From an uncultured Schlesneria sp. (lineage in GTDB: Bacteria > Planctomycetota > Planctomycetia > Planctomycetales > Planctomycetaceae): a stretch of DNA of 45,775 nt. The number at the start of each line of letters is the position of its first letter. Within the stretch, counting starts at the first letter, position 1. The position numbers and the translations under genes are program-made. The notes under the pieces were generated by a model that ran no database searches, had not been told where the DNA came from, and saw only the letters and a list, made by a program, of their open reading frames with translations. The stretch lies in assembly GCA_903840265.1 (NCBI GenBank), contig CAIMFH010000170.1, positions 1 through 45,775 of the forward strand, read 5' to 3'. Shown here piece by piece: positions 1 through 45,775 of the stretch.

Positions 1-31
1 GATCGTGCCGGCCACGCCGCTCCTTGAGCCC

Positions 32-70
32 ATTAAAAATTAAAGCCGCTATCGAATAACGATAGCGGCT
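32..70 (-). terminator. Rho-independent terminator of tRNA-Ser
   Basis: A perfect 11-bp inverted repeat (44-54 against 60-70) with a 5-nt loop is followed, on the minus strand, by a T-rich tail TTAATTTTTAA (43-33). It lies 11 nt past the 3' end of the tRNA gene, so it most likely ends that transcript. Confidence 0.85.
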
Positions 71-81
71 AAGCATTGGAG

Positions 82-168
82 CGGAGAGGCAGGGATTCGA
101 ACCCTGGATCCACTTGCATGGATGCCGGTTTTCAAGACCGGTGCAATCGGCCACTCTGCCACCTCTCC
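82..168 (-). tRNA. tRNA-Ser (anticodon UGA)
   Basis: The minus strand folds as a class II tRNA. The acceptor stem is GGAGAGG (168-162) with CCTCTCC (89-83), and the discriminator base is G at 82. The anticodon stem CCGGT/ACCGG encloses the loop CTTGAAA, so the anticodon is TGA, which reads UCA serine codons. A long variable arm and the T-loop GGTTCGAATCC are present, as expected for tRNA-Ser. The 3' CCA is not encoded. A strong terminator follows. Confidence 0.95.
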
Positions 169-185
169 GGGGCGATGCGGGCGGC

Positions 186-214
186 ATCTTACTCGGCGGA
201 ATCGCGGCTTGCCA
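186..214 (-). promoter_or_regulatory. possible promoter of tRNA-Ser
   Basis: On the minus strand a TAAGAT hexamer (191-186) lies 17 nt before the tRNA 5' end. A weak -35-like TGGCAA (214-209) sits 17 bp further upstream. The -10 match is reasonable and the -35 match is poor (3 of 6), so this is only a candidate. Confidence 0.2.
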
Positions 215-258
215 GTTGCCGCGGGGTTTTCTCTGGCGAGTCATTTATGCTCGTCGAT

Positions 259-2022
259 TCATGGCAAACCCGCGGCTTTGCCCTGCGTGCGACGCCAGTC
301 GGCTGCTCCTTTGAGCAGGCCGTCGCGGATCAGGATCGAATGGGCATCGCCCTGGCGCCGATATCCGTCACCGAGTTTTTTCACGTCATTTCCGAAGTCG
401 TGCTTCATCTCACGTAGTTCTATGATTTGCTGAGCAAATTCGGGATCGCCCAGATGTTCGAACTGCAGGCGATCGGGAAACCATTGATGATGCCAGCGGG
501 GAGCGTCGACGGCGTCCCGTAACGACATCCCGAAATCGAGCAGGTTCACGATGACACACAGGACAGTGCTGGGGATGGTGCGTCCTCCGGGGCTGCCTGT
601 GACCAGCAGCAGTTTGCCATCGCGGGCGACTAGCGTGGGACATTGCGAACTGAGCATCCGTTTGCCGGGGGCCATCACATTTGGCTCCGTACCGACTCGA
701 CCGGCGCGAGTTGTCACTCCCAGTTGCCAGTTGAAATCCGTCATTTCGTTGTTCAGCAGGAATCCGGCACCGCGAACGACCACTCGCGATCCATAGCTGT
801 TCTGCAAGGTATATGTGTTTGACACTGCCATGCCGTTGCCGTCTGCGATCGAAAAATGAGTCGTGCTCGGTGGTTCGTCCGACAGCTTAATGTCCTTCGC
901 CAGATCCTCACTGCGTGTTGCCTGATCGAGCCTAAGGTCTTGAGAAACTTGCTTGGCATGTTCCTTGGTCACTAAAGCTGGTGGGATCTGCGTGAATGCC
1001 GGATCCCCCTGATAGCGAACGCGATCACAGCCCGCGCGGCGCATGGCTTCGGCGATTAGATGAGCTGCTCGTGAGGACTTTGAGCCCAGTTTCGCGAGGT
1101 CGTATTGCTCAAGGATATTCAGGCATTCGATCAGCTGAGTGCCGCCGGCACTCGGAGGGGGCGGCGCGTAGATGTCATAGCCGCGGTACGTGGTGTGGAC
1201 CGGTGATCGGATGTGGGCTCGATAGCCCGCCAGATCTTCGGAAGCGATCGCCCCTCCATTGGCTTTCATCTCGTCGACAATCTTTTGAGCGATCGCCCCC
1301 TTGTAGAACGCATCGGGGCCATCGGCAGCCAGGATCGAAAGCGTTCCAGCCAGATCCGGCTGCGTGAGCCGATCGCCTTTCTTCCAAGTGGTCCCATCAG
1401 GTTTTCCATACACGCGACGGAACTCAGGAAACTCGTTTGCCTGTGTCAGCAACTTATTGAGTCCCGATGCCAACGCCGCATCAATCGGGAATCCTTCTTT
1501 GGCCAGATGAATCGCAGGGGCTACCAACTCTGCCCACGGGCGAGTCCCAAATTTCTGATGCGCCAGGGCCAGGCCACGTATCGTACCCGGCACACCCACT
1601 GTGTGATGTCCCTCCTGGCGGTGTTCATTGATGAACGAATCTCGTGAAATGGCCGCGGGGCAGGTTTCGCGGTATTCGATACAGACCGGGTCAGAGGATG
1701 CAGCGGTGCCGCTCGCCGAACCAGGCCAGACCATCATGAAGCCACCGCCACCAATATTCCCTGCCTCCGGAAATGTCACGGCGAGAGACAATGCCACCGT
1801 GACCGCGGCATCAACGGCATTCCCGCCCGCTTGCAGCACTTGCAATCCTGCATCGCTCGCTTCCGGGTTAACGCTAACAACCATTCCTCGCTTGGCCTCG
1901 ACCAACGGGGCCGTCTCGGCGGAACACGAAATGGAGTTGTCACTGCAGAGAAATGACGTCGCGAGCACCAGCAGGCTCAAGCGACGAGAGATGAAAGCCT
2001 TGAACTCAGGGATCCAGATCAT
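259..2022 (-). CDS. ggt: gamma-glutamyltransferase (GGT), secreted
   Basis: Gamma-glutamyltranspeptidases cleave the gamma-glutamyl bond of glutathione and similar peptides in the periplasm, and mature by self-cleavage into large and small subunits. This 587-residue protein is full length for the family. It has an N-terminal signal-like segment (about 1-35), the large-subunit motif GNIGGGGFMM, and the processing site STTHFS. There the first Thr, about residue 387, would become the N-terminal nucleophile. It ends with the conserved DAHSI...G...D.R..G.A.G pattern. The start at 2022 was chosen because GGAG lies 8 nt upstream and a signal peptide follows directly; an in-frame GTG at 2061 would overlap the preceding gene. 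It is the last gene of a five-gene minus-strand run, 31 bp after the MATE gene. The family call is firm; the natural substrate is unknown. Confidence 0.93.
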   Translation of the reverse strand: MIWIPEFKAFISRRLSLLVLATSFLCSDNSISCSAETAPLVEAKRGMVVSVNPEASDAGLQVLQAGGNAVDAAVTVALSLAVTFPEAGNIGGGGFMMVWPGSASGTAASSDPVCIEYRETCPAAISRDSFINEHRQEGHHTVGVPGTIRGLALAHQKFGTRPWAELVAPAIHLAKEGFPIDAALASGLNKLLTQANEFPEFRRVYGKPDGTTWKKGDRLTQPDLAGTLSILAADGPDAFYKGAIAQKIVDEMKANGGAIASEDLAGYRAHIRSPVHTTYRGYDIYAPPPPSAGGTQLIECLNILEQYDLAKLGSKSSRAAHLIAEAMRRAGCDRVRYQGDPAFTQIPPALVTKEHAKQVSQDLRLDQATRSEDLAKDIKLSDEPPSTTHFSIADGNGMAVSNTYTLQNSYGSRVVVRGAGFLLNNEMTDFNWQLGVTTRAGRVGTEPNVMAPGKRMLSSQCPTLVARDGKLLLVTGSPGGRTIPSTVLCVIVNLLDFGMSLRDAVDAPRWHHQWFPDRLQFEHLGDPEFAQQIIELREMKHDFGNDVKKLGDGYRRQGDAHSILIRDGLLKGAADWRRTQGKAAGLP

Positions 2023-2053
2023 CGATACATCTCCGAAGCCAGCGTCGCAATCG

Positions 2054-3433
2054 TTAAACACGCACTTTAATCCAGGCCCCCGAGCGGTATCGCCAGGATG
2101 CCAGGATCGCCCTCAGAATATTGTCGGCACCCATTCCGATCCACGCACCGAACAGACCGCCGTTCAAGACGACCCCACAAAGGTAGCCGACGGAAACTCG
2201 CACCAGCAGGTTGCCGACCAGCGAGCAGATCATCGGAAACCGAGTGTCTCCAGCACCTCGCAAGGCATAGAGATAGACGATCAACACGGCGTTCGGAATT
2301 TGATAGAGCGCCATCAGACGGAAGGCTGGGACGCCGATTTGTGCCACATCGGGACTTGACTGCATGCGAGCATAAATGTTCGGTGCGAATACAAAGAAGA
2401 GGACCATCATCAGTGCGGCGTAGCCGACGCACTGCAGCAAGGCTTCGTGGGCGGCACGTTGCGCCCGAGCGATTTGTCCGGCACCCAGCGATTGACCGAC
2501 CATCGTCGCAGCAGCGATTCCGAACGCCTCGACAGGCAGATATGACAGTGATTCGACACGCACGCCCACCACATGGGCTGCGAAGGTCGCTCCGTCGAAG
2601 CCCAGCGGAGACAAGTTCGCAATGACCATCAGGAATAGAAAGTGTCCGGAGAATGTCGCGACACCACCCAATGCTGCAGGTCCGCCAATTCGTAAGATGC
2701 GGATCATCGTCTCGCGATGAAATCGAAACTCGCTCAATCGCACTTGAATGCGCGACACGCCGGAGAACAACATGAAAGTCATCACGGCGGCCCCGCAGAT
2801 GTGTGCTGTCACGGTCCCGGTGACAATCCCCGTGACGCCCATGGCGGGAAGAGGTCCCCAACCAAAAACGCAGGAGGTCGACACGATGATGTTCACGATA
2901 TTCGTCACGGTGAGCACCAGAAGTGGGGAACGCATGTCACCGGACCCACGCAGCGCGGCGGCGCCGATCAAAGTCCATCCCGCAAAAAACTGCCCGCAGG
3001 CATCAAGCCTGAGATACTCGATGGCGATGTCGCGCTGGGCTCCGTCCATCCGCAGCAGAACAGGGAAGAGACTTGCCAGTCCCTGCAAGATCAGAAAAAT
3101 GCCCATTGCGAACACGACAGTAACTGTCAGCGAACGAGCAGCAATGCGTCTGGCATCATCGAACTGACCAGCTCCCCACGAGCGAGCGACGATCGCGACA
3201 GTTCCTGTCCCGACCAGGCTGAAGATGAGCGATGCCAACCACGAGACGTATGCGGCCAAGCCGATTGCGGAAGTCTCGGTCTCTCCCAGTAATCCTGCGA
3301 GATAGACGTCGTAGAAGCCGACACAAAACGCCAGCAATTGTTCCCCGAGCACGGGCAGCGCGAGCCGAAACAGATCGCGCCGCAGTCGATCCGGTTCTGC
3401 GGCAACTTCAACACTGGCGGGAATGACATTCAT
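2054..3433 (-). CDS. MATE family efflux transporter
   Basis: Multidrug and toxin extrusion transporters export organic compounds across the inner membrane using a Na+ or H+ gradient. The 459-residue product has the family's usual length and about twelve hydrophobic segments in two halves. Typical MATE stretches include LPVLGEQLLAF near the N-terminus, GSGDMRSPLLVL in the first half and the equivalent GAGDTRFPMICS in the second. That internal repeat is the signature of the fold. It sits 61 bp downstream of the class III aminotransferase gene and 31 bp before ggt, so it probably belongs to the same transcript. In that setting it may export a metabolite rather than a drug, but the sequence does not reveal the substrate. 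The ATG at 3433 has no clear Shine-Dalgarno. Confidence 0.93.
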   Translation of the reverse strand: MNVIPASVEVAAEPDRLRRDLFRLALPVLGEQLLAFCVGFYDVYLAGLLGETETSAIGLAAYVSWLASLIFSLVGTGTVAIVARSWGAGQFDDARRIAARSLTVTVVFAMGIFLILQGLASLFPVLLRMDGAQRDIAIEYLRLDACGQFFAGWTLIGAAALRGSGDMRSPLLVLTVTNIVNIIVSTSCVFGWGPLPAMGVTGIVTGTVTAHICGAAVMTFMLFSGVSRIQVRLSEFRFHRETMIRILRIGGPAALGGVATFSGHFLFLMVIANLSPLGFDGATFAAHVVGVRVESLSYLPVEAFGIAAATMVGQSLGAGQIARAQRAAHEALLQCVGYAALMMVLFFVFAPNIYARMQSSPDVAQIGVPAFRLMALYQIPNAVLIVYLYALRGAGDTRFPMICSLVGNLLVRVSVGYLCGVVLNGGLFGAWIGMGADNILRAILASWRYRSGAWIKVRV

Positions 3434-3494
3434 CCAGGCAACGAATTTCGCAGAGGGTCATCGGCAGGGAAAGTGGAAGGAGAATCGCCTGGGT

Positions 3495-4850
3495 TCATTT
3501 CATCCCAAGCAGAGACAACGCCTGATCGAATGCCCGCACCGTTTGGTCAATGTTCTCTGAGGTGTGAGCAGCAGAAGTCATTCCACTCCAACCGAACCAA
3601 TCGACGCCATTGATCAGTAATGCCGCGCGAAATGCGTGTTTCAGTGCGGCGGGTTGTTCGGCATCTAGTTTCCGATAGTCGCCGCCGCATGGAATGAACT
3701 CATCTGAGGTCGGGCGTGGTCCATCGTAATCGGGCAGAATGTGAATCATCGAGAAATCGCCGTAGGCCACCCAAGGAGCGTTGCGCTGTGCAAACAACTG
3801 ATTGAGACGGCCGCGAAGATCGCGAGCCAATTCATTGGCACGCTGACACGGCTTCCCATCGGCAATCGCGTCGAGGGCGACGCAACCGGCGGCGGCCGAT
3901 AGAGGGTTGCCGTTGTATGTCCCGGGATGCTTCATCTTCTTGCCGTACCGATTGCCAAAGGCGATTGCCTCCAGCAAATCGGCGCGGCCCACAAGGGCGC
4001 CGCCCGGTAGGCCTCCGGCCAGGATCTTCGCCAGAGTCGTCATGTCGGGTGTCACACCATAATGAGCTTGCGATCCCCCGGGGTGAACGCGAAAGCCGGA
4101 GATCACTTCGTCAAAGATCAGGATGACACCATACTTGGTGCAGAGTTCGCGCAGACCTTTCAAAAACGCTCCTTGAACAGGAACCAGCCCCCAGTGTCCA
4201 CCGGTCCCTTCAATGATGCAGCAGGCGGGCTTTGATTCGCGAAATGCCTGTTCGGCAAGTTCGAGATTGTTAGGCTCAATCACTACCAAATCGTCCTGGA
4301 CCCCCGCAGTTACGCCCGGCATGGACCAATCGGCCGTGTTGTAGGGTGCATAAGCCGCCAGCACGAGCGAATCGTGCCAGCCGTGGAAGTGGCCGACGAA
4401 TTTCACGACCTTCTCGCGTCCGGTGACGATGCGGGCGACTCGGACAGCCATCAGCGTGGCTTCAGTGCCACTATTGGTGAAGCGAACTCGTTCAGCCGAG
4501 GGGATCATTTTCTGAACCCGCTGACCCCACTCGATCTCCAACTCGTGGCAGGCTGAATAATGAGTCCCCAACGCCATTTGCTGCTGCACGGCGCGAACGA
4601 CGGCGGGGAATCCATGACCAAGCAATAGAGCTCCATGCCCCACCCAATAGTCGATGATCGAGTGCCCTTCGACCGATGTCTTTCGCGAACCTGATGCCTC
4701 CGCAGCGTAAATTGGAAACGGTTCCAGATACCGGCTGTCATGCGTCACGCCGCTGGGAAACACTTGAGAAGCCCGCTCATAATGCTGCGCGGACTTGTGG
4801 AACCGTTGGCGGAATGCCGTATCGATCTCGGAATGATCGGACTTCAACAT
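3495..4850 (-). CDS. class III PLP aminotransferase, glutamate-1-semialdehyde aminomutase-like
   Basis: This is a fold-type I PLP enzyme close to glutamate-1-semialdehyde 2,1-aminomutase (HemL). Visible features are NSGTEAT (phosphate-binding region), FVGHFHGWHD, the cofactor aspartate in IFDEVISGFR, and the Schiff-base lysine in TTLAKILAGGLPGGALVG (about residue 275). The last stretch differs from the HemL form GGxPVGAFGG, and no heme gene is nearby. A role other than heme synthesis (amino transfer, 2,1-shift or racemization of an amino acid) is therefore more likely. The ATG at 4850 has GAGG 9 nt upstream and gives 451 residues; an in-frame TTG at 4868 is the alternative start. The gene lies 55 bp after the D-aminoacylase gene and 61 bp before the MATE gene. 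Confidence 0.85.
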   Translation of the reverse strand: MLKSDHSEIDTAFRQRFHKSAQHYERASQVFPSGVTHDSRYLEPFPIYAAEASGSRKTSVEGHSIIDYWVGHGALLLGHGFPAVVRAVQQQMALGTHYSACHELEIEWGQRVQKMIPSAERVRFTNSGTEATLMAVRVARIVTGREKVVKFVGHFHGWHDSLVLAAYAPYNTADWSMPGVTAGVQDDLVVIEPNNLELAEQAFRESKPACCIIEGTGGHWGLVPVQGAFLKGLRELCTKYGVILIFDEVISGFRVHPGGSQAHYGVTPDMTTLAKILAGGLPGGALVGRADLLEAIAFGNRYGKKMKHPGTYNGNPLSAAAGCVALDAIADGKPCQRANELARDLRGRLNQLFAQRNAPWVAYGDFSMIHILPDYDGPRPTSDEFIPCGGDYRKLDAEQPAALKHAFRAALLINGVDWFGWSGMTSAAHTSENIDQTVRAFDQALSLLGMK

Positions 4851-4905
4851 TGCTTTAGACCTCGACAAAACTCAATAACGCAGGAAGCAGTGGTTGCCAG
4901 ACTCG

Positions 4906-6606
4906 TTAGTCATTCGCTCTATGCCGTAGCGGCTTCCCCGGACGAGCGGCTGTCGGCTTGCCGTCGCTGAGCACGAACTGCCCATTGACAATGACGTGTG
5001 CGATCCCGTCTGAATACTGGAATGGTTCGGTATACGTTGCTCGATCGATGATTGTGGCGGGATTGAAAATGACAAGGTCAGCGTACTGCCCTGGCTCGAT
5101 CAATCCGCGATCGTGCAGGCCAATCTTCGCCGCGTTGAGCGATGTCATCTTGCGGATCGCATCTTCCAATCGAAGTGTTTTCAGTTCGCGGACGTAAACT
5201 CCCAGAACTCTTGGAAATGTGCCAAAGCTGCGCGGGTGCGGGTTGCCTCGACGCAGCGGGCCGTCCACAGCCAACGCATAACCGTCGGACCCGATCGAAC
5301 ACCATGGCTGAGCGAGAGCGACAGTCATGTCCTCTTCAGTGTGATGAGCGTACACCGTGCTGACAGTCCCATTTTCGTCGCTCAAATAGTCGAGAAACAC
5401 ATCCAACGGATCCGGCGTTGGTGATTTCCCTTTACTTCGCTCGGCCAGGACTCGATCAACCGTCAAACCTTTGAACGTGGTTTCCTTGCTGATCAACATG
5501 CGACTCCAATCGCCGCCGACTGCAGTGTAATGGTTGTACCAGCCTGGCAGGCCCTGGCGGATGTCATGTTTTATCCGCTCACGTGCCTCAGGATCTTTCA
5601 GACGCTCGCGCAGCTTCGTCGTGCCTCCTTCATGAGCCCACGGTGGGACGATACTCGCCAAGTCGTTGTTTCCACGCGTGTAGGGATAAACGTTCGCCTG
5701 TACATTTACACCGCGGGTGCGGGCCGCTTCGATCAGGGCGACGATTTCGTTCATCCGTCCCCAGTATTGCTGATCGGCAATTTTCAGATGGATGATGTCG
5801 ACGGGGACTTTGGCTCGCTCACCGATTTCGATGGCTTCTTTCACCGCTTCGAAGACATTCGCTCCTTCGTGACGGATATGCGATGAGTAGATCCCGCCCG
5901 CCTTTGCCACTTCCTGGCACAGATCGATCATGTCTTCGGTCGTGGCGAGCGATCCCGGCGGCATGGCCAGCATACTGGACAGGCCGATTGCGCCCTCAGC
6001 CATCGCCTGACGGACCAACCCTCGCATCTGCTCTCGTTGCTGAGCAGTGGGGCGTTCGAACGAATCGCCCATCACACAACGCCAGACGTTCCCTTGCCCC
6101 ACGTAAGAGGCGACGTTGACCGCAATCCCTTCACGCTCCAGCGTGTCAAAGTACTCTGCGAACGTGCTCCATTGCAGCGTGCGATCACCAACGGTGAGTT
6201 TCTTCGCCGGAAGGCGGCCAAGGGAAGGTGCTGCGGAATCACTTTCCCCCAGAACCTCGGTGGTAACACCTTGTTGGACTTTGCTATGTCCCGCCCCGTC
6301 CTCCAACAAGATCGTGTCGGAGTGCGAATGGATATCGATGAAGCCGGGTGCGACTACTAGTCCAGCGGCATCAATTTGCCTGGTTGCTGCGTTTGCCGGG
6401 ATGCGTCCGACAGCGACAATCCGATCTGCGCGGATCGCAACGTCGCCGATGTACCACGGATTGCCCGTTCCATCGACGACGCGACCGTTTCGGATGACCA
6501 GATCAAACGCTGGTTCAGCGGCACACGCCGCAGATGCAACGAACAGAAACAAGCACAACGCCCACCAATCGAATATCGGCTGGCGGTAGGTGAAGATTTG
6601 ATTCAT
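4906..6606 (-). CDS. N-acyl-D-amino-acid deacylase (D-aminoacylase), secreted
   Basis: A metal-dependent amidohydrolase of the D-aminoacylase family, which removes acyl groups from N-acyl-D-amino acids. From the ATG at 6606 (566 residues) it begins with a signal peptide ending near ACAAEPAF, so it acts outside the cytoplasm. It then shows DLVIRNGRVVDGTG, the metal-binding FIDIHSHSD, SSHIRHEG, and the C-terminal SIGSDG...HPRSFGTF stretch that carries the catalytic aspartate. An upstream in-frame start at 6675 would add 23 residues before the signal peptide and is less likely. It lies in the five-gene run between ferredoxin (77 bp upstream) and the class III aminotransferase. A paralogue lies at 32984-34561. 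The exact acyl or amino acid preference cannot be read. Confidence 0.88.
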   Translation of the reverse strand: MNQIFTYRQPIFDWWALCLFLFVASAACAAEPAFDLVIRNGRVVDGTGNPWYIGDVAIRADRIVAVGRIPANAATRQIDAAGLVVAPGFIDIHSHSDTILLEDGAGHSKVQQGVTTEVLGESDSAAPSLGRLPAKKLTVGDRTLQWSTFAEYFDTLEREGIAVNVASYVGQGNVWRCVMGDSFERPTAQQREQMRGLVRQAMAEGAIGLSSMLAMPPGSLATTEDMIDLCQEVAKAGGIYSSHIRHEGANVFEAVKEAIEIGERAKVPVDIIHLKIADQQYWGRMNEIVALIEAARTRGVNVQANVYPYTRGNNDLASIVPPWAHEGGTTKLRERLKDPEARERIKHDIRQGLPGWYNHYTAVGGDWSRMLISKETTFKGLTVDRVLAERSKGKSPTPDPLDVFLDYLSDENGTVSTVYAHHTEEDMTVALAQPWCSIGSDGYALAVDGPLRRGNPHPRSFGTFPRVLGVYVRELKTLRLEDAIRKMTSLNAAKIGLHDRGLIEPGQYADLVIFNPATIIDRATYTEPFQYSDGIAHVIVNGQFVLSDGKPTAARPGKPLRHRAND

Positions 6607-6682
6607 GCAATGGCCTATTGAGAACGAGGCTTGTCTAGACGTTCGTCGCGACAAGCGTATCGCCGCAGTGGCCACGGATAAA

Positions 6683-7042
6683 TCAACTCCAGTAATTCTC
6701 GCCGTGCCAATTCATTGGCGGCTTGGTTTCGACTTCGACATCACCGTTCACCTGCAACTGGCAGGCAAGCCGCAACGTCTTTTCATTTCCCAAGCGGGCA
6801 AAAAATGTCAACGGGTTAGTGACCATCGAGACTTTTTCGAAGACGCCCTGTGTCGAGCAGTTCTCAAGGCCCTTCTTGACGTTGACTCGGCAACTCGTGC
6901 ACAACCCCAATCCCATGCAGTTGAGATAGTTGTGCGGTACGGGATAAAGTTGCACGCCGGCCTTCAGAGCCTCCTTGCGGAGATTGGCTCCAGCGGGGAC
7001 TTCAACGGTCTTCTTCTCTTTGACGAATGTGATGGTCGGCAT
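6683..7042 (-). CDS. 2Fe-2S ferredoxin, adrenodoxin-type cysteine spacing
   Basis: A small electron carrier of 119 residues. The start at 7042 gives the typical beginning MPTITFVKEKKTVEVPAG and has AGGA 11 nt upstream; an in-frame start at 7201 would add 53 residues without similarity. The cluster ligands are C42, C48, C51 and C94. The CX5CX2C spacing is that of adrenodoxin/putidaredoxin-type ferredoxins rather than plant-type CX4CX2C. It is the first gene of the minus-strand run leading to ggt and diverges from pepA. No obvious redox partner such as a P450 or a reductase is encoded in the window, so its acceptor is unknown. Confidence 0.88.
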   Translation of the reverse strand: MPTITFVKEKKTVEVPAGANLRKEALKAGVQLYPVPHNYLNCMGLGLCTSCRVNVKKGLENCSTQGVFEKVSMVTNPLTFFARLGNEKTLRLACQLQVNGDVEVETKPPMNWHGENYWS

Positions 7043-7224
7043 TTCGACGCGGTTCCTGAGTCTGATTCCAAACGGGCCAGCGGCTATGTCCAGATCATAA
7101 AGTCGGCAGGCGGTTGCTCGCAAGTCGGCAATGCTTGTGGAATCCTCCGGCTTCGGATTCAATGCCCGTCGCCTCACGAACTTGTAAACTCCGGGTTTCA
7201 CCCATCGAATCGAAGGATCGCGAT
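7043..7224. promoter_or_regulatory. divergent intergenic region between ferredoxin and pepA
   Basis: These 182 bp separate two divergent genes and must carry their promoters, assuming the chosen starts. No clear operator, riboswitch or strong -10/-35 pair was recognised. The pepA ribosome site AAGGA lies at the right end. Confidence 0.35.
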
Positions 7225-8718
7225 ATGGAAATTCGTCCCCTCACCGCGCCACTCGTTGAAATTGCCGCGGATTGGCTGATTGTCCCTGTCGTCGAGCCCG
7301 CCCAAATCGATGGTTCGCTGGCAGTGTTAGACAAGGCGTTGTCGGGAGCTCTGACTCGCCTGAAAGATCTGGGGGATCTCACGGGGAAGTTCGCTGCGAC
7401 AGTTCCGCTACGCGGTATCTCCGGCCTCGGGGCCTCGCGATTGCTGCTAATCGGCGTCGGAAAACCCGAAGAATTGACTATGGGACGACTGGATCGAGCC
7501 CTGACGACTGCCGCTCGAGCGATTTCCGACAAGAAAGACGTTCGCGTCGCCGTGGCTGTTCCGGACGCGGCGATTGGAGCGGTCTCGCCAAGCCAATTTG
7601 CCACCTCGGCGACTGCAGCCGGTCTGGTGGGCTCGTTGGGGCAGGATTTGTTTCGAACGGAAAAAGCCCGATTTCCGTTCGCGTCTGTCACCATCGCCAG
7701 TCCGGCCAAGGTTGATGGACTCGAATCGGCGGTTGATCGCGGCCAAATCCTTGGCGAAGCAATCAATTTGACTCGCGACCTGGTCAATCGCCCCCCGCAG
7801 GAAATAACCCCGATCGGATTTGCGAAACGCGCTGAAGCGGTCGCTAAACAGTATGGACTGTCTTGCGAGATCTTTGACGAGAAGCGTTTGGAACAGGAAC
7901 GAATGAAGTCGTTGTTGGCGGTTGCTCAGGGAAGTACCGAGCCAGCACGCATGGTGATCGTCGAACATAAGGGGGGAGCCGCGAATGGACCTCGTCTGGC
8001 ACTGGTTGGTAAAGGAGTGACCTTCGACAGCGGCGGATTGTCACTGAAGCCGACCGACGGCATGTTGACGATGAAGTGCGATATGGCTGGCGCTGCAACC
8101 GTTCTGGGGGCGATGACCGCGATCGCGCGTTTGAAGCTGCCCGTGAATGTGGTTGGCTACATGGGACTGGTCGAAAACATGCCGGGCGGCTCGGCGTTTA
8201 AGCTAGGCGATATCCTGACCGCACGAAATGGCGTGACGATTGAGGTGCTGAACACCGATGCCGAAGGCCGGTTGGTTCTGGCTGACGTGCTGAGCTACGC
8301 GGTCGATGCAGGTGTCGATCGGATCATCGATCTGGCGACGCTGACGGGTGCCTGCGTGGTCGCTCTTGGCGAAGATGTGGTCGGGGCATTCGCCAACGAC
8401 CAACCGTGGTGCGATGCCGTTCTCCAGGCAGCCAAGACTACCGGTGAAGACGCGTGGCAACTTCCCACATGGGATTTGTACGACGAACTGATCAAGGGCG
8501 ATATCGGCGACATCAAGAACACGGGCGGCCGCTGGGGCGGTGCCATTACTGCCGCGAAATTCCTGCAACGGTTCGTGGGTAACAAGCCATGGGTCCATCT
8601 GGATATTGCTGGACCTGCGTTTGCCTCGTCGAATAAGCCGCATCGCGAAGGCGGCGGGACTGGATGTTTCGTCAGAACTCTAGTGGAAGTCGCGAATCAA
8701 TTCGGCCAGAGTAAGTGA
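7225..8718 (+). CDS. pepA: leucyl aminopeptidase (M17, PepA-type)
   Basis: A cytosolic di-metal aminopeptidase that removes N-terminal residues from peptides, usually as a hexamer. The 497-residue protein has the N-terminal macro-like domain and the C-terminal catalytic domain. The metal and catalytic motifs KGVTFDSGGLSLKP (about residue 262) and NTDAEGRL (about 343) are intact. The ATG at 7225 is preceded by AAGGA at 7 nt; an in-frame start at 7114 would overlap the upstream region without added similarity. It is transcribed alone, converging with nadK. In peptide recycling it could act on products of the neighbouring peptidases, but that is inference. Confidence 0.95.
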   Translation: MEIRPLTAPLVEIAADWLIVPVVEPAQIDGSLAVLDKALSGALTRLKDLGDLTGKFAATVPLRGISGLGASRLLLIGVGKPEELTMGRLDRALTTAARAISDKKDVRVAVAVPDAAIGAVSPSQFATSATAAGLVGSLGQDLFRTEKARFPFASVTIASPAKVDGLESAVDRGQILGEAINLTRDLVNRPPQEITPIGFAKRAEAVAKQYGLSCEIFDEKRLEQERMKSLLAVAQGSTEPARMVIVEHKGGAANGPRLALVGKGVTFDSGGLSLKPTDGMLTMKCDMAGAATVLGAMTAIARLKLPVNVVGYMGLVENMPGGSAFKLGDILTARNGVTIEVLNTDAEGRLVLADVLSYAVDAGVDRIIDLATLTGACVVALGEDVVGAFANDQPWCDAVLQAAKTTGEDAWQLPTWDLYDELIKGDIGDIKNTGGRWGGAITAAKFLQRFVGNKPWVHLDIAGPAFASSNKPHREGGGTGCFVRTLVEVANQFGQSK

Positions 8719-8766
8719 GTCCATGAGTCAACTGGCGCGAAGCAACATCGCACGAGCGCCAGAAGG

Positions 8767-9627
8767 CTAATGGCCATTCAAGCTGGGTTGTCCGCCCCAA
8801 CCGAGCTTGTCGTGCAGTGTCGCATAGTAGCTGTGATCGGCAAAGCGGACGAGTTGGAAGTCCACTGGTGCCTTGCGAACTTCCACTCGGTCGCCGTTCT
8901 GCAGTGGCAGCTTGATCTGGCCATCGATGACCAGGGTCGCTCCTTCGGGAACTTCGGGAAACGAGAGACAGTAAACAGAATCCGCAGAGTCGACGACAGG
9001 CCTGTTCGTTAACGTGTGTGGGCAGATTGGCGTGATCACAAATGCCTGCAGGTCTTGTCGCAGGATCGGTCCGCCCGCCGCCAAACTATGAGCGGTCGAG
9101 CCGACCGGAGTGCTGATGATCAGGCCGTCGCAGCGATAGGTCGTGACATCTTTCCCATCAATCGACAGATGAACTCGCAGCATTCGTAGGGCGGCACCAG
9201 CCAGGATGGTGACCTCATTCAGCCCCAGATGATTTTCCTGGGTCCCATTGGCACGAATCAGCCGGCAGTTGTACATCAAGTGCGGGACGACGCTGAACCG
9301 ACGAGCTCTGATCTCCGGGAAACGCGACTGAAACTCATCAGGTGACAGATCGGCCAGGAAACCGAGCGTACCGAGGTTGATTCCGACAATCGGGAGCTGA
9401 CGAGAACCGAGCTTCCGGCAGGTTCGTAGAATGGTTCCATCCCCCCCCAGAACCATGACCAGATCAACTTGTCGACGTCCGATCTTCATTTGATCGGGCG
9501 TGCCAAAAACGGACACGCGCACGCCGGGTTGGCAGGCCAAGTGATCCACGATCGCATCGCGCACCGCAATCACTCGCGGTGAATCGTCACGGATCGTCAC
9601 CGCCAGCCGCAATCCAGGTTCCGCCAT
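8767..9627 (-). CDS. nadK: NAD kinase
   Basis: NAD kinase phosphorylates NAD+ to NADP+ in the cytosol. The 286-residue protein has the diagnostic GGDGT motif at 61-65, followed by GINLGTLGFLADL. It also has the NAD-binding STPVGSTAHSLAAGG in the C-terminal domain. AAGG lies 6-7 nt before the ATG at 9627. It is 90 bp downstream of the hypothetical gene 9718-10554 on the same strand and could be co-transcribed with it. The gene converges on pepA with a 48-bp gap that holds only a weak TGGCGC/GCGCCA inverted repeat. Confidence 0.95.
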   Translation of the reverse strand: MAEPGLRLAVTIRDDSPRVIAVRDAIVDHLACQPGVRVSVFGTPDQMKIGRRQVDLVMVLGGDGTILRTCRKLGSRQLPIVGINLGTLGFLADLSPDEFQSRFPEIRARRFSVVPHLMYNCRLIRANGTQENHLGLNEVTILAGAALRMLRVHLSIDGKDVTTYRCDGLIISTPVGSTAHSLAAGGPILRQDLQAFVITPICPHTLTNRPVVDSADSVYCLSFPEVPEGATLVIDGQIKLPLQNGDRVEVRKAPVDFQLVRFADHSYYATLHDKLGWGGQPSLNGH

Positions 9628-9717
9628 CGCCCGCCTTCATTTCCCGGAGAAATCGTGTCTCGTGGGGAAAGTATATGTCGTCCTGGCAACCGCGAGCAAA
9701 GCTAACTTGCCGGAAAG

Positions 9718-10554
9718 TTATCGATCGCGAGTAACTTCCATCGACAGTGACTCCTGCTGGTACTGACGGAAGGTGATCCGTCGCAGGGTCGCGTCGTTCA
9801 GCTGTTTGTCCCAGCCGGAAATCAATTGGCGATCAGTCGATTGAAACTTCCAGGTCCATTCGTGCCGCGCTTGAAGATGCAGCGGTGCGTCCAGGCTGGC
9901 TTCGAGTTCGACGGACACCGGTAGTAACTGTCGCTGCAACAGTTCGTCGTTCAACTGCAATCGAGGTTTTGGCAACGGTGCTCGAGGATGCAATACGGAA
10001 TTCAATTCCGCCGTGGCGTCTGCGAAGCGAAGGTAGGATTCGACAACCCCTTTGGAAGGGGGAGCTTGTCCTTCGGCTTTGTAGCGAGCACTTCGATCAA
10101 CCAATGTTAACGTCGATTTAGCAGGATCGAACGAAACCTGAAATTCGGGTTTGAGCTGAAATTTCAGCCATCCCAGCGACCGCAGTTGCTCGCCTTGCTT
10201 TTGGGCATTCTGCAGTCGCTTCCAGCCCTCTTCTTCGACAAGGGCGAGGAATTGGCGGATTTCGTCCTGAGAAACTTCTGTCACCGTGCGGCGACGTTCA
10301 TTCAATAGAGTGAATCGGTGATGTGAAGGTTCGAACACCGTGACTTCTTTTGCCGAATCGACGTAGTCGTAGACCTTTCCGGCATGAAACAGAGTCAAAG
10401 TGCGAGCGATCACCGGAGACCGTTCGGCGGACTCGCCAGCAGGGGCCGCCAAGTTCCGAACCGTCGTATAGATACGCATTTCCTGCGCATCGGCCGCCGT
10501 CACCGAGGCGACAAGCAGAGGTGCCAACCAACTGAAAAATCGTCGGCGATCCAT
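9718..10554 (-). CDS. secreted hypothetical protein with Tat-like leader
   Basis: Not recognised as a known family. The 278-residue product starts MDRRRFFSWLAPLLVAS and continues to a plausible cleavage site near ADAQE. The RRRFF pattern resembles a twin-arginine signal, so export by Tat is possible, with Sec as the alternative. The mature part is mixed alpha/beta in appearance, with FHAGKVYDYVDSAKEVTVFE and a conserved-looking EIRQFLALVEEEGW segment, and has no membrane segment. The start at 10554 has AGG close upstream; the open frame extends to 10788, but that extension would bury the signal peptide. It is followed by nadK after 90 bp. Function unknown. Confidence 0.75.
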   Translation of the reverse strand: MDRRRFFSWLAPLLVASVTAADAQEMRIYTTVRNLAAPAGESAERSPVIARTLTLFHAGKVYDYVDSAKEVTVFEPSHHRFTLLNERRRTVTEVSQDEIRQFLALVEEEGWKRLQNAQKQGEQLRSLGWLKFQLKPEFQVSFDPAKSTLTLVDRSARYKAEGQAPPSKGVVESYLRFADATAELNSVLHPRAPLPKPRLQLNDELLQRQLLPVSVELEASLDAPLHLQARHEWTWKFQSTDRQLISGWDKQLNDATLRRITFRQYQQESLSMEVTRDR

Positions 10555-10730
10555 TGTGACCTGCCAGAAATAGGGATCGAGAGAGGAGACCGGACGATAG
10601 GAGCGGGCGGAATCGCCAACAAGGCGAATACATCGATCACAGCTCGTCACGGGATCCGATTCGTGTGAACTCGCTGCGGGTCCGGCAAAACCTGCTGGCG
10701 ACATCCGGAAATTGACTCGCGATTGGGCCC

Positions 10731-10773
10731 ATAAAAGCGAAAACCCCCGAGGATCCAAGTGGATTCTCGGGGT
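10731..10773 (-). terminator. Rho-independent terminator of the Gly/Tyr/Cys-rich gene
   Basis: On the minus strand, an arm AACCCCGAGAATCC and an arm GGATCCTCGGGGGTT form an 11-13 bp stem with one mismatch and an ACTT loop. A tail TTTTCGCTTTTAT follows. It lies 31 bp past the stop of the gene 10804-11628 and well before the next gene start at 10554. Confidence 0.8.
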
Positions 10774-10803
10774 TAGGAAGTTTTTCAAGAAGTCGGCGAG
10801 TCA

Positions 10804-11628
10804 TCATTGAACTGGCGATGGAGGAATCGCGACATTGCTGAGTGCCAAGCTGCCGATTGGTGCGATGGTCTCGTTGACAACCACGTTGCTGACTGCTGGA
10901 ACTGTCGTCACGATTTGCGTCGTCGTTGGGACATAGCAGGAGCTGACAACGGGGTATGGTTGAACAACTGGATAGTTGTAGCAGGTGTAGTATCGAGGAT
11001 AGTACCCGCAGGTGTATCCCCAGTTGCCGCAACCGTATCCCCAATTGCTGTATCCGCAGGGATAGTAGCCGGAACCATATCCGCAGCCATAACCATAGTT
11101 GCTGTAGCAACCCCCGTAATTTCCATAGCAGCTACCGTAGTTGCCCCAGCAGCCGCTTCCGTATCCGTAACCCCAAGGTGAGCAGTTCTGCTTAAAGTTC
11201 TTTTGATTTTGCTGCCCGTTCATTCCGTTGTGTTGACCATTCATTCCCTTGTTCAGAATGTTGTTCGAAGAGATCCCCAGGCCATGGCCATTCTTGTTGA
11301 CGTTCGAGGTCAGCACGTTTGACACCTTGTTGTGATTGACGTTGTTGGCCAGGTGAATGTTCGAGTTCTGTACATTCGTCTTATTTGGATTCGACAAGAC
11401 GTTGCCATGATTCGTCGGCAGCTTGAAGGTGTTCGACTGCATGTTGGACACGTTATGCTGAGGCTGAAAATTGCTCACTTGTCGCATCCCCGAGTTGCCA
11501 CCGGACGACTGCATGTGAGAACCGCCACCACCACCGCCGGAACCACCATGGCCAGCATCTGCCTGTGCTCCAAATGCCACCAAAACCGTCATTGCTGCCG
11601 TTGCCAGAATGTTGTGCTTCTTAAACAT
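10804..11628 (-). CDS. secreted low-complexity Asn/Gly/Tyr/Cys-rich protein
   Basis: No known family was recognised. The 274-residue product has a signal peptide (MFKKHNILATAAMTVLVAFGAQADA), then a Gly run, then an Asn/His/Ser-rich stretch (about 45-145). This is followed by about 90 residues built from short Gly-Tyr-Cys-Asn units such as GSCYGNYGGCYSNYGYGCGY, and the C-terminus is Pro/Val-rich. About ten cysteines fall in the Tyr/Gly part. The composition suggests a disulfide-linked or adhesive surface or cell-wall component; this is inference. It is flanked by its own terminator and diverges from the fusion gene at 11831. Confidence 0.8.
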   Translation of the reverse strand: MFKKHNILATAAMTVLVAFGAQADAGHGGSGGGGGGSHMQSSGGNSGMRQVSNFQPQHNVSNMQSNTFKLPTNHGNVLSNPNKTNVQNSNIHLANNVNHNKVSNVLTSNVNKNGHGLGISSNNILNKGMNGQHNGMNGQQNQKNFKQNCSPWGYGYGSGCWGNYGSCYGNYGGCYSNYGYGCGYGSGYYPCGYSNWGYGCGNWGYTCGYYPRYYTCYNYPVVQPYPVVSSCYVPTTTQIVTTVPAVSNVVVNETIAPIGSLALSNVAIPPSPVQ

Positions 11629-11830
11629 GATCTCGTCTCTCTTTCGTTTTGAAGTTGTTAACTGTCCCGTCCTGCCATACGGAGCGAAATCGGCCGCGAA
11701 GTGTTACAAGGATTCTTTCCCGAATTTTTCTATTGCACTGACGTGCGCGTAACACGATTGCATACAAGCAGTTATGGCAAAGTTTGATTCAGCGACTGGT
11801 TTCGGTCATTTGATTTCCGCGTTGTGATTT
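11629..11830. promoter_or_regulatory. divergent intergenic region
   Basis: These 202 bp separate the divergent genes 10804-11628 and 11831-13525 and should hold both promoters. A GAGAGACGAG stretch near the left end is the likely ribosome site for the minus-strand gene. No named regulatory element was recognised. Confidence 0.3.
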
Positions 11831-13525
11831 ATGAGCGATTTCGATTTTGATGCGATCATTGTCGGGCAAGGGCTGGCGGGAACAGCTCTGGCGTGGAACC
11901 TCACGTGGCGACATCAGCGAGTCCTGGTGATCGATCGGGATGAAGCGGTCACCTCATCGCGCGTGGCCGCGGGGCTGATGACGCCGATCACCGGAAAGAA
12001 ATTGGTTCCCAGTTGGCGGTGGGATCGGTTTTGGAACTCGGCCACGAAGTTTTACCGCCGCGTCGAACAGCAGACTTCCAGTTCGTTTTTCTATCCTCAG
12101 CGCATCATTCGACTGCTGGCGACAACTCAAGAGCAACAGTATTTCGCCAAGCGTGTTGAGTCCGAGTTTGTTGGTTTGGTCCGGCAGGCAGAGCCACTCG
12201 TCTCCTCCGAAGAGTTTGATGACTCGCGGGGTGGATTCGAGATGATCGAAGGAGGGCGGTTGAATGTCCCTGCCTACCTGATGGCATCGCGCGAATATTT
12301 TCAACGCCATGACGCCGTGATGAGGAGCGAATTCGATCCGGGCAGCATGGTCGAACTGACGGCGAACGGTGTCCGAATTCCCCGTCTGGACATTTCTGCG
12401 CGACGACTGATTTTCTGCCAGGGGATCGAGGCCACCAGCAATCACTGGTTTCAAAACATTGACTTCAAGCCCGCTAAAGGCGAGATCCTGACAGTCCGCA
12501 TTGAGGGACTGGAGGAAGAGCAGATAGTCAGTCATGGCGTCTGGCTGATGCCCTTAGGCAATGGCTTGTTCCGCGCCGGGGCCACTTATGAGTGGAAGAA
12601 TCTTGATTCGATTCCCACCAACGCTGCTCGTGTCGAGATCTGCCAGCGTTTACGGGAATTCCTTCGATTGCCATTCCAGGTCGTCGGACAAGACGCAGCC
12701 GTCCGCCCCATTCTACGGCATTACTACCCCGTGGTGACTGTGCATCGTGATCATTCTCAACTCGGGTTCTTCAATGGGCTGGGATCTAAAGGAGCATTGC
12801 AGGCACCGTGGCTGGCCGATCATTTCGCGGGTTTCTTGCTCGGGGAACACACGCTCGACCAGACTGTTTCGGGGCACCTCTATGACAGAAGCACCTCTCC
12901 ACAAGTCGCCAGAAATCAAGAAGCAGGGAGTCAATCGATTCCAGCAACTTCGCCGATCTCGTTGACTGAAGTCGCGCACTCGCTGATTGAATCAGTATTG
13001 AAACCTGGTGATGTCGCGGTCGACGCCACCGTGGGAAACGGTCATGACACGCAGTTTCTGGCAAGCTCTGTCGGGACTTTAGGGACGGTATACGGTTTTG
13101 ATATCCAAGCGATTGCCATTGAAGCGACAAGACAGCGGTTAGCAAGCGCAGGAATTGAAAACGTGAAGCTGTTTCACCGCAGTCATGCCGAAATGCTGGA
13201 GGCGCTTGCGGAACTGAACGTGGAAAACGTCAATGCAATCACGCTGAATCTGGGCTATTTGCCGTCGGGCGATAAAGAGGTGATTACCCAAGCCGACTCG
13301 ACTAGCTCCGCGATCCGGGGTGGTCTATCGCTGCTTGCACACGGTGGAATCATGACGATTCTCGCCTATACAGGGCATGCTGGTGGGAACGAAGAAGCCT
13401 GTGCAGTCGAATCCCTTCTCAAGGGACTGCCCGCTATCGATTTCGAAGTTGAGGAGCAATCGGCTGCCAAAGGCCGCAGATCTGCTCCGCGACTCTTCGT
13501 CATCCGTAAGAACTTGCCGTTTTAA
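11831..13525 (+). CDS. fused FAD-dependent oxidoreductase (DAO) and MnmM/YtqB-type SAM methyltransferase
   Basis: A 564-residue two-domain protein. Residues 1-345 are a DAO-fold FAD oxidoreductase: GQGLAG dinucleotide motif at 12-17, SSRVAAGLMTPITGKK at 43-57, KGEILTVR near 217, and GATYEWKN and FFNGLGSKGALQAPW near the C-end. This resembles the family that includes the MnmC oxidase domain. After a polar linker (about 346-375), residues 376-564 form a class I methyltransferase of the YtqB (rRNA_methylase, now MnmM) family, with SAM motif VDATVGNGHD (397-406), LNLGYLPSGDK (472-482) and YTGHAGGNEE. In E. coli, MnmC joins the same two activities: cmnm5U to nm5U by the oxidase, then nm5U to mnm5U by an unrelated methyltransferase. 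I infer a tRNA wobble-uridine role. The reading frame is continuous across both domains. Confidence 0.85.
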   Translation: MSDFDFDAIIVGQGLAGTALAWNLTWRHQRVLVIDRDEAVTSSRVAAGLMTPITGKKLVPSWRWDRFWNSATKFYRRVEQQTSSSFFYPQRIIRLLATTQEQQYFAKRVESEFVGLVRQAEPLVSSEEFDDSRGGFEMIEGGRLNVPAYLMASREYFQRHDAVMRSEFDPGSMVELTANGVRIPRLDISARRLIFCQGIEATSNHWFQNIDFKPAKGEILTVRIEGLEEEQIVSHGVWLMPLGNGLFRAGATYEWKNLDSIPTNAARVEICQRLREFLRLPFQVVGQDAAVRPILRHYYPVVTVHRDHSQLGFFNGLGSKGALQAPWLADHFAGFLLGEHTLDQTVSGHLYDRSTSPQVARNQEAGSQSIPATSPISLTEVAHSLIESVLKPGDVAVDATVGNGHDTQFLASSVGTLGTVYGFDIQAIAIEATRQRLASAGIENVKLFHRSHAEMLEALAELNVENVNAITLNLGYLPSGDKEVITQADSTSSAIRGGLSLLAHGGIMTILAYTGHAGGNEEACAVESLLKGLPAIDFEVEEQSAAKGRRSAPRLFVIRKNLPF

Positions 13526-13564
13526 AACAGTTATCCATTCACTGGCCGACCACAGCCTTCGACT

Positions 13565-14428
13565 TCATAGTGCCTTTTCGGGGTCGAAGCCTTTGACGAG
13601 TTCGTCTTCCCACTCTTCGAGCAACGGCCAGTCGACGGCACACGTACCGAAATCGGCCATGTGCTGATATTCGGTCAGACGATCGATCGTCTTCTGCAGC
13701 TTCGCCCGATTATTGCGGAAGATCGGGCCGTGGCTAGGGAGCAACCATTCGACATCGGCATCGCGGATTCGTTCCAGCGAACTGACGAAAGCCGGCAGAT
13801 CAGACCCGTGATGAGCATCAATATTCCCGACGCAGCCGTCGCGATAGATGTTGTCGCCGGAAAACAGCAACTTCCCCAGTCGGAAGGAGAGTTGACTCGG
13901 GGTGTGGCCGGGTGTGTTCCACACGTCCAGCTTCAGCGAGCCGATGCTCAAGACATCGCCTTCATTGATGGTCTGTTCGATCTTGATGGGCGGCAAATTG
14001 ATCGAAATCTTTTGGGCGCTAATCTCTGCATAGGTGACGATCCGGTCATTCTCGGCCAGCAGGCGCTTGCATTCAGGATGCCCAACTGTGATGGCCTGAG
14101 GAAGAAGTTCCTTGGCGCGTTTTAGCCCCTGAATGTGATCCACATCGGCATGCGTCGCGACCAAGTACTTACAACCTGCCAAGGGGAAATCCATCTGGCG
14201 AATGATATCGATGATTTCTTCAGCGGTGTCTTCAAACCCGATATCGATCAGCATCCATTCATTCGCGTCATGGACGAGATACACGGAGCAGCCAAGCCGC
14301 TGTCGTGCCTGATAATTCATCTCGATCACATTGGGAAACACTTCGCGGCGGGCCAGCATGCTTAAAGCTTTCGTGACAGCTTTGGGTTGAAAAGACGCTC
14401 GCGATGGCTGAGTCGGGAATATTGCCAT
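13565..14428 (-). CDS. MBL-fold metallo-hydrolase
   Basis: A metallo-beta-lactamase-fold hydrolase of 287 residues. Metal-binding motifs are THADVDH at 92-98, NTPGHTPSQ (third histidine), FSGDNIY (bridging aspartate) and LLPSHGP (last histidine). The HxDxDH form lacks the second histidine of the common HxHxDH motif; this variant occurs in other MBL proteins. The sequence from [12 protein letters not shown] to IDIGFED forms the usual first beta strands. ATG 14428 is used; ATG 14359 (MLARREVF) is an alternative closer to the domain start. It converges with the fusion gene with a 39-bp gap. Substrate unknown; candidate activities include thioester or lactone hydrolysis. Confidence 0.88.
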
Positions 14429-14560
14429 CCAAGTGAAACATCATTTTAGGGTGGCCAGCAGGCTGGAACAACCGAGTCGTCTCGCGCTTGCATCCACTTG
14501 CGCACGGGCTTACTGTTCCTCAGCGTTATGCCCAAAACTGTCAGTGATCGAGAATTATCG

Positions 14561-14884
14561 ATGCCGAAGCGAAAATCCGCGTCTGAAACCACAGAGTCCA
14601 CTGCGTCGTTTGAAGAATCGCTTGGCGAACTCCAAATGATCGTCTCCGAATTGGAGGATGGGGACATCGGCTTGGAGACGTCACTCGCCAGGTTCGAACG
14701 TGGAATTCGACTACTCCGAACCTGCTATTCGATACTGGAGGCAGCGGAAGCCAAGGTGGAGATTTTGACTAAGTTCCAAGACGGGGAACCCGAGGTGACC
14801 ACATTTGAGGCATCTGCCACGTACGACGTGATTCGCGATACGCCGAGCCGCGACGAATCGACAGAAGAGTCTACCCTGTTTTAG
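14561..14884 (+). CDS. xseB: exodeoxyribonuclease VII small subunit
   Basis: The small subunit of exonuclease VII, which with XseA degrades single-stranded DNA in both directions. The conserved core SFEESLGELQMIVSELEDG, followed by LETSLARFERGIRLL and a short helix, is present and matches the family. The product is 107 residues with an acidic tail of about 35 residues beyond the core. The ATG at 14561 has a GAG-containing stretch upstream; ATG 14528 is an alternative adding 11 residues. No xseA lies in the window, so the large subunit must be elsewhere. Confidence 0.88.
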   Translation: MPKRKSASETTESTASFEESLGELQMIVSELEDGDIGLETSLARFERGIRLLRTCYSILEAAEAKVEILTKFQDGEPEVTTFEASATYDVIRDTPSRDESTEESTLF

Positions 14885-15079
14885 CTTATGCGCACTGGTG
14901 TGCAGGCGATTTTTCGCCAGGGACTTCATGTATTGCGCGGGAAATGGACGCCTAGCGCCAGTACTTCCCACCGTGGTCGAAAAAGCGTCAGAATTTAATT
15001 GTAATCGGCTGGCGGAGCCTGCAAAATCCGATGCTTCTTCACGTCTTTTTCAGATAGCGTTCTTTGAGGACATCATCGC

Positions 15080-17317
15080 ATGAGTGTGGGCTCTTCGACT
15101 GGATTCAATTTATCATCACGAGCTTTAGGACGATGGATTAGTGCCGTTGGGGTCGCTTTGGTTATTGGGCTAATCAATAGCCCCTGTGAAACCAAGGGAC
15201 CAGAAACGACGGTTCATCAAACGCTGCATACCTGTAGCCAGGAATTGTGTACCCCCGGTGGCTGCCGCTCTCTGCCCAACTTGGATGCAGACGGAAAGCA
15301 CGCTTGCGCCTCATTGCCAGTTGATTTTAATCGGTTTAATGCCGTCTCCGGAACTGCGAAGGCTGCCCCGCGAGTAGCCTTCGCACCGGTTGGCGCGAAC
15401 ACATTTGCGCTGCACAGCCGTCCGACCGCCACAAAAGTGATCTATCTCGATTTTGATGGACACGTCACCCAAAACACGCCATGGAATTCTACGAACGCAG
15501 TCATCACAACCACGGCCTACGACACGGACGGCAACCCAGCGACGTTCTCCAGTTCGGAACAGGCAAACATCGTAGAGATTTGGCAACGCGTTGCTGAATG
15601 TTATTCGCCGTTTGATGTGGACGTCACCACTGAGCCTCCTGCGATCGCCGATCTTGTCAACTCCGGTGGAGGTGATACGAAATGGGGTATTCGCGTGCTG
15701 TTTGGTGATTCGAATCCATCTCCTGCACCCGGCTCAGGCGGTGTAGCCTATGTCACCGGCTTTGGTTGGAACTATCAGGGAGGCGCTGTCGACGTCCCTT
15801 GTTTCGTTTTGACCGCAGGGGTCGGGACGAATCCAAAAACAAATGCGGATGCCGCAGTCCATGAAGTTGGCCACACCGTCGGGCTCAGTCACGATGGATT
15901 GTATCCGGCCAGCGATTCACGACACGTCGAATACTACCTGGGGCAAGGAACGGGGAAAGTGGGCTGGGCTCCGCACATGGGGGCCGGCTACTACGTTCCG
16001 ATTGTCCAGTGGAGCAAGGGAGAATATGCGAATCCCAGTAATACTCAAGACGACCTGTCGATCATCACCACACAGAACGGGTTTGGATATCGGCCCGATG
16101 ACTATTCGAGCAGTCAATCGGGTTCCAAAGCATTTCCAGGCACTGCTGGTCCAACGTCATTTGCCGTCAATGTTAGCGGCGTGATCGAGTCACCCACGGA
16201 CGAGGACTGGTTCAAGATCACGGCTGGCTCTGGCCTGATCAAGCTGGATGCCGTGGGCGGACCGGCAAATACAATGCTGGATATCCAACTGAGCCTTTAT
16301 GATTCCAATGGAGCCTTGGTCGTCGCTGCCAATCCGGTGGATGATGTGATCGCCTCAATTAGCAAGTCCGTTTCAGGGGGAACCTTCTACGTCAAGATCG
16401 AAGGAGTTGGATTGGGTAATGTGCTGACAACCGGATACACCGATTACGGTAGCCTGGGCCAATATACGATTACGGGTTCGTACAGCACCGTTGGCATCAA
16501 GGGTGCCCCCGTTCTGACGGCAACTGGTGATCTGTTCTACGGAATCAAGGCTGCACCGCAGCCGATCAATCCCAACATTAAGGTTGCGGACCCCGACAAT
16601 ACCACGTTGGCGAGTGCAACGATCACGATTCAAACACCTGTCCCAAGTCAAGATGTGCTGAGTTTGACGGCCAATACGTCAACCATGGGCAATATCGCCA
16701 GTAGCTACAATGCCAACAGCGGGACACTGACTCTGACATCGGCTGGGGCCACCGCCACAGTGGCGCAATTCCAGACTGCCCTCAGAGCCGTCTCTTACTC
16801 CAACTCCAGTACGGCTCCCACCACAACACCCCGGAAGATCAGTTTTCTCGTCAATGACGGCGTGATCAACAGCAACGCATTAACGAGCACTGTGACAATC
16901 GGATACTACTACATCACCGCTTCGTACGACGCTGGAACAAAGACACTCACAATTGCCGACAATGGCAGCGTTGTTGCTGACAATGCCGTGTCGGTTACCT
17001 TGCGGGGTAATGTGATCTCCGTCGAAGGGGCAGGTGGCACGCGAATCGGTACTTCAGCCAGCAGCCAGCAGGCCGTAACTTTCCCGTTCGTGACTGATGT
17101 CAAGATCCTCGTGAACTTCACGACAGGAAACGATTCCGTATCACTCGTCAGCTTGAAATCCTCAGTGGTGACGTTGAATCTTGGTGATGGTAACGATCTG
17201 GCGAATCTGACCTACTGCACTATAGGGGCTCTCACTGTTGATGGCGGCCCTGGAACCGACGTGGTGCAATTGGTCGGCACGACCACGACGACGAAGGCGT
17301 TGCCCAACGTCCCGTAA
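15080..17317 (+). CDS. secreted metzincin metalloprotease with PPC and cadherin-like domains (copy 1)
   Basis: A 745-residue exported zinc protease. After a long N-terminal hydrophobic segment (about 15-36) come a Cys-containing propeptide-like region and a conserved RPTATKVIYLDFDGHVT. The zinc site HEVGHTVGLSHDG has ligands H261, H265 and H271 with catalytic E262. M300 in PHMGAGYY is the likely Met-turn. Then follow a bacterial pre-peptidase C-terminal (PPC) domain (about 365-470), a cadherin-like repeat (about 480-610) and a C-terminal beta-rich domain with LNLGDGND and GGPGTD repeats. GAGG lies 10 nt before ATG 15080. A close paralogue is at 19050. It probably degrades extracellular protein; substrate unknown. 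Confidence 0.88.
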   Translation: MSVGSSTGFNLSSRALGRWISAVGVALVIGLINSPCETKGPETTVHQTLHTCSQELCTPGGCRSLPNLDADGKHACASLPVDFNRFNAVSGTAKAAPRVAFAPVGANTFALHSRPTATKVIYLDFDGHVTQNTPWNSTNAVITTTAYDTDGNPATFSSSEQANIVEIWQRVAECYSPFDVDVTTEPPAIADLVNSGGGDTKWGIRVLFGDSNPSPAPGSGGVAYVTGFGWNYQGGAVDVPCFVLTAGVGTNPKTNADAAVHEVGHTVGLSHDGLYPASDSRHVEYYLGQGTGKVGWAPHMGAGYYVPIVQWSKGEYANPSNTQDDLSIITTQNGFGYRPDDYSSSQSGSKAFPGTAGPTSFAVNVSGVIESPTDEDWFKITAGSGLIKLDAVGGPANTMLDIQLSLYDSNGALVVAANPVDDVIASISKSVSGGTFYVKIEGVGLGNVLTTGYTDYGSLGQYTITGSYSTVGIKGAPVLTATGDLFYGIKAAPQPINPNIKVADPDNTTLASATITIQTPVPSQDVLSLTANTSTMGNIASSYNANSGTLTLTSAGATATVAQFQTALRAVSYSNSSTAPTTTPRKISFLVNDGVINSNALTSTVTIGYYYITASYDAGTKTLTIADNGSVVADNAVSVTLRGNVISVEGAGGTRIGTSASSQQAVTFPFVTDVKILVNFTTGNDSVSLVSLKSSVVTLNLGDGNDLANLTYCTIGALTVDGGPGTDVVQLVGTTTTTKALPNVP

Positions 17318-17343
17318 AATTTCGTTTAGAATCCGCAAATCCA

Positions 17344-17383
17344 CCAAGACCCCGGTTTTCATCAGCCGGGGTCTTGGTCTTCG
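17344..17383 (+). terminator. terminator-like hairpin after protease copy 1
   Basis: A perfect 12-bp inverted repeat, CCAAGACCCCGG (17344-17355) and CCGGGGTCTTGG (17366-17377), has a 10-nt loop and is followed by the short tail TCTTCG. The T tract is weak. The hairpin ends only 15 bp before the next start codon, so it could also act in the leader of the 17399 gene. Confidence 0.65.
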
Positions 17384-17398
17384 TGTAGCAGGGATGTT

Positions 17399-18979
17399 AT
17401 GCAACATCGTTTGTCTCGATCATTGACGACGCTGGTAGCCTTCGGCTTTACCATCGTCATGCAGCTCAGCGCCCATGTTGCGCCAGCCTGCGCGCAGGGG
17501 CCTCAGCAGATTGCAGAGAAGCCGTGGGCCGCATTCTGGGTCTCCAGCATTGCCCGCCTGCTGACCGACTGTGATGTGATCTACGAGTCCATTGATCGTC
17601 CCGATTTGGCCGAGACGATTGAGGAGCGGCAACAAAAAAGCTATCGCGAGTTCGGAGGGATTGATCGCACTCGACCTCTGGGAATGATGTGGACTTGGGA
17701 CGATATTAAAGATCCGCCAGCCATCATTTTTGTGCCGGTTCAGGACATCAATGAATTGATGGCGACAGCATCATTCGGTGTTGTTGACTATCACCTGGTC
17801 AAAGAGAATCAATACGAAATCGAACGGCCCGGTGCGCCGTATCATGTTCTGGTGCGATCGGGCAATGCCCTCTTCGGTGAGGAGATACCCGCCTTACATG
17901 CTTTGCGCGAAGCTCCGGAACGGATGACGAAAGAGCTGCGCGAAAAATATGATATGGTTTTGATGATCGATCAACGACAGGTTCCGCGCGATGCGAAACA
18001 GGCTTGGATTGATGCGATTCGCAAGCAGTTTGAACCCTGGCTGCAAGCGCAGGACGACGAGTCCAAAGAGTCAGCGACTTTGCGCGGGGCACTCGGCAAG
18101 TCGTTGCTCGATTCGATGAGTGTGCTGATTCACGATGTTCAGACGATCACGGTGGCGGGCCGAATTAATCGGCGAACGCGGCAATTGCAGTTTGATTTGA
18201 CGCTGCAAGCCGAACCCGGCAGCAAAATGGCTGGCGAGTTGAACCGGATGGTGATCCAGCGCAGTCAGTTCTCAGCTCTCGTCAATCGAGACGCCTCGGC
18301 GGGACTCGCGATCAATTGGCCGGTCATGCTATTAGGGAAGGATCTTGTCGCCGCCGTGGGGCCGGAGTCAGCGGGCGGGCGAATAGATCTCGGTGTTCAA
18401 CTCGTTGGCAGTAGCTGGTCCGACATGACCTTGATCGCTGGAATCCGGGGAGCAGAAGCGTCAGCGTTAAATGCGGTCATTCCGCATCTTCTTACCCGCA
18501 TGGAAAAGTCACCCGATGTTACCTCGGTGCATCGCAACACCGCGCAATATCGCGCGGTAGATCTTCACCAGATCGCGCCATCGCGAATTCCGGATCTTTT
18601 GCAGTCAATCACGCCTCCGGGCGTCGAAATCCTAGTGGGGCAAGGAAAGCAAGTTGTGTGGTTGGCAGCAGGTCTGCCCGCGACGTTGCAGGATCGGCTC
18701 AAGGCGGCCATTGACGTGGTGGAGGACGCGCCGAAAGGTGATCGTTCCAATGCTGTCATGCAGGGACGATTGTCAATTGGCAAGTGGCCTGCCGTCGTGC
18801 CAGTCATTGACCCCCAAGATACGCAGTCAGAGTTAAGTGACGCGAAGGATGGTTTCAGCATGTCTGTGCAACCGATTCGCAACGGACTGAAAATTGAATT
18901 CATTGCCGAAGAAGGGCTGTTGCGAGTGATTGGGAGGCATTGGGCGAAGCAAGTCGATCGAGATGCCGCATTTCGATAG
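17399..18979 (+). CDS. secreted hypothetical protein between the two proteases
   Basis: No family was recognised. The 526-residue protein has a signal peptide (about 1-33, ending near PACAQG) and no further membrane segment. The mature part is mixed, starting KPWAAFWVSSIARLLTDCDVIYESI. It includes a long helical region (about 170-230) and repeated beta-type segments such as TITVAGRINRRTRQLQFDLTL, which recall an internal duplication of a shape seen in other planctomycete exported proteins. AGGGA lies 5 nt before the ATG. It lies between two paralogous proteases on the same strand with gaps of 81 and 70 bp. A role with them (inhibitor, chaperone or substrate) is possible but unproven. Confidence 0.75.
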   Translation: MQHRLSRSLTTLVAFGFTIVMQLSAHVAPACAQGPQQIAEKPWAAFWVSSIARLLTDCDVIYESIDRPDLAETIEERQQKSYREFGGIDRTRPLGMMWTWDDIKDPPAIIFVPVQDINELMATASFGVVDYHLVKENQYEIERPGAPYHVLVRSGNALFGEEIPALHALREAPERMTKELREKYDMVLMIDQRQVPRDAKQAWIDAIRKQFEPWLQAQDDESKESATLRGALGKSLLDSMSVLIHDVQTITVAGRINRRTRQLQFDLTLQAEPGSKMAGELNRMVIQRSQFSALVNRDASAGLAINWPVMLLGKDLVAAVGPESAGGRIDLGVQLVGSSWSDMTLIAGIRGAEASALNAVIPHLLTRMEKSPDVTSVHRNTAQYRAVDLHQIAPSRIPDLLQSITPPGVEILVGQGKQVVWLAAGLPATLQDRLKAAIDVVEDAPKGDRSNAVMQGRLSIGKWPAVVPVIDPQDTQSELSDAKDGFSMSVQPIRNGLKIEFIAEEGLLRVIGRHWAKQVDRDAAFR

Positions 18980-19049
18980 CTCTGTATTTGGCAAATGGCA
19001 AATTGGTAGCATACTCTCGATGTGGTGAATCGTGCGCGAGGGGAAAGTT

Positions 19050-21254
19050 ATGTTTATGAATCACATCACTCGATCTGACGTTTGTTCACGTTCCGCGTTG
19101 CGATGCGTTTTCGCCACGATCGTCGCGATCACATTGAGTACGCTCGGTAGTCCCTGCCAAACTGAAAGCCGGATTTGTCTGACGGAGCATCACTGTCGTT
19201 CGCAAACGCAGTGTGGAATGTTGGCCGGGTCTGCATCACTTGGCAAACACGCCTGCGCTTCGGCCCCTGTCGACTTCAATCGTGCGACTGCATCCAGGCA
19301 CTTGGCCGCGCCCCGAATTGCTGCTCCCGTCCCGGCCAACGTCTTTCAACTCCACAGTCGCCCTGGTGCGACCAAAGTGATCTATCTCGATTTCGACGGT
19401 CAAGTGACCAGGAGCACGCCTTGGAATCAGTCCACAGCCACGATTACAACCACCGCTTATGATGTCGATTCGAATCCCAGTTCGTTCTCGTCGACAGAAC
19501 TGGCCAACATCTATGAAATCTGGCAACGCGTTGCCGAGTGCTATTCTCCCTTTGATGTCGACGTGACGACTCAGGCTCCCGCAGTCGCCGATCTCATTAA
19601 CACTGGCAGCGGTGACACCAAGTGGGGCATCCGCGTGTTGTTTGGTGTTTCGACACCCTCGCCCGCGCCCAATTCGGGTGGGGTCGCCTACGTCGGCGGA
19701 TTCGGTTGGAACTACGGAAAGGGTGCCGACGTTCCTTGCTTTGTGCTTCAAGATGGTGTCGGGACCGTACCAAAGTACAACGCCGACGCCGCAGTGCATG
19801 AAGCAGGCCATACATTGGGACTCAGCCATGACGGCTTGTACCCCGCCAACAGCTCGAAGCACGTTGAGTATTACGAAGGACAGGGAACGGGAAAAGTCGC
19901 CTGGGCACCTCATCTGGGGGCCGGTTACTATGTTCCCCTCGTCCAATGGAGCAAGGGTGAATACGCGAACGCCAGTAACACGGAAGATGATCTCAATATC
20001 ATCGCCACGCAGAACGGCTTCGGCGTTCGGGTGGATGATTTTGCGAGTGCCCAGTCCGCCGCAGTACAGATCCCAGGCGCGACCGGCAGCGGAACCTATC
20101 AGATCAGCGTCTCGGGCGTGATCGAAACCCGCGCGGATACCGATTGGTTCAAGCTGACTGCGGGAGCAGGAACGCTCACGGTTAATGCCGTCGGCGGGCC
20201 CGCGAATTCGATGCTTGATATTCAACTGAGTTTGTACGATGCCAATGGGTCGCTGGTTACGACGGCGAACCCGCCGGACGATATCGTCGCATCACTCAGC
20301 CAGACGGTAACCAGCGGCGTCTACTACCTCAAAGTTGAAGGGGTCGCACTGGGAAGTCCGCTGACGACGGGCTACACGGATTACAGCAGTCTGGGCCAGT
20401 ACACGATTAGCGGCAGCTACAGCACCAGCAGCACGCTGACCAACACCAACGCCCCCATCCTGAGTGGCACAGGCGATCTGTTCTACCCGGTCAAATCCGC
20501 GCCCCTGGCGATTAATCCCAACATCAAGATTACCGATTCAGACAGCACGACTATGGCGAACGCATCGGTCAAGATTCAAACGCCCGTACCAAGCCAGGAC
20601 GTGTTAAGTCTAGCCGTCAACTCGCAGACAATGGGCAATATCGTCGCGAGCTATGACAGTTCGACGGGAACGTTGTCCCTCACCTCCGCGGGAGCGACGG
20701 CGACTTTAGCACAGTTCCAGACTGCATTCCGGGCAGTTGCTTATTCCAACTCCAGTGCATCACCAACGACTACACCTCGAAAGGTGAACTTCATCGTCAG
20801 CGACGGCACAAAAGCCAGCAACGTGCTGGTTAGCACCGTCAGCATCGGCAACTACCACGTCGCTGCAACCTACAATGCCAGTACGAAAACTTTGACGCTA
20901 ACCGACGATGCCAACGACAATGCTATTGCCATCACACTACGTGGCAGTCAGTTGACCATCCAAGGTGCGGGCGCAACGCTGATCGGAACCGGCGCGAGTG
21001 CCGTGCAATCGGTCTCTTTCACAGTCGGAAGTGACGTGAAAGTTGTGGGGACTTTTACAGGCGGCAATGATCAGATCTCGATTTCCGGTTTGCGTTCTTC
21101 CAGCATGGCGTTCAGTCTCGGAGACGGAAACGACGGACTGAGCCTGACGCTTTGCAACATCACCAAGTTAACGGTCGATGGTGGTGCCGGAACCGATACC
21201 GTCACCACGTCGGGGACGGTGATTACCTCCAAAACCTATACCGCCGTTCCCTAG
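19050..21254 (+). CDS. secreted metzincin metalloprotease with PPC and cadherin-like domains (copy 2)
   Basis: A 734-residue paralogue of the 15080 gene with the same order: signal-like segment, Cys-containing pro-region, ATKVIYLDFDGQVT, zinc site, PPC domain, cadherin-like repeat, and C-terminal LGDGND/GGAGTD region. The zinc ligands H250, H254 and H260 and the catalytic E251 of HEAGHTLGLSHDG are intact. The expected Met-turn methionine is leucine (L289, PHLGAGYY), unlike copy 1. The ATG at 19050 has AGGGG about 6 nt upstream and is preferred to the GTG at 19032. The gene ends 3 bp before the stop of the convergent HerA-like gene, so the two share no room for a separate terminator. Confidence 0.87.
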   Translation: MFMNHITRSDVCSRSALRCVFATIVAITLSTLGSPCQTESRICLTEHHCRSQTQCGMLAGSASLGKHACASAPVDFNRATASRHLAAPRIAAPVPANVFQLHSRPGATKVIYLDFDGQVTRSTPWNQSTATITTTAYDVDSNPSSFSSTELANIYEIWQRVAECYSPFDVDVTTQAPAVADLINTGSGDTKWGIRVLFGVSTPSPAPNSGGVAYVGGFGWNYGKGADVPCFVLQDGVGTVPKYNADAAVHEAGHTLGLSHDGLYPANSSKHVEYYEGQGTGKVAWAPHLGAGYYVPLVQWSKGEYANASNTEDDLNIIATQNGFGVRVDDFASAQSAAVQIPGATGSGTYQISVSGVIETRADTDWFKLTAGAGTLTVNAVGGPANSMLDIQLSLYDANGSLVTTANPPDDIVASLSQTVTSGVYYLKVEGVALGSPLTTGYTDYSSLGQYTISGSYSTSSTLTNTNAPILSGTGDLFYPVKSAPLAINPNIKITDSDSTTMANASVKIQTPVPSQDVLSLAVNSQTMGNIVASYDSSTGTLSLTSAGATATLAQFQTAFRAVAYSNSSASPTTTPRKVNFIVSDGTKASNVLVSTVSIGNYHVAATYNASTKTLTLTDDANDNAIAITLRGSQLTIQGAGATLIGTGASAVQSVSFTVGSDVKVVGTFTGGNDQISISGLRSSSMAFSLGDGNDGLSLTLCNITKLTVDGGAGTDTVTTSGTVITSKTYTAVP

Positions 21255-21257
21255 CGG

Positions 21258-23678
21258 TTACCAGGCCTGCTGTGCTGTCCCATCTGCATTCGTAGACCAC
21301 GGTGTCCACGCAAGCATAAGTTGAACGATCGTGATATCGGTCTTTTTGGGCGTGACAACGATTTCGTCGAGCTTCATGCTGTCGGCGCTTGCTCCATCAA
21401 TCAGGGCATTGGCTTCGTTTTGAAACTGCCCGTTCAGATCATCAATCCGTTGTTGAACGGCGTCTGCGGTTTCTTCGGCCTGAGCGACATCCTGTCTCTC
21501 ACCAGCAACGCGACTGGCGCTCCGGATTGTTGTCGCTGCTTTGCTGATATTGGTGGCCGACGTCAACTTCCTGCCGAAGACGGCCCCCAGGATCGATGTT
21601 CCGATATTCACGGCTGCAGAAAACGTTTGCTGGCTGGCCTGCGATTTTTGCTTATCAACGCGTTGATAAGCCTTACGCAATTGCTCTTGAAGGCCCGCCA
21701 GCTTCGGTGCGTATTTCGCTCGTAGCTTTTCCACTTGCAGGTCGCGACCTTCGCGAACGGAATGAGTGATGCGAGCTCGGAAATCACCTTCCGACTCGGC
21801 GGGCTTCGAAACCTCTTTCAGCTCGACACATTTCCAGAGTTGAAGCTTTTGCGTCCGAAATAGATGATCCCGAAGAGCGCTTTGAAGTTCCGTATAAGTC
21901 TTCGCACGGCTCAAATCGGCGGGCAACGTCGCAAATCCGCCTTGATCATCTCCTTCGGCCTGTTGCTCGAGTTCATCATCCTGTGAGACCAGGGCATCGT
22001 CCCAGATCGTCGGCAACACTTCGCCGACGGCTGACAAGAACACGTTGATATCTCGCGTCTCGTCAATGCCTGCGGCAGCCTGCAGAAATCGAACCCGCGC
22101 GGTGCCCATTAGCCCCGGCCGATACAGCAGCTTCACTTTCCCAAGCAGTGGCCGCGTGACAATGAATGTTTCATGGATCCCTGGCGGAAGGACCGGGTGC
22201 GCGCCTGCGGCGGATTCTTTGATCGACGTGGACAAAGTGGCGGACGGTGCCGGGAGGGCCTTTTTCTTGTCGTGCATCAACTGTGCGATCTGATCGCGAT
22301 TGATCGGCCCCCTTAAGAAGGAGAGAGCCCAGCGAGTTTGAAAGACGACCGGTCCGTCTTCATGGACATTGTTCATCAGGAAAACACGATTGCTCAAGCC
22401 AGACAGGATCTTCTCCATCTTGGCTCGATCAAAATTCGCTCCCGCGGCAGTCGATGCCCCTTCCAGGCCATCGAGCACCCGCGCTTTATCTCGTTCCGTC
22501 TGCAACCGCCCCAGGAACCACGTCCCAGCGTTCGAAAGTCCCTTGTAGTCGATGTCGACCGGATTCTGTGTCGCCAGCACGACACCCAGGCCAAACGCAC
22601 GGGCCTGCTTCATCAACGTCAGCATCGGAGTTTTGGACGGAGGGTTCGCTATGGGCGGGAAGTAGCCGAAGACCTCGTCCATGTACAGCAGCGCTCGCAG
22701 GCTGGATGTTCCCGACTGATTGCGCATCCAAGCGACCATCTCGTTCAGCAAGATCGTGACGAAGAACATCCGTTCGCTGTCGGACAGATGGGCGATCGAA
22801 ATGATCGACAACCGCGGCTTGCCTTCGGGCGTATAGAGCAGCCGCTGGATATCGAGTGATTCCCCTTCCATCCACGCCTGAAAACTGGGCGATGCGATCA
22901 GATTGTTCAGCGTCATTGCGAAGGCGAAGCGATCTTTCGACGGGAAGAAACTTTCCAGATCCATGAACCCGACCTTGTCGAATCCCGGCTTCTGAATGAG
23001 GCGGATCAATTGACCCAAGTCGACTTCTTTACCGTCGCGCCAGCTTCGATCCAGGATTGTTGCCAGCAGGATATGTTCGCGACTTTGTAGCGAATCCGCT
23101 TCGACTCCCAGCAAGGCCAGTAACCCCGATGCGGAAGCAGAAACTCGTTCTCGCATGGCTTCGGAATCATTTAAGGTCGCATCTGAAGGGGGCGCGAACG
23201 ATCGCAACACGGTCAGTGGCAACCCGGCATTGCTGGCGGGGGTATAAATTGAAATGTCGACAGCGTCACGATAGCGCGCAATACGTTCTGGCGGCTGTCC
23301 CCAGGCTGCCAGTCCATCTTTCCAGACGGTTGCCATCTTTGCCGAATAGTCGTCGGCGGTCATTCCTGCTCGTGCGGCATCAGACGGATCAATCCACGGC
23401 TTAAAGTCACTTGGTCGCAACTCGGGGAAGGCGAGCAAGAGATTTCCCAAGTCTCCCTTGGGATCAATGCAGATCGAGGGAATGCCATCGATCGCTGCTT
23501 CTTCAAGCAGAGCGAGACAAAGCCCCGTCTTGCCGCTACCCGTCATCCCGACACAGACGGCATGCGTTGTCAGATCTTTCGCGTCGTACAGAAGCAAGTC
23601 GTCCGCCACCGGGCGTTTGGCTTCGAGATCGTAAGGCTTGCCGAGATAGAAGGCACCCAGTTTCTCGTAGTCTTGCAT
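21258..23678 (-). CDS. HerA/DUF87-like ATPase with coiled-coil C-terminus
   Basis: An 806-residue P-loop ATPase of the HerA/VirB4-like (DUF87) group. Walker A is GMTGSGKT at 44-51, with CIDPKGDLGNLL just after. Walker B is LLYMDEVFGYFPP (about 332-344), and VLATQNPVDIDYKG carries the sensor region. The C-terminal third holds a charged helical stretch (about 640-680), a Gly/Ala-rich hydrophobic segment (SILGAVFGRKL) and more coiled coil. No nuclease domain (NurA) is encoded nearby. Such ATPases translocate DNA or assemble secretion-like complexes; which applies here is not shown by the sequence. GGA precedes the ATG at about 8 nt. It converges on protease copy 2 with a 3-bp gap. Confidence 0.8.
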   Translation of the reverse strand: MQDYEKLGAFYLGKPYDLEAKRPVADDLLLYDAKDLTTHAVCVGMTGSGKTGLCLALLEEAAIDGIPSICIDPKGDLGNLLLAFPELRPSDFKPWIDPSDAARAGMTADDYSAKMATVWKDGLAAWGQPPERIARYRDAVDISIYTPASNAGLPLTVLRSFAPPSDATLNDSEAMRERVSASASGLLALLGVEADSLQSREHILLATILDRSWRDGKEVDLGQLIRLIQKPGFDKVGFMDLESFFPSKDRFAFAMTLNNLIASPSFQAWMEGESLDIQRLLYTPEGKPRLSIISIAHLSDSERMFFVTILLNEMVAWMRNQSGTSSLRALLYMDEVFGYFPPIANPPSKTPMLTLMKQARAFGLGVVLATQNPVDIDYKGLSNAGTWFLGRLQTERDKARVLDGLEGASTAAGANFDRAKMEKILSGLSNRVFLMNNVHEDGPVVFQTRWALSFLRGPINRDQIAQLMHDKKKALPAPSATLSTSIKESAAGAHPVLPPGIHETFIVTRPLLGKVKLLYRPGLMGTARVRFLQAAAGIDETRDINVFLSAVGEVLPTIWDDALVSQDDELEQQAEGDDQGGFATLPADLSRAKTYTELQSALRDHLFRTQKLQLWKCVELKEVSKPAESEGDFRARITHSVREGRDLQVEKLRAKYAPKLAGLQEQLRKAYQRVDKQKSQASQQTFSAAVNIGTSILGAVFGRKLTSATNISKAATTIRSASRVAGERQDVAQAEETADAVQQRIDDLNGQFQNEANALIDGASADSMKLDEIVVTPKKTDITIVQLMLAWTPWSTNADGTAQQAW

Positions 23679-23780
23679 TGGTGATTTCCGGAGGATGAGC
23701 GAGTCGGTTAGGCACTGAAGTGGCCCCGACCTGTGGACGTGAAGCGATCGCCAAGATTATCGCATGACTTGCGGCAATTG

Positions 23781-24980
23781 CTACTCGACTTTCGAAGGCG
23801 ACCGACTCGGTTCGATCACTCCTCGAGCCATCCTGACGATCTTGGGATCGAGCCCGTCGAGAAACTGACGGGCTTTGATGGCGGTCGTCGGCAGTGCATC
23901 GGGCGAAGTGGCCTTGCCATCCTTCTCGCAAACGAGTGCGAAAATCACGATCTGCTGCTTACCAAAGTTCGAATCGAATGGCTCTTTCCCATAGGCGGCA
24001 ATCAATCGATCAAGCGACTGCCAGTCCTTCCAGCGAGCCAGATGTTTCACGACATTGGACGCCAACTTCGGATGATCGATGAATCGACGCATCGCCTCGC
24101 AGACGACAGGTGAGGGGATGCGATCCGGACAGTAATCGCGGAGGAACACTAAGGCATTTTCAATCAGCATCAAATCATCTTCAGCTCGACGATCAGCCAG
24201 CTTTGCGTCCATCAACTTCTGCAGACCGCGTTCACCTTGAATGAGGATATACCCGGCCATCATGCCATCCACGCCGAAACGGGGCTGGTCAGGCTCAGGC
24301 AGTTTCATGATCAACTTTTCGAGGAACTCGGCATCGCTGTCGTCTCCACACAACCCCAGCATCATCCCGTAAAGTCCTAAACGGACACGAATCTGCGGAT
24401 CATCTGACGCAAGCCATGCACGCAGCTTCTGGCGAGGCAACTTGGGTGCCAACGCTGCCACATCCTTGAATGATGCACGACTGAATTCCGCATAGGCGTC
24501 CGCGCAGATCTCGGCGTCTGGGAACTCCAGAAACTTCAAGAAGAACGACAATCGATCTGCTGTCTCCGGGGGCGGCACCTTGCGGATGTAGGCGTAGAGA
24601 TATTCGCCACCCAGCGAAATGGGGTCATCCCAATTCAGTTCGCCGTCCTTTTCAAATCCCAGCATCAAGAACAATTCACCCGGCTTGCCATTACGCGCAT
24701 AGCTAATGGTGACGGGTGTATTCTCCTTGAACCTAGGGTCGGGGCGATATGATTTCACGACCTCGAAGGTTGTTTTGGCGTCCTGAAGGTTCTTGTCGGA
24801 CGTAATCGAAACCCATTTCACTTCGACTGCGACCTGGCAAGTGGCCAGCCGCTCGCTATAGGGAGGCTTGCTGGGAGCGCAGAATGGGCAACCTGGAACC
24901 GCATACGCCGAACTTGCTGCGGCGGAAATTGCCAGAAGGGCAACGATCCCTCCGATCAATCGACCTATCCGTGGTTTCAT
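23781..24980 (-). CDS. secreted CPFC-motif protein, helical repeats (paralogue B)
   Basis: Unrecognised family. The 399-residue protein has a signal peptide and, right after the likely cleavage site, GCPFCAPSKPPYSERL. A beta-rich domain (about 45-145, including NTPVTISYARNGKPGELFLMLG) is followed by a long helical region (about 150-390) that looks like HEAT-type repeats, including LGLYGMMLGLCGDDSDAEFLEKLI. It is a clear paralogue of the gene just upstream (25163-26440) and shares the CPFC, FLKFLE, GLYGMMLGLCG and helical pattern. The CxxC pair at the mature N-terminus could be redox-active or hold a metal; that is inference. The two genes are on the same strand, 182 bp apart. Confidence 0.8.
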   Translation of the reverse strand: MKPRIGRLIGGIVALLAISAAASSAYAVPGCPFCAPSKPPYSERLATCQVAVEVKWVSITSDKNLQDAKTTFEVVKSYRPDPRFKENTPVTISYARNGKPGELFLMLGFEKDGELNWDDPISLGGEYLYAYIRKVPPPETADRLSFFLKFLEFPDAEICADAYAEFSRASFKDVAALAPKLPRQKLRAWLASDDPQIRVRLGLYGMMLGLCGDDSDAEFLEKLIMKLPEPDQPRFGVDGMMAGYILIQGERGLQKLMDAKLADRRAEDDLMLIENALVFLRDYCPDRIPSPVVCEAMRRFIDHPKLASNVVKHLARWKDWQSLDRLIAAYGKEPFDSNFGKQQIVIFALVCEKDGKATSPDALPTTAIKARQFLDGLDPKIVRMARGVIEPSRSPSKVE

Positions 24981-25162
24981 GATTATCCCAATCTTTTACA
25001 CGCGAACCTTCTCCGGATCTTCACTTTCCTTGTTCTCGGCTCATGATCGGCGAAGTCGCGAGCAATTACCCTATTTGTACGAGAGCCGCGGTGGATTCGC
25101 TGAATTAACTTCGCCAGTTTTCGCACATCCGCACGATCGCCTACGCTAAGTTGCTTCAATGC

Positions 25163-26440
25163 TCACTTCAACAGGAAGAACCGCTTCGCTTCATGTACCG
25201 TTTTGGGATCGCGTTTCTCCAAGTCCTCAAGGCAGGCCAGGGCTTTGGTGACATGCTCTGGAACAGGAACTTGTGCGACCGCCGCAGCCGATCCTGTCTC
25301 GCCGGTACTTTCCTCTTTCTTCACCCCTGTGTCTTTTGCGGCAGCCAGCGTGAATCGCACGATGGCCCGCTTAATCGAAGGAATGTTGTAGGCCTCGGCT
25401 TCATACAGCTCCATCAACTGATTCTGGACGGTCCAGTCCTTCATACGTGCCAGATCAGCAATGACCAGGTCGGCTAACTCGGGACGGTCCAATAAGATCC
25501 GCATCGATTGACGCAGGCGATCATGGTCAATCCGGTTGTCGCCGTACTGCCACATGAACCGCAGAGCCTGCATCGCAGCGTACGTCTCGCTGAAAGGGGC
25601 CTTCTTGTCCCGAAGTTTTTTCTCTTCCAGGATGGTCAGTCCTTTGTCCCCAGTCAGCAGCAGATAGCCGCCCATCACCCCATCGATCCCCAGACGAAAC
25701 TCTTCCTTCGGTTCGATGATCTTCTCTTCCATCATCTTGGCGTCATCGTCGTTGCCACATAGACCGAGCATCATTCCATACAGGCCAATCCGCCCTGGTG
25801 ATACCGTTCCGTCTGATGAATTCTTATCCCCGGATGGCTTCCCTGAAGCGACCGCAGGTTTTCCTTCCACCCAATGTCGCAACTTCTCGCGAGGCATTTC
25901 TTTGGAGAGCAGAACGACATCTGCGTAAGAGGCATTGGCGAATTCACCAAATGCATCGTCGGCAATCATATGGTCTGAATTCTCGAGGTACTTCAAAAAG
26001 TACGACAATCGTTTGACGGCGGGCTCTTCGGGCTTGGGAGAGTTCTTCATGTACTCGTAGCCAGCCTGAGTCACTTCGAGTGGGCTGCCCCATTCAATAT
26101 TGCCGGCCCCGACTGTTCCCAGCAGCAGGAACAAATCACCCATCTTGCCTGAACGATATCGGATCAGATTGACCTTGGTTCCCTTCTGCAGTTTGCCTGC
26201 AGCAGGTTGTCGAACGACTTCAATCACTTCGAAGTCCGTCGATCCTGCATCTGTTGCTTTCGCCGGGGCCCCGCCGACCCATTTCACTAATACGGCAGAA
26301 TCGGCACCGCTCAACTGCTCGGTCAGGGTCAATGAGGGAGCCGAACAGAAAGGACACGCCTTGGCGGTGGGAGCCATGGAAACTGCCAGCACCAAAGTGG
26401 CAGCACAAACAAAAGTCCATGCGAATTGAGACGGCTTCAT
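25163..26440 (-). CDS. secreted CPFC-motif protein, helical repeats (paralogue A)
   Basis: Unrecognised family, paralogous to 23781-24980. The 425 residues start with a signal peptide (MKPSQFAWTFVCAATLVLAV) and the mature end begins ACPFCSAPSLTLTEQLSGAD. The same beta domain (SAVLVKWVGG, FEVIEVVRQP, LIRYRSGKMGDLFLLLG) and helical repeats (GRIGLYGMMLGLCGNDDDA, FRLGIDGVMGGYLLLTG) follow. It differs by an insert of about 18 residues rich in Gly, Ser and Lys near residue 195 and by a Glu/Val-rich spacer near the C-terminus. CPFC is not preceded by a convincing lipobox, so it is probably soluble in the periplasm. Tandem duplication is the simplest origin of the pair. Confidence 0.8.
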   Translation of the reverse strand: MKPSQFAWTFVCAATLVLAVSMAPTAKACPFCSAPSLTLTEQLSGADSAVLVKWVGGAPAKATDAGSTDFEVIEVVRQPAAGKLQKGTKVNLIRYRSGKMGDLFLLLGTVGAGNIEWGSPLEVTQAGYEYMKNSPKPEEPAVKRLSYFLKYLENSDHMIADDAFGEFANASYADVVLLSKEMPREKLRHWVEGKPAVASGKPSGDKNSSDGTVSPGRIGLYGMMLGLCGNDDDAKMMEEKIIEPKEEFRLGIDGVMGGYLLLTGDKGLTILEEKKLRDKKAPFSETYAAMQALRFMWQYGDNRIDHDRLRQSMRILLDRPELADLVIADLARMKDWTVQNQLMELYEAEAYNIPSIKRAIVRFTLAAAKDTGVKKEESTGETGSAAAVAQVPVPEHVTKALACLEDLEKRDPKTVHEAKRFFLLK

Positions 26441-26679
26441 CGGCGAATCCCCCTGCGTGCAATACCAGTCGCGTCACCCGCGTGTTACGAGGACTGCACA
26501 ATCATACCACGTGACTGCTTTGAAGGGGAATCCGTAAGCAACTTGGATGTCCACCTTTGAGACAGTTCGCACCTTGATCGTCGTGATCGGAACCTCCTTT
26601 CCAGGCTGAAACTTGAGTCAATATTCGCTTTCCCACACGGTCGTTCCTAGTTTGCGTAAAATCGCCAGATCGGAGATCC
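26441..26679. other. intergenic region with no recognised gene
   Basis: Together with 26680-26815 this makes a 375-bp stretch between divergent genes. It should contain the promoters of 25163-26440 (minus) and of the 26816 unit (plus). I see no RNA gene, terminator or recognised operator in it. Confidence 0.4.
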
Positions 26680-26793
26680 GTGAACGAACCTGTTACCGCT
26701 CAAGTCCACCTTGCTTTGCCACCGATGTTGTGGTCAGACGAAGAGATGTGGGCCTGCCAGACGAGTGGACTCGTATGGCCTGATACAAGGTGA
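26680..26793 (+). CDS. possible small upstream ORF (37 aa)
   Basis: A GTG at 26680 with GGAG 4 nt upstream opens a 37-codon frame (VNEPVTAQVHLALPPM...), ending TGA at 26791-26793, 22 bp before the next gene. The composition is protein-like and an internal ATG (26725) is also possible. It could be a leader peptide, a tiny gene, or the N-terminal part of the 26816 protein separated by a frameshift. No family was recognised. Confidence 0.25.
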   Translation: MNEPVTAQVHLALPPMLWSDEEMWACQTSGLVWPDTR

Positions 26794-26815
26794 CGGCTGC
26801 GGCAAGGAATGGTGG

Positions 26816-27334
26816 ATGTCGCACGGGAACCATGACCCGTTTCGGATGGGATTTCTGACGGCTGTCGAAGACGCGGAACGCGGATTTGTGGGGGGCCTGC
26901 TGATAACCAATCGGTTTGGCCGCCCGCTCGAATTCCAATGTACCGCGCCCGTCAAGCCGAATCGGGCTCAACAAATCCTATACGGACCGACGCTGCGACC
27001 TTTCGTCCTGGGCGAACTGCTCGGTCGTACGTTGATCGATAAGATCGGCGTCAAACCGCATCTGGTCCTGCTCGAGACCGACGAGATCATTGACTTGCGT
27101 CAGCACGTCTCGATCCCGGTTGCGTTCTTCGTCAACAAGATCACCGATGAGTCGACTCAGTTGCCGCTGGGAAAACTCGGGATCGCGTTCCATCCCGACT
27201 ACCTCGCTGATCGCGAAGAGATGGTCCGTCATGCCAAGGCGATCCCGGTGGATGCCGACATGCGTGAACCGTTCGAGCGAATCCGCGAAGCACTCGCAGA
27301 AACGATCCGACTTGGCACGGCGCGAACCGCTTGA
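26816..27334 (+). CDS. conserved-looking hypothetical protein upstream of SNF2 helicase
   Basis: Not recognised. The 173-residue product contains well-formed alternating hydrophobic segments: [47 protein letters not shown] and [11 protein letters not shown], shown here in parts. It is soluble in appearance, with no signal peptide and a helical, charged C-terminus. ATG 26816 has AAGGA 7 nt upstream; the frame stays open to 26711 but without a good start. The SNF2 helicase starts 17 bp after its stop, so the pair is probably co-transcribed and may work together. A nuclease or DNA-binding role would be a guess. Confidence 0.65.
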
Positions 27335-27351
27335 TTGGAAGGATGGATCCA

Positions 27352-29307
27352 ATGAAGGACGATTCGCTCCGGATGCTTGATGATATGATCGCTCGGCGCT
27401 CTCCCAATCGCCAGAGTGACGGCGCGGTTCCAGCCCCCCACATGAACCTGGAATCTTCTGGCGACTCACTCGATGAATTATTATCAGAAGTCCCGTGCGA
27501 ACAGGTTTCTCTTGGGGTCTCCGCTGGAATCTATTCGTCGGGACTGAATGTCGCGCTCCAGCGATGGGCGCAGGTCGAAACCGAATCGATCGTCGCACCC
27601 AAATCGCCCTCGCTGATGCCCCCTTGGAAGCCGCATCGTCAGAAAGTCACCACGTTCGGGATCACCTTTCCCGAAGGTGTTTCGTTGCTGACTCAACCGG
27701 CGACACCAGAGAAAGATAAGAAAGCCAAGACTGAAGAGAGCGACGACGAAGAAGAACTGGTTTCGATCGAGCCACCACGACCAACGTCGTTGATGGACGA
27801 AGCCACACTCGCGGAAGCCAAGAAAAAGCTGACCCGGCTCAAGCCGCCTGATGATGCGCTGTCGATCGAAGATCGGCTGTTTTATCTCCTGCAACCCCCG
27901 CTGCAATCGTGGCTGGGTGGGCAGGAAATGATCATGCCGTTCGAGCCGTTCCCCTACCAATACGAGGGAATCGGCTGGCTCTTCTCGAAGTCTGCAGCTC
28001 TACTCGCCGACGAAATGGGTCTCGGCAAGACCATGCAGACGATCACGGCGATCCGTCTGCTCGTCCGTAGTGGCCAGGTTCGACGCGTGCTCCTCGTCTG
28101 CCCTAAGCCACTGCTCCCGAACTGGCAACGCGAATTCCGCACGTGGGCGGAAGAACTTCCCTTCGTGGTTGTCGAGGGTGACAGCGAACGTCGTCGGCTG
28201 ACCTGGACCATGCCCGGCGTTCCCATACTGATCGTAAACTACGAATCACTGGTACGAGACTTCGCGGCATTCGGCGAAGGCGAGTTTCCTAAGTTCGATC
28301 TTGTCGTGCTCGACGAAGCGCAGCGCATCAAGAATCGCACTTCGCGAACGGCAGAAACCGCTCGCGCCTTGCCACGTCGACGCAGTTGGGCGCTGACCGG
28401 AACGCCGATCGAAAATCGCCCCGAAGAACTCGGCGCTCTTTACGAGTTCCTGGAGATCGTCCCCCCGAACGCGAGCCCAGATCTGCGCCAGCTTCAGTTT
28501 CTCGCCAAGCAGTTCATCCTGCGACGCACCAAGAATCTGGTGATGAAGGATATGCCACCGCGACTGGACCGCGATGAGTACCTGGAACTGCTGCCCGCTC
28601 AGAAATACGCATACGAAAAGGCGGAAAAAGAAGGCATCATCCAGCTGAATGATTTGGGCGATTCGATTACGGTTCAGCACGTTTTCGAACTTGTGCTCCG
28701 ATTAAAGCAGATCACGAACTTCGATCCGCTGACCGGTGAAAGCGCCAAGCTGGATCGGCTCGAAGCAGACATGGAAGAAATCGCAGCCAGCGGTGGCAAG
28801 GCGATTCTATTCAGTCAATGGACCAAGGTTCTCGACTGGCTGGCCAAGCCGATGGAAAAGTATGGCGCGCTGCTCTATCACGGCGGCATCCCGACCAAGC
28901 ATCGCGAACCCATCCTGACGAAATTCAAAGAAGACCCGAACTCGCACATCATCCTGATGAGCTACGGAACCGGGGCGGTCGGCCTGAATCTGCAGTTTGC
29001 CGGTTACGTCTTCCTGTTTGACCGCTGGTGGAATCCGGCGATCGAAGATCAGGCGATCAATCGCGCCCATCGCATCGGCTGCAAAAGTCAGGTGATTGTG
29101 ACGCGATTCATTTCCAAAGACACCATCGAAGAGCGCATCGATAAAGTGCTGACGGAAAAGCGCGAACTGTTCGCTCGAATCTTAGGCGAAGGGGACGACT
29201 GCAATCAGTCGCTCAGCATGAACGCGTCAGAAATCTTCGGCCTGTTCGACCTGAAAGCCCGTCACGGCAAAGGAACGAAAAATATCGGCCGCAACAAGAG
29301 CGCGTGA
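27352..29307 (+). CDS. SNF2-family DNA-dependent ATPase/helicase
   Basis: An SF2 Swi2/Snf2-type translocase of 651 residues. After a variable N-terminal segment of about 200 residues, including an acidic stretch near 125, the ATPase core shows [11 protein letters not shown] (Walker A, about 218), [10 protein letters not shown] (DEAH-like box, about 319) and [13 protein letters not shown]. The C-terminal lobe shows [13 protein letters not shown] and [22 protein letters not shown] (given here in part), with the arginine finger. Such enzymes move along duplex DNA and displace proteins; bacterial members affect transcription recycling or repair. ATG 27352 has AAGGA 8 nt upstream and is preferred to TTG 27331 or ATG 27343. 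Confidence 0.93.
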
Positions 29308-29336
29308 TCGAGACGATCTCCCCTTCATTCTTCCCC

Positions 29337-29371
29337 TTTTGCGTCTCTGCGCCTTTGCGTCTTTGCGTTGA
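29337..29371 (+). repeat. TTTGCGTCTCTGCG-type repeat, forward copy
   Basis: The stretch TTTTGCGTCTCTGCGCC followed by TTTGCGTCTTTGCGTT is a degenerate internal repeat. It also recurs in inverted form about 70 bp to the right (29439-29473), and a short partial copy (TTGCGTCTCTGCGTGG) occurs at 34716-34731. Confidence 0.6.
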
Positions 29372-29438
29372 TAACCCTCAAATTCAGCAAAGAAGACCAC
29401 GGACGGTTCAAATGAACTCTGTCCTGTCTGCATGCGGA

Positions 29439-29473
29439 TTTAACGCAAAGTCGCGGAGACGCAAAGGAAGAGG
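29439..29473 (-). repeat. TTTGCGTCTCTGCG-type repeat, inverted copy
   Basis: Read on the minus strand this gives CCTTTGCGTCTCCGCGACTTTGCGTTAAA. It matches the forward copy at 29337-29371 apart from a few bases. The pair could form a large cruciform or be the ends of a small non-autonomous element. Confidence 0.6.
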
Positions 29474-29477
29474 ACAA

Positions 29478-29560
29478 GTAGGGCGTGTGCAGTCTTCGGA
29501 ACACGCCATCTTCTCCCACGAAACGTGGATGGTGCGTTCCGAAGACTGCACGCACCCTAC
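29478..29560. repeat. 33-bp palindromic repeat element (REP/MITE-like)
   Basis: The arms 29478-29510 and 29528-29560 are inverted repeats matching at 29 of 33 positions. All four differences are transitions, so RNA pairing would keep G-U pairs in one orientation. The centre (29511-29527) contains CCACG-AAA-CGTGG, extending the hairpin. It lies between convergent genes, where such elements usually accumulate. Confidence 0.75.
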
Positions 29561-29676
29561 TAGTCCAATGCAGCTAATTTGGAGTGTTCGCCGCAGGCTC
29601 CATTTTCATGGAGAACTCTCGTTTTCAAGGCTTTTCGACAGCGAGTGGAACACACCACAAAAGAAGAGCTGGACTA

Positions 29677-32328
29677 CTACTTCAGCCGCTCGCGCAATCG
29701 ATGCAGTTCCTGCAACGCTGCGATCGGCGTCATCTCGTCGACTTTCATCTGACGCAGTTCGTCGATGATCGGATGCTCTTCCTCAAAGAGTGAAAGCTGC
29801 AACTCGCGCTTCTTCTGCGTCCGTCGCGCTGGGACTTTCGTTTTGCCAGACTCGTCCACATGGTCGGACTCCAACGTCTCCAGAATTACCTTGGCTCGAT
29901 CCAGGACCGCCCGCGGAACTCCTGCCAACTGGGCGACGTGGATTCCGTAGCTCTTGTGTGCCGACCCGGGAATGATCTTGTGTAGAAAGATCACGTCATC
30001 GGCTTCTTCTCGAACCGCCACGTTCCAGTTGACACATTGCTTCAGCGATTGCGTGAGTTGTGTCAGTTCATGATAGTGCGTCGCGAACAGCGTGCGACAA
30101 CTGATGACATCGTGCAAATATTCTGTGATCGACCACGCCAGCGAAATCCCGTCATAAGTACTGGTCCCGCGGCCGATCTCATCCAGAATCACCAAGCTTT
30201 GCTTGGTGGCGGCGTTCAGGATGCGTGCGGTCTCGGTCATTTCGACCATGAACGTACTTTGCCCCTTACCAAGTTCGTCGCTGGCGCCAACACGAGCGAA
30301 AATACGATCGGCGATTCCGATGCGAGCCGACTTGGCGGGAACAAACGACCCGATCTGAGCCATCACCGTCAGCAGCGCTGCCTGGCGAATATAAGTGCTC
30401 TTACCGGCCATGTTGGGGCCGGTGATGAGTTGGATCAGCCCCGAAGTTGCGATCGCCTCTGCAGAAGCCTGGCCGTCTTCCTGGGCGGCAGGGATACCGA
30501 TGCTGACATCATTTGGAACGAATTCACCCGATGGCTTCAGACGATCCAGAACGGGATGGCGGCCTTCGCTGATGTCGAGAATCGGATCACTCGTGATCTC
30601 GGGGCGGCAATAGCGAGCACTCACCGCCAGCGTTGCCAATGCGGCTAGCACATCGATTTCCGCAAGCACTTCGGCATTGTCTCGTAATCGCGGCGACTGC
30701 ACAGCGACTCGCTCACGCAGGCCGGTGAACAACTCCTGCTCCAGTTGCACCGCTTGACCTTCAGCTCGCAGGACTTTGTCCTCGTACTCTTTCAGCGCCG
30801 GTGTAATGAAACGTTCATAGTTCTTCAGCGTCTGCTTACGAATGTATTCCGGCGGCACCTTTTCAGCCTGCGCAGCAGTGCACTCCAGGTAGTAGCCGAA
30901 GACTTTGTTGAACCCGACCTTCAAGTTGGGAATGCCCGTTCGCTCTATTTCGGAAGCCTGATACCGAACAATCCAGTCTTTACCGCCGCGAGCCAGATCG
31001 CGCCATTCATCAAGCTGCGCGTGATAGCCGTCCCGGATCAAGCCGCCGTCCGTCGTCAGCATCGGCGGTTCATCGACAAGTGCGGTCTCGATGTCGGTTC
31101 GAATCTCGGGACAAAGATCGAGCTTCGTTTCCAGTTCGATCAGTCGAGCCGCAGCACGCCCCGACAGCTTTGCTTTCAGCTTGGGCAGCAGGGCCAGCGT
31201 GCGGGCCAGACAAGCCAGATCTCGAGGCGAGCATCGACCAGTCGCGACGCGAGCCGTCAGTCTCTGCATATCATAGGCGTTCTGCAGTTGCTCGCGCAGA
31301 TCGCGGCAGAACATGGAATCAGTCGTCAGCTCTTCAACCGCATCCAGACGCAAATTGATTCGAGCCGGATCCGTCAGTGGATTCGACAGCCATTCCCCCA
31401 GCAAGCGCGCTCCCATCGGCGTGACAGTCTCGTCGATGACCGCCAGCAGACTCCCTGCACGTTCGCCGTTACGCAGCGTTTGCGTCAGTTCCAGGCTGCG
31501 ACGAGTCGCCTCGTCGATCAGTAGACTTGTGCCGCGGCGATAAGGCTCCAGCCGTGTGATGTGCCCCAGGCTGCTTCGCTGTGTCTCACGCAGATAGTCA
31601 AGCAGTGCTCCCGCGGCGGTAACTCCGGGAGTGTGTTCATCAATATCAAAACCAGATAATGTTCGCGTTTGAAACTGTTCCAGCAGTAGACGCAGACACT
31701 GATCCGCGGCGAACGACCACGGCGGTCGCTCACTCAGAAATAGGCCGCTCATTCGCGATAACGCCTGAATGACCGGACTTTCGGTGGTTTTGTCGGGAAT
31801 CAAGCATTCGGCCGGATGGATCCGAGCGATTTCATCGAGGACCGCGTCATTGCGCAGATCACTCACAAAGAACCGCCCGGTCGAGACTTCAACCCAGGCC
31901 AGTCCGCAAGAATCTTTCGCTGGAAAGACGCACGCCAGGAAATTGCTCTCTCGCGGATCCAGTAACGAGTCTTCAGTCAACGTTCCCGGAGTAACCACGC
32001 GAGTCACATCGCGTTTGACTGGCCCCTTGGCCAGCTTGGGGTCTTCCATCTGCTCGCAGATGGCAGCACGAAAGCCCGCTCGGACCAGTTTCTGCAGGTA
32101 TCCGTCCAGTTGATGGTACGGAAAGCCAGCCATCGGAATCGGATTGGGCGATCCTTTGTCACGGCTGGTCAGCGTTAAGCCGACCGCTTTCGAAGCCGAA
32201 ACCGCATCTTCGTAGAATAGCTCGTAGAAGTCCCCCATCCGAAACAGAAGAATGGCATTTGGGTGCTGAGCTTTCACCTCGAGATACCGCTGCATCGCGG
32301 GTGTCGGGGTCCGTTCCGTAGTCGTCAT
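29677..32328 (-). CDS. mutS: DNA mismatch repair protein MutS
   Basis: MutS recognises base mismatches and starts repair. The 883-residue protein is full length. The N-terminal mismatch-binding domain has the Phe-x-Glu motif in [11 protein letters not shown] (F and E of the DFYE stretch). Connector, lever and clamp domains follow. The ATPase has GPNMAGKST (about 638), the [11 protein letters not shown] signature region and [15 protein letters not shown]. The C-terminus has the helix-turn-helix dimerisation part and a short helical tail ([14 protein letters not shown]). No mutL is nearby. The ATG at 32328 lacks a clear Shine-Dalgarno; a CTGCGGGAGGG element lies 23 bp upstream. It follows the Rieske gene on the same strand after 99 bp. 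Confidence 0.97.
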
Positions 32329-32350
32329 TGTGCGAAGAACTTCTGGCTAT

Positions 32351-32361
32351 CTGCGGGAGGG
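32351..32361 (+). repeat. CTGCGGGAGGG element, copy 1
   Basis: An 11-bp word upstream of mutS. It recurs exactly at 41194-41204, upstream of the hybrid kinase, and with one change at 45747-45757, upstream of the class IV aminotransferase. Flanks vary. Confidence 0.4.
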
Positions 32362-32427
32362 TGATCAGGAAGCGTTACAGTACCGATCCGAAGCGACGGC
32401 GTCGAATGTCCCATCAGCATCGCCGTG

Positions 32428-32775
32428 CTATGGCTGCGGCGTCGCAGTTTTGCCGACTTGAATCTGGTCGTCGACGATTCGAACGGGAAAGCTTTCCGTT
32501 CGCACTTTGGACTTTGGATTATCCATCCACAGTCCGTTAGTAATGCAGAAGTTCCAGGCGTGCCAGGGACACACAACATTGTCCCCGTCGACGTAACCCG
32601 ATGAGAGGGAAGCGCCCATGTGGGGACAGCAATCATTGATCGCGTGATAAGCACCGTCTCGCAGAAATACCGCGATCATCCGCCCGTTGACGGGAAACGC
32701 TCGCCCTTCTCCTTCAGGAATCGTGCCGACTTTGGCCACGGTGCAGAACTCATCATCCGACTTCGTCTCGTCCAC
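32428..32775 (-). CDS. small Rieske 2Fe-2S protein
   Basis: A 115-residue single-domain Rieske protein of the NirD/ferredoxin-component type. The cluster-binding motifs are CPHMGASL (Cys and His) and CPWHAWNF (Cys and His), in the usual order with the expected spacing. It has no signal peptide or membrane segment and so is a cytosolic electron carrier or a small subunit of an oxygenase or reductase. No partner enzyme is encoded nearby. It precedes mutS on the same strand (99 bp) and diverges from the second D-aminoacylase gene. Confidence 0.9.
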   Translation of the reverse strand: MDETKSDDEFCTVAKVGTIPEGEGRAFPVNGRMIAVFLRDGAYHAINDCCPHMGASLSSGYVDGDNVVCPWHAWNFCITNGLWMDNPKSKVRTESFPVRIVDDQIQVGKTATPQP

Positions 32776-32983
32776 GAATCTCTCCGCAAAATTGCCGGCA
32801 TTGCGGCCAGCAGCAGCGATTCCAAATTAATCACGACCCGTGTGGCATTTTAGCAATTGAGGCGCAACCCTCGTAGTGTGCGCCGCGATGTCCTACGAGG
32901 CACTTGAATCTGCGGAGCGTCACGATAAATAGCGCATCGCGTGCTCGCTGCCTGTGCCTGCTCCATTAAAGGAGTTTTTTGAT
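32776..32983. promoter_or_regulatory. divergent intergenic region with an 8-bp inverted repeat
   Basis: This 208-bp region lies between divergent Rieske and D-aminoacylase genes. It contains CCTCGTAG (32869-32876) and CTACGAGG (32893-32900) separated by 16 bp. That spacing would suit an operator or a hairpin in a 5' leader, but no known regulator site was recognised. GGAG of the right-hand gene lies about 10 nt before its ATG. Confidence 0.35.
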
Positions 32984-34561
32984 ATGAAGTTCTTCCAAAT
33001 TGCACTTACGCTTTCGTGTCTTTGGGCGGCCATAGCGAACGCGGACGAGCCCGTTAATGCAGATCTGCTGCTGAAAAACGGAACCGTCTATCGCGGCGAC
33101 GGCCTTCCAGGTGAACTCGGTGATGTTGCGGTTCGAGACGGCAAGATCGTCGCAGTGGGACAGTTCCAACTGGGGCAAATCGGTCGCATCGTCGACTGTC
33201 AGGGCCTATGTGTCGCTCCGGGGTTCATCGATCTGCACACCCACAGCGACGATCAGGTTGTTTCACCGACGTTACGTGCCTGCGTCAATTATGTCATCCA
33301 AGGCTGTACGACGTCCGTGACAGGAAACTGCGGCAGCGGTCCTACCAACATCGCCGAATTCTACGCCAAAGTTGACGCCACTGGGGCCGGGACTAACGTC
33401 GCACATCTGGTGCCCCAAGGGTCGTTGCGAGAAAAGGTGATTGGCAACACCAACCGCAAGGCAACGTCCGACGACATCGCCCAGATGAAAGAGTTAGCCG
33501 ACAAGGCGATGAAGGACGGAGCTTGGGGAATGTCCACGGGGCTGATCTATGTCCCCAGCTTCTATGCCGATCTCGAAGAGTTAACCGCGATCGCCGCTGT
33601 CGTCGGAACGCACGGCGGGATCTACGCCAGCCACATCCGTGGCGAAGGGCGTGACTTAATGAGTGCTATCAACGAGGCCCTGCAAATTGGAGCAACCGCG
33701 AAACTACCCGTCCACATCTCGCACTTCAAATCGTCCGGCTCGGAAAACTGGGGGTTGATTCGCCAGGCGGCCGCGGCGATCGAAGCCGCTCGCGAACAGG
33801 GTCGGATAGTCACCGCGGACCAATACCCGTACACGGCCTCCAGCACGTCGCTTGAAGCCACGCTATTTCCAACGTGGGCTCGATCCGGTGGAAACGACGA
33901 CCTGGTGAAGCGATTGGACGATGCCGAAGCAGGTCCCCGGATCAAGCAAGAGGTTCAGCGAGACATCACCCGAGCGGCCGACGGAGCCGCTGTGTTTCTA
34001 GATCGCTATAAGCCTCGGCCCGATTGGGTCGGTAAGAATCTCAAGCAAATCGCCGAAGAAGCCAATCGTCCCGCTCTGGAGATTGCGTGCGAGATCGTGC
34101 GTCACGGTGGAGCGGCCGTCGTCAATTTTTCGATGAGCGAAGAGGACGTTCGATTCGCGATGCAATTGCCCTGGGTCGCCACGGCTTCCGATGGACGATC
34201 TTATCTGCCCAATTCGGATCGACCGCATCCCCGCAGCTATGGGTCTTTCGCTCGCAAGGTCGGCCGCTATGCGATTCGAGATAAAGTCGTCTCGTTAGAG
34301 CACGCAATTCGCAGTGCCAGTGGCCTGCCGGCGGATATTCTCGGCCTAAAAGATCGCGGCTACCTCAAGCAAGGACAAGCGGCGGATATCGTGGTCTTCG
34401 ATCCGGTAAAATACATCGATGAAGCCACATTCGATGAACCGCATCACTATGCCACCGGCGTCCGTTTCGTTTTCGTGAACGGCGTCCCGGCAGTCCACGA
34501 GGGCATTCCCACCGGGGCGTTGGCAGGCCGAGCACTCAGGCATTCGGCCACGACGAAATGA
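32984..34561 (+). CDS. N-acyl-D-amino-acid deacylase family amidohydrolase, secreted (second copy)
   Basis: A 525-residue amidohydrolase paralogous to 4906-6606. It has a short signal peptide (MKFFQIALTLSCLWAAIANA), then DLLLKNGTVYRGDG, the metal site FIDLHTHSD, YASHIRGEG, HISHFKSSG and the C-terminal ATASDGR...HPRSYGSF segment with the catalytic aspartate. It is about 40 residues shorter than the first copy and differs around the substrate region. GGAG lies 10 nt before the ATG at 32984; an earlier in-frame start at 32954 would add ten residues. It is transcribed alone. It probably releases D-amino acids from N-acylated forms outside the cytoplasm. Confidence 0.87.
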   Translation: MKFFQIALTLSCLWAAIANADEPVNADLLLKNGTVYRGDGLPGELGDVAVRDGKIVAVGQFQLGQIGRIVDCQGLCVAPGFIDLHTHSDDQVVSPTLRACVNYVIQGCTTSVTGNCGSGPTNIAEFYAKVDATGAGTNVAHLVPQGSLREKVIGNTNRKATSDDIAQMKELADKAMKDGAWGMSTGLIYVPSFYADLEELTAIAAVVGTHGGIYASHIRGEGRDLMSAINEALQIGATAKLPVHISHFKSSGSENWGLIRQAAAAIEAAREQGRIVTADQYPYTASSTSLEATLFPTWARSGGNDDLVKRLDDAEAGPRIKQEVQRDITRAADGAAVFLDRYKPRPDWVGKNLKQIAEEANRPALEIACEIVRHGGAAVVNFSMSEEDVRFAMQLPWVATASDGRSYLPNSDRPHPRSYGSFARKVGRYAIRDKVVSLEHAIRSASGLPADILGLKDRGYLKQGQAADIVVFDPVKYIDEATFDEPHHYATGVRFVFVNGVPAVHEGIPTGALAGRALRHSATTK

Positions 34562-34792
34562 TCGCTTGGCCGCTTCCAGGTCTTGGGGTCGGGAACTGCG
34601 GAAAAAGTCGATCTGCCGAGAATAGGCAGGTTCGGGGTTTTCTGGAAAGTGCCGCCGTTGTACACTTTTAGCGCTCGCGCAGGGACCGTGCGGCATTGGA
34701 TATTCGAAGCATTCATTGCGTCTCTGCGTGGCCAACCTTGTTCGGATGAGCAAGGTCGTATGAATGGACTGTGAATCGGAAGGGATGCCCTC
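34562..34792. other. intergenic region before the SbcD-like gene
   Basis: This 231-bp region shows a partial TTGCGTCTCTGCG repeat (34716-34731) and GAAGGGA, the likely ribosome site of the gene at 34793. A 63-codon open frame (34583-34774) has no start-site support or recognisable sequence, and I do not call it. Confidence 0.4.
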
Positions 34793-36052
34793 ATGGCCGC
34801 GAAGCCACTTCGGTTGCTGCACGCCGCGAACTTGCGGCTTGATTGCCCGCTCCAGCAGTTTGGCACGTGGACTGATGAAGTTCGTGACATCGTTGAAACC
34901 GCCACGTTCGTCGCGTTCGAGCGGCTGATCAGCTTGGCGATCGAACGTGATGTCGATGCCCTGTTGATTACCGGGAACAGCTTTGATTCCTCGGTCGCCA
35001 GCCTGTCAGCCGAAGTCGCCCTGCGAAATGGCTTTGAACGGCTCAACGAGAGATCCATTCCCGTGTTTGTCACACCGGGCCATTTGGATCCGATTGCCGC
35101 GTGGGACGACATCCCCGCACTCCCCGAGAATGTGACGATTCTGGCCAATGCCGATGACACGCCCGTGGACCTCACTGACCATGGACGACTGCTGGCAACG
35201 CTGCTTCCAGTCACTGCCGATTCCGCGGTGGAACCACATGAGCTCGATAATATTCTGGCCGCGCGATCGACGCATGCCACCGATCGACCATTCGTCATTG
35301 GCCTGGCGTTGCCGATGCGAGAATCGGTCCGAGGCAATCTGGCAACTCGATTCGCCGCGCTGGACTGGCTGGCCTGTGCCGCCGGTGACAATGTCGCGTC
35401 CCACCTGCCGCTGACCGATGGCACAATCAACGCTCAAGAAGGGCCACAAGGACTGTCTGCTGACGAATCCGGCCCGCGCGGCGTGACTCTGCTGGAATTG
35501 GACTCTCAACGTCGAGTCAAGCAGACCACGATTCCACTTTGCCCCGTTCGCTGGGAACAGATCACGCAATCGCTCGATCGAGTCACCAGTAAGGACGATT
35601 TTCTGGAGCGGATGATGGCGGCTGTCGAACGCTTGCCGTCACCACCTGGTGAATTGATGCGCATCGTCCATTGGAAACTGGATCGAACCACCGGCGAATC
35701 CCGCGGTTGGGAGATGGAGTCCGCAATTCAAGAACTGACAGCCAGCCTGACGGAATTGACCGATCAACCCGATGGCTTGCGGTACATCCACCAAATCCAG
35801 CCTCTGGATCCGGATCTGTCGCTGATCGAATCAGCCCATCGTGAATTGCTGACGGAATTCTTGTTGGCTTTGGATCGTCGGACACCCATCGAACGATCAG
35901 CAATGGGCCGCTGGCTGACAGAGGCAAAGTTGAGTGAAGTGATGAAGTCGAATCGCTGGGAATCGTGGGCAGATTCCGTAACGCCAGAAACAGTGGCCGA
36001 GCGGGCTCAGCAACTCGGCTGGCAATGGTTCGCGACAATCGGCAAGAAATAG
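34793..36052 (+). CDS. SbcD/YhaO-like metallophosphoesterase homologue with lost metal ligands
   Basis: A 419-residue protein aligned by eye to the SbcD/Mre11/YhaO nuclease family, which uses two metals held by D-x-H, GD, GNHD, H and GHxH motifs. The framework is clear, but the ligands are replaced. LLHAANLRLD stands for LHxADLHLD (N13 and R15 for Asp and His). LLITGNSFDS stands for the GD motif (N62). TPGHLDP stands for GNHD (H97, L98). No GHxH is visible later. The C-terminal helical capping region is retained. GAAGGGA lies 8 nt before ATG 34793. The SbcC/YhaN-like ATPase gene follows after 102 bp. The protein is most likely a non-catalytic adaptor; family membership is by motif layout only. 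Confidence 0.8.
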   Translation: MAAKPLRLLHAANLRLDCPLQQFGTWTDEVRDIVETATFVAFERLISLAIERDVDALLITGNSFDSSVASLSAEVALRNGFERLNERSIPVFVTPGHLDPIAAWDDIPALPENVTILANADDTPVDLTDHGRLLATLLPVTADSAVEPHELDNILAARSTHATDRPFVIGLALPMRESVRGNLATRFAALDWLACAAGDNVASHLPLTDGTINAQEGPQGLSADESGPRGVTLLELDSQRRVKQTTIPLCPVRWEQITQSLDRVTSKDDFLERMMAAVERLPSPPGELMRIVHWKLDRTTGESRGWEMESAIQELTASLTELTDQPDGLRYIHQIQPLDPDLSLIESAHRELLTEFLLALDRRTPIERSAMGRWLTEAKLSEVMKSNRWESWADSVTPETVAERAQQLGWQWFATIGKK

Positions 36053-36154
36053 GATTGCGTTGTTCCGATTTTGCGATCGGAGATAGCAAGGAGCGTCGCT
36101 CCTGATCTGATCAACGCAGTGGTGACTCGATAGTTTTACAGTGGGGTTTTCCCG

Positions 36155-39100
36155 ATGCGGATCACCGGGATTGAAATTGAGCGATTCGGAGTCTGGGAAG
36201 ACTTCAAGCAGCCCTTGCACCGCTCCGGACTGACGGTGTTCTACGGCCCGAACGAAGCGGGCAAGACGACACTGCTGCGTTTCATTCGCGGCGTGTTGTA
36301 CGGCTTTCCTACCGAAGACGTTCCGAATCCCAAGAAGCGGAACCGACGCGAACCGCAGTCAGGCTTGCTGCGAGTCGAACATCGCGGTCGCGCGTACGAG
36401 ATCCGTCGCACCGCGTATGGAGACGATGCGGGTCTGTTGTCCGTAGAAGGGATCGCAGCTGGCGATTCCACGTCCGCTTTCATGGAGGACTTGCTGTCTT
36501 CCACTGATGAAAAACTATTTGAATCCGTCTTCGCAGTGGGGCTTCCAGAACTTCAACAGTTTGCCACGCTGACTGCTGATCAGGTCTCCGAGCACCTCTA
36601 TGGGATGACGCTCGGTCCGCAGGGCCGGCTGCTCATGGAGTTGCCGAATCGCATCGACAAAGAATTCCAACGACTCGTCACCTCCGAACAACCCAAGGCC
36701 GTCTTGCCAGCGCTGCTGAAGCGGCACGAAGAGCTGTCTCGGCAACTGTCGGGAACAACGCGTCAACGAGATCGCTATCGAGAACTGCATCGCAAGAAGC
36801 TGGAACTGGACGACCGGATCCTCAAGCGGCGCGAACGCCAGACGCAGTTGCAGGCGAACCTGCGCGGCCTCAGCTTCATGGAGCGAGTCCATCCGCCATG
36901 GCATCGCTGCCGCGAATGCACCCACGAACTGAACTCACTGCCAGACTTTAGCGCCTTTCCCGCTGACGGCGTCCAGCGGCTGGAACGCTTGGATCACGAG
37001 ATTGACGTCGCGACGAAGGCGCGCGAGACGCTGGCCCGCGACATGTCGCGTGTCAACGAACAGTTGGCTGGCATCCATGTCAATCTAGAGATTCGCCGCT
37101 TTTCCGGCGCTGTGCAGATGCTGTCCGAACAGCGAGTCCTCACGAAAGACTACGAAGCTCGGATCGCTGATTTCGAACGTCGTGCCAGTGCTCAGGAAAA
37201 AGAACTGGTCGATCATTTGGCCGGACTGGGGCGAAGTTGGTCACTGCAGCGACTTGATGCTGTCCAGGATTCTCCGGAAGCCCGAGCCCAATTCGTCGCC
37301 GCTGAGCATGAATACCAGGACATCGTCTCCCGCACGCGTCGCGCTCAGCGTCGTTATAAGCGAGCCAATTCCAACTGCCGCGATCAAGAACTGGCGTTAC
37401 AGACCGAATTGCAGTCGCATGGCATCGGGTCAGACGATCTGGACTCATCGGTCGAAGTCGCGGAACAGCGTCTAACGCAACTCGCGGATCTCAGTCGATG
37501 GCATGCCGAAGCCGCCGAACTGCTGCACCGGACGACGACCCTCGATAAGCAACTTGAGCGTCTGCACGATCGCCCTGGATTGCCCGACTGGATCTATGGG
37601 ATTCTCTCCTGGTTTACGCTGGCCGGAGTCGCCCTGTTCATCGCTGGCCTTTATGCGGCTGTGACCACAGGGTGGATCGTCGGCTTGATCTTCATCATCC
37701 TGTCTGTGTTCTCTGCTGGTACGGCGATCGCCTTTCGCACTCATCACGAGCAGGACATCCAGCAACAGGTCGGCGAACTGCGCGAGCAGCGGCTTGCCAA
37801 TGAAGTCGAGCGACATGCGCTGCTGGATCAGATTTCGACTTACGTTGCCAAAAGCGGCCTGCGGGAATGGTTCGGCGTCGATTTTACGCTCGATGATTTG
37901 CAAAGCGGTGAATTGCTCGCGGCCGCAACACGCCGCGCAGCTGCTCTGCAGCAGGTCCAGAATGAGTATCAACAGATTCTGGGAGTGCGGAAGCGTCTGA
38001 GCGTCTTCCGTGGAAAATTGCAAATTCAACAGCGAGACCTGGCCAACGCACGCAAAAGCTGGTGCCAGACGTTGTCCTATTTGGGGCTTGATGAAACTGT
38101 CGATCCCGATGCGGCCGTCGATCACTGGAATAAAGTCTCTGCCGCTCGAGATCGACGACGCAAGCACCTTGCGACCCGAGACCAATCGCAAGACATTCGC
38201 TTGTCATACGAGCGTTTTCGCAAACAGGTCGAGGATCTCGGACGACGCATGCAGCGTCCCAAGGTCAGCGAAGGAAATCCGTTCGAAATCGTCGATGCGT
38301 GGGATCGCGAACTCCGGACCGCGCGCGAGGCCAGCCAGCAGCGCAAGAAATTAAAGCTGCAGCTGCTCCAACAGCGACGCGAATCTGGCGATTGGCAGCG
38401 AAAACTGAGCGCTTTAGACGAGAATCAGAACGCACTTCTGTCTCTCGCAGGTGTTTCACACCGATCGCAGCTCGACAAGCGACTGGAGTTGATGGAGCGA
38501 CGGAAGCATGTCGAAGCGCTGCTCCAACAGTCCACAAAAGACTTGGAACATATCGTCAGGTCCGAACCCGACGTGGCGATCGTCGAAGACGAATTGCTGC
38601 GATTCAATCCGAACGATGTCGCTGGCATGGCACGTCAGTACAGCCGTGAATTGGAAGAGATCGAAGGCGGGCTGCAACAAGGGTTCGAGCAACTCGGCAC
38701 GATCAAGCAAGAGTTAAGAACGCTGGAATCGGATCGCAGCAGTACTCGAATTCGTTCTGAACTGTCTCAGGTCGAAGCACAGCTCCGAGACGCCTGGCAA
38801 GTCTGGTTCGCGGCTTCGTTGGCACGCGATGCCGTGGACGACGTGGCCACGCAGTTCGAGCAAGCCAATCAGCCGGAAATGCTCGCCGCCGCGATCCCAT
38901 TCCTGCAGAAGTTGACCTTGGGCAAATATCACCACCTGTGGACGCCATTGGGGCGGAAGCACCTCTATGTCGACGATGATGCCGGTGATTCACGTCCGGC
39001 CGAGCGTCTGAGTGGTGGAACGCGCGAGCAACTGTTCCTGGCGATTCGTCTGGCCATGGTGAAAGCTTTCTCGAACAACGGCGTTGAACTACCGATGGTT

Positions 39101-39316
39101 CTGGACGATGTCACTGTGAACTTCGATCAGCAGCGATCCGAAGCTGCCGCAGATACACTGTTGGACTTCACTCGAGAAGGACAACAACTTCTAGTCTTCA
39201 CCAGCCATCTACACTATGCCCAACTCTTCCAGCAGCGGAAGGTCGAGCCGATTTGGTTGCCCGCCAGGCATCCGTCACAAGTGATTGAAGGAATCGAAGA
39301 GCGGAGGGCGGGCTAG
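36155..39316 (+). CDS. YhaN/SbcC-like SMC-type ATPase with transmembrane hairpin
   Basis: A 1053-residue SMC/Rad50-like ATPase. The N-terminal half-site has ITGIEIERFGVWEDF and Walker A GPNEAGKTT (about 30-38). The C-terminal half-site has the signature LSGGTREQL and Walker B LPMVLDDVTVNFD. Long coiled coils lie between. At the apex, where Rad50/SbcC carry a CxxC zinc hook, two hydrophobic helices are found (about 479-530; WIYGILSWFTLAGVALFIAG and GWIVGLIFIILSVF). The protein is therefore probably anchored to the membrane by a hairpin. A GGGG stretch lies 8 nt before ATG 36155. It pairs with the pseudo-nuclease gene upstream, as YhaO/YhaN do in Bacillus. Role in DNA repair or membrane-linked DNA processing is inferred. 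Confidence 0.88.
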   Translation: MRITGIEIERFGVWEDFKQPLHRSGLTVFYGPNEAGKTTLLRFIRGVLYGFPTEDVPNPKKRNRREPQSGLLRVEHRGRAYEIRRTAYGDDAGLLSVEGIAAGDSTSAFMEDLLSSTDEKLFESVFAVGLPELQQFATLTADQVSEHLYGMTLGPQGRLLMELPNRIDKEFQRLVTSEQPKAVLPALLKRHEELSRQLSGTTRQRDRYRELHRKKLELDDRILKRRERQTQLQANLRGLSFMERVHPPWHRCRECTHELNSLPDFSAFPADGVQRLERLDHEIDVATKARETLARDMSRVNEQLAGIHVNLEIRRFSGAVQMLSEQRVLTKDYEARIADFERRASAQEKELVDHLAGLGRSWSLQRLDAVQDSPEARAQFVAAEHEYQDIVSRTRRAQRRYKRANSNCRDQELALQTELQSHGIGSDDLDSSVEVAEQRLTQLADLSRWHAEAAELLHRTTTLDKQLERLHDRPGLPDWIYGILSWFTLAGVALFIAGLYAAVTTGWIVGLIFIILSVFSAGTAIAFRTHHEQDIQQQVGELREQRLANEVERHALLDQISTYVAKSGLREWFGVDFTLDDLQSGELLAAATRRAAALQQVQNEYQQILGVRKRLSVFRGKLQIQQRDLANARKSWCQTLSYLGLDETVDPDAAVDHWNKVSAARDRRRKHLATRDQSQDIRLSYERFRKQVEDLGRRMQRPKVSEGNPFEIVDAWDRELRTAREASQQRKKLKLQLLQQRRESGDWQRKLSALDENQNALLSLAGVSHRSQLDKRLELMERRKHVEALLQQSTKDLEHIVRSEPDVAIVEDELLRFNPNDVAGMARQYSRELEEIEGGLQQGFEQLGTIKQELRTLESDRSSTRIRSELSQVEAQLRDAWQVWFAASLARDAVDDVATQFEQANQPEMLAAAIPFLQKLTLGKYHHLWTPLGRKHLYVDDDAGDSRPAERLSGGTREQLFLAIRLAMVKAFSNNGVELPMVLDDVTVNFDQQRSEAAADTLLDFTREGQQLLVFTSHLHYAQLFQQRKVEPIWLPARHPSQVIEGIEERRAG

Positions 39317-39349
39317 CTGAGATTCACGTCCTGAACGGCGTCTTCGGCG

Positions 39350-40042
39350 CTAAGGAAGCCAGCGAACGGAATCCAGTAATCGTTTAAGATCCTCTGGCGG
39401 TGCGTTTTCAGGTCTGACGATGTCGATTCGAATCATCACCTCGTTGTGGATGAATATTCGTTCGCGGACCTTCCACTGAGCACCCGGCGGACCGCATGTC
39501 GATATGAAATCGATCATCGGCGAAGTGGGATCCGTCGATCGATCGATCAGAACTTCCACAGGCCTCAGTTGACGCTCCGTCTTCAGAATCGCCGCCAGTT
39601 CGTTAGCGGCGCTGGCTGAATTCGCCTTCTTATACTTCCAATTGATAACTCGCACGCGGATATTCGCGTGATTCGAAAACTGCGATTCATAGCGAATGGC
39701 TTGCGGACCATCCGAGCTTTTGGTGTACCACGTCGGAAAGTCGGCTTCAAAGCCCCATTGCCGATCAACGACTCGAGTCCAACCATCGCCAAGCACAGTC
39801 CCATTCGGGCTGTGCAGTCGCACGGCGGTCTTAATAAAGAAAATAGCGACCAACAGCACCAGTGCGGAGGCAATCGCAATGAGAGCGATGCGCAATCGCG
39901 GACTAAGTTTGAAATCGGTCTCAGTCTCCGCCGGGTCAGCTTTCAGGGCTCTTAGTCTCGCCTCGATGTCTGACTGAATTCCGACCGTGGATGTCGCAAC
40001 TGGCTGCAAATCGCGACTTTGATTTGAATCGGATGGATTCAT
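39350..40042 (-). CDS. hypothetical protein with one transmembrane helix
   Basis: Unrecognised. The 230-residue protein has a charged cytoplasmic N-terminus (about 1-50), a single membrane helix (LRIALIAIASALVLLVAIFFI, given in part) and an extracytoplasmic domain of about 150 residues. That domain begins GWTRVVDRQWGFEADFPTWY and contains alternating strands and a helix (ASAANELAAILKTER), a layout that recalls PsbP-like folds; this is weak. It ends KRLLDSVRWLP. It lies 37 bp downstream of the S51 peptidase gene and is probably in the same operon. Confidence 0.7.
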   Translation of the reverse strand: MNPSDSNQSRDLQPVATSTVGIQSDIEARLRALKADPAETETDFKLSPRLRIALIAIASALVLLVAIFFIKTAVRLHSPNGTVLGDGWTRVVDRQWGFEADFPTWYTKSSDGPQAIRYESQFSNHANIRVRVINWKYKKANSASAANELAAILKTERQLRPVEVLIDRSTDPTSPMIDFISTCGPPGAQWKVRERIFIHNEVMIRIDIVRPENAPPEDLKRLLDSVRWLP

Positions 40043-40079
40043 TCGTTGCCCGCGTCCTTTGGTGGGGTCACGCTTAAAA

Positions 40080-41054
40080 TCATCGCAGCAGGATCAACTC
40101 TTCGCGTCCCAGCGTCACATCTTGCTGCGCGTTCCGGCGCAATTGAGCTGACTCGCCCGCCTTCAATTCGTGCCAGGTAATGGTTCGCCCGACATTCGAT
40201 TTCAGGAACAGATGAGCGCTGCCGTTTCCAAGAACGGAGAAATGGTTACCTCGGATCACTAAAGCGGAAGGCTCCTCGACACCAATTCCGATCATCCGCT
40301 CACCTGCGTTTGGTTGAGTCGCCAGGGAATTTAACCGGGCATTGTCCCGCAACAACCCTGTGAAGCGTTCCAAGCGTCCGCCGCGTGCTTCAAAATGTTG
40401 CTCGACGATGGCTTTATCGAATAATCCCAGCCCGTGAGCGGCAAAGATCTTTGGTGGCGCACCGGAGTCGTCTCGTTCTTCCCACATCGTCATGATCTCA
40501 GGGATCACGGCTGTTCCGGCCGAGGTTCCGCCTACGACACCACCACGCTCAAGCAATCGTCGGACCAGTTCCTGAAACTTTGTTTTTCGAGGGAACTCAC
40601 CAACATAACGATAGTTCAAACGACTTTGAGCTCCACCGGAAAACCAGATGCCAGTGGCTGTTTCCAATGGCTTCACGAATTCGGGATTATCAGCATCGTC
40701 CGGATTGTCGGTGTACAGAAATCGGAATCTGCGAACGTCACCGGCTCGCTCAAGGTTCGACCACGATGAATACCGTCGCGAAACGACCGCCAGGAATTCA
40801 GCCTCGGAATTATAATCGCCCAGGCGAAATCCCGCGGAAGGGACGAATACAATCGATGCGTTGCGACCACCGGCGAGTTCGATAAATCGATCGAAGACAT
40901 CGTTGGTAATGCGCCCGCCACCGTGCAGGACGATCGCCCCGGGACGCCGCGGATCGTCGGCCGGCGGCATTCCGACCAGACTCTCGTCAGCAACCGCCGA
41001 TGTCACTGATAGACCGACAACAATAAACGCGAACATTACCGGCAATCGGAGCAT
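40080..41054 (-). CDS. secreted cyanophycinase-like serine peptidase (S51)
   Basis: A peptidase family S51 member; relatives hydrolyse cyanophycin (beta-Asp-Arg) or alpha-aspartyl dipeptides. The 324-residue protein starts with a signal peptide (MLRLPVMFAFIVVGLSVTSAVA) and shows IVLHGGGR, VFVPSAG, FSGGAQSRL, the nucleophile motif GGTSAGTAV, and a later GLGLFDKAIVEQHFEARGG stretch. AGGAG lies 8 nt before the ATG at 41054, which is why it is preferred to the open frame starting at 41105. The exported location differs from cytosolic cyanophycinases that mobilise internal reserves. It would fit scavenging of cyanophycin-like polymer or isoaspartyl peptides; the substrate is not proven. Confidence 0.87.
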   Translation of the reverse strand: MLRLPVMFAFIVVGLSVTSAVADESLVGMPPADDPRRPGAIVLHGGGRITNDVFDRFIELAGGRNASIVFVPSAGFRLGDYNSEAEFLAVVSRRYSSWSNLERAGDVRRFRFLYTDNPDDADNPEFVKPLETATGIWFSGGAQSRLNYRYVGEFPRKTKFQELVRRLLERGGVVGGTSAGTAVIPEIMTMWEERDDSGAPPKIFAAHGLGLFDKAIVEQHFEARGGRLERFTGLLRDNARLNSLATQPNAGERMIGIGVEEPSALVIRGNHFSVLGNGSAHLFLKSNVGRTITWHELKAGESAQLRRNAQQDVTLGREELILLR

Positions 41055-41193
41055 GTCCAGTTCTCCTGAATAACCGTGGCCCTGGTGATCTTCAAGTTCA
41101 TGCAAACGCTCTAATTATTTACCCGATTCGAATCCCCAGCGATACGGGTGAATGCCTGCTTCGCCGCAGTTCCTCCGTGATACCGCTTGCGGT

Positions 41194-41204
41194 CTGCGGG
41201 AGGG
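41194..41204 (+). repeat. CTGCGGGAGGG element, copy 2
   Basis: Exact copy of the word at 32351-32361, here 18 bp upstream of the hybrid kinase start and in the opposite orientation relative to the gene it precedes. Confidence 0.4.
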
Positions 41205-41222
41205 CAACACAGACTGACATCA

Positions 41223-44200
41223 ATGAAATGGCTTGTAACACCCGCCGTGATGGTGATGAACCGGCTGACTTATCCAGCTAAGTTCGCGGTCATTGCGGTG
41301 CTGTTCACGGTGCCGCTATTGCTGGTCAGTCTCTTTTTGACCCGCGAACTCAACGATCGCATCCAGTTTGCCCGGCAAGAACTGCACGGCAACGAATATC
41401 TGCGGCCACTTCGCGATTTGATGGAGTCCTTACAGCATCGCCGCCGCGTGCATTGTCGAGCTGACAACGCCCTGATCCGTGAACAGGAATTGCAGGAAGA
41501 ACTGCAACAGCGGATCGCTGATGTCGAAGCCTGCAATCAAAAACTCGGAGCGAGACTTAGAGTCTCGAATGACTGGACGGAAATCAAACGCCAGATTGTG
41601 GAAGGTCAGCAGCAGGCCGCCGGTCGTTCCCCGAGCGAACGATTTCACGAGCTATCCCGGCAGATTGCCGCCATTATTGAGATGATGAACGATGTCGGCG
41701 ATCGTTCGAATCTGATCCTCGATCCAGAGCTGGACAGCTACTATCTGATGGAAGCGGTGATCGAACGTCTGCCCGAACTGACTGAAGAAAGTCAACAGGC
41801 ACTCTGTCTGGCTGATCATCGCATTGCCTTCAACTTCGACGACTCCCATCGCGCCTACCAGATCAAGAGCCAGGCCGGAGCGATCGCCAAACGCGAACGC
41901 GGCATGAAGCGCAATCTGAACGTGGCGTTTGAAGAATCTCCTGATCAGACGCTGGGGAAGCAACTGCAGCCAGCCCTCGAAAACTCCTCCAAAACAACCA
42001 GTGATTTCTTGCACATTCTGACCGAGGTCGAAACGGACGTTAAATCTATCGATTTGAAACACTTGGACGCGCTCGGCGATGCCGCAATCGTCGCCGACTC
42101 CGAACTCTATGACCTGGTTTCGGCGGCTCTCGATCAACGGCTGCAGGCGCGAATCAGATTGTTCGACCGTCGCATCTTGATCGTCGTGCTGACGACGCTC
42201 CCCTTCGTTGCCGCTGCGGTTTATTTGTTTGTCGGGTTCTATCTCGCCGTCATTCGCACCGTCTCTGCACTCGACCTGGCCACTCAACGGATGTTAATGG
42301 GCGAAATGACCGATCCGTGGTTACCTGTCGATTCGCAGGACGAGTTGTCGCGCGTGACTCGCGCCTTCCGTCTGATCTTTCATCAACTTCAAATGGAAGC
42401 TCAAGAACTGCATCGCGCGCGTGAAGTTGCCGAAGCCGCGAATAAAGCCAAGGGCGAGTTTCTGGCAAACATGAGCCACGAAATTCGGACGCCGATGAAC
42501 GCGATCATTGGAATGACCGAGTTAGTGATGGAAACGCCGTTGACCACCGATCAACGTGACTCGCTGCAAATGGTCAGCAAATCAGCCGACGCCCTCCTGG
42601 CGATCATCAACGACATTCTTGACTTCTCGAAGATCGAAGCGGGCAAACTCGAACTTGATGTGATCGCGTTTGATCTCAGGGTGACAATCGACGAACTATT
42701 GGGGGCTCTAGCTATTCGCGCGGCCGAGAAGGGGATTGAACTGGCCTGCCGCATTGCTCCTGAAGTTTCCGTCTCGTTGGAGGGTGATCCGCTGCGGTTG
42801 CGCCAAGTGTTGATGAACTTGGTTGCAAATTCCATCAAATTCACCCCTCAAGGTGAGGTCGTCGTCGAGGTCCACGAAGTATCACGAGAAAACAATCAAG
42901 TCGTGCTGGGCTTCGACGTAACAGACACCGGAATCGGGGTCGCCCCGGAAAAGCTGATGAAGATCTTCGAAGCGTTTGGACAAGCCGACACGTCGACGAC
43001 CCGAAAATATGGAGGGACGGGGCTGGGGCTGACAATTTCGTCGCGCCTTGTCCAACTGATGGGCGGTCGAATCAACGTTGAAAGTGAAGTGGGAAAGGGA
43101 AGCCAGTTTTCGTTCGAAGCAAAGTTCCAGATCCCGCAGGAACCGCCTGCAACCATGCCGGCCGCGTCGCTTCAGCAGGTTTCTGGACTGTCTGCCTTAA
43201 TCGTCGATGATAATCCAACGAATCGGCGCATCATCGAAGAATTGTTGATTCAGATGCAGATGGTTCCAACGAGTGTGGCCAGCGGCCCCGAAGCGTTGGC
43301 GTTGATAGACCAGAGATGGCGTAACCAGCAGCCGTTTGCACTGATGTTACTCGACGTCCACATGCCGGGAATGGATGGGTTTGCCGTCGCAGAGAAGGTG
43401 CGAGCAATGCCTTCGCACACGGTACCAATGGTCATGATGTTGACTTCAGGCGGCCATTCACAAGACGCCTCCCGGTGTCGTGAACTCGGACTGGCCGCGT
43501 ATCTGGTCAAACCCGTGCGGCAGTCCGAATTGCGAAAGGCGATCTTGTCGGTGATGGGAAGCGCGCCCAGCGTGGCGCAATTGCCGTCCATGACCGAGCT
43601 GCGAACAACCGAAACTCGATCGTTGCGGATTCTGCTGGCAGAGGACAATGCGATCAATCAGAAGCTCGCCATCAGCCTGCTCGAGAAGCGGCAGCATTCC
43701 GTCGTTGTCGCAGAGAATGGGATTGAAGCGATCGCGGCCTGGGAGCGAGAGTCATTTGACTTGGCCCTGTTCGATGTGCAGATGCCCGAAATGGATGGGT
43801 TGGAGGCAACTCGCATTATCCGGGAGCGAGAAGCTGTGAGCGGCGGGCACCTTCCGATCATTGCCATGACCGCTGCCGCCATGAAGGGCGACTACGATCG
43901 TTGTTTCGAAGCGGGAATGGATGCTTATATTTCAAAGCCATTCCGCGCCGTGGAATTGTGGCGGACCATTGATGAACAAGTTCACAACGTCAAAAAGAAC
44001 TCTGACGACAAAGCCGAACAACCAGCAGCAACGATTCCCGCCGCAAGTACTCCAGAGGTTGATCAGGGACAGTCCCAACCACACGGCTCGACGACGGTTA
44101 TTGATTGGGATATCGCCCTGTCGAATGCAGGTGGCGATGCGGCCCTGTTGCGAGAACTCACCGCGATCTACCTGAATGAAAGTCCGCAATGGCTGCAAAC

Positions 44201-44426
44201 GATTGTCGAAGCGATCTCGCAATCTGATACGAACTTATTGCGGCTCACGGCCCACAAGCTGAAAGGGTCGCTCGAAACACTGGGCGCACCAGAAGCGGCC
44301 GCGGCAGCCAGGGAACTGGAATTGATCGCCAGAGAGGCGAGTACAGTCAATGTGGAAGTGGCACTCGCAAAACTAAAAGAGAAGCTAGCGCAACTGTCGC
44401 CAATCGTTGCTGCCGGACCTCGATAG
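41223..44426 (+). CDS. hybrid sensor histidine kinase (HisKA-HATPase-REC-REC-Hpt)
   Basis: A 1067-residue membrane sensor kinase. TM1 (about 17-40) is followed by a large extracytoplasmic helical domain (about 41-315), TM2 (about 318-345) and a HAMP-like linker. HisKA has the phosphate-accepting H419 in NMSHEIRTP. HATPase has LVANSIKF and [18 protein letters not shown]. Two receiver domains follow, with D711 ([11 protein letters not shown]) and D851 ([11 protein letters not shown]), then an Hpt domain with H1011 (TAHKLKGS). It is a complete phosphorelay except for an output regulator; none is encoded next to it. ATG 41223 is used; a TTG at 41187 is less likely. Signal and target unknown. Confidence 0.93.
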
Positions 44427-44472
44427 CCCGTCATCTCCGCGCAGTGCTCTAGAACGAAGAGCCAATTCGAAA

Positions 44473-44694
44473 TCAGAACAGAGGATAAATGAGTGGCGCT
44501 AACGGTGACGAACTGGCGGCGACCAGGACAGTGATCAGTCCAACCGCCACGAGAATAGGAATCAACCACCACTTCTTGTTTTCAACAAGAAACTGACCAA
44601 ATTCGCGTACGATCCCCGGCGATGAATGGGCCGCTTGCTTGGCAAAGTCCTCGTTGGGAGTGGGAGGCGAATCGGGTGGCTGTGGATTGCTCAT
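44473..44694 (-). CDS. DUF5989 family small membrane protein
   Basis: A 73-residue protein with a Pro-rich N-terminus and one hydrophobic helix. The C-terminal half, FLVENKKWWLIPILVAVGL and PLAPLIYPLF, matches the DUF5989 pattern (KKWWLxP followed by a helix and APFIYxLF). Members often accompany SxtJ or carbamoyltransferase genes; none is present here. GGA lies about 8 nt before ATG 44694. It follows the class IV aminotransferase gene after 89 bp on the same strand and converges with the hybrid kinase. Confidence 0.8.
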   Translation of the reverse strand: MSNPQPPDSPPTPNEDFAKQAAHSSPGIVREFGQFLVENKKWWLIPILVAVGLITVLVAASSSPLAPLIYPLF

Positions 44695-44783
44695 CAAAAG
44701 TCCGCTGACAAGAATTGGTACCTGATCTGGATTCTATTGACGGCTTCCGTCGTCGTGGTCAAGCAACTTCAGACAACCACAGT

Positions 44784-45743
44784 CTATCCTGAAATGCGAT
44801 CTCGAGCGCCCCGTTGCATCTGTTCGGCGATATCTGTGTCCACAGCCTGACCCCAAGCGTCCAGCAACCGCTGAAAAATAGGGCCTGGTTGCCCGTCACC
44901 AATCGGCGTCTTGTTGAAGCGTGTGATCGGCAACAGACAATGTGGTGTCGATGTCAGGAATGCTTCATCCGCGTGAGACAAATCATCGGGGCTGACGGGA
45001 GCATGCACAAATTCGATTCCCGCCTCTGCTGCAAGCTCCGCCGCGAATTCGCGACTGACTCCTTCAAGGACGTGGGCTGTAGGGGTGATAATTGTCGTTC
45101 CGTCGACGACGCACAGATTGCCCGATGCCGTTTCGGTGAGTTGACCTGCCTGGTCCGTGAGGATCGCCATCGCACTCGGATCAATCTTCCTGGCCTCGCG
45201 GGCAGCCAGATGCCAATGCAAACGACTCCGATGTTTGATCCGCGGATCGATCACGTTATCGGGAATGCTGTGAGTTTCCACGGTCACCAGGTGCAGTCCA
45301 GTCTGATAGGTCGAAGCCCAAAGTTCGAATGGCAAGGGAAACGTGTGCGACACCAAAGTTGATTGACTGCTGGAACTGCGATTGGCTCCCACGTAAGTCG
45401 GGTTTTCGCCCCCGGTGACAAACACGATCAATCCCAGATCGTGATGCTCAGGAATGAGTTTTGCGTTCTCCTTGATCAGGCGCTCGCAGATCCGATGCAG
45501 TTCATCGGTAGTGATTCCAATTTCGAGACCGGTCTGCACCGATGATTGAGTGAACCGTTCGAGATGCTGATTCAAACGAAATGGCTGGTGACGAAATGTC
45601 CGCACCATCTCGGTGACAGCGACACCACCCACGATTCCCAGATCGAAGACATGCAGTGACGCCTGCTCGATCGAGACGTAGCTTCCATTCACATACGCGA
45701 CGGGCGATGTCATGACTCGTTTGAACTCTGAGATCGGCGACAT
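44784..45743 (-). CDS. class IV PLP aminotransferase (D-amino acid/branched-chain type)
   Basis: A fold-type IV PLP enzyme (IlvE, D-alanine aminotransferase or aminodeoxychorismate lyase family) of 319 residues. The N-terminal FDLGIVGGVAVTEMVRTF is typical, and the Schiff-base lysine is K170 in PRIKHRSRLHWH. ETASGNLCVV and GVSREFAAELA bind the cofactor phosphate, and EAFLTST closes the family pattern. The substrate cannot be fixed; D-amino acid or branched-chain transamination are the main options. Start 45743 was chosen; ATG 45713 (MTSPVAYVNG) begins nearer the domain. Neither has a strong Shine-Dalgarno. The upstream promoter is cut by the window end. Confidence 0.88.
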   Translation of the reverse strand: MSPISEFKRVMTSPVAYVNGSYVSIEQASLHVFDLGIVGGVAVTEMVRTFRHQPFRLNQHLERFTQSSVQTGLEIGITTDELHRICERLIKENAKLIPEHHDLGLIVFVTGGENPTYVGANRSSSSQSTLVSHTFPLPFELWASTYQTGLHLVTVETHSIPDNVIDPRIKHRSRLHWHLAAREARKIDPSAMAILTDQAGQLTETASGNLCVVDGTTIITPTAHVLEGVSREFAAELAAEAGIEFVHAPVSPDDLSHADEAFLTSTPHCLLPITRFNKTPIGDGQPGPIFQRLLDAWGQAVDTDIAEQMQRGARDRISG

Positions 45744-45746
45744 TGT

Positions 45747-45757
45747 CTGTGGGAGGG
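45747..45757 (+). repeat. CTGTGGGAGGG element, copy 3
   Basis: One-mismatch copy of the CTGCGGGAGGG word. The flank to the window end reads GCGAGGCTCCTGCCGAGCC, in which GGCTC and GAGCC form a small palindrome. Confidence 0.35.
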
Positions 45758-45775
45758 CGAGGCTCCTGCCGAGCC

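Follow-up and report, generated by a model that had tools for sequence, protein, structure and literature searches.

The locus described here raises the question of whether one protein can carry out both closing steps of a wobble-uridine modification of tRNA, as MnmC does, when it is built from other parts. The window (the whole stretch of DNA analysed, 45,775 nucleotides of a contig from an uncultured Schlesneria sp.) contains a single unbroken forward-strand frame, running from an ATG at 11831 to a stop codon ending at 13525 and encoding 564 amino acids, in which a FAD oxidoreductase is followed by a tRNA methyltransferase.

Architecture of the fusion gene

The two halves were recognized by separate Pfam families, DAO (PF01266, E-value 4.4e-24, residues 7-333) and PF06962 (1.6e-38, residues 420-558). 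All six motifs quoted in the sequence-only reading of this locus are present in the translation: GQGLAG (residues 12-17), KGEILTVR (216-223) and GLGSKGALQAPW (316-327) in the oxidase half, and DATVGNGHD (398-406), NLGYLPSGDK (473-482) and YTGHAGG (513-519) in the methylase half, where the positions were counted by hand. The single frame proposed there, joining a DAO oxidoreductase to MnmM, is thus confirmed. Features of the gene are collected in Table 1.

Table 1. Features of the oxidase-methyltransferase gene, in window coordinates.
Feature	Positions	Strand	Basis or remark
Whole gene, 564-aa oxidase-methyltransferase fusion	11831..13525	+	Reading frame, Pfam, NCBIfam
DAO-fold FAD oxidoreductase half, residues ~5-345	11843..12865	+	PF01266, tree, model, fold matches
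Linker, residues ~346-377	12866..12961	+	Length varies; residues 354-374 at pLDDT <50
MnmM methyltransferase half, residues 378-560	12962..13510	+	
R292-P293 of the oxidase half	12704..12709	+	Alignment A1; R292 aligned to E. coli MnmC Arg567
NLGYLPSGDK, residues 473-482	13247..13276	+	N473/Y476/K482 correspond to B. subtilis MnmM N101/Y104/K110
YTGH	13367..13378	+	Y513/H516 correspond to B. subtilis MnmM Y141/H144

PF01266 and PF06962 occur together in 112 of 120 homologues (the window's own protein counted), and the oxidase alone in the other 8; these are the best 120 of 1637 by score, a ranking that favours full-length relatives. The presence of both domains in 112 of the 120 best-scoring homologues, along with a fused gene in 26 of 297 genomes of the class (own included), shows that the fusion is no accident of assembly.

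The methyltransferase half

The C-terminal half scores 191.3 bits with the NCBIfam MnmM equivalog NF053511 (cut-off 135) over residues 378-560. Its model has the fold of the MnmM-tRNA structures and superposes on B. subtilis MnmM with 1.6 Å across 187 residues. According to PMC9976899, substitutions of K11, D34, N101, Y104, K110, Y141 and H144 almost abolish the activity of the B. subtilis enzyme, with the exception of Y104F, which leaves about one third of it. In the alignment the counterparts of these seven essential residues are H383, D406, N473, Y476, K482, Y513 and H516, six of them identical; the sole mismatch is H383 in place of K11. Across 101 MnmM rows, drawn from the fetched loci and including at least six duplicates, position 11 is His in 70, Gln in 25 and Lys in one, D34, N101 and Y141 are conserved in 101/101, H144 in 100 and Y104 in 97, and K110 is Lys in 64.

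The residues that contact U35 in B. subtilis MnmM, Q176 and N178, seem to be replaced by G548 and R550, a tentative hand mapping made through the C. thermocellum alignment row, whose Q-A-N was assumed to be the same site. Alanine mutants of Q176 and N178 retain 20-60% of activity in B. subtilis (PMC9976899). If the mapping is right, the tRNA choice of the fused methylase may be looser.

Its profile score, its fold and its catalytic residues identify the methylase half as MnmM, of the same family as the B. subtilis and S. aureus enzymes (YtqB), as had been proposed from the motifs; it differs from them in its position behind an oxidase, in the K11 to His exchange and in the apparent, tentatively mapped, absence of the U35 contacts. 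Judged from these sequence features, it would very likely methylate nm5(s2)U34.

Pathway genes in the host genome and the proposed reactions

The host genome (7.49 Mb, 99.98% complete) encodes MnmG (838.5 bits), and the fused MnmM is its only MnmM over the cut-off. The profile search found no MnmC1 over the cut-off and no match to MnmC2 (PF05430) in this genome; a full mnmC, which had been named as an outcome that would speak against the proposal, is thus absent. A separate ThiO is present (299.7 bits). The model TIGR01212, which we take to cover MnmL, reaches 42 bits at most against a cut-off of 180. MnmL is a radical SAM protein, of an enzyme class unrelated to the FAD oxidase of the fusion.

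We consider it probable that the product of this gene is a bifunctional wobble-uridine tRNA enzyme, MnmC-like but assembled from other parts, which converts cmnm5(s2)U to nm5(s2)U and then to mnm5(s2)U. MnmE and MnmG would first produce cmnm5(s2)U34. The N-terminal FAD oxidase would then oxidize the glycine-derived C-N bond of the carboxymethylaminomethyl group, and hydrolysis of the resulting imine would release glyoxylate and leave nm5(s2)U34, to which the C-terminal MnmM, carried on a flexible linker, would transfer the methyl group of SAM, giving mnm5(s2)U34. The order of the steps and the substrate of the oxidase are the parts that we infer, the oxidation of cmnm5U from the pairing of the genes, the missing mnmC and the fold.

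Placement of the oxidase half

The oxidase half falls far below the family cut-offs of both obvious candidates: MnmC1 (TIGR03197) gives 64.2 bits for the whole protein and 66.3 for the domain alone (cut-off 174.2), ThiO (TIGR02352) gives 62.1 and 64.4 bits, respectively (cut-off 250.8), and the bifunctional MnmC model (NF002480) gives 48.9 of the 540 bits needed. In a tree of 66 rows, made by a quick method and containing several long branches, three groups stand apart: the oxidase family (35 rows, SH-aLRT 100), MnmC1 (11 rows, 98) and the ThiO-labelled rows (13 rows, 93). Profiles were used to check 8 of the ThiO labels, and 7 of these proved to be over the cut-off. Seven further oxidases from the same genome fall outside the oxidase family. 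Identity with MnmC1 was ruled out by the score and by the position outside the MnmC1 clade, and identity with ThiO by the score, the separate clade and the genome's own ThiO elsewhere. The sequence evidence thus places the oxidase in a lineage of its own, outside MnmC1. Grouping with amino acid oxidases unrelated to MnmC had been named as an outcome that would speak against the proposal; the tree goes half way towards it, the family grouping with neither MnmC1 nor ThiO.

The remaining comparisons leave the half about equally distant from MnmC1 and ThiO, which counts against its reading as a cmnm5U oxidase. Among the diagnostic columns that separate the two families, three match MnmC1 only and four ThiO only, showing no preference. 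Several ThiO rows score higher with the oxidase-family profile (up to 105 bits) than does E. coli MnmC (77), and a search of PDB sequences gave two glycine oxidases first (97 and 90 bits), with MnmC and the B. subtilis glycine oxidase at 77 bits each; by score, the family leans to ThiO, if anything. A single-query search with E. coli MnmC1 (E <= 1e-3) did not reach the window's oxidase; it reached 15 oxidase relatives in the fetched loci, the best at 1e-9. R292 is invariant in alignment A1 and matches E. coli MnmC Arg567, an FAD-binding residue conserved in >98% of MnmC (PMC3648344, Table 2); the ThiO rows have it too. The model of the oxidase half is well defined (mean pLDDT 94.7) and its fold matches are glycine oxidase and MnmC, between which the comparison gives no choice. 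Structure prediction of each half, as had been proposed, thus agrees with MnmM for the methylase and with glycine oxidase and MnmC alike for the oxidase. In a viral structure library, only distant matches were obtained, with at most 14% identity among the matches listed (50 rows).

These matches bear on an alternative in which the oxidase half acts on a small, glycine-like molecule and supplies the pathway, e.g. with the ammonia used by MnmEG, so that MnmM alone touches the tRNA. The top matches by fold and by PDB sequence are indeed glycine oxidases, and MnmEG can make nm5U directly from ammonium, as stated in PMC9976899. Such an enzyme would not need to be joined repeatedly to a tRNA methylase, the genome already has ThiO, and the half itself reaches 64 of 251 bits for ThiO and belongs to a separate clade; we regard this alternative as unlikely.

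Other members of the superfamily, the sarcosine and N-methyltryptophan oxidases, act by removing N-methyl groups. By analogy, the oxidase half could act on some other modified or N-methylated anticodon nucleoside, for example as a demethylase of mnm5U, which would put a writer and an eraser into one chain. In the fold ranking those two oxidases stand below glycine oxidase, iminodiacetate oxidase and MnmC, by small margins, and in a genome without MnmC the missing piece is a cmnm5U oxidase. We regard this reading as very improbable.

The bifunctional reading is further set off from E. coli MnmC by the layout of the two proteins. In E. coli MnmC (MnmC2-MnmC1, PDB 3ps9/3awi) the methylase is MnmC2/PF05430 and N-terminal, whereas in the fusion it is MnmM and C-terminal. 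The MnmC1 rows carry an insert of ~20-26 residues before the G-S-R-G motif, which the fusion's oxidase lacks. The proposal of one protein performing both steps as a convergent MnmC is therefore upheld in part: the MnmM half, the absence of mnmC, the co-presence of the two genes and an MnmC-like layout in reversed order speak for it, whereas the action of the oxidase on cmnm5U is the inferred element, with 66 of 174 MnmC1 bits and a position outside the MnmC1 clade on the opposite side.

Co-occurrence of the oxidase and MnmM

Among 297 genomes of the class, MnmM is over the cut-off in 92 and the oxidase (A2 profile, E <= 1e-30) in 104; both genes are found in 76, MnmM only in 16, the oxidase only in 28 and neither in 177. 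At most 7 candidates per genome were scored for the oxidase and for TIGR01212, and at most 11 for MnmM, so some of these absences may be misses; the three class surveys were taken to cover the same 297 genomes, since the handles agree. The association is strong (Fisher p 5e-31, shared ancestry ignored). In the 76 two-gene genomes the genes are fused in 26, adjacent on one strand in 41 and apart or on different contigs in 9, and the oxidase comes first in 67/67 fused or adjacent cases. Of the 84 genomes in the window's family, 60 have both genes, 24 have neither and none has a single one; the pair occurs in 21 genera, of which one is mixed, and is absent from 17. Two members of this family, G422, whose pair is identical to that of a Gimesia MAG (L142 and L044), and G178, which carries its MnmM at the same position as the Thalassoglobus neptunius genome G449, make it very likely that the family is Planctomycetaceae.

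Two sets of genomes count against the bifunctional reading. The 28 oxidase-only genomes of the class are one, although in three of them (G379, G423 and G426) MnmM was detected below the cut-off. The other is the 16 MnmM-only genomes, all of which belong to one family, f77 (e.g. L115, L125, L127 and L132). TIGR01212 is over the cut-off in 72 of the 297 genomes, and none of these has the oxidase or MnmM over the cut-off; consequently the 16 MnmM-only genomes are without a TIGR01212 protein over the cut-off too, and MnmL was rejected as the enzyme taking over in them. Possible explanations for the one-gene genomes are nm5U as the end product, the MnmEG ammonium route or other partners.

The oxidase-only genomes (28/297) would also suit an explanation by proximity alone, namely a generic amino-acid oxidase that was co-transcribed with mnmM and fused to it by chance. 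Against it, the two genes are co-present or co-absent in 84/84 genomes of the family, in 6 of which both are present without being neighbours, and the fused state requires six changes on the tree, at least four of them being forced by well-supported branches. There is little room left for a chance fusion.

Repeated fusion

The tree concerned contains 76 fused or adjacent pairs, and the six changes may be gains or losses. Within the window's genus the genes are fused in 8 of 11 genomes and adjacent in the other 3, and the fused form is also found in a Puniceicoccaceae MAG (L071). The direction appears to have been from operon to fusion, not the reverse. At ten loci (L035, L040, L041, L042, L045, L046, L049, L052, L055 and L072) the open stretches of the oxidase and MnmM share one reading frame and are separated by a single stop codon, and these loci look one step away from fusion or fission.

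Spread beyond planctomycetes

A contig scan, of which the best 80 loci were kept, located pairs in Planctomycetota, Verrucomicrobiota, Hyphomicrobiales, Nitrosomonas, other proteobacteria and an Ignavibacteria MAG; these loci were ranked by their match to the whole fusion and hence favour joined pairs, a bias from which the class survey is free. As most records in the scan are MAGs, some pairs could reflect faulty binning. When 149 genomes of the phylum were searched with the window protein as the only query, 5 (own included) matched strongly in both halves, and no other fused genome was found among the 149. The pairing is thus neither restricted to planctomycetes nor widespread among them, being rare in the wider phylum.

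A closer look was taken at 24 genomes, comprising 23 from the best 80 loci and the window's own. MnmM is present in 11 of them (own included), one of which, G452, also has a weak PF05430 match (22 bits). All 8 Bacteroidota genomes examined have the oxidase together with MnmC2 and no MnmM over the cut-off. In these 8 the oxidase and MnmC2 are not neighbours, MnmC2 being encoded elsewhere in the genome; for this reason, and because MnmC2 may be common there anyway, the link is weak. The remaining 5 genomes (G457, G458, G459, G460 and G450; loci L048, L053, L065, L070 and L087, respectively) have the oxidase with neither MnmM over the cut-off nor MnmC2, and count against the bifunctional reading.

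The distribution suggests a wider reading, to which we give slightly less than an even chance: the oxidase would be a third, unrecognized lineage of cmnm5U oxidases, neither MnmC1 nor MnmL, which serves as the missing MnmC(o) of a large share of bacteria and swaps its methylase partners, with MnmM in an operon or fusion in several phyla and an unlinked MnmC2 in Bacteroidota.

Relation to known systems

The authors of the MnmM paper knew of no MnmC(o)-like enzyme in organisms with MnmM and report mnmM and mnmC to be mutually exclusive; the paper's main text makes no mention of a fusion or of planctomycetes (PMC9976899). MnmL, proposed later (Jaroch et al. 2024), is tabulated together with MnmC as an nm5s2U enzyme in the review PMC12548931. 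In the oxidase described here we see a strong candidate for the MnmC(o)-like role in phyla other than those of MnmL, and it may be the missing piece of the wobble-modification pathway in other bacteria too. As both halves lie in one gene, the fusion makes this candidate directly testable. If the bifunctional reading is true, evolution arrived at the MnmC layout at least twice, using methylases from different families and the opposite domain order.

The pathway had been described as hidden under generic annotations, which is not wholly the case: an NCBIfam equivalog exists for MnmM, and one homologue (P0113) carries the source name bifunctional cmnm5s2U34 oxidoreductase/methyltransferase, others among the matches listed being named glycine oxidase. 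Among the papers listed in literature searches, no title or abstract opening describes a DAO-MnmM fusion. The abstract of the MnmL work in J Bacteriol (Jaroch et al. 2024) reportedly mentions fusion proteins, and that work may describe related fusions.

Surroundings of the gene

Both adjoining frames are on the opposite strand, one at 10804-11628 (-), without a Pfam match, and one at 13565-14428 (-), a metallo-beta-lactamase-fold gene. With neighbours on the opposite strand, the fusion gene is probably transcribed alone. Past the metallo-beta-lactamase-fold gene, and still close to the fusion, lies xseB (exonuclease VII small subunit, 14498-14884). Three long open frames further on (23781-24980, 25163-26440 and 34793-36052) gave no Pfam match at E <= 0.001. 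Two long proteins encoded on the same strand as each other, at 15080-17317 and 19032-21254, each have a weak match to Reprolysin_3 only and are possibly related to one another; between them lies a 526-residue protein without a Pfam match (17399-18979).
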